Origin: an uncultured Bacteroidales bacterium
GTDB lineage: Bacteria > Bacteroidota > Bacteroidia > Bacteroidales > Paludibacteraceae
Direction: 5' to 3'
Assembly: GCA_902762355.1 (NCBI GenBank)
Contig: CACWNR010000011.1
Coordinates: 1 to 64,000, forward strand
DNA length: 64,000 nucleotides
The notes under the pieces were generated by a model. The model was not told where the DNA came from, searched no databases, and was given only the letters and a program-made list of their open reading frames with translations. This document shows, piece by piece, positions 1 through 64,000 of this stretch. The position numbers and the translations under genes were made by a program. Position 1 is the first letter of the stretch. Each line of letters begins with the position of its first letter.

Positions 1-122
1 ACTTTAATCATAGATTTATATGTCGTTTTTAATATGTTTTCTACAAAAAAGCCTGCAAAGATACAAAAACTTTTTCATATACGCAAGTGCGCGCGTGTTT
101 TTTATAAATTTTTCCTTAATTA

Positions 123-154
123 TTTGCGCATGTCATTTTTTTTGAGTAATTTTG
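123..154 (+). promoter_or_regulatory. Bacteroidota-type promoter of the DUF2723 gene
   Basis: A -33 TTTG at 123-126 and a -7 TAATTTTG at 147-154 are separated by 20 nt. This is the first of many promoters in the window with the same geometry. The start codon of the DUF2723 gene lies 50 nt downstream. Bases 1-122 are AT-rich and show no other feature. Confidence 0.75.
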
Positions 155-203
155 CACCCGATTTTGCCGTAATGTGGCCTAATAATAAAAAATCAACGAT
201 AAA

Positions 204-3200
204 ATGAAACAATTTAAATTATGGAATACGCTGTGCGGATGGGCTGTTTTTGCAGTCGCAGCAGCCACGTATCTCCTTACGATGGAGCCCACGGCTTCGT
301 TCTGGGACTGCGGAGAGTTTATCTCCAGCGCCTGGAAACTGGACGTGGGCCATCCGCCCGGAGCACCGTTCTTCATGCTGATGGGGCATTTCTTTAGTCT
401 GTTTGCATCGGATACGAGCCACGTAGCGATGTGCGTGAACGCGCTGTCAGCACTGGCATCGGCCTTCACGATCCTGTTCCTTTTCTGGACTGTCACGGCA
501 TTGGCGAAGAAACTGATGGGTGACGGGTTACAGGTTACAGGTGACGGGACTATGCCGATGTGGAAGGGTATCGGTATCCTTGGCGCCGGTGCGGTAGGTG
601 CGTTAGCGTACACGTTTTCTGATACCTTCTGGTTTAGTGCCGTCGAAGGCGAGGTGTATGCAAGTTCGTCGCTCTTCACGGCAGTCGTGTTCTGGTTGAT
701 TCTGAAATGGGACGAGCAGGCAGACGAAGAGGGAAGTGACCGCTGGCTGATTGCGATCGCGTATCTGATGGGCTTGAGTATCGGTGTACACCTATTGAAC
801 TTGCTGACGATCCCGGCCATCGGACTCGTTTATTACTTCCGTAAGTATGCGTTCAGTTGGAAAGGTATGATCTATGCGTTCTTGGCTTCGTGCCTGGTGC
901 TGCTCGTGATCTTGTACGGCATCATCCCGGGTGTACCGACGCTGATCGGTTGGTTCGAGTTGCTGTTCGTCAACGGCTTCGGATGTCCGTTCAACACGGG
1001 TCTGGCAGTGTGCCTGGTGCTAATTGCAGCCTTCCTTACTTGGGCGATTATTTTTACTCGCAAGCGTCAGATGCGTTGGTTGAACACCGCGGCGGTGATG
1101 GTGACGGTGATATTGATCGGCTACAGCTCGTATGCCGCTCTTGTGATCCGCTCCAATGCGGACACGCCGATGGATCAGAACAGTCCGGATAATGTGTTTA
1201 GCCTGAAATACTACCTCAACCGTGAGCAGTACGGCGACCGTCCTTTGTTCTACGGCCAGACGTATAACGCACCGGTAGAACTGCGGGTAGAAGGCAACAT
1301 GTGCATCCCGGTAGAGAAGAAAGGTCATGCCCAATACGCTCCGGCACCGAAGGTGGAGGGCGAGAAGGATAAGTACGTGATCACCGGTTATAAGACGAGT
1401 TATAAGTATATGCCGCAGTTCTGCATGCTCTTCCCGCGTATGTACTCGAGTCAGGGTAGCCATGTAAGCGCTTACAAAGAGTGGGCGAACGTGAAGGGCA
1501 AACGCGTGCGTTATGAGTACTGCGGTCAGCAGAAGACGGAGTACTGTCCGACGTTTGCGGAGAACCTGCGTTTCTTCTTCAGGTACCAGGTGAACTTCAT
1601 GTACTGGCGCTATTTCATGTGGAATTTCGCCGGTCGTCAGAATGATTTGCAGAGTTACGGCGATATTACCAAGGGTAACTGGATCTCGGGTATCAAGTTC
1701 ATCGACAACGCTATGCTCGGCGATCAAGACCTGCTGCCGACCGAACTGAAAGAGAACAAGGGTCATAACGTCTATTATTTCCTGCCGTTGCTGCTCGGTA
1801 TCATCGGTATCGTATGGCAGTTGAGCAAGAAACAAAAGGGCTTGGAGAACTTCACGCTGACGTTCCTGCTGTTCTTCCTGACCGGTCTGGCCATCGTGCT
1901 GTACTTGAACCAGACGCCGTACCAACCGCGTGAACGTGACTATGCGTATGCGGGTTCGTTCTATGCATTCTGTATCTGGATCGGTCTGGGCGTGCTGGCA
2001 TTGATTGACTGGATCAATGTAAAGGTGAAAGGTGAAAGGTTAAAGGTTATAGGAGCCGTAGCGATATCGCTCCTTTGCCTTGGTGTACCGGCGCTGATGG
2101 CACAACAGAACTGGGATGACCACGATCGTAGCCAGCGTTACAGTTGCCGTGATTTCGGCGCGAACTACCTGAAGAGCTGCGAGACACAGGCCATTCTCTT
2201 CTCGAACGGCGATAACGATACCTTCCCCTTGTGGTATAACCAGGAGGTAGAGGAAGTAGGAACCGATCTACGTGTATGTAACCTGAGTTACTTGCAGACC
2301 GATTGGTATATCAGTCAGATGAAACGTCCGTACTATGAGTCGGCGGCACTGCCTATCTCGTGGGAGTACAAGGACTTCATGCCGGGCTCGAATGAGATCG
2401 CCCGCGTGGATAATCGTCTGGGACAACCGATCAGCGTAGAGAAAGCGTTCAATTTCCTGCGTTCGGATGATCCGCGTACCAAGACCCGTGAGGGCGATAA
2501 CTACATCCCGTCGGATCAGTTGTACGTAGAGACCCCGAGCGGCGAGCAGATCATGTTCAAGAAAAAACGCATGTACACGCGCTCGGAGATGATGATCATG
2601 GAGATGCTGAGCACGAACAAATGGCAGCGTCCGATGTATTTCTGCGCTACCGTGGGTAACGACTATTACCTCGGTTTGGAGCCGTATATGGAGTTGACGG
2701 GTCTGGCTTATCAGATCACACCGACCCGCAGTCGTGACGGTCAACCGCGCGTCAATACGGAGAAGATGTACGAGAACATGATGCACAAGTTCGCTTATGG
2801 CAACATGAATATCCCGGGCATCTATATCGACGAGAACCTGATGCGTATGTGCCGCACCCATCGTATGATGTTCGCTCAGTTGGCTGAGCAGTTGATCCGT
2901 GAGAACCAACGTGACAAAGCGCTCGAAGTACTCGACTATGCGGAAGAGATGTTGCCGGGTTACAACGTACCGTACGACTACACCTCCGCTTCGATGGCGC
3001 AGATGTATTTCTTGCTCCACGAGGACGAGAAAGCCGTAGCAATCATGGATGACGTAGCCAACACCTGCGTGGAGTACCTGCGCTTTGCGCAGAGTCTCGA
3101 TCGCCGTCAACGTAATCTGATGGAATCGACCACCGGTCGCGAGGCGGCTATCTTGAGTTACGTACTCCAGACCTGCGAGCGGTACGGACAAAATGAATTG

Positions 3201-3242
3201 GTGGATAAATATTACGCAGACTACGCTGCGTATGCCAAATAG
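204..3242 (+). CDS. DUF2723 family integral membrane protein (TMEM260-like, possible protein O-glycosyltransferase)
   Basis: This 1012-residue protein carries the DUF2723 signature near its start: a first membrane helix followed by PTASFWDCGEFI (about residues 29-40) and the HPPGAP motif. The N-terminal two thirds hold about ten hydrophobic helices. The last third is soluble and contains helical, TPR-like stretches. The family is nearly universal in Bacteroidota, and its animal relative TMEM260 is a protein O-mannosyltransferase, so glycosyl transfer across the inner membrane is a reasonable inference, not something the sequence proves. Two low-complexity insertions come from the local short-repeat family: GDGLQVTGDG at about 109-118 and VKVKGERLKVIG at about 606-617. 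It heads a run of plus-strand genes that continues with a CobW GTPase. Confidence 0.85.
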   Translation: MKQFKLWNTLCGWAVFAVAAATYLLTMEPTASFWDCGEFISSAWKLDVGHPPGAPFFMLMGHFFSLFASDTSHVAMCVNALSALASAFTILFLFWTVTALAKKLMGDGLQVTGDGTMPMWKGIGILGAGAVGALAYTFSDTFWFSAVEGEVYASSSLFTAVVFWLILKWDEQADEEGSDRWLIAIAYLMGLSIGVHLLNLLTIPAIGLVYYFRKYAFSWKGMIYAFLASCLVLLVILYGIIPGVPTLIGWFELLFVNGFGCPFNTGLAVCLVLIAAFLTWAIIFTRKRQMRWLNTAAVMVTVILIGYSSYAALVIRSNADTPMDQNSPDNVFSLKYYLNREQYGDRPLFYGQTYNAPVELRVEGNMCIPVEKKGHAQYAPAPKVEGEKDKYVITGYKTSYKYMPQFCMLFPRMYSSQGSHVSAYKEWANVKGKRVRYEYCGQQKTEYCPTFAENLRFFFRYQVNFMYWRYFMWNFAGRQNDLQSYGDITKGNWISGIKFIDNAMLGDQDLLPTELKENKGHNVYYFLPLLLGIIGIVWQLSKKQKGLENFTLTFLLFFLTGLAIVLYLNQTPYQPRERDYAYAGSFYAFCIWIGLGVLALIDWINVKVKGERLKVIGAVAISLLCLGVPALMAQQNWDDHDRSQRYSCRDFGANYLKSCETQAILFSNGDNDTFPLWYNQEVEEVGTDLRVCNLSYLQTDWYISQMKRPYYESAALPISWEYKDFMPGSNEIARVDNRLGQPISVEKAFNFLRSDDPRTKTREGDNYIPSDQLYVETPSGEQIMFKKKRMYTRSEMMIMEMLSTNKWQRPMYFCATVGNDYYLGLEPYMELTGLAYQITPTRSRDGQPRVNTEKMYENMMHKFAYGNMNIPGIYIDENLMRMCRTHRMMFAQLAEQLIRENQRDKALEVLDYAEEMLPGYNVPYDYTSASMAQMYFLLHEDEKAVAIMDDVANTCVEYLRFAQSLDRRQRNLMESTTGREAAILSYVLQTCERYGQNELVDKYYADYAAYAK

Positions 3243-3271
3243 GTTAAAGGTTATAGGTTAAAGGTTATAGG
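3241..3271. repeat. Tandem GGTTAAA/GGTTATA repeat before the CobW start
   Basis: AGGTTAAAGG and TTATAGG alternate twice and end one base from the ATG. The same block stands before the PaaI gene (4441-4467) and a variant before trpS (6184-6211). A copy is inside the DUF2723 gene (2020-2053). Confidence 0.8.
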
Positions 3272-4414
3272 ATGAAAGAGATTTCTAAAATACCTGTTTT
3301 ATTAATCACGGGTTATCTCGGGAGCGGGAAGACGACGCTGTTGAACCGCATTTTGACGAATGAGAAAGGTATTCGCTTTGCCGTTATTGTGAATGATATC
3401 GGCGAAGTGAATATAGACGCCTCGCTGATTCAGCAGGGCGGGGTGGTTAGTCAGAACGACGACTCGCTCGTGGCGCTGCAGAACGGCTGTATATGCTGTT
3501 CGCTCAAGATGGACTTGATTGCCCAGCTGCACGATCTGGCTGCCCAGCACGCGTACGATTATATCGTCATTGAGGCTTCGGGTATCTGTGAGCCTGCACC
3601 TATTGCACAGACGCTCTGCAGTTATGCGCAGATGGTGCCGCAGTTCGCTACGGACGGTCTGCCGACACTCGATTGTATCTGCTCCGTAGTGGACGCGCTG
3701 CGTATCCGCGATGAGTTCGATGGCGGAGACCAATTAGCCCACTATGTGCCCAAGGAAGAAGACCTCGCCGCACTCGTTATCGAACAGATTGAGTTCAGTA
3801 ATATCATCCTCTTAAATAAGGCTTCCGAAGTAAGCGAAGAAGAGTTGGCTCGAATCAAGAGTATTATTCGCGCTATACAACCCACGGCAGAAATTATCGA
3901 AACGAACTACTGCGATGTGGATTTTGATAAGATCCTGAACACCGGATTGTTTGACTTCGATAAGACAGCTACGTCGGCTGCATGGATCCAAGAAGTGGAG
4001 GATGCGAGTCATCATCACGAGCATCATCACGATGACGATGACGACGACGATGAGGATGAGCACGAGCACCACCATGACCACGATCATCTCGCGGAGTTCG
4101 GCATTGAGACCTACGTCTATTATGCGCGTAAGCCGTTCGATCTGGGACTGTTTGATGAGTTCGTAGCAGCACATTGGCCGAAGAACGTCATTCGTTGTAA
4201 GGGTATGTGCTATTTCGCCGAGGAGTATGACATGTGCTATCTGTTCGAACAAGCCGGTAAGCAGTTCAACCTCAAGCGGGCAGGGGAGTGGTTCGCCACG
4301 ATGCCCAAAGAGGAGTTGATGCAACTGATGGCAGACGATGCTGGGATGACCAGTACGGCGACCGCATGCAGAAACTCGTCTTTATCGGTCAGCACTTGGA
4401 TAAGAAGGCACTGA
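3272..4414 (+). CDS. CobW/P47K-family GTP-dependent metallochaperone, frameshifted near the C-terminus
   Basis: The Walker A motif GYLGSGKTTLLNR is at residues 14-26, the family metal-binding motif CICC at about 74-77, and the base-recognition motif NKAS near 178. A long His/Asp/Glu-rich stretch lies at about 247-275. This combination is typical of CobW/ZNG1/YjiA proteins, which hydrolyse GTP to deliver zinc or another metal. The CobW C-terminal domain follows. The annotated frame ends in an unrelated tail (after LMADDAG), while the expected family ending WDDQYGDRMQKLVFIG...LDKCLQ is intact in the next frame from 4342 and stops at 4443. A one-base loss (or two-base gain) near 4336-4342 explains this, either a true mutation or a sequencing error. 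The full product would be about 390 residues. Confidence 0.9.
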   Translation: MKEISKIPVLLITGYLGSGKTTLLNRILTNEKGIRFAVIVNDIGEVNIDASLIQQGGVVSQNDDSLVALQNGCICCSLKMDLIAQLHDLAAQHAYDYIVIEASGICEPAPIAQTLCSYAQMVPQFATDGLPTLDCICSVVDALRIRDEFDGGDQLAHYVPKEEDLAALVIEQIEFSNIILLNKASEVSEEELARIKSIIRAIQPTAEIIETNYCDVDFDKILNTGLFDFDKTATSAAWIQEVEDASHHHEHHHDDDDDDDEDEHEHHHDHDHLAEFGIETYVYYARKPFDLGLFDEFVAAHWPKNVIRCKGMCYFAEEYDMCYLFEQAGKQFNLKRAGEWFATMPKEELMQLMADDAGMTSTATACRNSSLSVSTWIRRH

Positions 4415-4440
4415 AGGAAGCACTTGATAAGTGCCTTCAG

Positions 4441-4467
4441 TAAAGGTTATAGGTTAAAGGTTATAGG
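4441..4467. repeat. Tandem GGTTAAA/GGTTATA repeat before the PaaI start
   Basis: This is the same block as at 3241-3271. It fills the whole gap between the CobW stop in its corrected frame (4441-4443) and the thioesterase ATG. Confidence 0.8.
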
Positions 4468-4974
4468 ATGAAACGAATTATTAATCCTTGGACGTCATAC
4501 CCCGGTTATAACTGCTTCGGTTGCAGTCCGGACAATCCGATAGGCACGCGGATGCGGTTCTTTGAGGACGGCGATGACATCGTCTCTATCTGGCGTCCTA
4601 CGCAGAACCATCAGTCTTGGCTCAACACCCTTCACGGCGGTATCCAAGCCGTGCTGCTGGACGAGGTATGCGGTTGGGTGGTGTTCCATAAACTGAAGAC
4701 CGCCGGTGTGACTGCCAAGATGGAAATGCGGTACCATAAACCCGTCTCGACGCTGCAGGACTACATCAAACTGCGGGCGTACCTGAAGGAGATGCGCCGA
4801 AACGTAGCGATTGTAATAGGGGAGTTGTATAGCGCCGAAGGCGAGCTGCTGTGCGAGTGCACATGTACGTACTTCACTTTCCCGCAGGACAAAGCGAAAG
4901 AAACGATGGGGTATATTCCTTCCGAAACGGAAGAGAAAGACTATACTTGGGAAGAGGCTACCGCACTTTCCTGA
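4468..4974 (+). CDS. PaaI-family hotdog-fold thioesterase
   Basis: This 168-residue protein has the hotdog-fold hallmark NTLHGGIQAVLLDEVCGWVV (about residues 50-69), in which HGG and the acidic residue four to eight positions later correspond to the active site of PaaI/YbgC-like acyl-CoA thioesterases. The N-terminal CFGCSPDNPIG is typical of a Bacteroidota subgroup. The substrate cannot be read from the sequence. The start codon follows directly on a tandem GGTTATA/GGTTAAA repeat, the same arrangement as upstream of the CobW gene. Its 3' end overlaps the converging methyltransferase gene by 17 bp. Confidence 0.85.
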   Translation: MKRIINPWTSYPGYNCFGCSPDNPIGTRMRFFEDGDDIVSIWRPTQNHQSWLNTLHGGIQAVLLDEVCGWVVFHKLKTAGVTAKMEMRYHKPVSTLQDYIKLRAYLKEMRRNVAIVIGELYSAEGELLCECTCTYFTFPQDKAKETMGYIPSETEEKDYTWEEATALS

Positions 4975-5632
4975 TCAGGGTTAACCCGTCACGTAAAGGG
5001 AGGATGACTTGCTCAAAGCGGTCGTCCTCCTTTAGTTTATCATTGAAGGCACGGAGACCGAGCGTCTGTTTGTCCTTGTCGTACGCCGGATCGATGATAT
5101 GTCCGTCCCAAAGGGTGTTATCCGCGAGTATGAACCCTCCTACCGGCACCAGCGGATAGACCAGATCGAGGTAGGCACAGTACTCACGCTTGTCGGCGTC
5201 AATGAAGACCAAATCAAAGACCGCTTCGCTGTAGGATCGCTTCGCTGTAAGACCGCTTTGCTGTAAGACCGGCTTCGCCTGTAGGATATCTTTCGCATCG
5301 CCGATGAGAAGCTCTATTTTTTCGCCCAGGGGCGATTTGGCGAGATTGCGCCGGATAGTGTCTTCGAGTTCGTCGTTATGTTCGATGGTCACTAACTTAC
5401 CGCCTTCTGCCAAGCCTTCGGCTAAGCACAAGGCACTATAGCCGGTGAAGGTACCGAGTTCGAGGATGCGCTTGGGACGGATCATGTGGCTGATCATACT
5501 CAATACGCGCCCCTGTACGTGCCCGCTTAACATATGAGGATTGAGTACATGCACGTACGTGTCACGCGTGATAGACTCTAAGACTTCATTTTCCGGTGTC
5601 GAATGAGACGATATATACGCTTCAAGTGTCAT
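4958..5632 (-). CDS. Class I SAM-dependent O-methyltransferase (YrrM/COMT-like)
   Basis: The 224-residue reading starts at MTLEAYISS; an upstream in-frame ATG at 5674 would lie upstream of the -7 box (5652-5659) and is rejected. The SAM-binding motif is LELGTFTGYSALCLAEGL, followed by the acidic loop TIEHND and the motif VFIDADKREY, which in the COMT-like family carries metal-ligand aspartates. It is expected to methylate small catechol-like or phenolic molecules. Between the GDAKDIL and FDLVFIDAD motifs the protein contains an extra stretch, QAKPVLQQSGLTAKRSYSEA, encoded by a tandem 16-nt repeat at 5222-5283; homologues usually have only a few residues here. It diverges from the Lrp gene with back-to-back promoters. 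Confidence 0.88.
   Translation of the reverse strand: MTLEAYISSHSTPENEVLESITRDTYVHVLNPHMLSGHVQGRVLSMISHMIRPKRILELGTFTGYSALCLAEGLAEGGKLVTIEHNDELEDTIRRNLAKSPLGEKIELLIGDAKDILQAKPVLQQSGLTAKRSYSEAVFDLVFIDADKREYCAYLDLVYPLVPVGGFILADNTLWDGHIIDPAYDKDKQTLGLRAFNDKLKEDDRFEQVILPLRDGLTLIRKVR
5222..5283. repeat. Tandem 16-nt repeat inside the O-methyltransferase gene
   Basis: On the plus strand the unit GAYCGCTTYGCTGTAR is repeated three times, followed by an 18-nt variant with two extra bases. The array keeps the reading frame open and inserts about 20 residues between conserved motifs. The GCTTCGCT and TGTAGGAT parts resemble in-frame elements in uvrA (41681 onward) and in the SDR gene (61243 onward). 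Confidence 0.85.
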
Positions 5633-5651
5633 TTTGCTACAAAATTTGCTG

Positions 5652-5681
5652 CAAAAGTACAAAATTATTTGCATATATCAA
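5652..5681 (-). promoter_or_regulatory. Promoter of the O-methyltransferase gene
   Basis: Read on the minus strand, TTG (5681-5679) and TACTTTTG (5659-5652) are separated by 19 nt. The box is interleaved with the divergent Lrp promoter, so the two genes share about 50 bp of control DNA and the Lrp protein could act on both. Confidence 0.7.
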
Positions 5682-5699
5682 AATTTTGTAGTAATTTTG
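5668..5699 (+). promoter_or_regulatory. Promoter of the Lrp/AsnC gene
   Basis: TTTG at 5668-5671 (within TTTGCATAT) and TAATTTTG at 5692-5699 are separated by 20 nt. The Lrp start codon is 29 nt further on. Confidence 0.75.
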
Positions 5700-5728
5700 C
5701 AGCAGAATTTAAGCATTTTATTAAAATA

Positions 5729-6187
5729 ATGGAAAAAATTGACGAATTAGATCGTAAGATTCTGAAGATTATCACGCAGAATGCCCGTATTCCCTTCCGC
5801 GATGTGGCGGAGCAATGTGGCGTTAGCCGTGCTGCCGTTCACCAACGTGTACAGAAGATGTTCGATAACGGAACTATTACCGGTTCGAGTTATCATGTAG
5901 AACCCAAATCATTAGGATACCAGCTCTGCGTCTATATCGGAATCAAGATGGAGAAGGCCTCGATGTACAATCAGGTCATTGCAGCGCTCGAGCAGATTCC
6001 TGAGATCGTGGAAGCACAATATACCTTGGGTGAGTTCGGACTCCTTATTAAAGTGTACGCGCACGATAACGAGCACCTGCTGACCTTGTTGAACAGTAAG
6101 ATTCAGATCATTCCGGGTGTAGCAGACACGACTACGTTGACCACACTCGCGCAACCGATCGGTCGTCAATTGCCGATAGAGATATAG
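5729..6187 (+). CDS. Lrp/AsnC-family transcriptional regulator
   Basis: The 152-residue protein begins MEKIDELDRKILKIITQNAR, the typical first helices of Lrp-type regulators, and the winged helix-turn-helix continues through VAEQCGVSRAAVHQRVQKMFDNGTI. The C-terminal RAM/AsnC ligand-binding domain runs from about residue 60 and ends in IPGVADTTTLTTLAQPIG. The chosen ATG lies downstream of the -7 box; longer in-frame starts upstream would be inside the promoter. Such proteins sense amino acids or related metabolites and often autoregulate. It diverges from the O-methyltransferase gene and is followed by trpS after a short tandem repeat. Confidence 0.9.
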   Translation: MEKIDELDRKILKIITQNARIPFRDVAEQCGVSRAAVHQRVQKMFDNGTITGSSYHVEPKSLGYQLCVYIGIKMEKASMYNQVIAALEQIPEIVEAQYTLGEFGLLIKVYAHDNEHLLTLLNSKIQIIPGVADTTTLTTLAQPIGRQLPIEI

Positions 6188-6211
6188 GTTATAGGTTATT
6201 GGTTATAAGTT

Positions 6212-7201
6212 ATGGAACGTGTTATTAGTGGAATACGCCCTACGGGCAACTTGCATTTAGGTAACTATTTCGGTGCAGTGAAGTCCTTCGTGAAGATGCA
6301 GGACGAGTACGATTGTATGTTCTTTATCGCCGATTGGCACTCGCTCACGACACACCCGACACCGGAGAATATACGCAATTCGGTGAAGACGATCCTCAGC
6401 GAGTATCTCGCTTGCGGTATCGATCCGGAGAAAGCACCGATTTATGTACAATCAGACGTGAAGCAGGTGTTGGAACTCTATCTGTACCTCAATATGAACG
6501 CTTATCTGGGTGAGTTGGAGCGCGTGACGAGTTTCAAGGAGAAAGTGCGCAAACAACCCGATAACGTCAATGCCGGTTTGCTGACATATCCGTGTCTGAT
6601 GGCAGCGGATATCTTGATGCACAAAGCCGACAAAGTGCCGGTAGGAAAGGACCAAGAACAGAATATGGAGATGGCGCGTTTGTTTGCGCGTAGATTCAAT
6701 AGAATCTACAACGTAGAGTACTTCAAAGAACCCGCTTCCTTCCATTTCGCGGACAAGGCTATCAAAGTGCCGGGTCTGGATGGAACAGGTAAGATGGGTA
6801 AGAGTGAAGGTAACTGCCTCTATCTGTGCGACGACGAGAAGACGGTGACCAAGAAGATCATGCGTGCTGTAACGGATCAGGGACCGACCCAACTCAACCA
6901 GGAGAAACCCGAGGTGATCCAGAACCTGTTTACGCTCTGCGAACTGCTCTGTGGTAAGGAAGCGGTGGACTACTATAACGACCTGTACAACAACATGCAG
7001 ATCCGTTACGGCGATATGAAAAAGCAGATGGCGGCTGATGCGAATACACTTCTTGCTCCTATCCGCGAACGTATTCTCGCATACTCAAGCGACGATGCAT
7101 TGCTCGACCGCATCATGCGTCAGGGCGCAGAGAAAGCCGCTGCGCGTGCAGAGAAGACTATCGAAGAAGTACGCGAAATCATTGGCTTTAGAAAGATTTG
7201 A
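6212..7201 (+). CDS. trpS: Tryptophanyl-tRNA synthetase
   Basis: This 329-residue class I aminoacyl-tRNA synthetase charges tRNA-Trp. It has the HIGH-type motif as TGNLHLGNYFG (about residues 11-21) and the KMSKS-type loop as KMGKSEGN (about 195-202), with the length of bacterial TrpRS. The start codon follows a short tandem repeat (GGTTATA type) and no Shine-Dalgarno sequence is visible. It is translationally coupled to a small lipoprotein gene: the trpS stop overlaps that gene's TTG start (TTGA). Confidence 0.97.
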   Translation: MERVISGIRPTGNLHLGNYFGAVKSFVKMQDEYDCMFFIADWHSLTTHPTPENIRNSVKTILSEYLACGIDPEKAPIYVQSDVKQVLELYLYLNMNAYLGELERVTSFKEKVRKQPDNVNAGLLTYPCLMAADILMHKADKVPVGKDQEQNMEMARLFARRFNRIYNVEYFKEPASFHFADKAIKVPGLDGTGKMGKSEGNCLYLCDDEKTVTKKIMRAVTDQGPTQLNQEKPEVIQNLFTLCELLCGKEAVDYYNDLYNNMQIRYGDMKKQMAADANTLLAPIRERILAYSSDDALLDRIMRQGAEKAAARAEKTIEEVREIIGFRKI

Positions 7202-7392
7202 AAAAACTTATCTACATAGGATTTTTGGCTTTAGGGCTGAGTGCTTGTGCGACGTCGCAAGCGCCGCTCGATGATGCCTATTATTGGCCGGACAAGCGAG
7301 TGGAGAGCCAAGAGCCAAGAACCGAGAGTCAAAAGAAGATGGAGATTATCTCGCAAAGCGATACCACTATTACTGTACGAATCAAGCGATGA
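7198..7392 (+). CDS. Small lipoprotein of unknown function
   Basis: The 64-residue product starts at a TTG that overlaps the trpS stop by 4 nt. It has a clear lipoprotein signal peptide, KKLIYIGFLALGLSAC, with the lipobox LSAC at residues 14-17. The mature part is short and contains a repeat-derived stretch VESQEPRTESQKK. Its 3' end overlaps the start of the outer membrane protein gene by 4 nt (ATGA), so the three genes trpS, lipoprotein and outer membrane protein look like one coupled operon. A role with the following outer membrane protein is plausible from position only. Confidence 0.75.
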   Translation: MKKLIYIGFLALGLSACATSQAPLDDAYYWPDKRVESQEPRTESQKKMEIISQSDTTITVRIKR

Positions 7393-8678
7393 GACGAATA
7401 GCCATCATAGGAATCATGCTTGTCTCGCTTGCTATGCAAGCGCAGGACTACGCGCGTTTGGCCGAGCGAACGATACTCGGTACGGCGCGTTATATGGGTA
7501 TGTCCGGTGCGATGACGGCTATTGGTGGTGATCCTTCGGCGGTGCAGGATAACCCGGCCGGTTTAGGTCTCTATCGCCGTGCGGAAGTGTTGGTGACAGG
7601 TGATCTGGGTATCGATAAGACGACGGGCACCAAATCGACGCTTCGTTTCTCATTGGCACAGGCTTCAGTGGTCTTCAGTTTAGGGACAGGCAACGAAGAA
7701 AAAGGACTTATTGCACATAATCTGATGTTCTCCTACCAGCGCCGGCGCACGTTTGCCCGTACGCTATACGGAACGGCTCCTTATGGAGCTTCGTTGGGTG
7801 GGTTCTTGGCTTCTGAAGGCATCAAGATGACCATCAAATACCCAAACCACCTCATCCATGACGGCAACCGCTTTAGTTTTGATGAACGGGGTTCGATCCA
7901 TGAGTTCGGACTCGATTGGGCGATGAATTACTCCAACCAATGGTACGCCGGTTTGGGTTTGCGGATCCATTCCTATGGATTGACGGAAGATGCGCTGTAT
8001 CAGGAAGATTTTGCCGTTGATACATCCTATTTGGACAACAAGACCTACGTATCCCATCGTGGAGTAGGCGTGAGCCTGGCTGCGGGTGCTATCTATAGGC
8101 CACTCAGTTGGTTACGTATCGGCTTTGGTATTCAGACTCCGTCGTTGGGTTCGCTCCGCACCTATTCCAGCGCCACTACCGAATCGGGAATGGATTCGAT
8201 TTATACCAGTTGGGCACCCGATATCAGTGAGCCGGACAATAATTTCCATCTGCCGTTACGTCTGACGAGTTCGGTGGCTTTCCAGATCGGTGCGTACGGG
8301 ATGGTAGCCGTGCAATATGACTATAGTCATGCCACGTATCAAAACGACCGCCACACCTTCCGTGTAGGCCTGGAAGCGATACCGGTGATGGGACTTTACA
8401 TTAATGCCGGATACGCGTACGAGAACGATTTTGTGAAAGGAGACAGACCGGCTGCGATTGACCCGCTCTTTGAACGCCGAGACACCTATTCGCAATTCAC
8501 CCACGGCGTCCATTACGCCTCTTGTGCAGTAGGTTACAGGGGCTCAGCGATGATCGTTCAGATGGCGTACCAGTACCGCTGGCAGAAGATTAATCTATAC
8601 GCACACCCAACGGCTGCGGACTACGATATCAAAGCAGAGACACATCGTATCGTGCTGACTATAGGTTGGCACCGATAA
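7389..8678 (+). CDS. Outer membrane beta-barrel protein (OmpP1/FadL/PorV-like)
   Basis: The chosen ATG at 7389 gives 429 residues beginning with a signal peptide (MRRIAIIGIMLVSLAMQAQ); a longer frame starting at 7284 reads through the lipoprotein gene and is not used. After the signal comes ARYMGMSGAMTAIGGDPSAVQDNPAGLG, a pattern shared by Bacteroidota PorV/FadL-like barrels, followed by alternating beta strands to the C-terminal aromatic-rich strand ending TIGWHR. It is expected in the outer membrane; transport substrate unknown. The ATGA overlap with the lipoprotein gene suggests translational coupling. Confidence 0.8.
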   Translation: MRRIAIIGIMLVSLAMQAQDYARLAERTILGTARYMGMSGAMTAIGGDPSAVQDNPAGLGLYRRAEVLVTGDLGIDKTTGTKSTLRFSLAQASVVFSLGTGNEEKGLIAHNLMFSYQRRRTFARTLYGTAPYGASLGGFLASEGIKMTIKYPNHLIHDGNRFSFDERGSIHEFGLDWAMNYSNQWYAGLGLRIHSYGLTEDALYQEDFAVDTSYLDNKTYVSHRGVGVSLAAGAIYRPLSWLRIGFGIQTPSLGSLRTYSSATTESGMDSIYTSWAPDISEPDNNFHLPLRLTSSVAFQIGAYGMVAVQYDYSHATYQNDRHTFRVGLEAIPVMGLYINAGYAYENDFVKGDRPAAIDPLFERRDTYSQFTHGVHYASCAVGYRGSAMIVQMAYQYRWQKINLYAHPTAADYDIKAETHRIVLTIGWHR

Positions 8679-8689
8679 AGACATATACG

Positions 8690-8894
8690 GCATCGTGTAG
8701 CTACGAGACCGGAAAACTCAACAAATAACAACTAACCGAGTGCAAATGCTTCACTAATGGCGTGCCGATACTCTACGCCGTGACCCACGCAAGTGGATAG
8801 CGATGAGGTGGTCGGATTACAAAGGAAAAAGCAGGCCTCAAATCCTATCTTAAGGAAGTTTTCTCGCGCAAAAATGCTACACGGTGCTTTTTTT
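8690..8894 (+). ncRNA. Structured RNA, 6S-like rod (probable 6S RNA)
   Basis: No coding region occupies 8679-8990. The stretch folds as a long rod: GCATCGTGTAGC (8690-8701) pairs with GCTACACGGTGC (8876-8887). Inside it CGAG (8704-8707) pairs with CTCG (8863-8866), and AAAACT (8713-8718) with AGTTTT (8857-8862). A large open central region follows, and an apical arm pairs CCGA/TCGG (8765/8812), CTC/GAG and CCAC/GTGG around a GCAA loop (8789-8792). Seven Ts directly follow the closing stem (8888-8894), as in an intrinsic terminator. Length (about 200 nt), closing stem, central bubble and apical arm match 6S RNA architecture. No clear promoter box precedes it, so it may be processed from the upstream transcript. 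The 6S name is an inference from shape. Confidence 0.55.
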
Positions 8895-8906
8895 GTGCAC
8901 TTTTTC

Positions 8907-8937
8907 TTGCATATATGCAAAAAAAGTAGTACCTTTG
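8907..8937 (+). promoter_or_regulatory. Promoter of the TPR protein-ribH operon
   Basis: TTG at 8907-8909 begins the palindrome TTGCATATATGCAA, and the -7 box TACCTTTG is at 8930-8937, with 20 nt between. The first gene starts at 8991. Confidence 0.75.
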
Positions 8938-8990
8938 TGCCCGATTTTGGAATATAATGTTATTGTAAACAATAAAACAAACAAATAAAA

Positions 8991-9674
8991 ATGGCAAAAA
9001 AGAAAGAAGAGTTCGTAAAACAGGACGAACAATTGCAAGAAGTAAATGAGGCGCTGACCGGCGCCGGAAAGTGGATTGAAGACAACGCTAACCTCATCAG
9101 TTGGGTTATTCTCGGTATCGCTGTTGTCGTAATGGCTATCATCGCCATCAACAACTACGTTATCAAACCGAAGGCGCTGGAGGCAAGCAATGAGAACGCC
9201 AAGGCTGTGGTTTATTTCATGGCAGGCGATTATGACAAAGCGCTTCTCGGTGACGACGCTGAGTGCATCGGTTTTGAGGCAATCGCTGACGAGTATGGTC
9301 ACTATCAGCAAGGTAAACTCGCTGCGCTCTATGCAGGTATCTGCTACTTTGAGAAGGGTGAGTACGAAGAGGCTGCTAAGTACCTCAAGAAGTTCGATGC
9401 CGATGATCTGAACATCGATCCGGCTGCCAAGCAACTGCTCGGTGATGCTTATGTAGAGCTCGGTGAGTACGGCAAGGCTGCCAAAGCGTTTGAGTCGGCT
9501 GCTGAGTCCGAAAATGACATCATCGCTCCGATGAGTCTGAAGAAAGCCGGTCTGGTTTATCTGCACGAAGGTGAGAATGCCAAAGCGCTGAAAGCTTTCA
9601 AGGCAATCAAGGAGAGTTATCCGACTTCGACAGAGGCTCAGGATATTGACAAATACATCGCGATCGCGCAATAA
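8991..9674 (+). CDS. Membrane-anchored tetratricopeptide-repeat protein
   Basis: This 227-residue protein has a charged cytoplasmic N-terminus (MAKKKEEFVKQDEQLQ), one membrane helix at about residues 37-58 (ISWVILGIAVVVMAIIAINN) and then four to five TPR units such as ALYAGICYFEKGEYEEAAKYLKKFD. The layout resembles YfgM-type proteins, which act with the Sec translocon and periplasmic chaperones in proteobacteria; whether this one does the same is not shown. It is the first gene after the promoter at 8907-8937 and is followed by ribH with 1 nt between stop and start. Confidence 0.8.
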   Translation: MAKKKEEFVKQDEQLQEVNEALTGAGKWIEDNANLISWVILGIAVVVMAIIAINNYVIKPKALEASNENAKAVVYFMAGDYDKALLGDDAECIGFEAIADEYGHYQQGKLAALYAGICYFEKGEYEEAAKYLKKFDADDLNIDPAAKQLLGDAYVELGEYGKAAKAFESAAESENDIIAPMSLKKAGLVYLHEGENAKALKAFKAIKESYPTSTEAQDIDKYIAIAQ

Positions 9675-9675
9675 G

Positions 9676-10152
9676 ATGACGACGGATTTGTCGAAATATG
9701 ATGCCAATCAATTGCCTAGCGCTGATGTTCTCGGACGTCAGCGCTATGCTATTGTAGTAGCGGATTGGAACAGCGAGATCACTTACGCGATGACGCAAGG
9801 TGCCATTGACACTTTCGTTCAGCACGGTGTGCCGGCAGAGAATATCGATGTGATTCATGTGCCGGGAACGGTTGAGTTGACTTATGGCGCTGCGCGTATC
9901 ACCAAAGAGGAGCGCGTGGATGCCGTCATCGTCATCGGTTGTGTTATCCAAGGCGAGACACCGCATTTTGACTACGTGTGTGAGTCCGTGACGCAGGGCG
10001 TAGCGATGCTCAACGCACAAGGCAAAGTGCCGGTTATCTTCTCCGTGCTGACGGTCTTGAGCCAACAACAGGCACTCGATCGTTGTGGTGGCAAACTCGG
10101 TAATAAAGGTGTCGAAGGCGCTTATACGGCCATCAGGATGGCCAATTTGTGA
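9676..10152 (+). CDS. ribH: 6,7-dimethyl-8-ribityllumazine synthase
   Basis: The 158-residue product condenses 5-amino-6-ribitylaminouracil with 3,4-dihydroxy-2-butanone 4-phosphate in riboflavin synthesis. Family motifs are visible: ADWNSEIT near residue 31, VPGTVEL at about 60-66, VIGCVIQGETPHFDYVC with the catalytic His at about 94, and the C-terminal LGNKGVEGAYTAIRMA. The start MTTDLSKYD is chosen because the longer frame reads into the preceding TPR gene. It is separated from lysC by a short repeat (TGGTAATTGGTGATTG). Confidence 0.95.
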   Translation: MTTDLSKYDANQLPSADVLGRQRYAIVVADWNSEITYAMTQGAIDTFVQHGVPAENIDVIHVPGTVELTYGAARITKEERVDAVIVIGCVIQGETPHFDYVCESVTQGVAMLNAQGKVPVIFSVLTVLSQQQALDRCGGKLGNKGVEGAYTAIRMANL

Positions 10153-10169
10153 TTGGTAATTGGTGATTG

Positions 10170-11423
10170 ATGAAAGTCTTTAAGTTCGGTGGGGCATCGG
10201 TGAAGGATGCAGCAGGCATCCGGAACCTGGAGCAAATCGTGCGTATGCATAACACGCCCGACGGACTGATGGTCGTGGTATCGGCCATCGGAAAGACCAC
10301 CAATGCCCTCGAGCGGGTGGTTGAGTTCTGCGATGCCGGCAAGGAAGAGATGGCGCTCAACCAGTGGATCGACATCATCGATCACCACGTAGCCATCATG
10401 AAGGAGCTGGGCTTGCAACCGGGTGTCGATATCCGTCTGCAAGGCGAGATCCCTTACGATCCGAACAAATCCTACGACGAGAACTACGACCAGATCGTCT
10501 CGATGGGTGAGCTCCTATCCACGCAGATCATCGCGGTCTATCTGCTCAAGCAAGGCCTGTCGGTGGAGTGGTGGAACATGCCCAAGTTACTCCGTACGGA
10601 CAACACCTGGCGTGAGGCGAGAGTTGATGACGCGACCAGTGCTGCTACCATCCGTGCAGGGTGGGATAGAGCCCAACGACCTGATATAGTGGTTGCACAA
10701 GGTTTCATCGGCGGCACGGCAGATGGTCAGCGTACAACGCTCGGTCGTGAAGGTTCGGACTACACAGCAGCGCTCTTGGGTAACTACCTGGATGCCGAAT
10801 CGGTGACGATCTGGAAAGACGTTCCTGGTATTCTGAACGCCGACCCGCGTATCGAACCCAATACGGTTCTTATCCCCACGCTGCGTTACCAAGACGCGGT
10901 CGAACTGAGTTATTCGGGTGCACAGATCATTCACCCGAAAACGATTAAACCACTTGAGAATAAGCGTATCCCGTTGTATGTAAAGCCCTTCGGCGACCCG
11001 AACGCCGCGGGCTCATGTATCTCGGAAGACGGCATAGGGCCGATCAATATACCGGTTTATATATGGCGTAAGAATCAGATTCTGATCACCATGCGCCCCA
11101 AGGATTTCGCGTTTGTGCTCGAAGAGAGTCTGAGCGAGATCTTCGATATCATCCATCGTCATCGTCTCAAAGTGTCGCTCATTCAGTCCTCCGCCGTGAC
11201 GATATCCGTGTGCGTGGACAACACGCGTTTTGTGCCCGATGCGATGAACGAACTCAAACAACATTTTAATGTATCGTATAACGACCACTTGTCGCTGCTC
11301 ACTATCCGCGGTACGACCAAAGAGATACTCGAGCAGGCCAAAGCCGGTCGTACGATCATGCTCAGCCAGACCACGCGTCGTACGGCACGTCTGGTAGTAG
11401 CGGAAAATGAATTATTACCATGA
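10170..11423 (+). CDS. lysC: Monofunctional aspartate kinase
   Basis: The enzyme phosphorylates aspartate at the entry of lysine, threonine and methionine synthesis. It opens with the kinase motif KVFKFGGASVKD and has the substrate motif TLGREGSDYTAALLG (about residues 190-204). Two ACT-type regulatory domains fill the last 120 residues (DIIHRHRLKVSLIQSSAVT...). At 417 residues there is no homoserine dehydrogenase domain. An upstream in-frame TTG is directly adjacent, but the ATG is preferred. The stop overlaps the yitT-like start by 4 nt (ATGA). Confidence 0.93.
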   Translation: MKVFKFGGASVKDAAGIRNLEQIVRMHNTPDGLMVVVSAIGKTTNALERVVEFCDAGKEEMALNQWIDIIDHHVAIMKELGLQPGVDIRLQGEIPYDPNKSYDENYDQIVSMGELLSTQIIAVYLLKQGLSVEWWNMPKLLRTDNTWREARVDDATSAATIRAGWDRAQRPDIVVAQGFIGGTADGQRTTLGREGSDYTAALLGNYLDAESVTIWKDVPGILNADPRIEPNTVLIPTLRYQDAVELSYSGAQIIHPKTIKPLENKRIPLYVKPFGDPNAAGSCISEDGIGPINIPVYIWRKNQILITMRPKDFAFVLEESLSEIFDIIHRHRLKVSLIQSSAVTISVCVDNTRFVPDAMNELKQHFNVSYNDHLSLLTIRGTTKEILEQAKAGRTIMLSQTTRRTARLVVAENELLP

Positions 11424-12544
11424 ATATATCGCAAGAATTTTCACATCTCAAGACATATATTACGCCAAGTTATTGGTGCGATCTGATACTCGATTTCTGG
11501 CATGCTCTGGGAACGCTTAAGTTCTGGAAAGAGCTGGTGATGATGACCATCGGTATGAGTGTCGGAGCGATCGCTGTCTATTATTTCCTGATGCCGAGTC
11601 ATCTGATCGTGGGTTCTATCTCCGGTCTCGCGATCGTGTTCAACACGCTTCTCGGCGGTGATGCCGATACGTTCTCCGTTCTCGTGATGTGTATCAACGC
11701 CTTCCTGCTCTTGATGGCGTTCATACTGATCGGTAATGAGTTCGGTGCCAAAACCGTTTATACAGCGCTTATCTTAGGTCCGTTGACGCAGATGTGGGAT
11801 CGTATCTACCCGAATACCAATTTCACGCATCAGGTGATTGATGCTCCGGATATTCTGGCACAACTGCAAGCCGGAGAAACGGTGCTTGACGCGCATGGAA
11901 ACCCGTACCTGCTAAGTCGTTCGGGTGAAGTATTAGAGCGTGTGCGTGACTCGGTGATGAGTGGAGGACTGGGTACAGGCGATGTGTGGTTCGATCTGAT
12001 CTGCTTCGTGCTCTTGCTCTCTATCTGTCAGGCGTTCCTCTTCCGTATTAACGCCTCTACCGGCGGACTCGACATCATCGGAAAGATCTTCAATAAGTAC
12101 CTGCATTTCGATATCGGCACGTCGGTGGCTATCGGCGGTGTGATGATATGCTGTACGTCTTTTTTGATCAACGACTTCCGCATGGTAGTCATCGGTATCA
12201 TCGGTACGTGGATCAACGGCTTGGCGATCGACTATTTCACCGCTTCGCTCAACAAGCGCAAACGCGTTTGTATTGTATCGGCTGAACCCGAACGGATCCG
12301 TAAGTATATCGTTGAGGATCTCGTGCGCGGGTGCTCTATCTATAAGATTCAGGGCGGTTACAGCGGAGAAGAGCACTTGGAGATCCAGACATTGCTGACC
12401 CAAGATGAGTTCTCTTCGGTCATGGCCTTCATCCGCGACAACAAGATCCAGGCCTTCATCACCGCCGGCAACTGCTCGGAGGTGTATGGTTTGTGGTTCC
12501 GGCATAAGAAGATCCACGGAAAAACAGTTATTGTAAACGAATAA
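11420..12544 (+). CDS. YitT-family membrane protein (DUF161 and DUF2179 domains)
   Basis: This 374-residue protein has five to six membrane helices in the DUF161 part (for example MTIGMSVGAIAVYYFLMPS and INASTGGLDIIGKIFNKYL). A cytoplasmic DUF2179 domain follows (CIVSAEPERIRKYIVEDLVRG...). In Firmicutes and Bacteroidota these proteins are abundant but poorly characterised, with a transporter role proposed. Between helices there is a longer than usual insertion (about residues 134-175, DAPDILAQLQAGETVLDAHG). It overlaps lysC by 4 nt and is followed by galE after 13 nt. Confidence 0.85.
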   Translation: MNISQEFSHLKTYITPSYWCDLILDFWHALGTLKFWKELVMMTIGMSVGAIAVYYFLMPSHLIVGSISGLAIVFNTLLGGDADTFSVLVMCINAFLLLMAFILIGNEFGAKTVYTALILGPLTQMWDRIYPNTNFTHQVIDAPDILAQLQAGETVLDAHGNPYLLSRSGEVLERVRDSVMSGGLGTGDVWFDLICFVLLLSICQAFLFRINASTGGLDIIGKIFNKYLHFDIGTSVAIGGVMICCTSFLINDFRMVVIGIIGTWINGLAIDYFTASLNKRKRVCIVSAEPERIRKYIVEDLVRGCSIYKIQGGYSGEEHLEIQTLLTQDEFSSVMAFIRDNKIQAFITAGNCSEVYGLWFRHKKIHGKTVIVNE

Positions 12545-12557
12545 AACAGCATAGTAG

Positions 12558-13586
12558 ATGGCTCGAATACTTGTAACAGGCGGAACAGGCTATATCGGCT
12601 CACACACGGTCGTTGAACTGATGCAAAAAGGCTACGATGTGACGATCGTGGACAACCTCTCCAACTCGTCTATAGACGTGTTGGACGGCATCACGGCTAT
12701 CGTGGGACGCAAACCGGATTTCGCTAATATTGATTGCGGCAATTTCATGGATCTAGATAATGTCTTTCGGCAATATTCGGATATCGTGGGTGCGATCCAT
12801 TTTGCAGCCAGCAAAGCGGTGAACGAATCGGTTGAGAAACCGCTCATGTACTACCGCAATAACTTAGGTAGTTTGGTGACCTTGCTGGAGGTAATGAAGT
12901 TGCATCAAGTGCCCAATATTGTTTTCTCCTCATCCTGTACGGTCTATGGTCAGCCGGACGAGGCACACTTGCCGGTAGATGAGACCGCACCTATTCAAAC
13001 GGCTCTCTCGCCTTATGGTAACACCAAGCAGATCAACGAAGAGATCATCCGCGATGAGGCACATGCCGATAAGAACCTGCACGCCACGATTCTGCGTTAC
13101 TTCAATCCGATAGGCGCCCATCCTTCGGCACTGATAGGTGAGTTGCCGAATGGTGTTCCGCAGAACCTGTTGCCGTTCATTACGCAGACAGCAGCCGGTA
13201 TCCGTCCGGAACTGAAGGTGTTCGGAAACGACTATAACACGCCCGATGGCTCGTGTATCCGCGATTATATCTATGTGGTGGATCTGGCTAAAGCACATGT
13301 CAAGGCCATCGACCGCATGCTGAATGCGAAGCACCGCGACCAAGTGGAGGTCTTTAACCTCGGTACAGGAACAGGACTCAGTGTGCTCACCCTGATCAAT
13401 GAGTTTGAAGCCGCTACCGGTGTTCATATCCCTTATACGATTGTTGGCCGCCGGGAAGGCGATATTGAGCAGGTTTGGGCTAAACCCGACAAAGCCAATG
13501 AGATACTCGGCTGGAAAGCAGACACACCGATCCGTGACGTCCTTGCATCGGCTTGGAAATGGGAGAAACATATCAGAAAACTATAA
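12558..13586 (+). CDS. galE: UDP-glucose 4-epimerase
   Basis: The 342-residue extended SDR enzyme interconverts UDP-glucose and UDP-galactose. It has the NAD-binding GGTGYIGSHT at the N-terminus, the catalytic Ser/Thr region FSSSCTVYGQ and the Tyr-Lys pair in SPYGNTKQ (about residues 151-158). The motif RYFNPIGAHPSA and the C-terminal nucleotide-sugar region REGDIEQVWA follow. It lies directly upstream of manA with 3 nt between, which links two steps of nucleotide-sugar and polysaccharide precursor supply. Confidence 0.93.
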   Translation: MARILVTGGTGYIGSHTVVELMQKGYDVTIVDNLSNSSIDVLDGITAIVGRKPDFANIDCGNFMDLDNVFRQYSDIVGAIHFAASKAVNESVEKPLMYYRNNLGSLVTLLEVMKLHQVPNIVFSSSCTVYGQPDEAHLPVDETAPIQTALSPYGNTKQINEEIIRDEAHADKNLHATILRYFNPIGAHPSALIGELPNGVPQNLLPFITQTAAGIRPELKVFGNDYNTPDGSCIRDYIYVVDLAKAHVKAIDRMLNAKHRDQVEVFNLGTGTGLSVLTLINEFEAATGVHIPYTIVGRREGDIEQVWAKPDKANEILGWKADTPIRDVLASAWKWEKHIRKL

Positions 13587-13589
13587 ACT

Positions 13590-14585
13590 ATGCTATATCC
13601 TTTTAGATTTACACCGCAACTGTTCCATAAGATCTGGGGCGGACATACCATCGAGAAATGGTACGAGCATGTGCCGGCTGACTACGAGAACGTAGGCGAG
13701 GCATGGGTGATGTCCGATGTGGAGAAATACCCGACGGAGGTCTCCAACGGCGCACATGCCGGCGATAGTCTGCAAGATCTGCTGGAGGTCTATATGGACG
13801 AACTCGTCGGAGAGAAAGTGTACGAGGTCTTCGGCAATCATTTCCCGCTGTTGCTTAAGTTCATTGATGCAACGGACGACCTCTCTATTCAGGTTCATCC
13901 GGACGATGAGTATGCGCTGGAGCATGAGAAGAGCTTGGGCAAGACGGAGATGTGGTACGTGCTGCCATCCAAAGGCGAAGCAGCTATCTATCTGGGCTGG
14001 AAACAGCAGATGAACGTATCGCTCATCCATGCGGCTATTCAAGATGGTTCGCTGGCGGACTACCTGCGCGAGTACAAGGTACATGAAGGCGATGTGGCAT
14101 ATATTCCTTCGGGAACGGTACATGCCATGCGCAAAGATACCATCGTGGCGGAGATTCAGGAGAACAGTGACATCACCTATCGTCTCTATGACTATAACCG
14201 CATAGGAAATGACGGAAAGAAACGTCCGCTCAAGTTGGATAAGGCACTTAAGGTGATGGATTTCTCATCCAAGACAGATGCTTCATGCATGCCCACAGCG
14301 CCGCGTATCGACGGGGTAGTGAACCTCAAGCAATGTCCGTACTTCACGGCGAACCTGTTATCGCCTACCAAGCCTATCCAACGCGATTATGCACCGCTCG
14401 ACTCGTTTGTGGCGTATATGTGCGTGGAAGGAGCGGCAACCGTCACCGCCCTTGATTGCGAGACGGAAGACAAGACGGTGGCCATAAAAAAAGGAGAAGC
14501 AGTACTTATTCCTGCTTCCCTCAATGATATCCGCATCGACCCGCAAGGTCATTGCAAACTGCTTGAGATCTATATCGAACTCTAA
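13590..14585 (+). CDS. manA: Mannose-6-phosphate isomerase, class I
   Basis: This 331-residue cupin enzyme interconverts mannose 6-phosphate and fructose 6-phosphate. Zinc-ligand motifs are visible: SIQVHPDDEYALEHE (about residues 98-112), EMWYVL and the second cupin His in PSGTVHAM (about 172-179). The N-terminal signature FHKIWGGHTIEKWY is typical of the Bacteroidota/Firmicutes short form. Its 3' end overlaps rsmD on the other strand by 4 bp. Confidence 0.93.
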   Translation: MLYPFRFTPQLFHKIWGGHTIEKWYEHVPADYENVGEAWVMSDVEKYPTEVSNGAHAGDSLQDLLEVYMDELVGEKVYEVFGNHFPLLLKFIDATDDLSIQVHPDDEYALEHEKSLGKTEMWYVLPSKGEAAIYLGWKQQMNVSLIHAAIQDGSLADYLREYKVHEGDVAYIPSGTVHAMRKDTIVAEIQENSDITYRLYDYNRIGNDGKKRPLKLDKALKVMDFSSKTDASCMPTAPRIDGVVNLKQCPYFTANLLSPTKPIQRDYAPLDSFVAYMCVEGAATVTALDCETEDKTVAIKKGEAVLIPASLNDIRIDPQGHCKLLEIYIEL

Positions 14586-15112
14586 TGAAAGAACGAGAAG
14601 TGCACACTTCCGTACGTGCGCGTCTCATAATGCCTCGGGTGGCTCGTAAAATCGGTATCCTTACCGTGTTCAATAACGAGCCATCCGTTTTCTTTTAGTA
14701 TGTCGCGTTCTAAGACGGCGTCGGGCAGAGTAGATAATTGCTCCAAGGCATAAGGCGGATCGGCAAAGATCAGATCGTACTTTGTCCGGCAGGCACTCAG
14801 GAACTTAAACACATCGCCCCGGATCACACTCAGATTGCGGATGCCGAGTTGACGGCAGCAGGTGATGATCCAGTTCTGCTGCACATGGGCAATCTCCACG
14901 GCCGTCACCTCACGTGCCCCACGACTGATGCACTCAATACCGATGCCTCCTGTGCCGGCAAACAAGTCCAGCATGTCAATCCTCTCGAAGTCCATTCGGT
15001 TATTGAGCAGATTGAACAAACTCTCCTTGGCAAAGTCTGTTGTAGGCCTCGCTGTGATATTTTTAGGGGGCGACAACCGCCGCCCCCCGTATATGCCGCT
15101 TATGATGCGCAT
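14582..15112 (-). CDS. rsmD: 16S rRNA (guanine(966)-N(2))-methyltransferase
   Basis: The 176-residue enzyme methylates G966 of 16S rRNA. It starts MRIISGIYGGRRL, has the family motif RPTTDFAKESLFNLL, the SAM-binding motif LDLFAGTGGIGIECISRGA and the catalytic DPPY (about residues 115-118). It sits 2 nt downstream of the periplasmic protein gene and is transcribed with it. Confidence 0.93.
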   Translation of the reverse strand: MRIISGIYGGRRLSPPKNITARPTTDFAKESLFNLLNNRMDFERIDMLDLFAGTGGIGIECISRGAREVTAVEIAHVQQNWIITCCRQLGIRNLSVIRGDVFKFLSACRTKYDLIFADPPYALEQLSTLPDAVLERDILKENGWLVIEHGKDTDFTSHPRHYETRTYGSVHFSFFH

Positions 15113-15114
15113 GT

Positions 15115-15873
15115 TTACTCCCAGTTACCTGCGTTATTGTTCGGAGCATAAACGTCACCGACCTTCAAACCAGGGTAGTGGTCGAGCTTGGTCTCGCGGT
15201 CAATCAGGTTAACCAACTCCTGCTTGTTCAGGTCGCCCAGATAGCTCTCGAACGAAGCACGTGCCTCGAACAGAGGAACACGGATACCCTGACTGGTCTT
15301 GTAATCATTGTTAACCTCGATCTCAAAACGCTGACCGTTGCTGTACGGGATCTCCATGATCTTATCAATACTCGTCTCGTCGTACTCGCCTTTGTACAAC
15401 GATTGCAACATGTTCAACTCAATGGTATCACGGCGGAAACCTGCCAAACCGTTGCTGATGACGTCTTTATCGTTTGCCCAGATATAAGCGTACAAAGCAT
15501 CGCTGTCCTCAAAACTGTTGTTTTTCAGCGCCTTCTTCTTCGCCTCATTCAGGATCTTGATGGCTTTTTGCTCGGTCAAACCAGCCTCCAATTGCTTGTC
15601 CGTCAGACTACCTTCTTTGAGCAATTCCTTCTTCGGAGCGGTCTTAAGGAACAATAATAACGAGTCGTGATTCGCGGTGAATACACCATTCTGATGGTGA
15701 TACTCCACCTCTGCAGTACGCAAATCAACCAGATGTTTGATCACTGCTACCTCACGCTGTGCACGCGTGTTCTCAAACTTAATAGGCGTTGTTACGCTTG
15801 TTACGCAGAAGTAAGCCATTACCACTGCAGCAATGCTAAGTAAGCAAATTACAAGAGTTCTTGTCGTTTTCAT
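15115..15873 (-). CDS. Conserved periplasmic or membrane-anchored protein of unknown function
   Basis: The 252-residue protein has an N-terminal membrane helix or uncleaved signal (TLVICLLSIAAVVMAYFCV, about residues 6-24). A mostly soluble, mixed alpha/beta region with coiled-coil-like helices follows. I recognise no catalytic motif. Similar proteins beside rsmD occur in other Bacteroidales as far as I recall, but no function is known to me. It has its own promoter at 15965-15996, divergent from the RelA gene, and is co-transcribed with rsmD. Confidence 0.7.
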   Translation of the reverse strand: MKTTRTLVICLLSIAAVVMAYFCVTSVTTPIKFENTRAQREVAVIKHLVDLRTAEVEYHHQNGVFTANHDSLLLFLKTAPKKELLKEGSLTDKQLEAGLTEQKAIKILNEAKKKALKNNSFEDSDALYAYIWANDKDVISNGLAGFRRDTIELNMLQSLYKGEYDETSIDKIMEIPYSNGQRFEIEVNNDYKTSQGIRVPLFEARASFESYLGDLNKQELVNLIDRETKLDHYPGLKVGDVYAPNNNAGNWE

Positions 15874-15964
15874 TATAGGTTAAATTTTAATATTTCCACA
15901 AAATCGCTGTCCTTCGGACATATTTTCTAAACTAATCGTTCGATTATTTTTTTGAAAATCGCTG

Positions 15965-15996
15965 CAAAATTACAAAAAAATTTTTATATGTGCAAA
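15965..15996 (-). promoter_or_regulatory. Promoter of the periplasmic protein-rsmD operon
   Basis: On the minus strand TTTG (15996-15993, in TTTGCACATAT) and TAATTTTG (15972-15965) are 20 nt apart. It overlaps the upstream part of the divergent RelA promoter. Confidence 0.72.
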
Positions 15997-16004
15997 TTTT
16001 TTCG

Positions 16005-16012
16005 TATCTTTG
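16005..16012 (+). promoter_or_regulatory. -7 box of the RelA-recR operon
   Basis: TATCTTTG lies 23 nt before the RelA start codon. The -33 region (around 15981, TTTTTATATG) lacks a perfect TTG, so the promoter may be weaker or need an activator. Confidence 0.6.
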
Positions 16013-16035
16013 TGCCGTTTTTTAGAATTAGACGA

Positions 16036-17469
16036 ATGGAAGATAGCAATAAGGTACTTTATTCGATACTCAATGAGCGGCTGGAACTGCTCCGTCAACT
16101 CGATAAAGAGGAGGATTCGGAGAAAAAACGGCACATCGCGCGGGAGACCCAGAACCTCCATGCACCAATGGCTCATCGGCTCGGTCTCTACCAGATCAAA
16201 ACCGAGATGGAAGACCTTGCGCTCAAGTTCCTCGACTACGACACCTATAAATATATCGCGCACGCGCTCAACGCGAAGAAAGTCGAGCGTGAGGCCTATA
16301 TCGCATCGTTCATTGCGCCGTTGGAGGAGAAACTGACGGAAGAGGGATTTAAGTTCACCATCAAAGGTCGACCTAAGTCCATTCACTCCATCTATCACAA
16401 GATGCAGGCGCAGCACTGCGATGTGGACAAGATCTATGACCTCTTTGCGATTCGTATCATCTTGGACTCCGCACCGGAGAAAGAGAAATCCGATTGTTGG
16501 CAAGTCTATTCGCTGATTACCGATATCTTCCCGCCCAACCCCAAACGTCTGCGCGATTGGTTGTCCGTACCTAAGGAGAACGGCTATGAGTCGTTGCACA
16601 CGACTGTGCTGGGGCCTCAAAACCGCTGGGTAGAAGTACAGATCCGTACCCGTCGAATGGACGAGATAGCAGAACAGGGCGTAGCAGCTCACTGGTCGTA
16701 CAAAGGTGTCAAAGGCTCTATCGTACAGAGCTCCGGTGATGTGTTCGTCTTTACGCCGACCGGCGATCTAAGACGTCTTCCGGCCGGCGCCACCGTGTTG
16801 GATTTTGCGTATTCGATACATAGCGAAGTGGGCGCGCACTGCGTTGGCGGTATTATTCGCAATCAGAATGTTTCCATTCGACAGAAGTTGGAGAACGGCG
16901 ATCAGGTGTCGGTAATGACCTCGCCGAACCAGCATCCGAATGCCGATTGGCTCAATGTGGTGGTGTCCACCAAAGCCAAGAACAAGATTCGTCAGGCGCT
17001 CAAAGAGATCGAATACAAACAGGCTTCGGAAGGCAAGGAGATCATCGACCGGAAGTTCAAGAATTGGAAGATCAACTACACCGAAGGGGACATCACCAAG
17101 ATGGCTATCCGGCTCGGTTATAAAGCTGTGTCGGACATGTACCAAGCGGTGGCGACCGGTAAAGAGATGATTCAACGACTTAGAGACGTTTTACAGGAGC
17201 CAGAAGAGGCACCTATACAACGCGAACATACCGAGTATGTCGATCGCTCCGAACTCAAAGGCCTCGCCATTGAGGTGGACATGAACGTTAAGAACGTTGA
17301 TTACAACCTCTCCAAGTGCTGTAACCCGCAGCCGGGAGATCCGATTTTCGCTTTCGTGTCGGTGCTCAAAGGAATCCGAATCCACCGTGTCGACTGTCCT
17401 AACGCAGCCGATATACGCAAACGTTATCCCTACCGAATGATCCCTGCCCGTTGGGCCAAGAAATCATGA
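16036..17469 (+). CDS. RelA-type (p)ppGpp synthetase lacking HD hydrolase and ACT domains
   Basis: This 477-residue protein begins about where the HD domain of a normal 730-750-residue Rel ends ([28 protein letters not shown]). Synthetase motifs are intact: [31 protein letters not shown] and [25 protein letters not shown] domain follows ([22 protein letters not shown]), then the helical region and the Cys-containing region [14 protein letters not shown]...HRVDCPNA. It stops at [11 protein letters not shown], just before the usual ACT domain. The ATG is 23 nt after a -7 box, so the short form is the encoded form. It should make the alarmone but not degrade it, so a hydrolase elsewhere would be needed. 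It overlaps recR by 4 nt. Confidence 0.88.
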
Positions 17470-18080
17470 GTGATTACCCAAGCGCGATATTAGAACAAGC
17501 GGTCAATCAGATGGCCTCGTTGCCCGGAGTAGGGCGGAGAACTGCACTTCGATTGGTGCTGCATTTATTGCGCCAACCGGAGCAAGAAGTGGAAGCGTTC
17601 TCCAATGCCTTTACGCGCCTTAAGAAGGATGTTGTGTACTGCCGCGAGTGCCATAATATCTCCGATACCGAACTCTGCCCGATATGTGCTTCTACGCGCC
17701 GAGATCATGCAACGATATGCGTGGTGGAGAACGTCCAGGACGTGATGTCCATCGAGAATACCGGTCAGTACAACGGTGTCTATCATGTGCTTGGAGGTAT
17801 CATCTCACCGATGGAAGGTGTCGGCCCAAAAGATATCGAGATCGATTCGCTCATTGAGCGGGTTAGCAAAGGTAATATCGATGAGATCATCCTCGCCCTG
17901 CCAACCACCATGGAGGGCGACACAACGAATTTCTATATCTATCGCCGACTCCAGAACGCCGGCATCGAGATGAAGATATCCCAGATTGCCCGCGGTGTTG
18001 CCGTAGGCAACCAAATCGAATATACGGACGAGATCACGCTCGGACGTTCCATTGTTAACAGAACTGAGTTTAAAATATAA
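17466..18080 (+). CDS. recR: Recombination mediator RecR
   Basis: The 204-residue protein helps load RecA at gaps with RecO/RecF. It has the helix-hairpin-helix [21 protein letters not shown], a four-Cys zinc motif ([16 protein letters not shown]), a Toprim domain ([17 protein letters not shown]... and [16 protein letters not shown]) and the C-terminal [19 protein letters not shown]. The start at 17466 overlaps the RelA stop (ATGA). Its own stop shares one base with the next start. Confidence 0.95.
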
Positions 18081-18520
18081 TGGAAGAAAATCAAGTTATC
18101 CGCAACCTCAATTGGATCTATTACATCCAAATGGTTATCGCACTCATCGTCCTGACCGCCATGTATTATGCATGGTCGAAAGGGCTTTATGAACCGCTGG
18201 ACAGAATGTCCTCCTTGGGCCAAGCCATGCAGTATATCATCATCTTTGATGCTCTCATCACCATCCCCTTGGGGCTTTATCTCGTCAAGTGGTTCAAACC
18301 GCAGACCTACGATAAGTACTTCAAATGTGCCGCGGCGCGCATCCTTTTGGCGTCTAACACGATGCCCCTTGGTATAGCAGCTTACTACTGGATGGGGTGT
18401 TACCAATCGATGCTCTGGGTAGCTGCTATCGCTGCCGTTGCTTGGTATTTCAGCAAACCCACACGCGGCAAAATGGAAGCTGAAATGACACCCGAAGACC
18501 CGAATATTCCTACGTATTGA
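18080..18520 (+). CDS. Four-helix integral membrane protein of unknown function
   Basis: The 146-residue protein has four hydrophobic helices, for example IYYIQMVIALIVLTAMYYA, MQYIIIFDALITIPLGLYLV and MLWVAAIAAVAWYFS, and a short acidic tail. No functional motif is recognised. It lies inside the relA-recR-HAD-GNAT operon, sharing one base with recR and with 1 nt to the next gene, so it is surely co-transcribed. Confidence 0.7.
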   Translation: MEENQVIRNLNWIYYIQMVIALIVLTAMYYAWSKGLYEPLDRMSSLGQAMQYIIIFDALITIPLGLYLVKWFKPQTYDKYFKCAAARILLASNTMPLGIAAYYWMGCYQSMLWVAAIAAVAWYFSKPTRGKMEAEMTPEDPNIPTY

Positions 18521-18521
18521 T

Positions 18522-18944
18522 ATGATTATAGCTTGTGACTTTGATGGTACGATCGTTACTCACGAGTACCCGAAAATAGGCAAACCCATCCCCTTTGCCA
18601 TTCAAACCCTCAAGAAACTTCAGGATGAGGATCATCACCAGATTATCCTCTGGACGGTGCGCGAAGGCAACCTGCTCCAAGAAGCCCTGGACTACTGCAA
18701 GTCTAAAGGACTTGAGTTCTATGCGGTGAACAGCAATTATCCGGAAGAAGAACCCGAACACGGCACGGCACGCAAACTCGTAGCCGACCTCTGGATCGAT
18801 GACCGCAATCTCGGCGGACTGCCCGATTGGGGAGTGATCTATAATATGATCCATTCCGGTCATCCTTACGAACCCGCTCCGCAAGGGAATATGGAAGACC
18901 TTCGTCCGCAGAAAAAAGGCTTTTTTGCCAAACTCTTTGGATGA
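18522..18944 (+). CDS. HAD-superfamily hydrolase (BT0820-like)
   Basis: The 140-residue protein has the HAD nucleophile motif as ACDFDGTIVTHEYPKIG (about residues 4-20), motif II as ILWTVREG and the later acidic motif LWIDDRN. The length and motifs match small Bacteroides HAD phosphatases without a large cap domain. Substrate unknown. It overlaps the following GNAT gene by 4 nt. Confidence 0.85.
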   Translation: MIIACDFDGTIVTHEYPKIGKPIPFAIQTLKKLQDEDHHQIILWTVREGNLLQEALDYCKSKGLEFYAVNSNYPEEEPEHGTARKLVADLWIDDRNLGGLPDWGVIYNMIHSGHPYEPAPQGNMEDLRPQKKGFFAKLFG

Positions 18945-19444
18945 TTAAATTACGCAAAATAGAACCCTCTGACTTGCCGTTTCTCTATCTGTGGGAGAAC
19001 GATGCGTTGGCTTGGGCAGATGGTGATAATCATAATCCGCTGTCCCAGCAGGACTTGCGCGATTATATAGAATCCACTACCGGCGATATCTATAAAGACG
19101 GTCAATTGCGGCTGATCATAGAGCAATCACCAATCACCACTGACCAATCACCCATCACCGTCGGTTGCATCGACCTCTTCGACTTTGATCCTCGTAACCG
19201 CAAAGCTGCGCTCGGTATGTATATTACGCCGGAACACCGCGGTAAAGGAGTAGGGCGACAGGCGCTCGAGCAACTGGAGGCCTATGCGTTCGGTCATCTC
19301 AACCTCCGCCTCCTGTACGCCGTCATCGCCACCAACAATGCTCCTTGTTCGGCGCTTTACCGCTCCGCAGGCTACCAACCCTCATCTCCTTTGCCGGCTT
19401 GGACCCTCGAATCCGATGCGGTCATTTGGATAAAAAAACAATAA
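18941..19444 (+). CDS. GNAT-family N-acetyltransferase
   Basis: The 167-residue protein starts MIKLRKIEPSDLPFLYLWEND, typical of RimJ/RimL-like acetyltransferases, and has the acetyl-CoA loop EHRGKGVGRQAL (about residues 98-109). A stretch IEQSPITTDQSPITVG in the middle is encoded by a short tandem repeat (CAATCACC type, 19122-19160), so homologues are probably shorter here. It is the last gene of the relA operon. Confidence 0.85.
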   Translation: MIKLRKIEPSDLPFLYLWENDALAWADGDNHNPLSQQDLRDYIESTTGDIYKDGQLRLIIEQSPITTDQSPITVGCIDLFDFDPRNRKAALGMYITPEHRGKGVGRQALEQLEAYAFGHLNLRLLYAVIATNNAPCSALYRSAGYQPSSPLPAWTLESDAVIWIKKQ

Positions 19445-19459
19445 AAATGGCATACACTC

Positions 19460-19490
19460 TTGTGTATGTCATTCTTTTTTTGTACCTTTG
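19460..19490 (+). promoter_or_regulatory. Promoter of the methylmalonyl-CoA decarboxylase operon
   Basis: TTG at 19460-19462 and TACCTTTG at 19483-19490 are 20 nt apart. The first 15 bases, TTGTGTATGTCATTC (19460-19474), are identical to bases 2-16 of the CRISPR repeat of this window. The mce start is 61 nt downstream. Confidence 0.78.
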
Positions 19491-19551
19491 TAGCCGATTT
19501 CGTATTATACGCGAAGAATACTATAAAACAACATAAAAAACACATTTTCTT

Positions 19552-19965
19552 ATGAAACCCACACACATTGAGCATTTGGGTATTGCAGTTACCTCTATCG
19601 AAGAGGCTGCTCCCTTCTTTGAGTTCCTTTCCGGAAACAAATGTTATTCAATTGAAGTAGTAGAAGACCAGAAAGTTCGTACTGCTTTCTTTAAGGTTGG
19701 TGAAGTGAAGATCGAGCTTCTGGAGCCGACGAGCCCGGAGTCTACGATTGCTAAGTTCATTGAGAAGAACGGTGGTCGCGGTGGTGTTCACCACGTTGCT
19801 TTCAACGTAGAGAACGTAGCAGACGCGCTTGCAGAGTGCGAGGCAGCAGGTATCCAACTCATCGATAAGGCTCCGCGAAAAGGCGCTGAGAACCTGATGA
19901 TTGCTTTCCTGCACCCGAAATCCACCAAGGGCGTATTAACTGAATTGTGTCAACAACCGAAATAA
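19552..19965 (+). CDS. mce: Methylmalonyl-CoA epimerase
   Basis: The 137-residue glyoxalase/VOC-fold enzyme interconverts (R)- and (S)-methylmalonyl-CoA. Metal-binding residues are visible in THIEHLGIAV (His about 7), GGVHHVAFNV and the C-terminal Glu of LTELCQQ. It leads the operon for decarboxylation of methylmalonyl-CoA to propionyl-CoA, the last part of the succinate-to-propionate route of Bacteroidales. Confidence 0.94.
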   Translation: MKPTHIEHLGIAVTSIEEAAPFFEFLSGNKCYSIEVVEDQKVRTAFFKVGEVKIELLEPTSPESTIAKFIEKNGGRGGVHHVAFNVENVADALAECEAAGIQLIDKAPRKGAENLMIAFLHPKSTKGVLTELCQQPK

Positions 19966-19972
19966 GCGCATT

Positions 19973-21529
19973 ATGGATCAAGCTAAATTAGACAAACTGG
20001 TTGCTAACCGCGAGAAGGCGATCGCCGGTGGCGGTGAAGCAGCAGTCGAAAAACATCACGCCAAAGGCAGTTATACCTGCCGTGAGCGTATAAACATGCT
20101 GCTCGACGAAGGTTCGTTCGAGGAGGTCAATATGTTCCTCACCCACCGTTGCCATGACTTCGGTATGGAGAAGAAAGTGTTCCTCGGTGATGGTGTAGCA
20201 GTAGGATCGGGTACGATTGACGGCCGTCTAGTATTCGTTTTTGCACAAGATGCAACGGTTATCGGTGGTTCGCTCTCTGAGACGATGGCACAGAAGATCT
20301 GCAACGTCATGGATCAGGCTATGAAACTCGGAGCACCGATCATCGGTTTGAATGACTCGGGTGGTGCACGTATCCAGGAAGGTGCATGTGCGCTGGCAGG
20401 TTACGCTGAGATCTTCGAGCGTAACATCCTAGCTTCGGGTGTTGTGCCGCAGATCAGCGTGATCTTTGGCCCGTGTGCCGGTGGCGCTGTGTATAGCCCG
20501 GCATTGACCGACTTTATCATGATGACCGAGCAGAATAGCTACATGTTCATCACGGGTCCGAAGGTAGTGAAGTCCGTTACCGGCGAAGATGTGACGGTAG
20601 AGCAACTCGGTGGCGCACATATTCATGCCACCAAATCCGGTGTTACCCATTTCGTGGCTGCTACTGAAGAAGAGGCACTCGCTGAGGTACGTCGTCTTGT
20701 CTCCTTCATCCCGCAGAACAACATGGAAGAGGCTCCGTTGGTAGAGTGTACCGATGATATCACCCGCGTGGACGATAACCTGAATGACATCGTTCCGGAC
20801 GATCCGAACAAACCCTACGACATGCACGAGATCATTAATACGATCGTGGATAACGGTGACTTCATGGAGGTGCATAAAGACTATGCCAAGAACGTCATCT
20901 GCGGTTTTGCACGTTTCAATGGTCGCTCGACAGGTATCATCGCTAACCAGCCTTCTTGGTTGGCAGGTGTGCTCGACTGCGATGCATCGCGTAAGGCCGC
21001 TCGTTTCGTTCGTTTCTGCGACGCGTTCAATATCCAGATCCTGACCCTCGTGGACGTTCCGGGCTTCTTGTGCGGTACAGGACAAGAGTACGCAGGCATC
21101 ATCGATCATGGTGCAAAACTAATGTTCGCGTACGGCGAAGCAACTGTTCCGAAAGTTACCATTACCGTTCGCAAGTCGTACGGCGGCAGTCATATTGTGA
21201 TGAGTTGTAAACAACTCCGCGGTGATATGTGCTATGCATGGCCGAATGCAGAGATCGCTGTGATGGGTGCAAGTGGAGCAGTAGGTGTACTCCAAGCAAA
21301 GGCTATCAAGGCTATCGAGGACCCTGCAGAGAAGAAAGCCTTCATTGCAGAGAAAGAGGCAGAGTACAAAGACCTATTCGCTTCGCCGTACCAAGCTGCT
21401 AACCGCGGATATATAGACGATGTGATTGAGCCGCGCTACACCCGTAGCCGTATCATTCGTGCATTCGAGATGCTCCAGACCAAGCGTCTGACTAACCCGC
21501 TTAAGAAACACTCTAATATACCATTATAA
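19973..21529 (+). CDS. mmdA: Methylmalonyl-CoA decarboxylase/propionyl-CoA carboxylase carboxyltransferase subunit
   Basis: The 518-residue protein has both halves of the acyl-CoA carboxyltransferase fold. The first is seen in LNDSGGARIQEGACALAGYAE and GPCAGGAVYSPALTDF. The second is seen in DVPGFLCGTGQEYAGIIDHGAKL and PKVTITVRKSYGGSHIVM. With the following subunits it forms a membrane complex that transfers CO2 from methylmalonyl-CoA to biotin and couples its release to sodium export. Length and context fit the decarboxylase alpha subunit. Confidence 0.95.
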   Translation: MDQAKLDKLVANREKAIAGGGEAAVEKHHAKGSYTCRERINMLLDEGSFEEVNMFLTHRCHDFGMEKKVFLGDGVAVGSGTIDGRLVFVFAQDATVIGGSLSETMAQKICNVMDQAMKLGAPIIGLNDSGGARIQEGACALAGYAEIFERNILASGVVPQISVIFGPCAGGAVYSPALTDFIMMTEQNSYMFITGPKVVKSVTGEDVTVEQLGGAHIHATKSGVTHFVAATEEEALAEVRRLVSFIPQNNMEEAPLVECTDDITRVDDNLNDIVPDDPNKPYDMHEIINTIVDNGDFMEVHKDYAKNVICGFARFNGRSTGIIANQPSWLAGVLDCDASRKAARFVRFCDAFNIQILTLVDVPGFLCGTGQEYAGIIDHGAKLMFAYGEATVPKVTITVRKSYGGSHIVMSCKQLRGDMCYAWPNAEIAVMGASGAVGVLQAKAIKAIEDPAEKKAFIAEKEAEYKDLFASPYQAANRGYIDDVIEPRYTRSRIIRAFEMLQTKRLTNPLKKHSNIPL

Positions 21530-21553
21530 TTTTAGATTTAAAATTTAAGATTT

Positions 21554-21859
21554 ATGATTTTATTAGCAGTTACAGCAGATACATGGATTGTTACCGGCTT
21601 AGGCTTCGGTATCGTCTTGGCGCTGCTCTTCTGTCTGGTTTATATCCTGAAACTCTTCGGGTTGATCATGCAGAAAGCTGCCGCACCCAAGGCACCGAAA
21701 AATGATAAGGCCGAGACCGATGTGATGGCAGCTATCGCGATGGCGATCCATCTGGCTAATGCATCTAAGCACGATGCGCCTACATCCATGATCACGTTTG
21801 ATAAACGGGACACGGCGTGGAACCCCAAATCAGAAGGATTTAACAACATTGGATTTTAA
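21554..21859 (+). CDS. mmdD: Sodium-pump decarboxylase gamma/delta subunit (OadG family)
   Basis: The 101-residue protein has one N-terminal membrane helix (TWIVTGLGFGIVLALLFCLVYILKLF), then a short linker and a soluble tail (ETDVMAAIAMAIHLANASKH). This is the layout of OadG/MmdD, which anchors the alpha subunit to the membrane beta subunit. It starts after an AT-rich repeat-like leader (TTTAAAATTTAAGATTT) and is followed by the biotin carrier gene after 1 nt. Confidence 0.85.
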   Translation: MILLAVTADTWIVTGLGFGIVLALLFCLVYILKLFGLIMQKAAAPKAPKNDKAETDVMAAIAMAIHLANASKHDAPTSMITFDKRDTAWNPKSEGFNNIGF

Positions 21860-21860
21860 T

Positions 21861-22307
21861 ATGAAAGAATTTGCATTTAAGATCAACGGCGCGAGTTACC
21901 AATGCGCTGTAGAAGAAATCGAGGCCGGTAAGACCAAAGTAACCGTCAACGGCAAAGTATATGAAGTGGAGACAGAAGCTCCGAAAGCAGCTCCTGTAGC
22001 TGCCAAAACGGCTGCAGCTCCCGCTCCGAAGCCTGCAGCAGCTCCTGCTGCACCGAAGGAAGAGGCTAAACCCGCTGCTGCTCCCGCTGCAGGTGGTGTT
22101 CAGGTAAAGAGCCCGCTGCCCGGATCGGTTATCAAAGTGCTGGTTGCTGAAGGTCAGGCCGTTAAGAAAGGCGATACCCTTCTGACGCTCGAGTCCATGA
22201 AGATGGAGAATGCCATCATGGCAGAAGCAGATGGTACGGTAAAGCAAATCGCTGTGACGCCGGGTCAGAACGTAATGCAAGATGATCTGCTCATCGTGCT
22301 CGGATAA
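21861..22307 (+). CDS. mmdC: Biotin carboxyl carrier subunit
   Basis: The 148-residue protein has an N-terminal beta domain, a long Ala/Pro/Lys-rich flexible linker (about residues 40-75) and a C-terminal biotinyl domain. The biotin-attachment Lys lies in the motif ESMKMENAI (about residue 113). The ATG at 21861 is used because the longer frame overlaps mmdD. It carries the carboxyl group from mmdA to the sodium-pumping mmdB subunit. Confidence 0.94.
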   Translation: MKEFAFKINGASYQCAVEEIEAGKTKVTVNGKVYEVETEAPKAAPVAAKTAAAPAPKPAAAPAAPKEEAKPAAAPAAGGVQVKSPLPGSVIKVLVAEGQAVKKGDTLLTLESMKMENAIMAEADGTVKQIAVTPGQNVMQDDLLIVLG

Positions 22308-22331
22308 TTCCACTTCTAAAGGCAGACAACA

Positions 22332-23507
22332 ATGAATATTGTGGATTTTTTCCAAGGTATGGGATTCATGCAGATGACCTGGCAGCAAGGCATTATGCTC
22401 TTGGTGTCGTTCTTTCTGCTGTACCTTGCCATTCATAAGAAATACGAGCCGCTTTTGCTGCTTCCCATCGCTTTTGGTATGCTCCTCACGAACCTACCGG
22501 GCGCAGGGATGTTCCATAGTGAGTTATGGTCGGCTTTCCTCGATCCGGAGAGCCCTGCGTACCATTCCTATGGCGCGATCCTCAAAGAGGGAGGTCTGCT
22601 CGATATGCTTTATATCGGCGTCAAAGCGGGTATTTACCCCTGCTTGATCTTCATCGGAGTAGGCGCTATGACGGATTTCGGTCCCCTAATCGCTAATCCA
22701 AAATCGCTAATCCTTGGAGCAGCTGCACAGATTGGTATCTTCGTTACTTTCCTCTGTGCTAACGCGATGGGCTTTACACCCGCAGAGGCAGGTTCGATAG
22801 GTATCATCGGCGGTGCAGACGGTCCTACGTCTATCTTCTTGACCAGCAAGCTCGCCCCGCATCTATTAGGCCCGATTGCTATCGCAGCCTATAGTTACAT
22901 GGCACTCGTACCGGTTATCCAGCCGCCTATCATGCGTGCGCTGACGACCAAGAAAGAGCGTGCCATCAAGATGGGGCAGTTGCGTCCGGTTAGCAAGACC
23001 GAGAAGATTGTCTTCCCGATCATCATCACTGCTATCGTAGCTCTCATCCTTCCGGATGCAGCGCCGCTGATCGGCTGTCTGATGCTCGGTAACCTGATGA
23101 AAGAGTGTGGAGTAGTGGATCGTCTCTCGAAGACTGCGCAGAACGAACTGATGAACATCGTAGTTATCTTCCTCGGTCTCTCTGTTGGTGCTACAGCTAC
23201 CGCCGGTAGCTTCCTTAACTGGCAGACGCTGATGATCCTCGCGATGGGTATCGTAGCCTTCGGCCTCGGTAGTGCAGGTGGTGTATTGCTGGCTAAGTTC
23301 ATGAACCTCTTCCTCAAAGAGAAGATCAACCCGCTGATTGGTTCGGCAGGTGTTTCGGCTGTGCCTATGGCCGCACGTGTCAGCCAGACAGTCGGACAAG
23401 AGGAGAACCCGTCGAACTTCCTGCTCATGCACGCCATGGGTCCGAACGTAGCCGGCGTGATCGGTTCAGCTGTTGCCGCAGGTGTCCTGCTGACAATGCT
23501 TGGTTAA
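22332..23507 (+). CDS. mmdB: Sodium ion-translocating decarboxylase beta subunit
   Basis: The 391-residue protein is strongly hydrophobic with about ten helices and carries the family motif [20 protein letters not shown], whose Asp is needed for sodium transport in OadB. A second conserved segment, [20 protein letters not shown], and the C-terminal [18 protein letters not shown] are also typical. It decarboxylates carboxybiotin and exports sodium across the inner membrane. Confidence 0.95.
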
Positions 23508-23510
23508 TAT

Positions 23511-24623
23511 ATGAGCAACCGACAGATTGGAACAATAGTACTGGTAATAGCCATGATTATCGTGGCTATTTCCGTGTTGTTCACGAACAACCTGGCTCAC
23601 TCGCTACAGGCGGAAGAGGAGAAAAACATGGCCCTCTGGGCAGATGCAACCCAGCAACTCATCGTGGCGGATAACGATGCGGATATCGATTTCTACATGT
23701 CTATCATCGAGAAGAACACGACTATTCCGGTATATATCTGTGATAAGGATGGTAATGTGCTCTCCAGCCGTAATGTGAAAGAAGGCAAGCGCGGAGTAGG
23801 TAAGCATGGCCCCATCGAACTGAAGATAGACGAGCAAGCAACCCAGTATCTCTATTGGGATGACAGTCATCTGCTTACCCGTCTTCGTTATGTGCCATAT
23901 GCTCAGTTTGCACTCATCTTCATCTTCATCGCGATCGCTGTGATCACCATGCTGACCGGCCAACGGAGTGAAGAGAACCGCCTATGGGTGGGACTTTCCA
24001 AAGAGACCGCTCACCAACTCGGCACACCTATCTCGTCGCTCAATGCTTGGCAACAACTGCTCGCAGACCAATATCCGAACGATGAGTATGTACCGCAGAT
24101 GAAGCGGGATATCGACCGCTTGCAGATGATAGCTGACCGATTCCAGAAGATCGGATCCGAGCCTTCATTGGAAGAAGGAGACTTGATTCCCGTCGTTCAA
24201 AATGCTGTCGCGTACATGCGTGCGCGTATATCTAATAGGATAAAGATAGATGACAGTTGCCTCAATAATGTTCAACGCACCGTGATGATCAATGCACCGC
24301 TGCTGCAGTGGGTCATTGAGAATCTGACCAAGAATGCCGTAGATGCTATCTCCGGAGAAGGGTCGATCACTTTCCAGATCCACGAGAACGAACATGACGT
24401 GATGATCGATGTCACAGACACAGGAAAAGGTATCGATAATAAAACCCAGCGTCGAATCTTCGAGCCGGGCTTTACTTCCAAGGATAGAGGATGGGGCTTA
24501 GGACTTCCACTCGCCAAACGTATCGTCGAGCAATACCATGGAGGCAAACTCTTGCTTAAGAGCAGCCAAGTGGGCATCGGTACAACCTTCCGCATCGTGC
24601 TTAAAAAGCCCGAAAACAGTTGA
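23511..24623 (+). CDS. Membrane-bound sensor histidine kinase
   Basis: The 370-residue protein has two membrane helices (about residues 7-27 and 124-146) around a roughly 95-residue sensor region. The phospho-acceptor His is in ETAHQLGTPISSLNAW. ATP-binding motifs are NLTKNAVDAI (N box), DTGKGID (G1) and GWGLGLPLAKRI (G2). No response regulator is next to it. It follows mmdB after 3 nt, so it is probably expressed with the decarboxylase operon. Its last 126 nt, including the G2 box, are shared antisense with the end of ispE. Confidence 0.9.
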   Translation: MSNRQIGTIVLVIAMIIVAISVLFTNNLAHSLQAEEEKNMALWADATQQLIVADNDADIDFYMSIIEKNTTIPVYICDKDGNVLSSRNVKEGKRGVGKHGPIELKIDEQATQYLYWDDSHLLTRLRYVPYAQFALIFIFIAIAVITMLTGQRSEENRLWVGLSKETAHQLGTPISSLNAWQQLLADQYPNDEYVPQMKRDIDRLQMIADRFQKIGSEPSLEEGDLIPVVQNAVAYMRARISNRIKIDDSCLNNVQRTVMINAPLLQWVIENLTKNAVDAISGEGSITFQIHENEHDVMIDVTDTGKGIDNKTQRRIFEPGFTSKDRGWGLGLPLAKRIVEQYHGGKLLLKSSQVGIGTTFRIVLKKPENS

Positions 24624-25310
24624 ACCGCTTCCTGACATACTCGCATAATAAGCGCCTGCGTCCAGCAGACGCTTTTTTATTTCCCCGATAATAGGGTGCA
24701 GCGGGAAGACTGTCGCCTCGAAATCGTTCGTCTTGCGGTCAAACGGATTCGGGTTTGGCTTCATACCGGAATAGGCCTCTTTCGTGCTCACGCCTTCTTC
24801 CGGCTTAATCATCACAATTCGTACTCCCCTCAGATCCAAGTCAATAGGAGTGAGAATATCCCCGATTCCTTCGGCAAAACAGGGCACATTGTATATAAAG
24901 AACGCACAATCGGCTCCCAATGATGCTACTTCTGCGGCTAATTGCTCTTTGCTGAGCCCTAAACCAAACAATTCGTTGAGAGCTATCGCCATATGAGCGG
25001 CATCGCTGCTACCACCTCCTAAACCCGCGCCAAAAGGTATATTCTTCTTAAAACGTACCTTTACTGCTCCAATCTGCTGGTATTTACCTGCCATCTGACG
25101 ATAACATTTCACGATTAAGTTATTCTCCGGTTTACAATCCACCGCAATTCCTTCTTGCTCAAAGGAAAAGGAGGAAGCAGGAAGTACTTCAAGTTCATCG
25201 TGCAGCCCATAAATAGGAACGAAGATCGTCTCTAAGTCATGGTAACCGTCCGGACGTTTGCGTACCACACGCAGGCCAAGATTTATTTTACAATTCGGAT
25301 AGAGTATCAT
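24498..25310 (-). CDS. ispE: 4-diphosphocytidyl-2-C-methyl-D-erythritol kinase
   Basis: This GHMP kinase of the MEP isoprenoid pathway begins MILYPNCKINLGLRVVRKRPDG and has the phosphate-binding loop PFGAGLGGGSSDAAHMA and the C-terminal motif YASMSGSGSTVFGLF. At 270 residues it has normal length. The ATG at 25310 is chosen over upstream in-frame codons because the -7 box ends only 8 nt before it, which makes the transcript nearly leaderless. The last 42 codons overlap the histidine kinase gene on the other strand. Confidence 0.93.
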   Translation of the reverse strand: MILYPNCKINLGLRVVRKRPDGYHDLETIFVPIYGLHDELEVLPASSFSFEQEGIAVDCKPENNLIVKCYRQMAGKYQQIGAVKVRFKKNIPFGAGLGGGSSDAAHMAIALNELFGLGLSKEQLAAEVASLGADCAFFIYNVPCFAEGIGDILTPIDLDLRGVRIVMIKPEEGVSTKEAYSGMKPNPNPFDRKTNDFEATVFPLHPIIGEIKKRLLDAGAYYASMSGSGSTVFGLFKHDAEGCTDAHLAALKQEFASMVLLDDTFGEWKS

Positions 25311-25318
25311 ATCGACTG

Positions 25319-25349
25319 CAAAGGTACTACTTTTTTTTAACATATGCAA
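25319..25349 (-). promoter_or_regulatory. Promoter of ispE
   Basis: On the minus strand TTG (25349-25347, in TTGCATATG) and TACCTTTG (25326-25319) are 20 nt apart. The ispE ATG is 8 nt downstream of the -7 box. Confidence 0.78.
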
Positions 25350-25854
25350 GAGAATAAAAAATATTCAGAAATTATATACAATTAGCGTGAATTGTTATTT
25401 GTTATTAAATATTCACAAAACACATATACACAAACCACAACAAATAGCAGTTTCACCGATTTCATCGAACAAAATCGTCCAAGAGAGTAGAGTAGTGTCA
25501 TTTAGTAGAAATAGTTATATTTAGAATCCCCCACAAATACAATAATATCATAAACATAACTTGCTTATTATCAATAGTTATAGTATTTATCTAAAATCAA
25601 ACATAACCCTATTTCTGTATATCTCGCATAAAGCGCTGTATATGCCGTTTTTTACTATACGAACAACACGTAATTTGCTTATTTTCTGCACTTTATAATT
25701 ATTAAATAAAGTAATAAATAGGCATTATTTATGCCTATATTGAGATGTGACACTAAAGATGTTCCACGGAGGCTGCGCGTGGAACATAATTCACAATGCA
25801 AAACATTGCATATTCACAAATAACAAATATATTTTACAAAAAAGTTTGTAAATA
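25350..25854. other. AT-rich non-coding gap with inverted repeats
   Basis: No coding region is seen between ispE and the XRE regulator. The stretch is very AT-rich and contains two perfect inverted repeats. ATAGGCAT/ATGCCTAT is at 25718-25738 with a 5-nt loop. ATGTTCCACG/CGTGGAACAT is at 25759-25768/25778-25787 with a 9-nt GC-rich loop. ATATTCACA occurs at 25409 and 25810. No T-tract follows the hairpins, so they are not obvious terminators. Function unknown. Confidence 0.6.
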
Positions 25855-25859
25855 TTTGT
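25823..25859. promoter_or_regulatory. Long dyad, candidate operator of the XRE regulator
   Basis: Nested inverted repeats ACAAATAT (25823-25830)/ATATTTGT (25852-25859) and TTTACAAA (25833-25840)/TTTGTAAA (25845-25852) surround a short centre. The right arm contains the TTTG of the -33 element (25855-25858), so a protein bound here would block the promoter. Autoregulation by the XRE protein is inferred. Confidence 0.5.
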
Positions 25860-25886
25860 GTATTTCACATTTATTTCGTACCTTTG
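25855..25886 (+). promoter_or_regulatory. Promoter of the XRE regulator
   Basis: TTTG at 25855-25858 and TACCTTTG at 25879-25886 are 20 nt apart; the start codon is 21 nt downstream. Confidence 0.75.
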
Positions 25887-25907
25887 CAGCGATTTTTTGA
25901 TAGAATT

Positions 25908-26306
25908 ATGACAGATAAAGAAAGAATAGAAAAAGTGATTAGTTCGTTAGGCTTAAATGCACGGCAGTTTGCTGCTGAGATCCGTGTGCAGCCCGGAACG
26001 ATCAGTAACATGATGGCAGGGCGTAATAATCCCAGCCTCGAAGTGATGAAACGGATCATGGAGCGTTATCCTACGCTTAATCCTGAATGGCTGATTGCCG
26101 GTCGTGGAGAGATATGGCGTACAGAACCCGGTAAAGACCTGGGGTTGTTTGATGCCCAGGCGCCAGATCCAAAAGAGAGAGCTGCTCGGCCGGCACAAAA
26201 AGAAGAAGAGCCGCAGATTCCTGCAGCTCCTCCTAAGCAGATTGCGCGTATCGTTGTGTATTATACCGACAACACCTACGCGGAATTTAAACAAGTGCAA
26301 TCTTAA
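25908..26306 (+). CDS. XRE-family helix-turn-helix transcriptional regulator
   Basis: The 132-residue protein has an N-terminal HTH domain (SSLGLNARQFAAEIRVQPGT and NMMAGRNNPSLEVMKRIMERYP) and then a WLIAGRGE motif typical of Bacteroidota XRE proteins and phage-type repressors. A Pro/Ala/Glu-rich linker (about residues 80-110) leads to a short C-terminal strand region (IARIVVYYTDNTYAEFKQV). The ATG at 25908 is chosen from promoter spacing. Its 3' end overlaps lon by 20 bp on the opposite strand. Confidence 0.82.
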   Translation: MTDKERIEKVISSLGLNARQFAAEIRVQPGTISNMMAGRNNPSLEVMKRIMERYPTLNPEWLIAGRGEIWRTEPGKDLGLFDAQAPDPKERAARPAQKEEEPQIPAAPPKQIARIVVYYTDNTYAEFKQVQS

Positions 26307-28650
26307 GCACCTCGCTTATGTCGTAGACATAATGGAGATTTAGGCCTTTGAGATAGATATCCGCGATCTCCATGACATCTTTGCGGTTGTCCTCGCAGAG
26401 GATGATATCCGTGATACCTGCTCGTTTAGCCGCGAGCAGTTTTTCTTTTACACCACCGATAGGTAGCACTTTTCCGCGCAGCGTCATCTCGCCGGTCATA
26501 GCGATACGAGGCTTGACGAGTCGTTTGGTGAACGCACTCACAAGCGCTGTAGTCATCGTGATACCGGCACTCGGGCCATCTTTCGGGATCGCGCCTTCCG
26601 GCACATGGATATGAACGGCGGTTTTCTCGAATACTTCCGGCTTAATGCCTAATTCCTTGGCGTGCGCTTTCACGTATCCCAAAGCAAGCGTAGCGGATTC
26701 CTTCATGACATCGCCTAAATTACCTGTCAAGGTCAGGGTGGGTGCTTTGGCTGTAGAGAGGCTGGTTTCGATAAAGAGTATCTCGCCGCCCACTTGTGTC
26801 CAAGCCAGACCGGTTACTACACCGACGTATTTGTTCGTCTCCCAGGCATCACGGCTATAACGCTTCTGACCGAGATAATTGCGTAAGTCATCGAGCGTGA
26901 CGGTGACGTTATATTCCTCGTCCAGCGCCAGTTTGGTATCTACCTTGCGGCAGATGGTTGCAATCTGGCGTTCCAGCGAGCGGACACCAGACTCGCGCGT
27001 GTAATCATCAATTATATGCGCGAGGATCTCCTTCTTGAACTTTAGTTGGTTGGCTTTCAGACCGTGGTTCGCCAATTCCTTCGGGATCAAGTGCCGTTTG
27101 GCGATCTCCTCTTTCTCTTCCTGCAGGTAACCGGTCATCTCAATCAGTTCCATTCGGTCAAGTAGGGGTCTTGGCACGGTTTCCAGACTGTTGGCAGTCG
27201 CAATAAAGAGCACTTTGCTCAAATCGTAATCGACATCCAGGTAGTTGTCATGGAACGTGCTGTTCTGTTCCGGATCGAGAACCTCGAGCAGCGCAGCGGT
27301 CGGATCACCCTTGTAATCGGCACCGATTTTATCGACTTCATCGAGCACAAACACCGGATTCGACGTACCACATTTCTTGATGCTGTCGATAATTCGGCCG
27401 GGTAGGGCACCGATATACGTTCTGCGGTGACCGCGTATCTCTGCCTCATCGTGCAGACCACCTAAAGATACCCGCGCATACTTACGTCCGAGGGCTTCTG
27501 CAACACTCTTTCCGAGGCTCGTTTTGCCGACACCCGGAGGACCAAAAAGACACAAAATCGGCGATTTCACCGGATATTTTTCTTTCTCTTTTTGCGAGCG
27601 AAGTGCCAATTGACGTTGCACAGCCAAGTATTCGACAATCCGTTCCTTCACTTTATCCAATCCGTAGTGATCTCGGTCGAGTACTTCTTTGGCGTGCTGC
27701 ATGTCGTAGTTATCGTCCGAATAAATGCCCCAAGGCAGTTCCAAAAACGTGTTTAGATAGTCCAGTTGGGTGGAGTAGTCAGGAGAGAACATATACATGT
27801 GCTCCAGGCGTTTCAACTCCCTCTCAAACTGTGCTCCGACAGCCTCAGACCACTTTTTCTCCTTGGCACGTTCCCGTAACTCCTTGACGGTTTTCTCGTT
27901 GTCATCGTTGGTGCCGAGGTCTTTCTTGATGGTCTCCATCTCTTGCTGGAGGAAGTACTCGCGTTGTCGCTGGTCGATTTTCTCGGCCGTACGACGACGG
28001 ATATCCGCCTTGATGGTCAACTCCTGCAGATCCTTCTGCAGAATGGTTAACAAGGCTTCGGCTCGCTCCATCATGGAGTGGATCTCCAGCAGACCCTGCG
28101 CCGCTTCGGTCGGCAGTTGGTAGATAGAGCAGACATAATTGACCATATTGACATCGTCTTTGATGCTCTGAATGGCCGTCTGAAGCCCGGCTGGGGTATT
28201 GTCGCGCTCGTTCATGATCTTCACGATTGTCTCGCGGATACTCTCAGCAGTGGCTCTAAACTGCGGTCTGTCGGCCTTGAGCGGCATATTTTCTTCCATA
28301 ATGAAAGCCTGTGCCTTCAATTGCCCGTCTTGTTCGATGAAATCGGAAGCTTGCACACGGTGATAACTCTCAAAAATGGTCATCATCGTGTCTTTGCCCA
28401 TCTCCGGAACAGGAATGACCTGCAGCACACGCGCCAACACACCGGTAGTGTAGAGATCGGCTTCTTTCGGATCGGCGGCTTTGTTGTCCATTACCGTCAG
28501 CAAAAGCAACTGCCGATTATCCTTGTTGGCCGCTTTAATCAGTTTCAGACTGTTTTTCTTTGAAACCGCAATAGGTATCAGCACTCCCGGGAACATTACT
28601 TTGTTCTTAATAGGGAGCACGTCATAAAGTATATTATTGTTTTCTTCCAT
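26287..28650 (-). CDS. lon: ATP-dependent Lon protease
   Basis: The 787-residue protein has the N-terminal substrate-recognition domain, an AAA+ module with Walker A GPPGVGKTS and Walker B VFVLDEVDKIG, and the C-terminal serine-lysine protease domain. The catalytic Ser lies in KDGPSAGITM (near residue 685) and the Lys in GGVKEKLLAAKRAG. It degrades misfolded and regulatory proteins in the cytoplasm. The upstream gap holds two perfect dyads but no TAnnTTTG box that I can place, which suggests non-standard (perhaps stress) control. Confidence 0.96.
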   Translation of the reverse strand: MEENNNILYDVLPIKNKVMFPGVLIPIAVSKKNSLKLIKAANKDNRQLLLLTVMDNKAADPKEADLYTTGVLARVLQVIPVPEMGKDTMMTIFESYHRVQASDFIEQDGQLKAQAFIMEENMPLKADRPQFRATAESIRETIVKIMNERDNTPAGLQTAIQSIKDDVNMVNYVCSIYQLPTEAAQGLLEIHSMMERAEALLTILQKDLQELTIKADIRRRTAEKIDQRQREYFLQQEMETIKKDLGTNDDNEKTVKELRERAKEKKWSEAVGAQFERELKRLEHMYMFSPDYSTQLDYLNTFLELPWGIYSDDNYDMQHAKEVLDRDHYGLDKVKERIVEYLAVQRQLALRSQKEKEKYPVKSPILCLFGPPGVGKTSLGKSVAEALGRKYARVSLGGLHDEAEIRGHRRTYIGALPGRIIDSIKKCGTSNPVFVLDEVDKIGADYKGDPTAALLEVLDPEQNSTFHDNYLDVDYDLSKVLFIATANSLETVPRPLLDRMELIEMTGYLQEEKEEIAKRHLIPKELANHGLKANQLKFKKEILAHIIDDYTRESGVRSLERQIATICRKVDTKLALDEEYNVTVTLDDLRNYLGQKRYSRDAWETNKYVGVVTGLAWTQVGGEILFIETSLSTAKAPTLTLTGNLGDVMKESATLALGYVKAHAKELGIKPEVFEKTAVHIHVPEGAIPKDGPSAGITMTTALVSAFTKRLVKPRIAMTGEMTLRGKVLPIGGVKEKLLAAKRAGITDIILCEDNRKDVMEIADIYLKGLNLHYVYDISEVLKIALV

Positions 28651-28703
28651 ATGCTATTTTACATAACGCCGATTAGATTTGCATTTGCATATTTCTTCCA
28701 TAT

Positions 28704-28752
28704 ATACTTATACAAGTATTATGCCACAGGAAATATTCTGCCAAATTGGCAG
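28704..28752. promoter_or_regulatory. Two dyads upstream of lon
   Basis: ATACTT/AAGTAT (28704-28719, 4-nt centre) and CTGCCA-AAT-TGGCAG (28738-28752) are perfect inverted repeats 90-100 nt upstream of the lon start. Neither is followed by a T-tract on the minus strand. TCTTCCATAT also occurs three times around the gap (28643, 28693, and inverted at 28755). A stress-response operator is an inference from the neighbouring gene. Confidence 0.45.
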
Positions 28753-28766
28753 AGACATATGGAAGA

Positions 28767-29048
28767 TTATCTATTTAACAGGTTGACGATTGCGTTAGCG
28801 TCAGAACGGGAGAAGCCGTTAGCAATAATCGTGACACCGCCGCTGGTCTCGATGGTAACGTCACAAAACAGAAGTCCTGCGCTACGGGAAACGGAACCGA
28901 TTGCGGAGAAACGGATGGTTGTCTCGTCATAACCGATCAGTTTCTTCTTACGGTATGTCACCATCTGGGCATTGTCATCAATGACCAATTGATCCGGGAA
29001 GACCACATTCCCGCCTGTCACTCTGCTTGCTGAAAACGTGTATTTCAT
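28767..29048 (-). CDS. Small PH-like-fold protein of unknown function
   Basis: The 93-residue product begins MKYTFSASRVTGGNVVFPDQ and consists of predicted beta strands followed by a C-terminal helix (FSRSDANAIVNLLNR). The pattern resembles small bacterial PH-like domains. The start is set by the -7 box 25 nt upstream; a longer frame would run through the promoter. No partner or function can be named. lon lies downstream on the same strand after 116 nt. Confidence 0.7.
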   Translation of the reverse strand: MKYTFSASRVTGGNVVFPDQLVIDDNAQMVTYRKKKLIGYDETTIRFSAIGSVSRSAGLLFCDVTIETSGGVTIIANGFSRSDANAIVNLLNR

Positions 29049-29072
29049 ATTATTTGCTAACCTTTGCGACTG

Positions 29073-29103
29073 CAAAGGTACAAAAAAAATCCCACACATG
29101 CAA
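29073..29103 (-). promoter_or_regulatory. Promoter of the PH-like protein gene
   Basis: On the minus strand TTG (29103-29101, in TTTGCATGTG) and TACCTTTG (29080-29073) are 20 nt apart. The -33 element lies in the loop of the terminator hairpin of the preceding gene. Confidence 0.75.
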
Positions 29104-29120
29104 ATTTTTGTGGGATTTTT
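29085..29120 (-). terminator. Terminator of the WG-repeat gene, overlapping the next promoter
   Basis: AAAAATCCCAC (29120-29110 on minus) pairs with GTGGGATTTTT (29095-29085), followed by more Ts. The loop carries the -33 element of the next promoter. Confidence 0.7.
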
Positions 29121-29130
29121 GTTCATTATT

Positions 29131-29745
29131 TTAGTCAATGTAGGTTACGTACGATCCTCGGACGCATTTCCAAGTGCCGTTGTTGAGGAGCGTGACTTCG
29201 TCGCCATAGACACCATCGAGTTTATCGCCATCCGTGTCCACTGCGTACCAATATTTGCCTTGTTTGATAAGGAAACAGCCGTTCCAGAAGATATAAGGCG
29301 CCTCATCGGAATAACAGTTGACCTTATGCCCGGAAGAATGGTAGAGATCCCAATAGCCGGCGCTGCGTTGAACCGTTACATATCCCCAAGGATAGTAGTA
29401 GATATAGTTGCCGTAGATGCCGCTGACGAGATCTCCGTCTTCATCGGCGAGATACCATGTGTTGCTGCGTTTGACGCGGTAATATCCATTGTACAGCAGG
29501 TTGATCTCGTCGCCGTAGAGGATAGACGAAGAACCGCTGTAGATATAGATCCTATTTCCGGAAGTGCGTACATAAGCGCCGTTCCAGAGATCCTGGTAGT
29601 TGTCCGTACATGCGACGGATTTGCGAGTCGTTACCTCGTATCCGGAGTCCTCAAACCATAGGTCGTATTTGTCAGAAACGACGTACTGCGCTTGCATTGT
29701 CAGGCAAGCCATTAGTGCTACTATGAAGGAATAAAAACGTTTCAT
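29131..29745 (-). CDS. Secreted WG-repeat-like protein
   Basis: The 204-residue protein has a signal peptide (MKRFYSFIVALMACLTMQAQ). At least four imperfect repeats of about 35-40 residues follow, of the form YGDEINLLYNGYYRVKR...WYLADEDGDLVSG. The Tyr/Trp/Gly-rich strands resemble WG beta-hairpin repeats. A periplasmic or surface location is expected; function unknown. It lies 44 nt downstream of dtd on the same strand without an obvious promoter, so it may be co-transcribed with fic and dtd. Confidence 0.75.
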   Translation of the reverse strand: MKRFYSFIVALMACLTMQAQYVVSDKYDLWFEDSGYEVTTRKSVACTDNYQDLWNGAYVRTSGNRIYIYSGSSSILYGDEINLLYNGYYRVKRSNTWYLADEDGDLVSGIYGNYIYYYPWGYVTVQRSAGYWDLYHSSGHKVNCYSDEAPYIFWNGCFLIKQGKYWYAVDTDGDKLDGVYGDEVTLLNNGTWKCVRGSYVTYID

Positions 29746-29789
29746 ATCCCCTACTCTACAATTTTCGTACCAAAAGGGATATGTAAAAG

Positions 29790-30248
29790 CTATTTGCCGA
29801 TCAAATCTTCGGTATCCAGAAGGATTGTTATCGGGCCATCGTTGATAAAATCGACCTTCATATCTGCGCCAAAACGGCCCGTTTCTACACGGAGGTTGTA
29901 ATAAGTCCGTAGCGTATCATTAAAATAATCGTATAATGGAGCAGCTGTTTCCGGTCGGGCGGCACGGATGAATGAGGGTCTATTGCCTTTGCGACAATCG
30001 GCATAAAGCGTAAACTGAGAGATACTCAGTATGGCGCCTCCCACCTCACTGAGCGCGAGATTCATCTTGCCGTCGGCATCCTCAAAGACACGCAGTTGTG
30101 CTATTTTCTTCGCCAGGATGTCCGCATGTTCGCGGGTGTCAGTATCTGTTATACCGACAAGAAGGACGAATCCCTTCTCAATCTGCCCTACTCTTTCTCC
30201 GTCTATGCGCACTTCTGCGCGACTGCAACGCTGAACTACTACTCGCAT
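29790..30248 (-). CDS. dtd: D-aminoacyl-tRNA deacylase
   Basis: The 152-residue enzyme removes D-amino acids from mischarged tRNA. It starts [13 protein letters not shown] and has the active-site motifs [12 protein letters not shown] (SQFTL) and [11 protein letters not shown] (a GP motif near the C-terminus). Its start is only 3 nt from the fic stop, so it has no promoter of its own. A second copy of the first 64 codons, with a promoter, is at 31883-32074. This indicates that a fic-bearing segment entered just at the dtd start. Confidence 0.95.
30057..30248 (-). repeat. Direct repeat 1: 5' end of the complete dtd gene
   Basis: Codons 1-64 of dtd recur at 31883-32074 in the same orientation, about 90 percent identical by eye and with three amino acid differences (E18D, R19M, I44L). 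The two copies flank the fic segment. Confidence 0.9.
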
Positions 30249-30251
30249 AAT

Positions 30252-31547
30252 CTATATCATCATTAAATAAGCAAAATACTTGTACGCTAAATCTTCAATC
30301 GTGCGTTCTCCTTGGGCGAGAGATTGCAGGTCTCCTTCTGTGAGTCGCTCGCTGTATGATTGCTGCTTGAATGTTATGCAGATATATTTCTGTCCAGTTC
30401 GCTCATCGACATGCACATCATCGAACGGCAGTGAACTATGTTGATTGTAACACGGCAAATAGGCCACATTGCGCACATTACCATGAACCGGACATAGCAT
30501 CTTCTTTTCTACCAAATCAGCTATATCACGATTAGCGGTATCCAAAGACACCTCTGCCAATTTAGCCCAATTCTTTGCAGTCAATTTGCCATCATAGCCG
30601 CTAAGATAGATGTTGAGAATTCTCTTCTGCCGTTCGGAACAAGTTATATCTTCGTGGATATGCCAGAAATAGGTTTTGTTCAGGACATTTCCTATGACTG
30701 TATCGGATTCTTTGATTGCTGTCAGCAAGGTATTAAGGAACCATAACAACCAATTTGTGATATCGCTTCCACGTTGGGCACGTTCCAATTCTAGGTAGTA
30801 GTTTTTTCGGTCGGCATAAATAGCCTTAGACATACTATAGTAGCGCAAGTTACTATCCTCTGCTCGCGCTAAGAGCATATCAGAGAGCGCACGAGTGAGA
30901 CGGCCATTACCATCGTCAAACGGGTGAATACACACGAACCAAAAATGAGCGATAGCGGCTTTCAGCGGCGTAGCGGGAATATCGGGATTATTATACCATA
31001 CAATGAACTGCTCCATTTCTGCCGGCACTCGTTCCGGAGCCGGAGCTTCATAACAAACGCGTTCGCGCCCCATATTACCGGAAACGACTTGCATGCCTAC
31101 TTTGCGATACTGCCCGACGTCGATGCGATAAAGTCTTGTGCGCTCTGGTGGGAAAAGCTCTCCATGCCAAGCGAAGAGTCGCTCGGCTGTAAGAGGATGC
31201 ATGTAGTTGCGTGTGGCATCTAAAGAGACGCTTACCATTCCTTCAACATAATGGGAAAGTGCGTCATTCGTTTCTTCATATGGCACACCTAATCGGCGTG
31301 CTACAGATGAACGTACGGAGCGGGTATTCAACGAAACACCTTCAATCTCAGAAGACGAGACGATATCCTGTGTCACGCTCTCTGCTGTTGCTTTGAGTTG
31401 TTCGTCAAACCCGATCATACTCAGCCTACCATGCAAATAACCCAGAGCTTGCGATACTTCAGCCAACCTGGCATCTACTTTGTCGTGATCCCACGAAAAT
31501 TGCGTCCAATTGTTTAATTCGTGAATAAACATAAAGCCATTTACCAT
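30252..31547 (-). CDS. Fic-domain protein (probable AMP transferase) with self-inhibitory motif
   Basis: The 431-residue protein has the Fic catalytic motif HPFDDGNGRLTR (about residues 210-221) and, upstream, the inhibitory-helix motif SSSEIEG at about 71-77, so it is of the class that carries its own inhibitor at the N-terminus. A DUF4172-like N-terminal region (NNWTQFSWDHDKVDARLAEV) and a C-terminal winged-helix-like region (WAKLAEVSLDTANRDIADLV) complete it. Such proteins modify target proteins with AMP and can act as toxins or regulators. An alternative start MFIHEL lies five codons downstream. It is coupled to dtd (3 nt) and has its own promoter. Confidence 0.9.
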   Translation of the reverse strand: MVNGFMFIHELNNWTQFSWDHDKVDARLAEVSQALGYLHGRLSMIGFDEQLKATAESVTQDIVSSSEIEGVSLNTRSVRSSVARRLGVPYEETNDALSHYVEGMVSVSLDATRNYMHPLTAERLFAWHGELFPPERTRLYRIDVGQYRKVGMQVVSGNMGRERVCYEAPAPERVPAEMEQFIVWYNNPDIPATPLKAAIAHFWFVCIHPFDDGNGRLTRALSDMLLARAEDSNLRYYSMSKAIYADRKNYYLELERAQRGSDITNWLLWFLNTLLTAIKESDTVIGNVLNKTYFWHIHEDITCSERQKRILNIYLSGYDGKLTAKNWAKLAEVSLDTANRDIADLVEKKMLCPVHGNVRNVAYLPCYNQHSSLPFDDVHVDERTGQKYICITFKQQSYSERLTEGDLQSLAQGERTIEDLAYKYFAYLMMI

Positions 31548-31581
31548 TTAGTTATTAACGATAAACATTACAATTCGGGTG

Positions 31582-31612
31582 CAAAGGTACAACTTTTGCG
31601 GCATATATGCAA
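31582..31612 (-). promoter_or_regulatory. Promoter of fic with overlapping dyads
   Basis: On the minus strand TTG (31612-31610, in TTTGCATATATG) and TACCTTTG (31589-31582) are 20 nt apart. The element lies inside a GCGGC...GCCGC hairpin, and a second GCGGC...CCGC dyad sits immediately upstream (31615-31661), which looks like operator DNA. Confidence 0.7.
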
Positions 31613-31882
31613 ATTTTAGCCGCATATTTTGCGGTTAATTTTGGTTTTTTAGCCGCAAAGTAGAGATTTTGGGTCCAAAAAGACCGAGATTCAACAAAAA
31701 TTGACCGGGACGGCAAGCACGTCTAACGCGGCCGCTTGTCGTACTCCTGCGACATCCTGTACTCGTTCGATGGCGCCCTGCCCCTTCCCATCTTGATGAT
31801 GATTATTCAATAAGCAAGCGAAATTTACATAAAACAATCCCGTCGGAGTTATGTCCGGCGGGATCTTTGTAACATAATGACC
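31613..31882. other. Non-coding stretch between the fic promoter and the dtd fragment
   Basis: No gene is recognised. It contains a second GCGG/CCGC dyad near 31615-31661, an undefined GC-richer part, and a strong hairpin ATCCCGTCGGA/TCCGGCGGGAT at 31837-31864 (11-bp stem with one G-T pair). The open frame that continues from the dtd fragment down to 31691 has no recognisable domain. Confidence 0.55.
31837..31864 (-). terminator. Hairpin behind the dtd fragment, probable terminator
   Basis: An 11-bp stem with a 6-nt loop is followed on the minus strand by TTGTTTTATG. It would end transcription coming from the promoter of the truncated dtd copy. Confidence 0.5.
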
Positions 31883-32074
31883 GAGATTCATCTTGCCATC
31901 GGCATCCTCAAAAACACGCAGTTGTGCTATTTTCTTTGCTAACAGATCCGCATGTTCGCGGGTGTCAGTGTCTGTTATGCCGACAAGAAGGACGAATCCC
32001 TTCTCAATCTGTCCTACCATATCGCCATCTATGCGCACTTCTGCGCGACTGCAACGCTGAACAACTACTCGCAT
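31883..32074 (-). pseudogene. dtd: Truncated second copy of dtd (codons 1-64)
   Basis: The frame from 32074 reads [20 protein letters not shown] and matches the complete dtd through KMNL, then diverges into unrelated sequence. The catalytic SQFTL motif is absent, so it cannot be active. It retains a good promoter at 32100-32130, probably the original dtd promoter. It is the second half of the direct repeat that flanks the fic segment. Confidence 0.88.
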
Positions 32075-32099
32075 AATTTTATTACATCCTTTGCGACTG

Positions 32100-32130
32100 C
32101 AAAGGTACAACAAAAATTGCATATATGCAA
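32100..32130 (-). promoter_or_regulatory. Promoter of the truncated dtd copy
   Basis: On the minus strand TTG (32130-32128, in TTTGCATATATG) and TACCTTTG (32107-32100) are 20 nt apart, 25 nt upstream of the fragment's ATG. It lies directly behind the tracrRNA terminator. Confidence 0.75.
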
Positions 32131-32151
32131 ATTTTTGTGGGATTTTTGTAG

Positions 32152-32230
32152 AAAAAAGGGCGAGGTTGTACCCCACCCTGAATGTTTTCACAACGGAATA
32201 ATCCTTATTGTGTATGTCATTCAAAAAAGT
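32152..32230 (-). ncRNA. tracrRNA of the type II-C CRISPR system
   Basis: The minus-strand RNA begins about 32229 with the anti-repeat (32230-32207), which pairs with bases 1-25 of the CRISPR repeat over 24 bp with one bulged A and a terminal G-U. A nexus AAGGATTATTCCGTT follows, very like the AAGGCTAGTCCGTT of the S. pyogenes tracrRNA. The RNA ends with a terminator: GGGTGGGG/CCTCGCCC (32178-32171/32165-32158) with loop TACAA and six Us (32157-32152). Its promoter is at 32235-32266. The length, about 78 nt, is typical. It is divergent from cas2. Confidence 0.94.
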
Positions 32231-32234
32231 TATG

Positions 32235-32266
32235 CAAAGATACGGCTTTTTTGCGATATATGCAAA
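32235..32266 (-). promoter_or_regulatory. Promoter of tracrRNA
   Basis: On the minus strand TTTG (32266-32263, in TTTGCATATATC) and TATCTTTG (32242-32235) are 20 nt apart, placing the RNA start within the first bases of the anti-repeat. Confidence 0.82.
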
Positions 32267-32282
32267 TATTTTTGCAATTTTC

Positions 32283-32653
<371 letters not shown>

Positions 32654-32678
32654 AAATCAAAAAGTGATATATAAAGCG

Positions 32679-32708
32679 AAAAAGCAGTACTCGAAAGTGC
32701 TGCTTTTT
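32679..32708 (+). terminator. Terminator of cas2
   Basis: AAAAAGCAG pairs with CTGCTTTTT around a short inner stem ACT/AGT with loop CGAA. The U-tract follows on either strand. It separates cas2 from the AT-rich stretch before the array. Confidence 0.82.
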
Positions 32709-32762
32709 CTAATCCTAAAACAATGTTTAACTTGTTGTGTTTGAGTAAATTATAAATAGTCT
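32709..32762. other. AT-rich stretch between the cas2 terminator and the array (candidate leader)
   Basis: The 54-bp stretch is about 80 percent A+T, adjoins the perfect end of the array and contains CTTGTTGTGTTTGAG, partly like the repeat start GTTGTGT. Because the opposite array end is degenerate, spacer acquisition may happen here. This is inferred from polarity only. Confidence 0.4.
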
Positions 32763-33263
32763 ATTGTTTATGGACTATATTTTACTTTTTTTGAATGACA
32801 TACACAACCCGGGCACGCTGCTTTGTAGATCACGGTGAATTGTTTATGGACTATATTTTACTTTTTTTGAATGACATACACAACCGCCTTCAGGCACCTT
32901 TACTACGCGCACATATTGTTTATGGACTATATTTTACTTTTTTTGAATGACATACACAACCGGTTCGCGCTGATGAACGGCATGCTTAGCATTGTTTATG
33001 GACTATATTTTACTTTTTTTGAATGACATACACAACCGGTCACGGCTAACCAACCGACGCTTTTGATTGTTTATGGACTATATTTTACTTTTTTTTGAAT
33101 GACATACACAACCAAGGTCGCGCACAACAACTTCATCGTGCATTGTTTATGGACTATATTTTACTTTTTTTGAATGACATACACAACAGGCACGTCGTCG
33201 GGAATCGTTGCCATGTGATTGTTTATGGACTATATTTTACTTTTTTTGAATGACATATCAAAG
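32763..33263 (-). CRISPR. Type II-C CRISPR array, 7 repeats and 6 spacers
   Basis: Repeats are 46 bp (one is 47 through an extra T), spaced by 29-30 bp. Starts on the plus strand are at 32763, 32839, 32915, 32991, 33066, 33142 and 33218. In crRNA sense (minus strand, set by the tracrRNA) the repeat begins GTTGTGTATGTCATTC and ends CCATAAACAAT. Six repeats are identical apart from the T-run. The last (33218-33263), 2 bp from the cas1 stop, differs in its final six bases. Long 46-47 bp repeats starting GTTGTG are typical of Bacteroidota II-C. No separate leader promoter exists between cas1 and the array. Confidence 0.98.
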
Positions 33264-33265
33264 AG

Positions 33266-34150
33266 TTACCAATCTGGGTATATAATTTTTCTTGCTTCTC
33301 CGGAGAAGCACTTTTGTACACTTTGAGCAGTTGTTTGGATCGCTAACATCATCGGACTGCGATGTCCGGATATATTCACATCCATCGTTGTAATTCCTAA
33401 TAATTCTCGTTTTTGTTCAGACGATATGTTGCTTGTCAATCCCCCTGCCTGCCACATCTCCAGTACTTTCATATCTACAAACGGGCGGTAGGGCTCCATG
33501 ATATCATCTGCCAAACAATATGCGTCATAACGACTATGGTGATGAATACCCAATGTAGGTAATAATCCTGTGCCTACTAAGGCTCGCGCCATCATAGCGC
33601 GCACTATACTATATCCGTAATTAAGCAGATTATTTGGCGGTAGTCCGAACGGATCACGAATGAACGCATCTTTCTCAAACATATTGCGCCAGTAATATGC
33701 AGCTGCTCGCGCTTCTATATTCTCTGTATCGCCGGAACGCACATCTCTTGCCCACTTGAACATGTTGTTGTGCTCTATATTTAGAGTGCCTAATACATGT
33801 GCTTGTCCAAGTATTTTTGCCACTACCGTTTGTTGCCACATTTGCTTTTTGAGCGGTTCAGAAGCATCTATCTGTGCGCGAAAACGTTCACTCTGCAAGG
33901 TGTTCCCATCCAATGGAAGCATCAAGCCTACCGGCAGATGTTTGTCATTTGATGTTACAATCGCCACATTATTAGCAAGCAAAGCATCAATAAGGGCGTG
34001 AGTTATGGTGATTTGTTTATGATCGAGAATTACGACACCGATGTCCTCAATAGGAAGTGTGCGAGTTACGTCTTGCAACTCGACAACCATCTGCGCTAAT
34101 TTGAGACTCAAACGTGCAGGATTTTCAAAACATAAAACACGCTTTATCAT
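33266..34150 (-). CDS. cas1: CRISPR-associated endonuclease Cas1
   Basis: The 294-residue integrase is of the type II Cas1 kind (LPIEDIGVVILDHKQITITHALIDALL at the start). The metal ligands of Cas1 are recognised in NIEARAAAYYWRN (Glu about 146), the His of LGIHHHSRYDAYCLADD (about 205) and IMEPYRPFVD (Glu about 219). With Cas2 it integrates new spacers. Its ATG overlaps the cas9 stop by 4 nt (ATGA), and its stop lies 2 bp from the degenerate array end, so cas9, cas1 and possibly the array share a transcript. Confidence 0.97.
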   Translation of the reverse strand: MIKRVLCFENPARLSLKLAQMVVELQDVTRTLPIEDIGVVILDHKQITITHALIDALLANNVAIVTSNDKHLPVGLMLPLDGNTLQSERFRAQIDASEPLKKQMWQQTVVAKILGQAHVLGTLNIEHNNMFKWARDVRSGDTENIEARAAAYYWRNMFEKDAFIRDPFGLPPNNLLNYGYSIVRAMMARALVGTGLLPTLGIHHHSRYDAYCLADDIMEPYRPFVDMKVLEMWQAGGLTSNISSEQKRELLGITTMDVNISGHRSPMMLAIQTTAQSVQKCFSGEARKIIYPDW

Positions 34151-37100
34151 GCTTTTGCAATGCGTCCCATTATGTCGATCTTAACTTTATGTGGGAATAA
34201 ATCAAATAGCGCTCCGCAACTTCTAACTCGATATACTTTCCCCATCTCAACGCTCCATCCTAAATTAACTTTACTTTCATCGCCTTCACCATACTTATCA
34301 TCCACCGTAGTTTCTGTATGATAGCGGAACCAATAATCATTACGAGCTACTTTCTGTACGCGGTATAAATGTTTGTTCAGAGTCGCATAGTCCTTCGCTT
34401 CTATTGCATCATTAAATTCATCTTCCTCCATTCCTAACACAAACATCTCGTTTTCTTGCATGGATAACAGATACGACCAATCGTCTTTAGGTAGTTTTTC
34501 TAAGAACTCTTGTGGTAGATTTTTGCCCATCACACTATCCCAAACGGCATGAGGATTTGCAATAACTATTGGCACACCGTATTTCTTACGCTCCACGGCA
34601 TCCCAGAAACTTACAGGGCTGTCAAATGGTTTTCCATCTTTCTCTTTGTATATAGCAACATGGTGGTTGTTTCCTGTTTTAGCGAAACCTATTGCACGAC
34701 CATAATTGTCATATTTAACAGTCACCATAGATGTATCCAGAAGGGATGTAAAACAGCGAACACTCTTTATTTCCATACCTTCAGCGGAATAAAGTGGTTC
34801 TTTGAAAGCGTCTTTTCCTCGTTCAGCGACACGCTTTTGAACCAAAGCACGAATAGTAGGATCTACGATATTCTCCGGTTTCATGGACGGGTGGTCAAGC
34901 GGATACTTGACAACAAACTTATCGCCTAACTTGCCATATATCGTTTCTTCGGTCAACGCTCCACGCGGCACTTGGAGACCTCGCTGCACTATAGTTTTTT
35001 TACCTCCGTTATAGATAGCACGGCGAGCTGGTGTCGTTACGCGTTTGCCTGCACGGAAGGAAACGAGGATACTATCCACGCTATTAGTAACATCGTCCAC
35101 CGAGAAGTGCGGCTGTTCGAGAATCCATTTCTCCAAGAGTGACTTTTTCTCATTATATACCGTATTTGCTTCCTCTACCTCTTTTAACATCTCTTCACGT
35201 GTAAATTCTGCATTGAGAGAATTCAAACGCTGGATATAGGCTTGGCGCGTGAGAGCAACGGTCAAAGCATCTATTGCATGGTGACGATGGTCAATACGTT
35301 TTGACCAATTCTTAATGCGTTCCTCATCATGTTCTTGTCCGGCATGCTCATAATGAACAATTTCTGTGAGATCTTCCACTTGACGATAACGCGGCAAGTT
35401 AAGCGTATGGAGAATCTCATCATATCCCCATTGGTGACGCAAGAAATCGGTTACACTACCGCCGCTTGTCCACACTTGACGAATACCTTGCTGCAAAATC
35501 TCGACTGCCTTAACTGCGATATATTGGCTTTGACGTAATTGGCGATCAATGAAATCGGTCGGAATATCTGTACGATGCCACAAGAGATGATCACGTTTGG
35601 TTTTACTGATCCGCCCTTCTTTGAACGCCTCATCCACACGCTGTTTGTAGGCTTCTACTTCCGATGCAGGCTTTGTTTCTATATAATCCAGCGCTGTCAT
35701 GTTTCCTTTCTCATGATTACATTCTCGACATGCGCACACTTTATTGCTGAAACTATCATCAAACAAGATACTCCGCGGGATAATATGCTCAATCTCTACA
35801 TCTGCGCCATTCAAGAATTCTGCCAAACTAACCGTCTTGCCGCAGTACATACAACGGTGGTTGCTTTCCTCCCACATCTTATATTTTTGTATACGCGAGC
35901 GTGAAGGACGAATGCCCATATCTTCTATCTTAGCGGCTATCTCTTTGTTAAAGCGTTCGTTCTGATTATTGCGTCTATAGGCTCCTTCACGTTCCTCACG
36001 GCTTTGCTTGAGTTCGCGCGCCAACTCTACCCTCGCCTCATCAATCGGTCCATATTCTTGTTGCAGACGATTCACCAGATTAATCATCTGATTTAGGATC
36101 TTCTCAATAACCGGCTGACGCAATGCGTTCTTTTGTAACAACTCAATGTGCTCTGCCAATGGCCTTGCGTCACGCTCTGCGGCAGTCATCGAATTGGAAT
36201 GGTTGATACCGATCCGCGCGCAAGCCTCGCTATACATCATTCCTTCCATTAAGTATGGAAGCAGACAACGAATGAACTTATGCGATTTATTGGCATACCC
36301 CGGTTTGACAAAATCTATCTTGCACAAGGCATCAATAACTTCTTGATCGTCTATACCGAACTTATTACGTAGCGTCTTGGCTAATTCATCTGCATCTTGT
36401 ATAGAATAAACCGCGTGCCACAATTTGAACAACGGAGTCTCTTCTACTTTCGGACTAACCTGCCAGAACACTTCTGCGGTCTCATCATCTACGGCATCAA
36501 TGCGCTCAATCGGCATTTCCAACCACTCACTATATTTGCCTTTTAGAGCTTTGCGTAATTGGTTCAAGGTCGCGTTGCCTTTGATGCCTTTTCCGATTGC
36601 TTTGCCTCCATACCAACCGTCTTTCTTGGTAATACCGAGTATCTTATAGAGGTCGGTTAGTTTAAGAACTTCGTGTTTACAGAGGTGTTCCACTAGTTGT
36701 CTGCGTTCGTCCAAAGAGAACTTATATCGCTCATTATTGCGGTTAGTCAGCGTTATATTGTTAACCGTCTCCCACATCGCGCAGAGTTGCGCTAAAGGCG
36801 AAGTGCGCGGCGCACATTTAGGATCTCCATAAACGACTTTGCCGTCTTTGGTCTTGTACGGTTTCATCTCAAACTCGCACAAACTCACCAAGTGCTTGCA
36901 CGATTTCAGCGGACGCTGATAAAAGATAATCCTATTACGAAGCGTGTCTATCAATTCGTCGGTCAGCACTTCCGGGTAATAGGCTTTCTGCACCTTTATT
37001 ATCTGGTCAAACTCCGCGATATAGGCTGCACGAGGAAAAACCTTATCCTTAATACGGAATGTATAGTACGGACCATTCCCGCTTTCTACTTTGCTGCGCA

Positions 37101-37626
37101 ATAGTTCCAAATAGAAATGTTGACCAACAGTCTGCTTGGCCTCTTGGATTTCTGCGTAACGTTGATTAACTGCCTCTACGTATTTTGTCTGCTTACTATC
37201 CCCATTATCGTCAGACTTTGCGTGTTTGTAACCGCGTTTCTGATTGATATGATAAAGCACACGACCTATCTGTGGCAACGTCAATTGCTTTCCCTCAGTC
37301 GCAGCATCACTACGTAGTTTCCACAAGTCTATCACATTCTCGTCCATGCGTTCTGGAAACATCCCGTTCTGACGCAACACTTGTGTCAATAATGCGCGGC
37401 GTAACTGATATCGATCGTACCCTTTTCGCGTTGTTCGACGCGCTGTGCGATCTGCATTTTTACTTATCGCTTGTCCTTTGGAGAATTGGTCACTATCATC
37501 TTTGGAAATTGGCACTATACGGCTACCCATGCCGACAATACGTTTCGGCTGATCATCTTCTGTCTCAATCAAGGCCCAACCTATTGAGCCTACACCTAAG
37601 TCTAATCCTAGAATGTGTTTTTTTAT
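34147..37626 (-). CDS. cas9: CRISPR-associated endonuclease Cas9, type II-C, without a standard start codon
   Basis: Read from the ATA codon at 37626-37624 the protein has 1159 residues. It holds RuvC-I KKHILGLDLGVGSIGWAL (Asp about 9), an Arg-rich bridge helix (about 57-80), RuvC-II IDEARVELARELKQS (about 529), an HNH domain with two CxxC pairs (CMYC, CREC) and EIEHIIPRS (His about 614), and RuvC-III DHRHHAIDAL (about 779-788). A C-terminal PAM-recognition region follows. No ATG, GTG or TTG lies between the upstream in-frame stop (TGA near 37687) and RuvC-I. The first such codon, TTG at 37572, would delete the RuvC-I Asp. ATA occupies exactly the expected ATG position (MKKHILGLDLG). Either a rare start is used, or the gene is silenced by a point mutation or sequence error. 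It encodes the crRNA/tracrRNA-guided nuclease. Confidence 0.93.
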   Translation of the reverse strand: MKKHILGLDLGVGSIGWALIETEDDQPKRIVGMGSRIVPISKDDSDQFSKGQAISKNADRTARRTTRKGYDRYQLRRALLTQVLRQNGMFPERMDENVIDLWKLRSDAATEGKQLTLPQIGRVLYHINQKRGYKHAKSDDNGDSKQTKYVEAVNQRYAEIQEAKQTVGQHFYLELLRSKVESGNGPYYTFRIKDKVFPRAAYIAEFDQIIKVQKAYYPEVLTDELIDTLRNRIIFYQRPLKSCKHLVSLCEFEMKPYKTKDGKVVYGDPKCAPRTSPLAQLCAMWETVNNITLTNRNNERYKFSLDERRQLVEHLCKHEVLKLTDLYKILGITKKDGWYGGKAIGKGIKGNATLNQLRKALKGKYSEWLEMPIERIDAVDDETAEVFWQVSPKVEETPLFKLWHAVYSIQDADELAKTLRNKFGIDDQEVIDALCKIDFVKPGYANKSHKFIRCLLPYLMEGMMYSEACARIGINHSNSMTAAERDARPLAEHIELLQKNALRQPVIEKILNQMINLVNRLQQEYGPIDEARVELARELKQSREEREGAYRRNNQNERFNKEIAAKIEDMGIRPSRSRIQKYKMWEESNHRCMYCGKTVSLAEFLNGADVEIEHIIPRSILFDDSFSNKVCACRECNHEKGNMTALDYIETKPASEVEAYKQRVDEAFKEGRISKTKRDHLLWHRTDIPTDFIDRQLRQSQYIAVKAVEILQQGIRQVWTSGGSVTDFLRHQWGYDEILHTLNLPRYRQVEDLTEIVHYEHAGQEHDEERIKNWSKRIDHRHHAIDALTVALTRQAYIQRLNSLNAEFTREEMLKEVEEANTVYNEKKSLLEKWILEQPHFSVDDVTNSVDSILVSFRAGKRVTTPARRAIYNGGKKTIVQRGLQVPRGALTEETIYGKLGDKFVVKYPLDHPSMKPENIVDPTIRALVQKRVAERGKDAFKEPLYSAEGMEIKSVRCFTSLLDTSMVTVKYDNYGRAIGFAKTGNNHHVAIYKEKDGKPFDSPVSFWDAVERKKYGVPIVIANPHAVWDSVMGKNLPQEFLEKLPKDDWSYLLSMQENEMFVLGMEEDEFNDAIEAKDYATLNKHLYRVQKVARNDYWFRYHTETTVDDKYGEGDESKVNLGWSVEMGKVYRVRSCGALFDLFPHKVKIDIMGRIAKA

Positions 37627-37675
37627 AGTTTTAATATTGTTGTTTCTGTGGAGTATAGCAGACTCGAAAGATCTT

Positions 37676-38662
37676 TTAATTTTTCTTATTGATCAGGTTG
37701 ACAACCACCTTTACCATGATATCTTTTTCTTCCGTGCGGCTCTCGGCGATCATTAGCGTGAGCGCCACAAGCGTGTTGTCTGCGATACGTTTATGACCTT
37801 CCGGCGTATAAAGGATGCCGTTCCGATCCATGAACCACAAGAACAGCGTAGCTGCAATACGTTTATTGCCATCTGAGAACGAATGGTTTTTCGTTACTAA
37901 GTACAACAACATCGCGGCTTTCTCCTCCACACTCGGATAGAGTTCTTCGCCACCGAACGTCTGATAGATTTGACCTATACTACTCTTGAACGAATCATCT
38001 TTCTCATTGCCAAACAGCCAACTCTCGCCAAACTTCTCCTTGAGCGAGAGAATGGCCTCCATCGCGTTTTCGTACGTGGCATGGAAGCGTTCTGTACCTT
38101 CGGTGTCGCTGATGGCTAAACGCTGATAGTCGTAATTATCTAAGGTGTCGAGCGCGTACGTATAATCGGTAACAACATTAACCAAATCGCGCGCCTCATT
38201 GGTCGTCAATGCTTCATTTTGTATCGTCTGCTGCAAGACACCGACCAACTGCTTGAGCTCCTGGTATTGCTGAAGTTGCATGTTTGTACGTACAGCATAG
38301 CCTTTGACGAGATAGTCCTTGAGAACTTTGTTGGCCCACTGACGGAATTGAACACCGCGTTGAGACTTAACACGATATCCTATTGAGATGATAACATCAA
38401 GCGTATAAAATGGCACAGGTTTCTTGACTCCATTAACGTGTAAAAAATGCACGTTATTATCGCGAGGCAATTCTCCTTCATTAAAAACATTAATGATATG
38501 ACGACGAATGTTAGACTCTTCTTTGCCAAACAATATTGCCATTTGACTCGTGTTTAGCCACACAGTATCCTGATCCAGCTTAACTTGCAGTTGGATGCTA
38601 TTGTCTGGAGCGGTGTAAATCTCTATACCTGATTGCGGAATATGTTGTGGACTATTTGTCAT
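37676..38662 (-). CDS. RhuM-like protein with C-terminal Fic/DOC domain
   Basis: The 328-residue protein begins with a RhuM virulence-protein domain, including a KilA-N/Bro-like start (QLQVKLDQDTVWLNTSQMAILFGKEESNIRRHI). It ends with a Fic/DOC domain whose catalytic motif is HSFSDGNKRIAATLF (about residues 274-288). Such fusions are common in accessory DNA and often behave like toxins or phage-response proteins. The start MTNSPQ is set by the promoter at 38688-38718. It stops 49 nt upstream of the cas9 reading frame on the same strand without an obvious intervening terminator, so cas9 may depend on its transcription. Confidence 0.9.
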   Translation of the reverse strand: MTNSPQHIPQSGIEIYTAPDNSIQLQVKLDQDTVWLNTSQMAILFGKEESNIRRHIINVFNEGELPRDNNVHFLHVNGVKKPVPFYTLDVIISIGYRVKSQRGVQFRQWANKVLKDYLVKGYAVRTNMQLQQYQELKQLVGVLQQTIQNEALTTNEARDLVNVVTDYTYALDTLDNYDYQRLAISDTEGTERFHATYENAMEAILSLKEKFGESWLFGNEKDDSFKSSIGQIYQTFGGEELYPSVEEKAAMLLYLVTKNHSFSDGNKRIAATLFLWFMDRNGILYTPEGHKRIADNTLVALTLMIAESRTEEKDIMVKVVVNLINKKN

Positions 38663-38687
38663 AGTGCTCAAATCAACTTTGCGACTG

Positions 38688-38718
38688 CAAAGGTACAACA
38701 AAAAATTGTAATATACAA
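38688..38718 (-). promoter_or_regulatory. Promoter of the RhuM-Fic gene (and possibly cas9-cas1)
   Basis: On the minus strand TTG (38718-38716, in CTTGTATAT) and TACCTTTG (38695-38688) are 20 nt apart. No other such box is seen between here and cas9. Confidence 0.75.
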
Positions 38719-38782
38719 GTCTTTTATTGAAAAATTCAAATCTATTTGAAGATTTTGCTTAAAATGCTCAAGAATAGACATC

Positions 38783-38808
38783 AAAAAAGGGTGAGGCACC
38801 GCCCCACC
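38783..38808 (-). terminator. Terminator of the rubredoxin gene
   Basis: GGTGGGG pairs with CCTCACC around CGGTG on the minus strand and is followed by CTTTTTT. Stem and tail closely resemble the tracrRNA terminator. Confidence 0.72.
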
Positions 38809-38819
38809 ATGAAAAAACA

Positions 38820-38954
38820 TTACGCTTCTGAGAACTGATCTTTCCCTACTCCGCAGATGGGGCAAACCCAATCTTCCGGGAGTTCATTAAACGCTTTTCC
38901 TGTTTCGCTGGGGTCATATTCGTACCCGCAGACATCACAAATGTACTTTGCCAT
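38820..38954 (-). CDS. Rubredoxin
   Basis: This 44-residue gene reads [20 protein letters not shown] and ends [21 protein letters not shown]. The four iron ligands are in CDVCG and CPICG, the pattern of short rubredoxins, one-iron electron carriers used in anaerobes for oxygen and peroxide detoxification. It has its own promoter at 38995-39025 and a terminator, so it is a single-gene unit between RhuM-Fic and the divergent SprT-like gene. Confidence 0.96.
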
Positions 38955-38994
38955 AGTTATAAAATTTTATGTGAATAAGTTTTTATTTCGTCTG

Positions 38995-39025
38995 CAAAGG
39001 TACGAATATCTTTTGGAATATACAA
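38995..39025 (-). promoter_or_regulatory. Promoter of the rubredoxin gene
   Basis: On the minus strand TTG (39025-39023, in TTTGTATAT) and TACCTTTG (39002-38995) are 20 nt apart; the ATG is 40 nt downstream. Confidence 0.78.
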
Positions 39026-39042
39026 ATTATTTGCTCAAAATC

Positions 39043-39073
39043 TTGCATATGTGTAAAAAAAGCAGTACTTTTG
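39043..39073 (+). promoter_or_regulatory. Promoter of the SprT-like gene
   Basis: TTG at 39043-39045 (TTGCATATG) and TACTTTTG at 39066-39073 are 20 nt apart. A GTG start follows after 4 nt, and an alternative GTG after 16 nt. Confidence 0.75.
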
Positions 39074-39077
39074 CAGT

Positions 39078-39731
39078 GTGAAAGCGAGTGTGGAATATAT
39101 TCAGGCGCATTTTGATGCCTATAACCGGCAGTATTTTGGCGGGCAGTTACCGGCAATACCGATTAAATTGAGCCATGCAAAGGGCTTCCTGGGCAAGGTA
39201 ACATTTATGCGAAAGCGGCAAGGTTTGTTCAGAGGATATAGGAATGAAGATTTTGTGCTGCGTATTAATGTGCGTATCGACCTACCGGAAGAACTGGTTC
39301 AGGACACGATTCTGCACGAGATGATTCATTATTATATCGCCGTCAATCAGTTCCAAGACACATCGACGCACGGTCGCCTTTTTCGCGCTGAGATGGCACG
39401 TATCAATAAGGAAGGCAATCGGCATATTACCATTTCTCATCGTCTGAACGAGGAGCAGAAAGCGCAGGCACAGATTCATAAGGTACGCGCGGTCGCAATC
39501 GTGCATTTCTCCGATGGAAAGACAGGTGTAAAGGTGGTCCCAAAACAAGAAAAGCATATCCGTTACTGGCACAAAATGGCGCAGCGCCGTTTTCCGATAG
39601 AGCGTATCGATTGGCATATGACGGACGATCCCTATTTCGCCCAATTCCCTTCGTCTATCGCAATGAAAATCTTTATCATCCCCAAACCGGAAGAATTGCC
39701 GGTGGGAAACCTTACCAAATCGCTTGAATAA
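39078..39731 (+). CDS. SprT-like metalloprotease-domain protein
   Basis: The 217-residue protein has an SprT-like core: FDAYNRQYFGGQLPAIPIKL at the start and the zinc-binding HExxH as ILHEMIHYYI (about residues 75-84). Unlike classical SprT, no C-terminal zinc ribbon with CxxC is present; the C-terminal half is a basic region of unknown role. Family members cleave DNA-protein crosslinks in eukaryotes (Spartan); the bacterial role is unclear. It starts with GTG, either at 39078 (leaderless) or at 39090. Its end overlaps the converging DUF456 gene by 20 bp. Confidence 0.85.
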   Translation: MKASVEYIQAHFDAYNRQYFGGQLPAIPIKLSHAKGFLGKVTFMRKRQGLFRGYRNEDFVLRINVRIDLPEELVQDTILHEMIHYYIAVNQFQDTSTHGRLFRAEMARINKEGNRHITISHRLNEEQKAQAQIHKVRAVAIVHFSDGKTGVKVVPKQEKHIRYWHKMAQRRFPIERIDWHMTDDPYFAQFPSSIAMKIFIIPKPEELPVGNLTKSLE

Positions 39732-40185
39732 GTGCAACGGTCATGAGGCCGCAGGCGATGAGTTTGAGGATGGTACCGAAGAGGATACCGATGAAACTAC
39801 CCCAGCCTGCTTTGAGGGCAGCGCCTAACTCTTTGCCGGCGATGAGTTCGCCAAGGATAGCACCTACGAGCGGGCCAAGAATGACGCCTACTGCACCGAA
39901 GAAAAGTCCGATGAAAACGCCAATAGTGCTACCCCACACTCCCCATTTGGTACCGCCGTAGTGTTTGGTGCCCCAAGCCGGTACGACGTAGTCAAGCACG
40001 GAGATAACGACCACAACGATGCCCCAGATAAGCAAGAATTGCCAAGAGAAATCGACACGGTCGGTAGCTTGTGCGATCCAAAGGCCGACATAGGCAATCG
40101 GCGTGCCAGGGAGTCCGGGCACTATACAACCGATGATACCTATCAGCATCAGGATGAACGCTATGATCAAAAGAAAGATGTCCAT
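39712..40185 (-). CDS. DUF456 membrane protein
   Basis: The 157-residue protein has four to five hydrophobic helices, with the glycine-rich signature GCIVPGLPGTPIAYVGLWI near the start and a second glycine-rich segment GVWGSTIGVFIGLFFGAVGV. These are typical of DUF456, which has no assigned function. It lies 12 nt downstream of the Bax-inhibitor-like gene and is co-transcribed with it. Confidence 0.85.
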   Translation of the reverse strand: MDIFLLIIAFILMLIGIIGCIVPGLPGTPIAYVGLWIAQATDRVDFSWQFLLIWGIVVVVISVLDYVVPAWGTKHYGGTKWGVWGSTIGVFIGLFFGAVGVILGPLVGAILGELIAGKELGAALKAGWGSFIGILFGTILKLIACGLMTVALIQAIW

Positions 40186-40197
40186 TTTTGAGGCGGG

Positions 40198-40905
40198 TTA
40201 TTTCTTTTTACCAAAGAGGCTCAAGAGCTTCAATAATAGGTTGATGAAGTCGAGATAGAGCGATAAAGCACCGAGGAGCGCCAGTTTCATATTGCCCTCG
40301 TTGACCGTTTCCTCATCGAGCATCATCATCCGGATACGCTGGGCGTCATAGACGGTCAGGCCGGCGAAAATGAGTACACCGAGTGCAGAGATCCAGACAC
40401 TGTCCGGATTGCCCATGATAAGGCCGATAACCGAGGCAATGATCAGGCCAAAAAGCGCCATGATCAAGAAGGTACCGAGTTTGGACAGGTCTTTTTTGGT
40501 AACCGTTCCGACAAAAGCCAAGGCCGCAAAAGAGCCGGCGGTGATAAAGAAAATCTCGGCAATACTGCTCAATTCATACACCAGGAAGATGGAACTGAGG
40601 GTGGCTCCGTTCAGCACGCAATAGAGCGTATAGAGGATGGAAGCCGTGCCGAAACTCATCTTGTTGATGGCTGCGCTCAGGACGATCACAAAGACCAATT
40701 CGGCGATGATAAGTCCCCACAAGATAACTTGGGAGCCGAAGATGATCTGCTGCAGTACAGGCGTGGTCGCCACGATCCATGCTACGAGGCCGGTGAGTGC
40801 CAGTCCTCCGGTCATCCAAAGATACACGTCGCGCATCAATTCAGCGACTACTTCTTTTCTTCTCTCATCAATGATGGTTGTTTCCGTTGTCATTAAATTA
40901 TCCAT
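40198..40905 (-). CDS. Bax inhibitor-1/YccA family membrane protein
   Basis: The 235-residue protein begins MDNLMTTETTIIDERR; the longer frame from 40980 would cross the promoter. It has seven hydrophobic helices and the family segments VYLWMTGGLALTGLVAWIVA, FGTASILYTLYCVLNGATLS and LTVYDAQRIRMMM. Members are proposed pH-sensitive calcium leak channels or membrane-protease modulators. It is the first gene of a two-gene unit with DUF456. Confidence 0.9.
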   Translation of the reverse strand: MDNLMTTETTIIDERRKEVVAELMRDVYLWMTGGLALTGLVAWIVATTPVLQQIIFGSQVILWGLIIAELVFVIVLSAAINKMSFGTASILYTLYCVLNGATLSSIFLVYELSSIAEIFFITAGSFAALAFVGTVTKKDLSKLGTFLIMALFGLIIASVIGLIMGNPDSVWISALGVLIFAGLTVYDAQRIRMMMLDEETVNEGNMKLALLGALSLYLDFINLLLKLLSLFGKKK

Positions 40906-40926
40906 GATTGTAATTATTTTGCGCTG

Positions 40927-40957
40927 CAAAGGTACAACAAAAAAATGAGATACGCAA
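40927..40957 (-). promoter_or_regulatory. Promoter of the Bax-inhibitor-like gene
   Basis: On the minus strand TTG (40957-40955, in GTTGCGTATC) and TACCTTTG (40934-40927) are 20 nt apart. It is back to back with the uvrA promoter. Confidence 0.75.
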
Positions 40958-40973
40958 CTATTTGCGGAAATAA

Positions 40974-41005
40974 TTTGCACAATTCAAAAAAAAGCTGTAT
41001 CTTTG
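40974..41005 (+). promoter_or_regulatory. Promoter of uvrA
   Basis: TTTG at 40974-40977 and TATCTTTG at 40998-41005 are 20 nt apart; the ATG follows 14 nt after the box. Confidence 0.78.
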
Positions 41006-41019
41006 CATGATTTTTCAAG

Positions 41020-43668
41020 ATGAACGACGAAGGAAACATAGAAGTAATCGGGGCGCGGGTGCATAACCTGAAAAACATCAGCGTGTCGATGCCGCGTAAG
41101 CGGTTGACGGTGATCACAGGCCTGAGCGGTAGCGGTAAGAGCTCGCTGGCGTTCGATACGATCTTCGCGGAAGGTCAGCGCCGTTATATGGATACGTTCT
41201 CGTCGTATGCCCGCGGTTTCATCGGACAAATGCAGCGTCCGGACGTGGATAAGATAACGGGTTTGAGTCCGGTGATTTCCATTGACCAGAAGACCACCAG
41301 TAAGAATCCCCGTTCGACCGTAGGCACGGTGACGGAGGTGTATGATTTTCTGCGATTACTCTATGCTCGCGCGGCGACTCCCTACTCTTATCTGTCGGGC
41401 AAGCCGATGGTGCAGATGACAGACGAACAGATCATTGAGGTGATTGTTAGGGAGTACGCGGGCAAGAAGATCCTGCTTCTGGCGCCGCTCATCAATAACC
41501 GTAAGGGTCATTACAAAGAACTGTTCGAGACGATCCGTAAGAAAGGATTCGTGTACGTGCGCGTAGATGGCGAGGTACAGGAGTTGGTGCCCGGCATGAA
41601 GGTGGATCGCTATAAGAACCACACGATCGAAGTGGTGGTAGATAGGCTGAAGGTTAAAGGACGGTCTAACGACCTACAGGACGCTTCGCTACAGGATGAT
41701 CTGCGGCGATTGAGACAATCGGTGGATCGGGCGATGACACAAGGCAACGGCATGATGCTTATTGTCGATGAAAACGGAAAGATTCGCTATTTCAGCCGGC
41801 ATCTCATGTGTCCGGAGACGGGATTGAGTTATCCGCTTCCTGCACCGCATACCTTCAGTTTTAACAGCCCATCAGGTTGGTGCCCGTGCTGCAAAGGACT
41901 CGGGAAGGTGAAGAGTGACGAGTTAAAAGCTAAGAGCGAAGCGGAGCAAGCCGGCGAGATCGATGAAGCTATACGAGAGGATAACTGGTGGGAACGGCTG
42001 TCGGAATACACAGCAGAGGATGAAGACGAAGAGGAGAAAGAAGAGTTTGTGGTGTGTCCGGAGTGCAAGGGAAAGCGATTGAGCAAAGAGGCGTTGAGTT
42101 ATAAGTTAGGCCCCTACTCGATTGCGGACTTGTCGGAGATGGATATTGATCAACTCCTTGTGAAGTTGAATGAATTAACGAGTGAAGGAGTTAATGAATT
42201 ATCCGAAAAACAGAAAGCAATTGCAGAGCCTATACTGAAGGAGATCTGTGCACGATTGCGGTTCATGCAGTCCGTAGGACTGAGTTATCTGAGTTTGGGT
42301 CGAAGCAGTGAGAGCCTGAGTGGAGGCGAGAGTCAGCGAATCCGCTTGGCCACACAGATAGGCAGCCGCTTGGTGAACGTGCTGTATATATTGGATGAGC
42401 CTTCGATTGGTTTGCACCAACGCGATAACCAACGCCTGATCAACAGCCTCAAGGAGTTACGCGATATGGGTAACTCGGTGATCGTGGTGGAGCACGATGA
42501 GCAGATGATGCGTGAGGCAGACTGGATCGTCGATGTAGGCCCTAAAGCCGGGCGTTTAGGCGGAAAGGTGATGTTTGCCGGCAAACCGGAAGATCTGCTA
42601 AAGACAGATACGCTGACGGCGAAGTATCTGAAGGGAGAAAAGACCGTAACGGATGTTACCGACAGAATTCAGACTGCTAACGCTATAGGTAAATGGCTTA
42701 AACTAAGCGGGTGTACGGGAAATAACTTGAAGGACGTGACGGTGGAGATTCCGTTGGGTAAGATGGTCTGCGTGACGGGTGTGAGTGGCAGCGGTAAGAG
42801 TTCGCTCATCAACCAAACGCTCTACCCCATCCTCAGTCAGCGTTTCTACCGCAGCAAACGGCAACCGTTGCCATACAAAGAGATTACGGGCGTGGAGCAT
42901 ATTGACAAAGTGATTAACGTCGATCAGTCGCCTATCGGGCGTACGCCCCGCAGTAACCCGGCTACTTATACAGACGTATTCACGGATATCCGTGAGTTGT
43001 TTGCTCAACTGCCCGAATCAAAGATTCGCGGTTGGAAAGCCGGTCGGTTCTCTTTCAATGCCAAAGGTGGTCGTTGTGAGGAGTGTCAGGGCAACGGCTA
43101 CAAGACGATTCAGATGCATTTTATGCCGGACGTATATGTGCCGTGTGAAGTATGCGGTTGTACACGTTATAACCACGAGACCTTGGAGGTACGGTGGAAA
43201 GGTAAGTCGATTGCGGACGTATTGGACATGACGGTGAACCAGGCGGTTGAGTTCTTTGAACCGCAGCCTCGTATCCTGCGTAAGATCAAGACCATTCAGG
43301 ATGTCGGTTTGGGTTATATCAAGCTCGGTCAGTCTTCCACCAGCCTGTCGGGAGGCGAGAGTCAACGCATCAAATTAGCAACGGAATTAGCTCGCAGAAG
43401 TACCGGCAAAACGCTGTATATTCTCGACGAACCCACTACGGGATTGCATTTTGAAGATATTCGCGTGCTTCTCGGCGTGCTGCGACAGTTGGTGGATAAG
43501 GGCAATACGGTGGTGATTATCGAGCATAACACGGACGTGATCAAGGCCTGCGACTGGATTATCGACTTGGGTCCCGAAGGTGGTCGTGGCGGTGGTGAGA
43601 TCGTTGCCACCGGTACCGTAGAGGACATAAAAAAATGCCCATCTTCTCTGACGGGCAAGTTTCTTTAA
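41020..43668 (+). CDS. uvrA: UvrABC excinuclease subunit A, compact form
   Basis: The 882-residue damage-recognition ATPase has two ABC modules: Walker A GLSGSGKSSLAFD and GVSGSGKSSLINQ, signature SLSGGESQRIRL and SLSGGESQRIKL. Zinc-binding pairs are at CPCCKGLG/CPECKGKRL and CEECQGNG/CEVCGCTRY. It is shorter than the usual 940 residues because the insertion domain between the first two Cys pairs is only about 60 residues and acidic (AEDEDEEEKEEF). In-frame repeat elements encode GRSNDLQDASLQDD (about residues 215-228), KSDELKAKSEAEQ and NELTSEGVNELSEK. Its last codons contain the terminator of the converging TonB-receptor gene. Confidence 0.95.
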   Translation: MNDEGNIEVIGARVHNLKNISVSMPRKRLTVITGLSGSGKSSLAFDTIFAEGQRRYMDTFSSYARGFIGQMQRPDVDKITGLSPVISIDQKTTSKNPRSTVGTVTEVYDFLRLLYARAATPYSYLSGKPMVQMTDEQIIEVIVREYAGKKILLLAPLINNRKGHYKELFETIRKKGFVYVRVDGEVQELVPGMKVDRYKNHTIEVVVDRLKVKGRSNDLQDASLQDDLRRLRQSVDRAMTQGNGMMLIVDENGKIRYFSRHLMCPETGLSYPLPAPHTFSFNSPSGWCPCCKGLGKVKSDELKAKSEAEQAGEIDEAIREDNWWERLSEYTAEDEDEEEKEEFVVCPECKGKRLSKEALSYKLGPYSIADLSEMDIDQLLVKLNELTSEGVNELSEKQKAIAEPILKEICARLRFMQSVGLSYLSLGRSSESLSGGESQRIRLATQIGSRLVNVLYILDEPSIGLHQRDNQRLINSLKELRDMGNSVIVVEHDEQMMREADWIVDVGPKAGRLGGKVMFAGKPEDLLKTDTLTAKYLKGEKTVTDVTDRIQTANAIGKWLKLSGCTGNNLKDVTVEIPLGKMVCVTGVSGSGKSSLINQTLYPILSQRFYRSKRQPLPYKEITGVEHIDKVINVDQSPIGRTPRSNPATYTDVFTDIRELFAQLPESKIRGWKAGRFSFNAKGGRCEECQGNGYKTIQMHFMPDVYVPCEVCGCTRYNHETLEVRWKGKSIADVLDMTVNQAVEFFEPQPRILRKIKTIQDVGLGYIKLGQSSTSLSGGESQRIKLATELARRSTGKTLYILDEPTTGLHFEDIRVLLGVLRQLVDKGNTVVIIEHNTDVIKACDWIIDLGPEGGRGGGEIVATGTVEDIKKCPSSLTGKFL
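41651..41697. repeat. In-frame modular repeat element in uvrA
   Basis: The stretch combines AGGTTAAAGG, a 22-mer with the inner dyad GGTCT/CGACC (41659-41680) and ACGCTTCGCTACAGGAT. A near-identical 22-mer (one mismatch) is in the SDR gene at 61272-61293, and AGGTTAAAGG also occurs in the intergenic repeats at 3241 and 4441. Confidence 0.8.
43629..43657 (-). terminator. Terminator of the TonB-receptor gene, inside the uvrA 3' end
   Basis: On the minus strand TGCCC and GGGCA form a stem followed by seven Ts. It lies within the last codons of uvrA on the opposite strand. Confidence 0.7.
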
Positions 43669-43676
43669 TAGGATTC

Positions 43677-45779
43677 TCAATCCTTTTCTAAATCATAGCG
43701 GAAACCGAGGTACACTTTCCATCCGGTTGTAGGTCCGCATACCATCGAGGCATCGAAATCAGCGCCGTACGGATGAAAACTATCCACGATGGATGGGTCT
43801 TGGCGGAAGTTGGTCATGTTCTCCGCTCCGAGATAGAGACTGCAGGTACGGAAGTACTTGGTGATCTGCGCCATGAGTTGCGGGTACCACGTGAAAGGTT
43901 GCTCAAAACCATCGGGCACACGGCTAACGCCGTTGAACTGCGCCGTGACATCAAACTGCCATTTCTTGAGCGGCGTCTGGTAACTCGTAGTAACGACTCC
44001 TTTGAAGCGGTTCGTCAGGGCTTTCGGACGTAACTCATAACGGTTATGCGCCGTATTGAAAGTGGTTTGCTCGACATCCGTATAACGGAAAGCCGCCGTC
44101 CACGTCCAGCCGCGCAATACCTCTATGGACGCCTCTATCTGGGCACTGTGGGCAAACGACTTAGCACCCGGCACATCGCTCTGGTTGTAGATATAAACGG
44201 CATGCTTGTCCTGATCCATATCGACGATGAGCGAATTGAGGAAATGTGTGTAGTAATACTCCATGGATAGTTGCAGTTCCTTGCTGCCGAGCGGGATATA
44301 AAACGTAGTGGAGATGCCGGCATTGACGGCACGTTCCTGACGGATCTTGTCCGCGAGATGTAGCACACGACTGGACGGTAGGATGAACGCATTATCCGCT
44401 ATCGCATTCGGACTGCGGTAGCCCATGCCGACACTTCCGCGAAGCGTCCACCACTCGAAAGGCGTGTACCGGATATTCATACGCGGGGTACAGAAGAAAC
44501 CGTATCTCGTGGAGTAATCGGCACGTACGCCGGCTACGAGCGAGAGCATCTCGTCGTACTTGAGGTTGTACTCGGCAAAGAGACCGGACGTCACTTCCTG
44601 ACGGTCCAACGATAATGGACCTAAATAGAGATTAGCAGGGTAAGGTCCCGGACCGGGATATTTACCAATCAATGTCTCACCGTATTTATCGTAGTTGACT
44701 GCTAATCCCGCGGTAAGACGATGGTCATTATCTACCTCTCCGCTACCCTCGAAGACACCTTGCCACATGGCATTGAGATAGGCGTTGAGTTGGTTCGCTT
44801 TCCAATTTCGTAGACCGTACGCGTTATCGAGGTTATGGTAGCTGATCGATGTGATGACTGCTACCGACGAACCGCTCTCGGGGTCATAGACATAGCCGTT
44901 CTTAAAGAATCCCTCCACGCGCCAGGTATTGAGGTTGATCAGGTACGGATTAGCGATCGTGTCCGAATGATGCGTGTTCTGTCCGCCTCGACGACGGTCA
45001 TAGAGGCCGCGGATAAAAGCCTGGAAGGTATAGTCGCCATGCTTGTAGAACCAGCGGTTAGCCAGATTGCCATTCTGTATCTTTGGCATGTCCGCGAACG
45101 AGTCATGGTTGCCATCCATGGCCATGTAACTGCCGCCGTAATGGGCTAAAATGCCGGTGTAGAGCGACTCGTGATGGCAATGCTCACCGTCATGATGCTC
45201 GTGATCCTCGTGCTCCTTGAGCGGAATTTGCCATCCTCCCATGAGGTTCGCCTCCGCCATGAGTTCGGAGTTGATCATGAGATTGAGCGAGAGCGGGTTC
45301 TGGAGTTGGGGTTTGAGCAGTTCTACATTGATCTGTCCGGAGGTGGCCTCATAGCCGTTGACCACAGAGGATGTACCTTTGCTAACCTGAATAGATTGCA
45401 TCCAAGGCCCCGGGATATACTCAAGTCCGAAATTCTGCGCAAGTCCTCGTACAGCAGGCGTATTCTCTTGGATGAGTTGGACATAGGTACCGCTCAAACC
45501 GAGCAAACGGATCTGCTTGGCTCCGGTAGCCGCATCGGAATATGCCACATCCACGGAAGCGTTCGTTTCAAAGGCTTCGGACAAGTTACAACATGCCGCA
45601 CGACAGAGTTCTTCGGAGTTGATTTTCTCCGTATCAAACGCCTCTGTACGACTTTTCACTTTGCCTTTCTTACGCTGAACGACCGTGACTTCTTCTATCT
45701 CGAAGTCACTGGCCTCTTGTGCGTATGCAGGCACGAGCATGCACGCTAAAAGAATATAGGTAAACAGACTTTTTCTCAT
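43677..45779 (-). CDS. TonB-dependent outer membrane receptor with His-rich loop
   Basis: The 700-residue receptor starts with a signal peptide (MRKSLFTYILLACMLVPAYAQ). A plug domain follows (SEAFETNASVDVAYSDAATG, IRLLGLSGTYVQLIQENTP, IQVSKGTSSVVNGYEATSGQI), then a 22-strand barrel ending in an aromatic residue region (YLGFRYDLEKD). A metal-binding-like loop KEHEDHEHHDGEHCHHES lies at about residues 190-207. The N-terminal carboxypeptidase-like domain common in SusC-type proteins is absent. A role in metal uptake is inferred from the loop. The ATG at 45779 follows its promoter. Confidence 0.9.
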   Translation of the reverse strand: MRKSLFTYILLACMLVPAYAQEASDFEIEEVTVVQRKKGKVKSRTEAFDTEKINSEELCRAACCNLSEAFETNASVDVAYSDAATGAKQIRLLGLSGTYVQLIQENTPAVRGLAQNFGLEYIPGPWMQSIQVSKGTSSVVNGYEATSGQINVELLKPQLQNPLSLNLMINSELMAEANLMGGWQIPLKEHEDHEHHDGEHCHHESLYTGILAHYGGSYMAMDGNHDSFADMPKIQNGNLANRWFYKHGDYTFQAFIRGLYDRRRGGQNTHHSDTIANPYLINLNTWRVEGFFKNGYVYDPESGSSVAVITSISYHNLDNAYGLRNWKANQLNAYLNAMWQGVFEGSGEVDNDHRLTAGLAVNYDKYGETLIGKYPGPGPYPANLYLGPLSLDRQEVTSGLFAEYNLKYDEMLSLVAGVRADYSTRYGFFCTPRMNIRYTPFEWWTLRGSVGMGYRSPNAIADNAFILPSSRVLHLADKIRQERAVNAGISTTFYIPLGSKELQLSMEYYYTHFLNSLIVDMDQDKHAVYIYNQSDVPGAKSFAHSAQIEASIEVLRGWTWTAAFRYTDVEQTTFNTAHNRYELRPKALTNRFKGVVTTSYQTPLKKWQFDVTAQFNGVSRVPDGFEQPFTWYPQLMAQITKYFRTCSLYLGAENMTNFRQDPSIVDSFHPYGADFDASMVCGPTTGWKVYLGFRYDLEKD

Positions 45780-45800
45780 ATGTATTCTTAAAATCGGGTA

Positions 45801-45831
45801 CAAAAGTACAACAAAAAAGCGACATACGCAA
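45801..45831 (-). promoter_or_regulatory. Promoter of the TonB-receptor gene
   Basis: On the minus strand TTG (45831-45829, in TTTGCGTATG) and TACTTTTG (45808-45801) are 20 nt apart. The -33 part forms the loop and right arm of the upstream gene's terminator. Confidence 0.76.
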
Positions 45832-45847
45832 ATCGTATGCCGCTTTT
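45815..45847 (-). terminator. Terminator of the EF-G paralogue gene, overlapping the next promoter
   Basis: AAAAGCG-G-CATACG (45847-45834 on minus) pairs with CGTATG-T-CGCTTTT (45828-45815), loop ATTTG, then further Ts. A smaller hairpin ATCCC/GGGAT precedes it (45857-45874). The right arm contains the -33 element of the TonB-receptor promoter. Confidence 0.7.
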
Positions 45848-45875
45848 CCTATCAAAATCCCTATTTTTGGGGATG

Positions 45876-48032
45876 TTACTCTTCCTCGGTCTGCGAAGCC
45901 GCATAAGCAGCGAGCAGTTTCTCCTGCACGTCAGCCGGAACGAGCTGGTAGGAGTTGAAGGCCATGGTGAAGGTAGCACGACCACCGGTGAGCGACGAGA
46001 GGGTCGTCGAATAGGTGGAGAGCTCTTTCAAAGGCACTTGCGCTTTGAGGCGAGTGAACGATTTCTCCGTCTCCATACCCATTACCATACCGCGACGGCC
46101 GTTGATATCAGACATGACATCACCCATGATCTCCGACGGAACGAATACCTCGAGATCATAAACAGGCTCAAGCACTTTCGGGTTCGCCTCTTTGAAGGCC
46201 TGTGCAAAGGCATTACGGCCAGCGAGACGGAAGGAGATTTCGTTCGAATCAACCGGGTGCATCTTACCATCGTAGATGATAACGCGTACGTCACGTGCAT
46301 ACGAACCTGTCAACGGGCCTTGCTCCATACGATCCATGATACCCTTTACGATAGCCGGGATGAAGCGTGCATCGATAGCACCACCGACGATGGAGTTGAT
46401 GATGATGAGCTTACCACCCCACTCGAGGTTGATCTCTTGCTGATCCTTGACGGAGATCTTGTACTCCTGGTTACCAAACTTATAGGTCTCCTTAACCGGT
46501 TGACCATCCTCGTACGGCTCTACGATGAGGTGAACCTCACCGAACTGACCTGCACCACCGGACTGTTTCTTATGACGATAGTCAGCACGAGCGGCCTTGG
46601 TGATGGTCTCACGATACGGGATCTTCGGCTCGAGGAACTCGATCGGCATCTTATCGTTGTTCTCCAGACGCCATTTGAGGGTACGGAGGTGGAACTCACC
46701 CTGACCGCTGATGATCATCTGACGGAGCTCTTTGGACTGCTCTACGATCCAAGTCGGATCTTCCTCGTGATAACGGGTCAGCAGCGCTGCCAGTTTCTCC
46801 GCATCGGACTCGGTTACCGGCTTGATAGCACGGCGGTAACGCGGTTGCGGATAACTGATCGGAGCGTATTGGAGGTCACAACCCTTGGCATTGAGGGTGT
46901 TACCCGTACGGGTATCTTTCAGTTTAACGGTAGCTCCGATATCACCGGCTGCCAGTTCATCTACCGGCACGCGGATCGAACCTGCTACCTGATAAAGCTG
47001 CGAGATACGCTCTTTGCTACCACGCTCCATGTTCTCCAGATCGTCACCGTTGTGGATCGTACCCTGCATTACGCGGAAGTAGTTCACCTCACCGATATGC
47101 GGCTCAACCGAAGTCTTAAATACATATACGCTGGTCGGCGCCTTAGCGTCCGGGCTCACTTTCTTACCATCTACAGTCGGATAGCTGAAGTTAGCCGGCG
47201 ACGGAGCCATATTGTTGAGGAAGTCCATCAGACGACGAACACCCATATCTTTCGCACCCGAGCAGCAGAGGACAGGATACATCGAACCGTCGGCGTAAAC
47301 GCCCTTCAGACCCTGCATGATCTCTTCGTCCGTCAGACCTTCGCCCAGGAACTTATCGAGCAGCGTCTCATCTGCTTCAGCAGCAGCCTCGGAGAGTTGC
47401 GAACGCATCTCTTCTACGCGGTCTGCGTACTCAGCAGGGATATCCTTGAGTTCAGGAGCACCACCTTCTGCTTTCCAAACAAGCATTTTGCCCTTGAGGA
47501 CGTCGATCACGGAATTGAAGCCGGCACCTGCGTTCACCGGGAATTGAATCAGCGTACACTTGTTACCAAAGTTCTCCTTGAGCTGGTTGAACGTACGCTC
47601 GAAGTCTGCGTTCTCATGGTCGCACTTATTGATAATGAACGCGAGCGGTTTGTGAGCATGCTCTACGAGGCGGAAGTTATTCTGGGTACCTACCTCTACA
47701 CCACCGTTAGCACTCAGCACGATCATTGCCGAACCGCACATCTGCAGCGCAGCCACCGTACCACCGCAGAAGTCATCCGAACCTGCGCAGTCGATGATGT
47801 TTAATTTCTTGTTCTCGAACTCGATGTTACAAACCGTCGAGAAAACAGAGTAACCGTACTCCTTCTCAACCGGGAAATAGTCGCACACGGTAGATTGTGC
47901 TTCAATCGAACCGCGGCGTTTGATCACCCCGCACTCGAACAACATCGACTCCATGAGAGTCGTCTTACCGGATCCCGAGCCGCCTAACATAGCGACGTTC
48001 TTGATCTCATTTGCTTGATAAACTTTAGCCAT
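45876..48032 (-). CDS. Elongation factor G paralogue (EF-G2-like)
   Basis: The 718-residue protein has all EF-G domains but altered GTPase motifs. The P loop reads GGSGSGKTT in place of AHIDAGKTT, the usual DTPGHVDF is DCAGSDDF, and NKxD is NKCD. The C-terminal domains IV-V are conserved (IMGDVMSDINGRRGMVMGME). This fits the Bacteroidales EF-G2, reported in B. thetaiotaomicron to support translation without GTP hydrolysis during starvation. It is not the housekeeping FusA. It has its own promoter at 48082-48112. Confidence 0.88.
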   Translation of the reverse strand: MAKVYQANEIKNVAMLGGSGSGKTTLMESMLFECGVIKRRGSIEAQSTVCDYFPVEKEYGYSVFSTVCNIEFENKKLNIIDCAGSDDFCGGTVAALQMCGSAMIVLSANGGVEVGTQNNFRLVEHAHKPLAFIINKCDHENADFERTFNQLKENFGNKCTLIQFPVNAGAGFNSVIDVLKGKMLVWKAEGGAPELKDIPAEYADRVEEMRSQLSEAAAEADETLLDKFLGEGLTDEEIMQGLKGVYADGSMYPVLCCSGAKDMGVRRLMDFLNNMAPSPANFSYPTVDGKKVSPDAKAPTSVYVFKTSVEPHIGEVNYFRVMQGTIHNGDDLENMERGSKERISQLYQVAGSIRVPVDELAAGDIGATVKLKDTRTGNTLNAKGCDLQYAPISYPQPRYRRAIKPVTESDAEKLAALLTRYHEEDPTWIVEQSKELRQMIISGQGEFHLRTLKWRLENNDKMPIEFLEPKIPYRETITKAARADYRHKKQSGGAGQFGEVHLIVEPYEDGQPVKETYKFGNQEYKISVKDQQEINLEWGGKLIIINSIVGGAIDARFIPAIVKGIMDRMEQGPLTGSYARDVRVIIYDGKMHPVDSNEISFRLAGRNAFAQAFKEANPKVLEPVYDLEVFVPSEIMGDVMSDINGRRGMVMGMETEKSFTRLKAQVPLKELSTYSTTLSSLTGGRATFTMAFNSYQLVPADVQEKLLAAYAASQTEEE

Positions 48033-48081
48033 AATTGTATTATTTAAGGTATTTTGTAATGTCGATTTGGCAAAATCGGGG

Positions 48082-48112
48082 CAAAGGTACTACTTTTTTT
48101 TGATATATGCAA
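48082..48112 (-). promoter_or_regulatory. Promoter of the EF-G paralogue gene
   Basis: On the minus strand TTG (48112-48110, in TTGCATATATC) and TACCTTTG (48089-48082) are 20 nt apart. It diverges from the lipoprotein promoter. Confidence 0.76.
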
Positions 48113-48150
48113 GAGAGAAGGAGAAAATTTTCGGAAAAATATGCATAGGC

Positions 48151-48181
48151 TTGCGTATTTGGAAAAATTGTTGTACCTTTG
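48151..48181 (+). promoter_or_regulatory. Promoter of the lipoprotein-pepT-gcvT-patatin-tetR operon
   Basis: TTG at 48151-48153 (TTGCGTATT) and TACCTTTG at 48174-48181 are 20 nt apart; the ATG is 37 nt downstream. Confidence 0.76.
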
Positions 48182-48218
48182 TAGCGAATTTGTAAGAACA
48201 CAAACTAAATATCGTATT

Positions 48219-48749
48219 ATGAAAAAAATCATTCTTTTTGCAACCGCTCTTTTGATGGTCGGTTGCGGTTTTATGCAGAACAGCGCAAGTGGTAACGGTA
48301 GTCAACAAACAACAGCTACGCAGCAAACAACCGGTTCGAGTACCAATGCAGCTATGACAGCAGGTCAGGGCGCAGGCAACGCATTGCAAGCTTTGTATGC
48401 GCAGTACGTAGCAGACGGCAAGAAATTCAACTACAAAAACACGCAAAACATCCTCAACACCGTAACTCTGGTGGCTAATTGCGAGGGACTGAAAGAGAAT
48501 TACAAAAACAAGACCTATCTGACGGAGTTCGGTAAGGGTATGATTGCATCGTCGCTGGGTTTGGTTACGCAGAACAACGTGGAGCAAGTGACCAATAGTC
48601 TCGTAGAGATGGTAAAGAACAGCGAGACCGTTCAGACCGCTACTACACAAGCACAGAACACCGCTAACACCGCAGCAAGTTATGCCAATACGGCATCACA
48701 ATACGCAGGTGCGTTAAGTACGTTACTTTCTGCTTTCGGAGGTAAATAA
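48219..48749 (+). CDS. Lipoprotein of unknown function
   Basis: The 176-residue product has a lipoprotein signal ([16 protein letters not shown]) with the lipobox MVGC, then a Ser/Thr/Gln-rich low-complexity region (about residues 20-55). A helical part follows that ends in an Ala/Thr/Asn-rich stretch ([20 protein letters not shown]). I cannot name a family with confidence. The stop shares one base with the pepT start (TAATG), so expression is coupled. Confidence 0.78.
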
Positions 48750-49909
48750 TGACTATCGTTGACCGTTTTTTAAAATACGTTTCGTTCTGCACGACGAGCG
48801 ATGAAAATACCGGCATGACGCCGTCCACGCCCGGGCAGATGGAGTTTGCCAAATACCTGGCGGAGGAATTAAAATCGATCGGTTTGACCGAAGTTTCTCT
48901 CGATGAAAACGGGTATATTATGGCGACGCTGCCGGCTACCGAGGAAGGACATCCGGTCATCGGTTTCATCGCGCACATGGATACATCGCCGGATGCGAGC
49001 GGTAAGCACGTGAAGGCCAGCATCGTGAAGGCGGAAGAGCGCGATTATATCGACGCACGGTATAAGGGTCAGGATGTGATTGTGACAGATACCACTACCC
49101 TGCTCGGTGCGGACGATAAAGCAGGTATTGCAGAGATCGTGACGGCGATGGAGTATCTGGTGCAACATCCGGAGATCAAGCATGGCAAAGTACGTGTGGG
49201 CTTCACACCTGACGAAGAGATCGGCCAAGGTGCAGATCATTTCGATGTAAAGGCTTTCGGCGCTGACTTCGCCTATACGATGGATGGCGGTGCGATCGGT
49301 GAATTGGAGTTTGAGAACTTCAACGCCGCTGTGTGCAAGATCAAAGTGCATGGTCTGAACGTTCATCCGGGATACGGCTACCATAAGATGGTCAACTCGA
49401 TGCGCATCGCGTATCAGTTGGCGGTGATGCTGCCGCGCTGGGAGACACCGGAGCACACGCAGGGTTATGAGGGTTTCTACCATCTGATCGGCATGAACGG
49501 TACGGTGGAAGAGACCACACTCAGTTATATCATCCGTGACCATGACCGTGCACGCTTTGAGAGTCGTAAACGCGAATTGGAGCATCTTGTGCGTAAGGTA
49601 AACCGCGAATTCGGAGAAGGCACGGTGGAAATCGAGCTTCGCGATCAATATTATAATATGCGCGAGAAGATAGAGCCCGTGATGTATATCGTGGACCTCG
49701 CAAAAAGTGCGATGGAATCGGTAGGAGTGACACCGAACGTGAAGCCGATTCGAGGTGGCACGGACGGCGCAAGACTGAGTTTTGAAGGTCTCCCCTGCCC
49801 GAATATCTTCGCCGGTGGAGAAAACTTCCACAGCAGATTTGAGTATCTGCCTATTCCCTCGATGGAAGCGGCAAAAAACGTCATTTTAGAAATCATTAAA
49901 CAAGCATAA
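48749..49909 (+). CDS. pepT: Peptidase T
   Basis: The 386-residue M20-family aminotripeptidase has the zinc-ligand motifs [44 protein letters not shown] and [13 protein letters not shown], with a C-terminal His region [13 protein letters not shown]. It removes N-terminal residues from tripeptides in the cytoplasm. Pairing with gcvT directly downstream (2 nt) is common in Bacteroidales. Confidence 0.95.
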
Positions 49910-49911
49910 AT

Positions 49912-50997
49912 ATGTTAAAAACAACACCGTTTACAGACATTCACATTGCGTTAGGCGCAAAGATGGCTGAGTTTGCAGGCTTCAATATGCCGATTCAATA
50001 CCCTACGGGTATCAATCAAGAGCACATGATCGTTCGTGAGGGCGTCGGTGTGTTCGATGTGAGCCACATGGGTGAGTTCTGGGTTAAAGGCGAGAAAGCC
50101 TTGGACTTCTTACAATACATCACCACCAATGACTTGAGCGTTATTGCTGCCGGTAAGGCGCAGTACACCTGCATGCCGAACGGAAAAGGCGGTATAGTAG
50201 ATGATTTAATCATCTATAAGTACTCGACGACCAAGTACCTGATGGTCGTTAATGCCGGTAATATTGACAAAGACTGGACATGGGTAAACAAAATCAAAGA
50301 TGAGAAATTCCATGATGCCGATTTGAAACTCGAGAACGCGAGTGCACGTTATGGTCAGTTAGCCGTACAGGGTCCGAAAGCAACGGAACTGCTGCAACTG
50401 TTGACCGATGCTGACCTGAAATCGATTGACTACTACTCGTTCCGCGAGTGGAGTTTTGCCGGCGTACCGGGTGTGATCCTCAGTAACACGGGGTATACAG
50501 GTGCAGGTGGATTTGAGCTCTACTTCCCTGCTGAGAACGGTAAGCAGATATGGGATGCATTGTTTGAAGTAGGCAAACCGTTTGGCTTGGCACCGATCGG
50601 TCTGGGTGCTCGTGATAGTCTGCGTCTGGAGAAATGGTACTGCTTGTACGGCCATGATATCGATGATACCACTTCTCCTCTCGAGGCCGGTTTGGGTTGG
50701 ATCACGAAGCTCGATACCAAGGATTTCATCGACCGTGACTTCTTGAAACAGCAGAAGGCGGAAGGCGTGAAACGCAAACTGGTTCATTTCGAGTGCTTGG
50801 AGCGTGCTATCCCGCGTAACGGCTACGAAATATGCGATGAAAACGGCAATATTATCGGTAATGTAACTTCGGGAATCATGCTGCCGAACACCAAAGTAGG
50901 TATCGGTATGGGATACGTGAAGACCGAGTTTGCCAAGAAAGAGAACATTATTTATATTAAGATTCGCGAAAAGTTGCAACCCGCGAAGATTGTATGA
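49912..50997 (+). CDS. gcvT: Aminomethyltransferase, glycine cleavage T protein
   Basis: The 361-residue folate-dependent enzyme transfers the methylene group of glycine to tetrahydrofolate. Typical segments are [53 protein letters not shown] (GYTGE-like) and [18 protein letters not shown]. The other glycine-cleavage genes are not in the window. It overlaps the patatin gene by 4 nt (ATGA). Confidence 0.95.
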
Positions 50998-51938
50998 GTA
51001 AGAACGTAGCATTGGTTTTGGGTTCCGGCGGTGCACGCGGTTTGGCGCATATAGGTGCGATCGAAGCGCTAGAAGAACGGGGTTATACGATCATGAGTAT
51101 CGCCGGTTGTTCGATGGGTTCGATCATTGCCGGCATGTATGCTGCCGGACAACTGAAAGAGGCTAAAGAGTGGTTTCTGAGCGTAGATAAGCAATTGATT
51201 CTGCGCATGATGGACATCAACCTGCTGAGCGGTAACTCGCTGGTTAAAGGGCAACGTATCATCAAGGAACTGCAGAAAGTGGTTCCGGATCGACCGCTGG
51301 AGAATCTGAATATACCCTGTACCATCGTGGCTTCCGATATGATGAACACGGAAGAAGTGGTGTTCCGTACGGGTAGTCTTTTTGATGCTATCCGCGCTTC
51401 CATCAGCATCCCGCTTTTCTTCCAACCGGTTCAGATGGGCAACCGCCTACTTATCGACGGTGGAATACTAAATCCGCTACCATTGCATGTGGTGGAGCGT
51501 ACAGAGGGTGATATCCTCGTGGCAGCCGACATCAGCGGTAAGGACTCGATGCCGGTTGAGAGCACCTATGAACCGATCGATGTGGAAGGTAAGTTGGCAG
51601 AGATCAATGCCAAAGGCATCCCTGTACCCAAGACATGGGAGAGCCAATTACGTCAATTAGGCAAACGTGTCGATACGATTTTAGAGAATCGAGCGCGCGA
51701 TCTGGGACGCAAAGTCAGCTTCACCTCTATGCTTGACCGAATGAGCGATATGCAGATTCAGCAAAATACCCTACTCTCGCTGCGTCTGACCCCACCGGAT
51801 GTGCATGCCGTGATGCGGCAGTATGCATATAACACCTTCGATTTTGACAAAGCGGAAGAGATCATCGCCGAGGGCAAACGCATCATGAACGAGGCGCTGG
51901 ATACGTATGAAGGACAGGAAAGAGTACATCATTCGTAA
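50994..51938 (+). CDS. Patatin-like phospholipase (RssA/NTE-type)
   Basis: The 314-residue protein has the oxyanion glycine motif [12 protein letters not shown], the nucleophile GxSxG as [10 protein letters not shown] (Ser about residue 41) and the catalytic Asp in [12 protein letters not shown] (about residue 160). It is a serine lipase of the patatin class with unknown lipid substrate. The tetR gene starts inside its last 32 nt. Location beside acyl-CoA synthetases suggests a role in fatty acid release and use. Confidence 0.9.
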
Positions 51939-52497
51939 AGCCATGGAGTTGTACGCCCTCAAGGGCTACCATGACGTGAGCATTAGTGATCTGCAGATCT
52001 CCCTCGATATTGGTCGGGGTACGCTCTACTATTACTTCCAAGACCAAGACGAATTGTTCCTAACCTGCATGGAGAAGTATTTTATCGGGCCTAAGCAGCG
52101 GGCATTGAATAATGTACCGGACGATGCGGGGATTGAGATGATGATTGCAGCAATGATGAGTTATTTGCGTGGATTGGAGGAGGCGCTGCTGACTTTTGAC
52201 AATAAATCCGTCAATACCTCGAACGTGAACAACCTGATGTTCTCCGCCTACACCCATTTCCCTGCGTTACACCGCAAAGCGCAACGCTTGGCCATTAAGG
52301 AACAGGAGTTATGGCGCAAGGCAATATACCATGACCAACGTGCCGGAATCATCCGTGAAGATATCGATCGCGATCACATTGCTCTGATGTTCGCTTCGGT
52401 CAAAAACAGTTATGATGCAGGCCTTGGACAAGCGCAAATGAACTTTTCCATTTTGGAAAAAACATATACAGAATTGCATAATTTGCTAAAAAAATAA
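51907..52497 (+). CDS. TetR-family transcriptional regulator
   Basis: The 196-residue protein has the TetR DNA-binding domain in its first 50 residues ([39 protein letters not shown]) and a helical ligand domain. It starts within the patatin gene (32-nt overlap). A palindrome GAACAATTGTTC lies 18 nt after its stop, over the promoter of the acyl-CoA synthetase gene. The simplest reading is a repressor of that gene responding to an acyl-CoA or fatty acid, as with FadR-type TetR proteins. Confidence 0.9.
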   Translation: MKDRKEYIIRKAMELYALKGYHDVSISDLQISLDIGRGTLYYYFQDQDELFLTCMEKYFIGPKQRALNNVPDDAGIEMMIAAMMSYLRGLEEALLTFDNKSVNTSNVNNLMFSAYTHFPALHRKAQRLAIKEQELWRKAIYHDQRAGIIREDIDRDHIALMFASVKNSYDAGLGQAQMNFSILEKTYTELHNLLKK

Positions 52498-52514
52498 GAA
52501 AAAATAACGTTTTC

Positions 52515-52547
52515 GAACAATTGTTCAAATATAATATACTAATTTTG
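52515..52547 (+). promoter_or_regulatory. Promoter of the first acyl-CoA synthetase gene with TetR-type operator
   Basis: The -7 box TAATTTTG is at 52540-52547. In place of a standard -33 TTG at 20 nt, the region holds the perfect 12-bp palindrome GAACAATTGTTC (52515-52526), with partly symmetric flanks TTC/AAA. The only TTG (52521) is inside the palindrome, 16 nt from the box. A repressor bound here would block polymerase. Confidence 0.62.
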
Positions 52548-52568
52548 CACTCACAAAAAAACAGAATT

Positions 52569-54218
52569 ATGGCAACAAAACACTATTTATCGTATCTACA
52601 AGAAACGATGCACAGCAACTGGAACGGTCTGGCTATGACCGATCTGGATGGCGAAAATCACTATACATACGCCGAGTTGGCAGAGCAGATTGAGAAACTG
52701 CACCTCACGTGGCGCGCGTGCGGAATTAAAGAAGGAGACAAGATTGCGCTATGCGGTCGTAACTGCGCGAACTGGGGACTGCTGTTCCTGGCTATCGAGA
52801 GTTACAAAGGCGTCGTAGTATCTATCCTTCCGGACTTCACAGCCGATGGTATCTACTCACTGGTAGATCACTCGGAGGCAGTACTCTTATATGTAGGTCC
52901 GAATGTAAAGAAAAAGATTGACCCGACGCAAATGAAGGGTTTGAAAGCTACGATCTTCATGGATAACATGACGATTGTAGAGGCTACAGACGCATTCCGT
53001 AAGAAATTTGAGGGTGTGGACGAAGCCTTTAAGAAAGCTTTCCCGAAGGGTGTCAGCCTGGAGGACGTCAATTATCCTACGGATAACTACGATGATCTGG
53101 CGGTCATCAACTATACCTCCGGTTCGACGGGCAACCCGAAAGGCGTTATGCTGACGCATCTGAATCTGAGCGGTAACGTGGAGTTCGCTTGTCAACGCAT
53201 CCCGCACAAACCGGGTGACACTGTTTTATCTATGCTGCCTATCGCCCATATGTTCGGTCTGATGTTCGAGTTCCTCTACCAAGTGTGCGAGGGTGCACAG
53301 GTTTATTTCCTGACCCAAGCCCCCACCCCGACCGTGCTGATGAAGGCGTTTGCACAAGTGAAGCCGTTCATGATCCTGACCGTACCTTTGGTTGTGGAGA
53401 AAATCATAAAGAAAGGTGTACTCCCGAAGATAAGCAGCCCGGCTGCCAAGATCATGTGGAAGACCCCGATTCTCAAGAATGTCATCCGCAGTAAGGTAAA
53501 AGAGGGTCTGGACAAGACCTTCGGAGGTCAACTCCGTTACCTGATCATCGGTGGTGCAGCGCTCAATGGCGAAGTAGAGCAAGTTTTGCATGATATCAAG
53601 TTCCAATACTGCGTAGGTTATGGTATGACCGAGTGCGGTCCGCTGATCAGTTATGAAGATTGGTGGGAATACGCGTTCCATAGTTGCGGAAAAGAGTTGC
53701 CGCAGTGCCATGTACGTATTGACTCGGAAGATCCTACCCATAAAGACGGTGAGATTCAAGTGAAGGGTATCAACGTCATGAAAGGCTATTATAGGAACGA
53801 AGAGGCTACCAAGGCCGTATTCACCGAGGATGGATGGATGCGTACCGGTGACCTGGGTGTGCTGGACAAAGCGGGTAATATCTATATCCACGGCCGCTCG
53901 AAGAACATGATTCTCGGTCCTTCCGGTCAGAATATCTATCCGGAGGAGATCGAGGACAAACTGAACTCGATGCCGTGCGTGGTTGAGTCCATCGTGCTGG
54001 AGCGCGAGGGCAAACTGGTGGCACTCGTTTATCCGGACACATCGGCTGACGGAAAGAAGCTCCTTGGCACCAAGAGCCTCACGCAACTCATGGAGGAGAA
54101 CCGCATAGCGGTTAACAAAGAGCTGCCGGTATATAGCCCGATCAGTACTATCGAATTAGTGGCTTCGGAATTCGAGAAGACTCCGAAGCGCTCCATCAAG
54201 CGTTATTTGTATAAATAA
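52569..54218 (+). CDS. Long-chain acyl-CoA synthetase (AMP-forming), copy 1
   Basis: The 549-residue ANL-superfamily enzyme activates fatty acids to acyl-CoA through an acyl-AMP. Motifs are INYTSGSTGNPKGVML (P loop, about residues 179-194), GYGMTECGPLI, the TGDLG core and the C-terminal motif KNMILGPSGQNIYPEEIED, with the final catalytic Lys in TPKRSIKRYLYK. The ATG at 52569 follows the promoter; a longer frame starts in front of it. A terminator at 54307-54340 separates it from a paralogue. Confidence 0.92.
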   Translation: MATKHYLSYLQETMHSNWNGLAMTDLDGENHYTYAELAEQIEKLHLTWRACGIKEGDKIALCGRNCANWGLLFLAIESYKGVVVSILPDFTADGIYSLVDHSEAVLLYVGPNVKKKIDPTQMKGLKATIFMDNMTIVEATDAFRKKFEGVDEAFKKAFPKGVSLEDVNYPTDNYDDLAVINYTSGSTGNPKGVMLTHLNLSGNVEFACQRIPHKPGDTVLSMLPIAHMFGLMFEFLYQVCEGAQVYFLTQAPTPTVLMKAFAQVKPFMILTVPLVVEKIIKKGVLPKISSPAAKIMWKTPILKNVIRSKVKEGLDKTFGGQLRYLIIGGAALNGEVEQVLHDIKFQYCVGYGMTECGPLISYEDWWEYAFHSCGKELPQCHVRIDSEDPTHKDGEIQVKGINVMKGYYRNEEATKAVFTEDGWMRTGDLGVLDKAGNIYIHGRSKNMILGPSGQNIYPEEIEDKLNSMPCVVESIVLEREGKLVALVYPDTSADGKKLLGTKSLTQLMEENRIAVNKELPVYSPISTIELVASEFEKTPKRSIKRYLYK

Positions 54219-54306
54219 CGCATCCCGCGTTATGGGGTGGTGCCCATAACGTTTCTGTAAATAATAAGTGAGTAAGTATGGTGACTCCTTCGGGAGTCGA
54301 AGCTTG

Positions 54307-54340
54307 CGGGTGATTGTGAAACCACCCGCTTGTTTTTTTT
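54307..54340 (+). terminator. Terminator between the two acyl-CoA synthetase genes
   Basis: GCGGGTG (54307-54313) pairs with CACCCGC (54324-54330) and is followed by TTGTTTTTTTT. Confidence 0.82.
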
Positions 54341-54350
54341 GCTCGAAAAT

Positions 54351-54382
54351 TTGCGTATGTGCAAATTTTATTGTAATTTTGC
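54351..54382 (+). promoter_or_regulatory. Promoter of the second acyl-CoA synthetase gene
   Basis: TTTG at 54351-54354 (TTTGCGTATG) and TAATTTTG at 54375-54382 are 20 nt apart. The palindrome found upstream of copy 1 is absent here. Confidence 0.78.
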
Positions 54383-54401
54383 AGCGCAAAATTGAATTAA
54401 G

Positions 54402-56042
54402 ATGACAAAGCATTATTTGAATTATCTTACAGAGGTCATGCAGCACCAGTGGAACGATGCCGCTTTGACCGATTACAACGAGGATCACGAGTACACGTTC
54501 GGTGAATTGGCAGTGGAGATGCTGCGTATGCATTTGCTCTTTGAGCAGTTGGGTATCAAGCCGGGCGATAAGATTGCGCTTTGCGGTCGTAACTGTGCGA
54601 ACTGGGCAGTAGCCTATTTATCTATCGCCGCTTACGAAGGTGTATGCGTGAGTATATTGCAGGATTTCACGGCAGAGGACATTGCCCACTTGCTGGAGCA
54701 CTCGGACAGCGAGATGCTGTTCGTCGGTCCGTATGTATGGAAAGAACTGCAGAACCAACAGATGCCGTCGAAAATCAAAGCGGCGGTGTCGCTCGTCGAC
54801 TGGAGTCCGCTGTACGTGGCTAAAAAGCAGAATATGCCGACGAAGAAAGATATAGATGCACTCTTTGCCAAGAAATACCCGCATGGTATTGAGCCGGAGG
54901 ACATCTATTTCTCTGCCGATCCGGAAAAACTATCGCTCATCAACTACACCAGCGGTTCGACCGGCAGTCCCAAAGGCGTCATGCTCAACGGTCATTCGCT
55001 GAGCAACAACGTGGAAGTCGGCATGAAGATGCTTCCCGTTGACCCGGGACAGCGTCTCGTATCCATGCTGCCGCTCGCGCATATGTTCGGTCAGGTCTGC
55101 GAGCTGCTCTACCCGCTCAGCTGCGGTACACATATCTATTTCCTCACCAAGAGTCCTACCCCGTCTATATTGCTCAAAGCACTCAATGAGGTGCAGCCGT
55201 ATCTGGTGGTGACCGTGCCGCTCGTTATCGAGAAAATATATAAAACGAAGCTCGATCCGACGCTCAGCAAGTGGGCAATTAGGACCTTCTGGCACGTGCC
55301 GGGTATTGGCGATTTGCTCAAGAGCCGCGTCAAAAGTGGTCTTCGCAATGCTTTCGGCGGTAGATTGCGTTATTTTATCTGCGGCGGTGCGGCGATGAAT
55401 CCGGTAGTAGAGAAGTGCTTGATGGACATCCATTTCCCCTTGTCGATAGGTTACGGTATGACCGAGTGCGGTCCGCTGATCGGTGGTAACCCGCCGAAGT
55501 ATTTCAAGGCCCGTACAGGTGGTGTGCCGGTGATGGGTATGGACGTGAAGATTGACCAACCGAATGAAGCCGGCATCGGTGAGATACTCGTCAAAGGCGA
55601 AAATGTCATGCTGGGTTATTACAAGAACCCCGAAGCTACTAAGGCGGCATTTACAGAGGAGGGCTGGCTCCGTACAGGCGATCTCGGACGTCTGGATAAA
55701 AAGAAAAACATCTATATCAAAGGCCGTTGTAAGACCATGTTCTTGGGCGCTTCGGGACAGAACATTTACCCCGAGGAGATCGAGGACAAACTCAACAACC
55801 AAGAGGCAGTAGGCGAATCGTTGATCGTTGAGCGTGAAGGCAAGCTCGTAGCACTCGTCTTCCCCGATGAGACGCTGACTAAGCGCATGTCACCGGAGGA
55901 GATCCTGCAGATTATGAAAGCCAACCTCGCCAAACTCAACAGTCTGATTCCAAGTTACAGCAAGGTGGCCGATATCGAGGTACAAGACAAACCGTTCGAG
56001 CACACGCCCAAACGGTCTATCAAACGATTCCTTTATAAGTAA
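54402..56042 (+). CDS. Long-chain acyl-CoA synthetase (AMP-forming), copy 2
   Basis: The 546-residue paralogue has the same order of motifs as copy 1: INYTSGSTGSPKGVML, GYGMTECGPLIGG, RTGDLG, KTMFLGASGQNIYPEEIED and a C-terminal TPKRSIKRFLYK. The two share start (TKHYLNYLTEVMQHQWN versus TKHYLSYLQETMHSNWN), so they come from a tandem duplication. They now have separate promoters, only the first with the operator-like palindrome, which suggests different regulation or chain-length range. Confidence 0.92.
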   Translation: MTKHYLNYLTEVMQHQWNDAALTDYNEDHEYTFGELAVEMLRMHLLFEQLGIKPGDKIALCGRNCANWAVAYLSIAAYEGVCVSILQDFTAEDIAHLLEHSDSEMLFVGPYVWKELQNQQMPSKIKAAVSLVDWSPLYVAKKQNMPTKKDIDALFAKKYPHGIEPEDIYFSADPEKLSLINYTSGSTGSPKGVMLNGHSLSNNVEVGMKMLPVDPGQRLVSMLPLAHMFGQVCELLYPLSCGTHIYFLTKSPTPSILLKALNEVQPYLVVTVPLVIEKIYKTKLDPTLSKWAIRTFWHVPGIGDLLKSRVKSGLRNAFGGRLRYFICGGAAMNPVVEKCLMDIHFPLSIGYGMTECGPLIGGNPPKYFKARTGGVPVMGMDVKIDQPNEAGIGEILVKGENVMLGYYKNPEATKAAFTEEGWLRTGDLGRLDKKKNIYIKGRCKTMFLGASGQNIYPEEIEDKLNNQEAVGESLIVEREGKLVALVFPDETLTKRMSPEEILQIMKANLAKLNSLIPSYSKVADIEVQDKPFEHTPKRSIKRFLYK

Positions 56043-56077
56043 AAAAAAGCGGAGCCCGAAAGCTCCGCTGATTTTTT
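56041..56077. terminator. Bidirectional terminator between the acyl-CoA synthetase and the pyrophosphatase pump
   Basis: GCGGAGC (56049-56055) pairs with GCTCCGC (56062-56068). A run of As precedes it and a run of Ts follows, so it can end transcripts from both converging genes. Confidence 0.88.
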
Positions 56078-58283
56078 ATAACAGGTGGTATGTTACCACG
56101 AGACCGGCCATCACGATCGATACCATCGACATCAGTTTGATGAGGATGTTAAGGCTCGGACCCGACGTATCCTTGAACGGATCACCTACGGTGTCACCAA
56201 CGACGGTTGCTTTGTGGCAATCAGAGCCCTTACCGCCGAAATGACCTTCCTCGACGTATTTCTTTGCGTTATCCCATGCACCACCGGCATTAGCCATGAA
56301 GACAGCCAGTACGAAGCCCGTTGCCAGACCACCGATCAGCAGACCCAGCACACCGGCTACGCCTAAGATCAGCCCCGTGATGATCGGAACGATGATGGCA
56401 AGGATGGACGGCAACAACATCTCGCGTTGTGCACCCTTGGTGGAGATTGCTACGCAGCGTGCATAGTCCGGATCAGCCTTACCTTCGAGGATACCCTTGA
56501 TGGTTTGGAACTGACGACGTACCTCTTCTACCATCTTCTGTGCTGCACGACCAACGGCGTTCATCGTCAGACCGCAGAACAGGAAGGCCATCATCGAGCC
56601 GATGAAGATACCTACGAGCACGATCGGGTTCATGAGGTTAACGTTATAAGCGTCCATGAAGTCCACGAGGGTGGCTTTAGCAGCCTCTACCCCATTCGGC
56701 AGCGCCTCACCTGTACGGATGAGTGCGATCTTGATCTCCTCTACATAGGAAGCAAGCAATGCCAAAGCCGTGAGGGCTGCAGAACCGATAGCAAAACCCT
56801 TACCGGTAGCAGCGGTGGTGTTGCCGAGTGCATCGAGGGCATCGGTACGTTGACGAACCTCTGCGGGCAGACCGGACATCTCTGCGTTACCGCCGGCATT
56901 ATCAGCGATCGGACCGTAAGCGTCCGTTGCCAGCGTGATACCCAGCGTCGAGAGCATGCCGACAGCAGCAATACCGATTCCGTACAGACCCATCGAGAGA
57001 TTAGCTGCACTGAACTCAACTTGGAAACCGTTGGCACACAGATAAGCGAGGATGATGGCTACACCTACGGTTACAACCGGGATGGCCGTAGAGAGCATAC
57101 CCAGACCCAGACCACTGATGATAACAGTAGCCGGACCTGTTTGTGAACTCTCCGATACTTTTTGGGTCGGTTTATAGCTCTGCGAGGTGTAGTACTCTGT
57201 CGATTGACCGATGATGATACCGGCAACCAGACCTACTACAACGGACAGCGATACTTGCCACCATTGGTTGGTCTCCGTACCGAACAGCCAAGCAAAGATG
57301 CCGAAGGTCACTGCGGCAATGAGCAAGGCAGCGGTGTTGGTACCAATAGACAGAGCGCGTAGCAATTCTTTCATGCCTGCACCCTCTTTGGTCTTCACCA
57401 GATAAATACCTATAATACTGAGCAAAACGCCACATGCAGCAATAAGCGAAGGAGCTAAAACGGCTTTAAGCTGCATTTCTTCGCAGAAAGCAAATGCCGA
57501 AGCGCCTAAAGCCATAGTAGCCAAGATCGAACCGGCATATGACTCATAGAGGTCAGCACCCATACCGGCTACGTCACCTACGTTATCACCTACGTTATCA
57601 GCGATAGTAGCGGGGTTACGCGGATCATCCTCGGGGATGTTGTACTCGGTCTTACCTACGAGGTCGGCACCTACGTCAGCAGCCTTCGTGTAAATACCAC
57701 CGCCAACACGGGCAAACAAAGCCTGCGTCGAAGCACCCATACCGAAGGTCAGCATGGTGGTAGTAATCGTAATAAGGTCTGCGTCTGCGCCTACGAGCGC
57801 GAGAAGACCCGTGTACTTCAGTACCAGGAACCAACCGGCGATGTCTAACAATGCCAGACCAACCACTGTCAGACCCATTACGGCACCCGAACGGAAAGCT
57901 ACCTGCAGACCGGCATTCAGACTCTGACGAGCCGCATTAGCCGTACGAGCAGATGCATAGGTCGCCGTCTTCATACCGAAGAAACCTGCCAAACCGGAGA
58001 AGAAACCACCGGTCAGGAACGCGAACCAAACGATTCCGTTCTGCAATTTAAACACTGCCATTACAGCAAAAACAACAGCCAGGACGACGAATACGATCGT
58101 TACTACCTTGTACTGTTGCTTCAAATACGCCATCGCGCCCTTACGCACGTGCGAAGCGATGGTTTTCATGAGCTCTGTGCCTTCATCCTTGCTCAACATT
58201 GAGCGATAAAAATAGTAGGCAAAACTAAGAGCTAAGACCGATGCCGCCAAAACGACGTACATCAAAACAGTCAAATCTTCCAT
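56076..58283 (-). CDS. hppA: Membrane-bound pyrophosphate-energised ion pump
   Basis: The 735-residue protein with about 16 helices couples pyrophosphate hydrolysis to cation export. The active-site sequence GGGIYTKAADVGADLVGKTE and the motifs DNVGDNVGDVAGMGADLYES and GGAWDNAKKYVE are intact. GNTTAATGKG has Ala where potassium-independent pumps have Lys, so a potassium-dependent (sodium- or proton-pumping) enzyme is expected. It has its own promoter, divergent from that of PPDK. The two genes meet metabolically: PPDK makes or uses pyrophosphate. Confidence 0.96.
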   Translation of the reverse strand: MEDLTVLMYVVLAASVLALSFAYYFYRSMLSKDEGTELMKTIASHVRKGAMAYLKQQYKVVTIVFVVLAVVFAVMAVFKLQNGIVWFAFLTGGFFSGLAGFFGMKTATYASARTANAARQSLNAGLQVAFRSGAVMGLTVVGLALLDIAGWFLVLKYTGLLALVGADADLITITTTMLTFGMGASTQALFARVGGGIYTKAADVGADLVGKTEYNIPEDDPRNPATIADNVGDNVGDVAGMGADLYESYAGSILATMALGASAFAFCEEMQLKAVLAPSLIAACGVLLSIIGIYLVKTKEGAGMKELLRALSIGTNTAALLIAAVTFGIFAWLFGTETNQWWQVSLSVVVGLVAGIIIGQSTEYYTSQSYKPTQKVSESSQTGPATVIISGLGLGMLSTAIPVVTVGVAIILAYLCANGFQVEFSAANLSMGLYGIGIAAVGMLSTLGITLATDAYGPIADNAGGNAEMSGLPAEVRQRTDALDALGNTTAATGKGFAIGSAALTALALLASYVEEIKIALIRTGEALPNGVEAAKATLVDFMDAYNVNLMNPIVLVGIFIGSMMAFLFCGLTMNAVGRAAQKMVEEVRRQFQTIKGILEGKADPDYARCVAISTKGAQREMLLPSILAIIVPIITGLILGVAGVLGLLIGGLATGFVLAVFMANAGGAWDNAKKYVEEGHFGGKGSDCHKATVVGDTVGDPFKDTSGPSLNILIKLMSMVSIVMAGLVVTYHLL

Positions 58284-58334
58284 AGAATTGTGTTTTTGTA
58301 TTAGTTAATTAATGGTTAAAACCGTTTGCGACTG

Positions 58335-58365
58335 CAAAATTACAAAAAAAAAATTATATGTGCAA
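58335..58365 (-). promoter_or_regulatory. Promoter of the pyrophosphate pump gene
   Basis: On the minus strand TTG (58365-58363, in TTTGCACATAT) and TAATTTTG (58342-58335) are 20 nt apart. Confidence 0.78.
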
Positions 58366-58371
58366 ATATTA

Positions 58372-58403
58372 TTTGCATAATTAAAAAAAAATGTGTATCT
58401 TTG
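58372..58403 (+). promoter_or_regulatory. Promoter of the PPDK gene
   Basis: TTTG at 58372-58375 and TATCTTTG at 58396-58403 are 20 nt apart. It is back to back with the pump promoter. Confidence 0.78.
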
Positions 58404-58452
58404 CGCAAAATTTGGAAAGCACATATTAATCAAATATAATTTTTAACTCACA

Positions 58453-60501
58453 ATGGAAAAGAAAAAAAGAGTTTACACCTTCGGTAACGGTAAGGCTGAA
58501 GGTAACGCACAAATGCGTGAACTGCTGGGCGGTAAGGGCGCTAACTGTGCGGAGATGAACTTGGTAGGTGTTCCTGTTCCTCCGGGATTCACCATCACCA
58601 CTGAGGTTTGTAACGAGTACTATCAGGTAGGTCAGGAGAAGATCGTGGCTGAGTTGACCGATGAGGTGAACGCTGCTGTCGCTCACGTTGAGGGTCTGAT
58701 GAACTGCAAGTTCGGTGATCCGAAAAACCCGCTGTTGGTATCTGTTCGTTCGGGTGCACGCGCGTCTATGCCGGGTATGATGGATACGATCCTTAACCTG
58801 GGTTTGAACGACGTTGTAGCTGAGGGTATGGTGGCTAAGACCAACAATCCCCACTTCGTTTACGACTCCTATCGTCGTTTCGTACAGATGTACGGTGACG
58901 TCGTATTGGGTATGAAGCCGGTAAACAAAACCGACATCGATCCGTTCGAGGCTATCATCGACGAGGTAAAAGAGATCCGTGGTGTGAAGTTGGACAAGGA
59001 TCTCAACGTAGAAGAGCTCAAGCTCCTTGTTGCTCGTTTCAAAACCGCTATCAAAGAGCGTACCGGCAAGGACTTCCCGGATGATCCGATGGAGCAACTC
59101 TGGGGTGCTATCTGCGCTGTATTCCGCAGCTGGATGAACGAGCGCGCTATCCTCTACCGTAAGATGGAAGGAATTCCTGATGAGTGGGGAACGGCTGTTT
59201 CGGTTATGGCCATGGTATTCGGTAACATGGGTGACACTTCGGCAACGGGTGTTTGCTTCAGCCGTGATGCCGGTAATGGTGAGAACCTGTTCAACGGTGA
59301 GTACCTTGTTAACGCACAGGGTGAGGACGTTGTAGCAGGTATCCGTACACCGCAACAAATCACGAAGATCGGTTCGCAACGTTGGGCAGAGCGCGCTGGT
59401 ATCAGCGAGGCTGAGCGTCTGGCTAAGTATCCGTCTATGGAAGAAGCTATGCCGGAGATGTACGCTGAGTTGAACGCTATCCAACAGAAACTCGAGGATC
59501 ACTACCGCGACATGCAGGATATGGAGTTCACCGTTCAGGAAGGTAAGCTCTGGTTCCTCCAGACCCGTAACGGTAAACGTACCGGTACCGCGATGGTGAA
59601 GATCGCTATGGATATGGTTCGTGAGGGTAAGATCTCTGAGAAAGAGGCTATCATGCGCTGCGAGCCGCAGAAGCTCGACGAGCTGCTCCACCCTGTCTTC
59701 GACAAGGACGCGCTCAAGAAAGCGAAAGTGATCACGCAAGGTCTGCCCGCTTCTCCGGGTGCTGCATGTGGACAGATTGTCTTCCACGCTGATGATGCAC
59801 AGGAATGGCACGCTAACGGTCACAAAGTTGTGATGGTTCGTATCGAGACTTCTCCAGAAGACTTGGCAGGTATGAGCGCTGCCGAAGGTATCCTCACCGC
59901 TCGTGGTGGTATGACTTCGCACGCAGCTGTAGTGGCTCGTGGTATGGGTAAGTGCTGCGTTTCGGGTGCAGGTGCTATCCAAGTGGACTACAAGGCTAAG
60001 ACCGTGAAGATCGAAGGCGTAACCTATAAAGAGGGTGACTATCTGTCCCTCAACGGTTCGACCGGTCAGGTGTATGCAGGTGAGATCCCGACGAAGGCTG
60101 CTGAGCTCAGCGGTGACTTCAAGGCATTGATGGATCTCTGCGACAAATATACCAAACTGCAAGTTCGTACGAACGCTGACACCCCGCACGACGCTGCTGT
60201 AGCACGCGCCTTCGGTGCCAAGGGTATCGGTCTGACCCGTACCGAGCACATGTTCTTTGACGACCAGAAGATCATCGCTATGCGTGAGATGATCCTTGCA
60301 AAGGACAGCGAGGGCCGCGAGAAAGCACTGGCTAAACTGCTGCCGTACCAAAAGGCTGACTTCAAAGGTATCTTGGACGCTATGGACGGCCTGCCTGTGA
60401 ACATCCGTCTGCTCGACCCGCCTTTGCACGAGTTCGTACCGCATGATCTGAAGGGACAAGAGCAGATGGCGAAAGAGATGGGCGTTTCCGTCCTTCCCTG
60501 A
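58453..60501 (+). CDS. ppdK: Pyruvate phosphate dikinase, N-terminal fragment (frame broken)
   Basis: The 682 residues cover the nucleotide-binding domain ([23 protein letters not shown]), the phosphohistidine domain with [16 protein letters not shown] (catalytic His) and the start of the PEP/pyruvate barrel ([16 protein letters not shown]). After KEMGVS the frame ends in VLP-stop. The normal continuation, about 30 residues including the active-site motif NPMMGHRGCRL, is missing. The next recognisable motif [11 protein letters not shown] is in another frame. The joint is near 60488-60493. The enzyme interconverts pyruvate, ATP and phosphate with PEP, AMP and pyrophosphate. As written it would be inactive, unless the break is a sequencing or assembly error. 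Confidence 0.92.
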
Positions 60502-60511
60502 GATCACCGCT

Positions 60512-61102
60512 ATGCAGACACGCGCTATCCTCTCCGCTGCTTGCGAGCTCAAGAAAGAGGGCAAGAACCCGATGCCGGAGATCATGGTTCCGCTGATCGG
60601 TATCCTCTATGAGTTGAAGCAACAGAAAGAGATTATCCAGAAAGTAGCTAAGGAAGTGTTTGCTGAGTACGGTATCGAGGTAGAGTTCGAGATCGGTACA
60701 ATGATCGAGATCCCGCGTGCTGCTCTGACGGCAGACCGTATCGCTACGGAGGCTCAGTACTTCAGCTTCGGCACCAACGACCTCACGCAGATGACCTTCG
60801 GTTACAGCCGTGACGATATTGCTTCCTTCTTGCCGGCTTACCTCGAGAAGAAGATCCTCAAAGTGGATCCGTTCCAGGTACTCGACCAGAATGGTGTTGG
60901 CCAGTTGATCAAGATGGCAGTCGAGAAAGGTCGTGCCGTTCGTCCGGGACTCCGTACCGGTATCTGCGGCGAGCACGGTGGAGAGCCTTCATCTGTTAAG
61001 TTCTGCGCACGCGTGGGTATGAACTACGCTTCCTGCTCACCGTTCCGCGTACCTATCGCACGTTTAGCTGCAGCGCAAGCTGCTGTAGAGGATGAGCAAT
61101 AA
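60512..61102 (+). CDS. ppdK: Pyruvate phosphate dikinase, C-terminal fragment
   Basis: The 196-residue frame from the internal Met holds the rest of the PEP/pyruvate barrel: [56 protein letters not shown] and the catalytic Cys region [16 protein letters not shown]. The frame is open a little upstream (SFPEITA), which shows that it continues the upstream fragment. It is not a separate gene. Together the fragments give about 880 residues, compared with about 905 expected. Its end overlaps the SDR start by 11 nt. Confidence 0.9.
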
Positions 61103-61910
61103 TTCATCCAAATACGCAATTGTAACCGGTGCCTCTTCGGGCATCGGTTACTCTTTTGCGGAGCAACTGATCAAGCGCGGCTATAACCTGCTTATCGTCA
61201 GCAATGTAAAGGAGATAGAGGACGCCGCTAAAAGGTTAAAGGACGCTACGCTACAGGGCGCTGACGCTTCAGGACGGTCTAAAGACCTACAGGTCGTTCC
61301 TCTCGTCCTCGATCTCGGGCAACAAACCTCCGCGCGCGAACTATATGATTACACGCACGCGCACAAGATGGAGATCGAGGTGTTGGTCAACAACGCCGGT
61401 GTGTATCACGACAAGGATATCCTCGATGACAGCGAGGGTTTCACGAGCCTGATCATGAACCTGCATATGTACACGCCCGCAATGCTCTGTTACTTGTTCG
61501 GACAGGACATGAAGGCGCGCGGTAAGGGCTATATCCTCAATGTCTGCTCTGTAACAAGCAAGATGGCGGCACAGCGTTTGGGTACGTACGGAGGCACCAA
61601 GGCCTTCCTATCCCACTTCACTCGCGCGCTGCATATCGAGTTACGTAAGTACGGCGTGAGCGTGACGGATGTCAGCCCGGGCGCTGTCGATACAGGACTC
61701 TACTCTATCCCGCCGTTCATGACCAAACTCGGCAAATGCCTCGGTATCATCGTGAGCCCCGAGACTCTCGCTCGTCGCGGGTTGTTCGCACTCTTCCACG
61801 GATGGGCAAAAACAACAATACCCACCGTTTTCTGGCGGATACTGTGTTTCATCATTCTACTGATTCCTACCTGTCTGCTGAGACTGATAAGAAAACTCGG
61901 ATGGTTCTAA
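61092..61910 (+). CDS. Short-chain dehydrogenase/reductase (SDR)
   Basis: The 272-residue oxidoreductase has the NAD(P)-binding TGASSGIG (about residues 12-19), the NNAG motif, the catalytic Ser in CSVTS and YGGTK (Tyr-x-x-x-Lys, about 161-165). The C-terminus is hydrophobic ([20 protein letters not shown]), suggesting membrane association. Between beta strands 2 and 3 it contains the inserted stretch [18 protein letters not shown], encoded by the modular repeat family. Substrate unknown. Confidence 0.9.
61233..61293. repeat. In-frame modular repeat element in the SDR gene
   Basis: AGGTTAAAGGACG is followed by CTACGCTACAGGG and then a 22-mer with the dyad GGTCTAAAGACC (61272-61293), which matches the uvrA element at 41659-41680 with one mismatch. 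The frame remains open and about 18 residues are added at a surface-loop position. Confidence 0.82.
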
Positions 61911-61924
61911 CCACCCGAGTTTTT
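61892..61924. terminator. Bidirectional terminator between the SDR and Na/Pi cotransporter genes
   Basis: AAAACTCGG pairs with CCGAGTTTT with an inner TGG/CCA stem around TTCTAA. A/T runs flank both sides. It overlaps the last codons of the SDR gene. Confidence 0.8.
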
Positions 61925-61926
61925 CT

Positions 61927-63633
61927 TTACTTATCGTGCTTGTGCTCGTAAACGGCTTCTTCTACATTGATGATGTAGTCGCCCATCTTCTCGAGTTCAA
62001 GAATGATATCCATGTAGTTGACACCGGTGGAGTAATCGTACTCGTGCTCGGTGATGCTTGCCATATTCTGGCTCTTGAGTTCATCGCGGAAGTTATTGAT
62101 CTCGCTCTCGATGTTACTCATCTCAAAGAACTCATCCTGCGTTATGTTCACGCGCTCCAGCGCCTCCACCATCATCGTCTGGGCGGTAGTTACCAGATAG
62201 ATCATCTGCTCTACGTTCTTTGTCTGATGCTCATTGAAGACGATATTTCCTTCGTGTTTATGCTTAATATAGCGAGACAGGTTGTAGTTCGCATCTCCGA
62301 CGGACTCGAGCTCCGATACGATACGAAGCATCTTGTGTACCTCGTGCTTGGACTGATCGGACAAACGACCGTCTGCCACCTCGTTCAAGTACTGCGCAAT
62401 CTCATATTCCATACGATCACAGATACCCTCGTATTTCTCGATACGGCTGTAGATCATCGCAAACTGCTGGTTGTCTTTCTCGTAGAACAAGTCATGTACC
62501 ATGCCGATCATTCGTTGCGCACGAACAGCAAAGACATGTACCTCTTTCCATGCCTGGAGAATTGAGAGCTCGGAAGTGGACATAAGGCCACCGGAGATGA
62601 AGCGGAGTTGGCTGTCCGTATCTTTCTGCTCGGGTCTGGACGGCAAGATCCACATAACGAGTTTCTCCAAATACGGGATAAAACCGATAAGGATACAGGT
62701 GTTGATGACGTTGAAAGCCGTGTGGAAAGTAGCCAAAATAGCATTCAGTTTATCCGGCGAGACATCCGAAGGAACACCGGGCACGAACTCTACGCCCCAT
62801 ATACGGCATACATTGCCTACGAACCAACGGAACACACAGAGCACCCAAATCACACCGAAGAGGTTGAATACCAAGTGCGCCATGGCAGCACGTCTGGCTT
62901 GTATCGAAGCGGAGAGCGCTACGATGTTGGAAGTAATAGTCGTACCGATGTTCTCACCCAACACGAGCGATATACCCATATCGATTGGCAGCACGTGTGT
63001 AGAGCAGAGCGTCATGGTGATCGCCATGATAGCCGCCGAACTCTGGACGGCAAAGGTCAGTACGCCACCTACCAGCAGGTACAGGAAATAACTTCCATAA
63101 CCCCAACTGGAGGTTGCCATGAAAAAGTTACGCACCGGTGTCATCTCATCCAGATGCATCTCCGTCGCGTTGATCTTCAGTGTCGTGAGACCTAAGAGCA
63201 AGAGCGAGAGACCCATCAGGAAATCGCCCAGGTTGGCGTTTTTCTTGGTGTAGATCAGCGCGACAGCCAGTACGATCGCCGTATAAACGACCAGACGCAG
63301 GTCAAAACTACCTCCACCAAGCACCATGATCCATGCCGTAAAGGTCGTTCCGATGTTGGCACCCATGATGACCGATATCGCCTGTGCCAGCGAGAGGATT
63401 CCTGCGGACACGAAGCTCACCGTCATGACGGTTGTTGCCGTCGAAGACTGTACGGCAGCGGTAATAAACGCACCTGTCAAGACACCTGTGAAGCGGTTGG
63501 TAGTTGCTGTACCGAGCACATTACTCAAGGTACTACCTGCCATCTTCTGCAGGCCTTCAGACATCACTTTCAGTCCGTACATCAACATCGCGACGGAACC
63601 GATCAGCGTGATAATTTGTAAAGCTAATTGCAT
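61927..63633 (-). CDS. Na/phosphate cotransporter-family protein with PhoU-like domain
   Basis: The 568-residue protein has two PNaS repeats with the family motifs GAFITAAVQSSTATTVMTVS and FAVQSSAAIMAITMTLCS, and about eight membrane helices. A cytoplasmic PhoU-like helical domain follows from about residue 350. Bacteroidota homologues are thought to move phosphate with sodium; direction and substrate are not shown here. It is the downstream neighbour of a PEP-synthase-like gene (21 nt apart, same strand). Confidence 0.92.
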   Translation of the reverse strand: MQLALQIITLIGSVAMLMYGLKVMSEGLQKMAGSTLSNVLGTATTNRFTGVLTGAFITAAVQSSTATTVMTVSFVSAGILSLAQAISVIMGANIGTTFTAWIMVLGGGSFDLRLVVYTAIVLAVALIYTKKNANLGDFLMGLSLLLLGLTTLKINATEMHLDEMTPVRNFFMATSSWGYGSYFLYLLVGGVLTFAVQSSAAIMAITMTLCSTHVLPIDMGISLVLGENIGTTITSNIVALSASIQARRAAMAHLVFNLFGVIWVLCVFRWFVGNVCRIWGVEFVPGVPSDVSPDKLNAILATFHTAFNVINTCILIGFIPYLEKLVMWILPSRPEQKDTDSQLRFISGGLMSTSELSILQAWKEVHVFAVRAQRMIGMVHDLFYEKDNQQFAMIYSRIEKYEGICDRMEYEIAQYLNEVADGRLSDQSKHEVHKMLRIVSELESVGDANYNLSRYIKHKHEGNIVFNEHQTKNVEQMIYLVTTAQTMMVEALERVNITQDEFFEMSNIESEINNFRDELKSQNMASITEHEYDYSTGVNYMDIILELEKMGDYIINVEEAVYEHKHDK

Positions 63634-63654
63634 ATGGTATTATTTAATCAGTTA

Positions 63655-64000
63655 TCAGTTTTTGATAAGGGCTTTGTTTTTGAACCCGTCAATGTACATC
63701 TCCAGCGGGCGTTCGAGACGTATATGACGCACGAGCTCTGTCTCTTCGACAGCCGGTATAGCATCAAGTTTCTCGACATCCAACAAGTCCTCTCCCGGTC
63801 GTGCCCACGGGTCGATATTCATATATCCCACATTGAACGAGGTGAGGTTCTGGAAGAAGTGAGAACCCTGCGAAGGTTCAATTCGGAAGTTCTCCAAACT
63901 ACATTCGGCTATCGCTTTCGCCTCACTGATATCTCCCCACGCTACCGGTACACCGAGTGTCGGAATCTGCGAGCCCCAACGACCATAACCGATGAGCAGG
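63655..64000 (-). CDS. PEP/pyruvate-binding-domain protein, C-terminal end (cut by the window edge)
   Basis: The frame is open to the window edge. The last 114 residues include LLIGYGRWGSQIPTLGVPVA, ISEAKAIAECSLENFRIEPS and QGSHFFQNLTSFNVGYMNID. This segment is typical of the C-terminus of large Bacteroidota proteins annotated as phosphoenolpyruvate synthase-like (PEP/pyruvate-binding domain). The catalytic parts lie outside the window, so activity cannot be judged. Confidence 0.78.
   Translation of the reverse strand, partial: LLIGYGRWGSQIPTLGVPVAWGDISEAKAIAECSLENFRIEPSQGSHFFQNLTSFNVGYMNIDPWARPGEDLLDVEKLDAIPAVEETELVRHIRLERPLEMYIDGFKNKALIKN

Follow-up and report, generated by a model that had tools for sequence, protein, structure and literature searches.

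Near-cognate start codons that are subject to autoregulation by IF3 are known from infC, where the codon is ATT in E. coli and ATC in Streptomyces (PMC5472188); the infC start in S. aureus is AUA (PMC13009471). Unusual starts also tune other genes, including ccpN, cvfC1 and citZ in S. aureus (PMC13009471), and the Streptomyces gene sigR begins with GTC (PMC5472188). AUA and AUU starts in S. aureus yield about 10% of the output of AUG, and in one case up to 30%, and three of the unusual-start sites in this organism have extended Shine-Dalgarno motifs (PMC13009471). In a reconstituted E. coli system, IF3 disfavours weak third-base pairs (PMC10158994), and A residues at -3, -6 and -12 are reported to be positive for translation in Flavobacterium johnsoniae (PMC6847099). 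Among the matches listed from the open-licence literature, there was nothing on point concerning cas9 genes that begin at an unusual codon or have been inactivated in nature.

We analyzed a type II CRISPR-Cas locus within a 64,000-nt stretch of DNA (the window) from an uncultured Bacteroidales bacterium, in which the cas9 gene has an ATA codon at its ancestral start position (Table 1). The locus has the components of a type II system: a Cas9 with RuvC and HNH domains (HNH_4 and RuvC_III were matched in the family search), type II cas1 and cas2, and a repeat array. Cas9 scored 526.7 bits against TIGR01865 over residues 4-1111 (cut-off, 100), and Cas1 also matched Cas1_II (374.4 bits). The repeats are spaced at 75-76 nt (n = 7). 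An earlier note on this DNA had described the entire system as intact apart from the cas9 start. The family search and the seven repeats bear this out for the Cas9 domains, cas1, cas2 and the array, and the tracrRNA-like stretch was recognized by eye only. The overlap of the cas9 stop with the cas1 start (ATGA) had not been mentioned in that note. The system resembles other type II systems of Bacteroidales (loci L031 in genome G163, L041 in genome G168, and others) in its Cas1, Cas2 and array, and its Cas9 is 86% identical to that of L041 and 89% identical to that of L031, the two closest orthologues. The array-cas2 block of L041 is also oriented as in the window. The window differs from these relatives in two respects: every relative that was read has an ATG start, and 11 of 16 have a promoter match within 300 nt of cas9, whereas the window has neither.

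Table 1. Features of the type II CRISPR-Cas locus and the region upstream of cas9 (positions in the window).
Feature	Position	Strand	Basis
tracrRNA-like stretch, anti-repeat and terminator-like hairpin	32150..32235 (limits approximate)	-	by eye only
cas2, strand opposite to cas9	32321..32653	+	TIGR01573, 62.9 bits; Cas2_II, 151.8 bits
CRISPR array, 7 repeats and 6 spacers of 29-30 nt	32762..33262	- (transcribed strand inferred)	repeat search
cas1, ATG overlapping the cas9 stop (ATGA)	33266..34150	-	TIGR03639, 298.3 bits
cas9, 1159 codons counted from ATA, plus stop	34147..37626	-	TIGR01865, HNH_4, RuvC_III
TTG, first canonical in-frame start of cas9, codon 19	37570..37572	-	sequence
Codon of the RuvC-I Asp, in GLDLG, codon 9	37600..37602	-	sequence
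ATA at the ancestral cas9 start position	37624..37626	-	alignment to ATG of L041 and L031
tRNA-Ala(GGC) 3'-end remnant within the cas9 leader, common to L041	37648..37669	-	leader alignment
RhuM-Fic gene, candidate defence family PDC-S23, start taken as ATG	37676..38662	-	Pfam Virulence_RhuM and Fic; PADLOC PDC-S23, 448.6 bits
Promoter match of the Bacteroidetes type (TTG..TAnnTTTG) ahead of the Fic gene; second-nearest strict match upstream of cas9	38688..38718	-	

There is no ATG, GTG or TTG in the cas9 frame between the upstream stop and the RuvC-I motif, and the ATA is followed by AAA AAA CAC ATT CTA GGA TTA GAC. The earlier note had reported as much, and rereading the frame agreed with it except for the position of the upstream stop, which had been placed near 37687 and is, by our own count, the TGA at 37695-37693. 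It had also pointed out that starting at the TTG would remove the catalytic residue of RuvC-I. This holds: such a start would cost 18 residues, including the RuvC-I Asp of GLDLG, the TTG lying ten codons beyond it. No canonical start of the window cas9 yields RuvC-I, although such a start is not a defining property of the type II family. As in the near-cognate infC genes, ATA is the only start that preserves the conserved N-terminus. The context of the codon has A at -3, -6 and -12 and C, not A, at -13, and a Shine-Dalgarno sequence is absent. A leader structure in place of a start signal was considered and rejected, as the 80-nt fold was no better than shuffles (z 0.19).

Alignment with relatives, which the earlier note had proposed as a check, placed ATG in the ATA column. 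The ATA pairs without a gap with the ATG of both closest orthologues. L041 reads ACT ATG ATA AAA CAC where the window reads ACT ATA AAA AAA CAC, and the homology continues upstream. In each of the 72 other distinct cas9 N-termini that were read, an in-frame ATG lies no more than 20 codons ahead of the motif. These comprise 47 distinct N-termini from 76 loci (L002-L077) and 25 more from 27 loci (L219-L245), after omission of repeated sequences and of loci whose available sequence did not include the motif (L228 of the 27 and others of the 76). A different upstream start in close relatives, which the earlier note had named as an observation that would refute it, found no support in this set. Because the near-cognate start is common to none of the other N-termini, it is not a conserved control of cas9. 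In this it differs from the near-cognate infC start, which is conserved across the genus and the order, whereas the cas9 ATA is confined to this species.

The window cas9 has no stop or frameshift over 1158 codons. The dN/dS of its branch is 0.114, compared to 0.063 and 0.058 in the two neighbours, which is about twofold higher yet far below 1. Cas9 has been under purifying selection across most of the window branch, and any inactivity must therefore be young. Neither further disabling changes nor clearly relaxed selection, as expected of a pseudogene, was found, although a very recent loss would stay invisible in such a comparison.

We compared starts more widely using 129 non-overlapping pairs of frames from the window genome's own stretches and G168 (infC lies outside those stretches). 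In 87 pairs a canonical start stood where the relative has its own, and in 35 there was one within 20 codons; cas9 counts among the latter because of its TTG. Of the rest, five had no nearby start in the relative and two had none in their own frame. In nine of the 114 pairs of at least 150 amino acids, a start at the first canonical codon of the own frame would cost at least three identical residues. By reading alone, we judged cas9 to be the sole real gene with a lost start among these nine, one of the others (L104, plus strand) being frameshifted and the remainder either antisense frames or alignments that extend into leader sequence.

ATA also occupies the conserved start column in this genome's own infC gene. 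The gene contains no canonical codon from the upstream stop to the IF3 core, and its first canonical codon comes 48 codons after the ATA. Among 33 readable loci in the genus, the start column (assigned by eye) has ATA in 25, ATC in five and ATG in three. Eight of the 25 ATA loci have an additional canonical in-frame codon further upstream (L206 and L213, for example, have an ATG or TTG four codons before the ATA). Initiation at ATA is therefore not established for every one of them; the window's own locus has no such codon. The presence of ATA at the conserved column in this gene and in its congeners makes it likely that AUA initiation occurs in the lineage. The infC ATA in the window's subclade has no Shine-Dalgarno match, and AUA therefore need not depend on one. 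The 10-mer TAAAACTATA is common to the window cas9 start and the infC starts of five of 42 loci. The earlier note had not brought up infC. In the titles and abstracts among the matches listed (open-licence literature), the infC start or its Shine-Dalgarno sequence in Bacteroidetes was not described, and infC is not mentioned in PMC9976891 or PMC8710568.

The region upstream of cas9 is also unusual. The Fic-type candidate defence gene, which ends 50 nt before the ATA, and the tRNA-Ala scar occupy the place of the usual cas9 promoter match, and the 300 nt next to the window cas9 contain no promoter match. The missing promoter match, the Fic-type gene and the tRNA scar are all absent from the earlier note.

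All six spacers were compared to 864 kb of the organism's own genome, and outside the array no match exceeded 16 nt, which led us to reject self-targeting as a cause of cas9 silencing. One of the six, searched against the whole draft genome with up to three mismatches, matched only the array itself. Four of the six were searched for exact matches in viral contigs, and none was found; in these contigs no Cas9 relative was confirmed and the DNA pattern of the cas9 start was not found.

The earlier note had raised three options: limited Cas9 production through a rare start, a silencing mutation of recent date, and a base error. The rare start is best supported, because of the ATA at the conserved column of infC in the same genome and the strong constraint on cas9; the other two stand as alternatives. 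Recent silencing seems somewhat unlikely. In that case the Fic gene would have displaced the promoter and the start codon would have been lost, leaving negligible initiation at AUA and a gene at the beginning of decay. Such silencing would fit the weakening of cas9 at two independent points, its start codon and its promoter, as well as the slightly raised dN/dS and an array with just six spacers. However, the open frame and a dN/dS far below 1 speak against it, as does the apparent function of ATA in infC, and the Fic gene is preceded by a promoter match that could drive both Fic and cas9. An error in the metagenome consensus, the true organism having ATG, is improbable. The sequence comes from a single draft genome (75.9% complete, 36 contigs), a second assembly of the species was not found, a run of A directly follows the ATA, and another gene of this genome that seems frameshifted relative to G168 may also be an error. 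Against this, no other site in cas9 is suspicious, and the window departs from both neighbours not only in codon 1 but also in codon 2 close by. Lys at codon 2 is natural in seven of eight more distant cas9 genes, however, so one wrong base would suffice.

It is highly improbable that translation starts elsewhere, whether at an in-frame ATT three codons upstream (37635-37633), at the TTG, in which case the protein would lack the RuvC-I Asp, or by a frameshift from Fic. ATT is also near-cognate, and the open cas9 frame reaches into the last part of the Fic gene. However, L041 has a homologous leader with neither an in-frame ATT nor the Fic junction, and the Fic gene is in a different frame from cas9 and stops at its own TAA, on which grounds we also rejected an upstream start or Fic-cas9 fusion. 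The residues before the TTG are nearly identical to those of relatives and so are in use, or were until lately.

The explanation that we consider the most probable, with some reserve, is that full-length Cas9 is produced at a low level from AUA, by a type II cas9 gene that is intact except at its start, where the ancestral ATG became ATA in this species. The initiator tRNA would most likely still start at this codon, just as the essential infC gene apparently requires; since infC seems to start at AUA in the same genome, Cas9 is probably still made, sparingly, and not lost. The third-base mismatch would limit the level of Cas9, and IF3 would probably lower it further. Transcription of cas9 may occur by read-through from the Fic gene, and Cas1 may be lowered as well through the ATGA overlap. 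Such a gene would resemble ccpN, cvfC1, citZ and sigR (PMC13009471, PMC5472188) in being intact with its output lowered by an unusual start, and the citZ ATA of S. aureus is likewise restricted to one lineage. It differs in that no cas gene is among these examples and in that cas9 lacks the extended Shine-Dalgarno motifs described for the S. aureus sites.

A further proposal, which we regard as doubtful, is that Cas9 and, via the ATGA overlap, Cas1 of this species are under IF3 control, with levels that are ordinarily low and rise when IF3 is scarce compared with ribosomes. With infC and cas9 both starting at AUA, CRISPR immunity would then track the balance of initiation factors, and autoimmunity would also be limited. 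Should Cas9 truly be translated from AUA, one base would serve as a natural dimmer of CRISPR immunity, coupled to the fidelity of translation, and annotation restricted to ATG, GTG and TTG would strip the catalytic Asp from a working Cas9 or label its gene a pseudogene. The ATA start of infC, often with a Shine-Dalgarno sequence in a class that mostly lacks one, makes IF3 autoregulation testable in Bacteroidales.

In the cas9 frame of the window's type II CRISPR-Cas locus, the expected start codon is ATA, and no ATG, GTG or TTG occurs between the upstream stop codon and the RuvC-I motif. The first canonical codon, a TTG, lies 10 codons beyond the RuvC-I Asp. An earlier note had pointed to the ATA, the missing canonical codons and a first TTG past the Asp; our reading of the frame bore this out, and the reported observation stands. 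The source genome is a 1.94 Mb draft (36 contigs, 75.9% complete) with a single match to this Cas9.

Positions of features at the cas9 locus
Feature	Positions	Strand	Remark
cas9	34147-37626	minus	
cas9 frame	TGA 37695-37693 to stop 34149-34147	minus	
ATA codon	37626-37624	minus	
TTG codon	37572	minus	
tRNA-Ala(GGC) 3'-end remnant	37648-37669		22 nt, in cas9 leader
RhuM-Fic gene	37676-38701		PDC-S23
DUF4172-Fic gene	30252-31547		
cas2	32321-32653	opposite to cas9 and cas1	between tracrRNA-like stretch and array; block order matches L041 (BLAST)
Array repeats	33065-33111, 33217-33262		one with extra T in T-run; cas1-side one diverged at one end

We searched for cas9 orthologues in 61, 358 and 393 genomes (own genome in each) and a public genome collection. 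Apart from that of the window, 47 distinct N-termini could be read from a first set of 76 loci and 25 from a second set of 27. Each of these 72, many of them from distant Cas9 proteins (identity down to about 27-45%), carries an ATG in frame no more than 20 codons ahead of the RuvC-I motif. The nearest relatives, L031 (genome G163, 89%) and L041 (genome G168, 86%), read ATG ATA AAA CAC compared with ATA AAA AAA CAC in the window. The window thus departs from both at two sites, one in each of its first two codons; the Lys of codon 2 recurs in 7 of 8 more distant aligned genes. The earlier note had allowed for relatives with a different, upstream start. The relatives examined lend this no support, and alignment with related Bacteroidales Cas9 placed the ATG of L031 and L041 opposite the window ATA. 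Since homology with L041 also extends upstream through the leader, the ATG itself appears to have been altered, and translation from another site is very improbable.

We aligned 11 cas9 genes by codon and split the pairwise Nei-Gojobori distances over three taxa; the resulting branch dN/dS values were 0.114 for the window, 0.063 for L031 and 0.058 for L041; the method is simple, synonymous distances among the three are high (0.84 to 1.27) and their branching order is weakly resolved (support 69). We read from this only that purifying selection probably acted over most of the window branch; a rough mixture estimate would leave room for neutral drift over about 6% of it. The raised window value is a mild point toward recent relaxation and hence recent silencing of cas9, which we regard as possible but unlikely. 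A base error at the ATA is more doubtful still. Elsewhere in the draft (L104, contig C3, 12066-12823), a gene open in G168 is divided between two frames, by natural frameshift or consensus error.

Because IF3 is described as discriminating against unusual starts, and its gene infC as the classic unusual-start gene (PMC5472188), we examined infC. The own copy (contig C12) has ATA at about 42653 (L185:1456), and the stretch from the upstream stop to the IF3 core lacks any canonical codon; one first appears 48 codons past the ATA. The genus yielded 34 infC loci from 36 genomes (own counted once; G004, G211 and G148 gave none among the matches listed), 33 with a readable N-terminus (L218 is cut). 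The aligned start column, assigned by eye, held ATA in 25, ATC in 5 and ATG in 3; we took it as the start because the ATG cases stand there (MAYPQPN vs IAYPQNG). An in-frame canonical codon upstream of the ATA was absent in 17 of 25 loci and present in 8, just four codons away in L206 and L213, so that ATA is not proven as the start in every locus. A Shine-Dalgarno match (GGAGG or AGGAG type) preceded the start in 19/33 loci; the window's species, G163 and G168 have none of this type before infC and retain ATA.

In other families of the order we compared 34 infC loci, 8 plus 26 new (infC was found in 60/60 genomes, the best 30 being taken as loci). A Shine-Dalgarno match anchored a near-cognate codon in 20 (16 ATA, 2 ATT, 2 ATC) and a canonical start in none of the 34; ten of the 14 loci with no match had ATG, and some start readings are ambiguous (e.g. 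L183). In Bacteroidales (L177-L217, L246-L271), infC often begins with ATA preceded by a strong Shine-Dalgarno, a motif mostly missing from the class; the pattern looks like conserved IF3 autoregulation. As a near-cognate start is conserved in a gene essential in other bacteria (PMC5472188), AUA initiation is likely in the window organism.

ATA starts are rare in this genome. We compared 864 kb of it with about 1.04 Mb of G168, stretches that exclude infC, and among 114 frame pairs (at least 150 aa) we judged, on visual inspection, that cas9 alone is a real gene whose N-terminus is conserved but whose start is lacking, which argues against an altered genetic code.

Bacteroidetes promoters follow the consensus TTG, 17-25 nt, TAnnTTTG, and we scored matches to it. 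Matches lay within 300 nt upstream of cas9 in 11/16 relatives (three had <300 nt readable) and in 2/55 control pieces inside cas9. The 1150 nt upstream of the window cas9 held only two, at 1092 and 1145 nt, before the RhuM-Fic gene; a strict match near cas9 was missing also in 5/16 relatives. This Fic gene, listed by PADLOC under a candidate defence family, and the tRNA-Ala(GGC) remnant occupy the region where the match is missing, and cas9 may be transcribed by read-through from the Fic gene. A second Fic-domain gene flanks the locus on the other side. The leader's tRNA-Ala(GGC) remnant also occurs upstream of cas9 in L041, where a short tRNA-Ala that retains its 5' and 3' ends but has lost the anticodon part by internal deletion lies just upstream (2945-2990). 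The intact gene is elsewhere (G000:C8:56382, own genome), and further short 3'-end remnants (G000:C8:109069, G163:C38:17208, G168:C8:95648) suggest repeated integration at it.

The cas9 ATA is preceded by A at -3, -6 and -12 and C at -13, and the own infC start by A at -6 and -12 and C at -3. The 10-mer TAAAACTATA spans the cas9 start and occurs at the infC start of 5/42 loci searched; the cas9 leader folds no better than shuffled versions. A at -3, -6, -12 and -13 is reported as positive in Flavobacterium johnsoniae, a relative that lacks Shine-Dalgarno sequences (PMC6847099). Staphylococcus aureus AUA/AUU starts are reported to give about 10% of AUG output, and one gene up to 30% in rich medium, but are described there with extended Shine-Dalgarno motifs (PMC13009471), so output from the cas9 AUA could be lower. 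Against AUA initiation counts the disfavouring of weak third-base pairs by IF3 in a reconstituted E. coli system (PMC10158994).

Of the three options in the earlier note, a rare start limiting Cas9 thus ranks above silencing and base error, and we consider attenuated, possibly IF3-sensitive translation from AUA the best reading and a somewhat probable one. Since the cas1 start sits within the cas9 stop (ATGA), weak cas9 translation could also lower Cas1.
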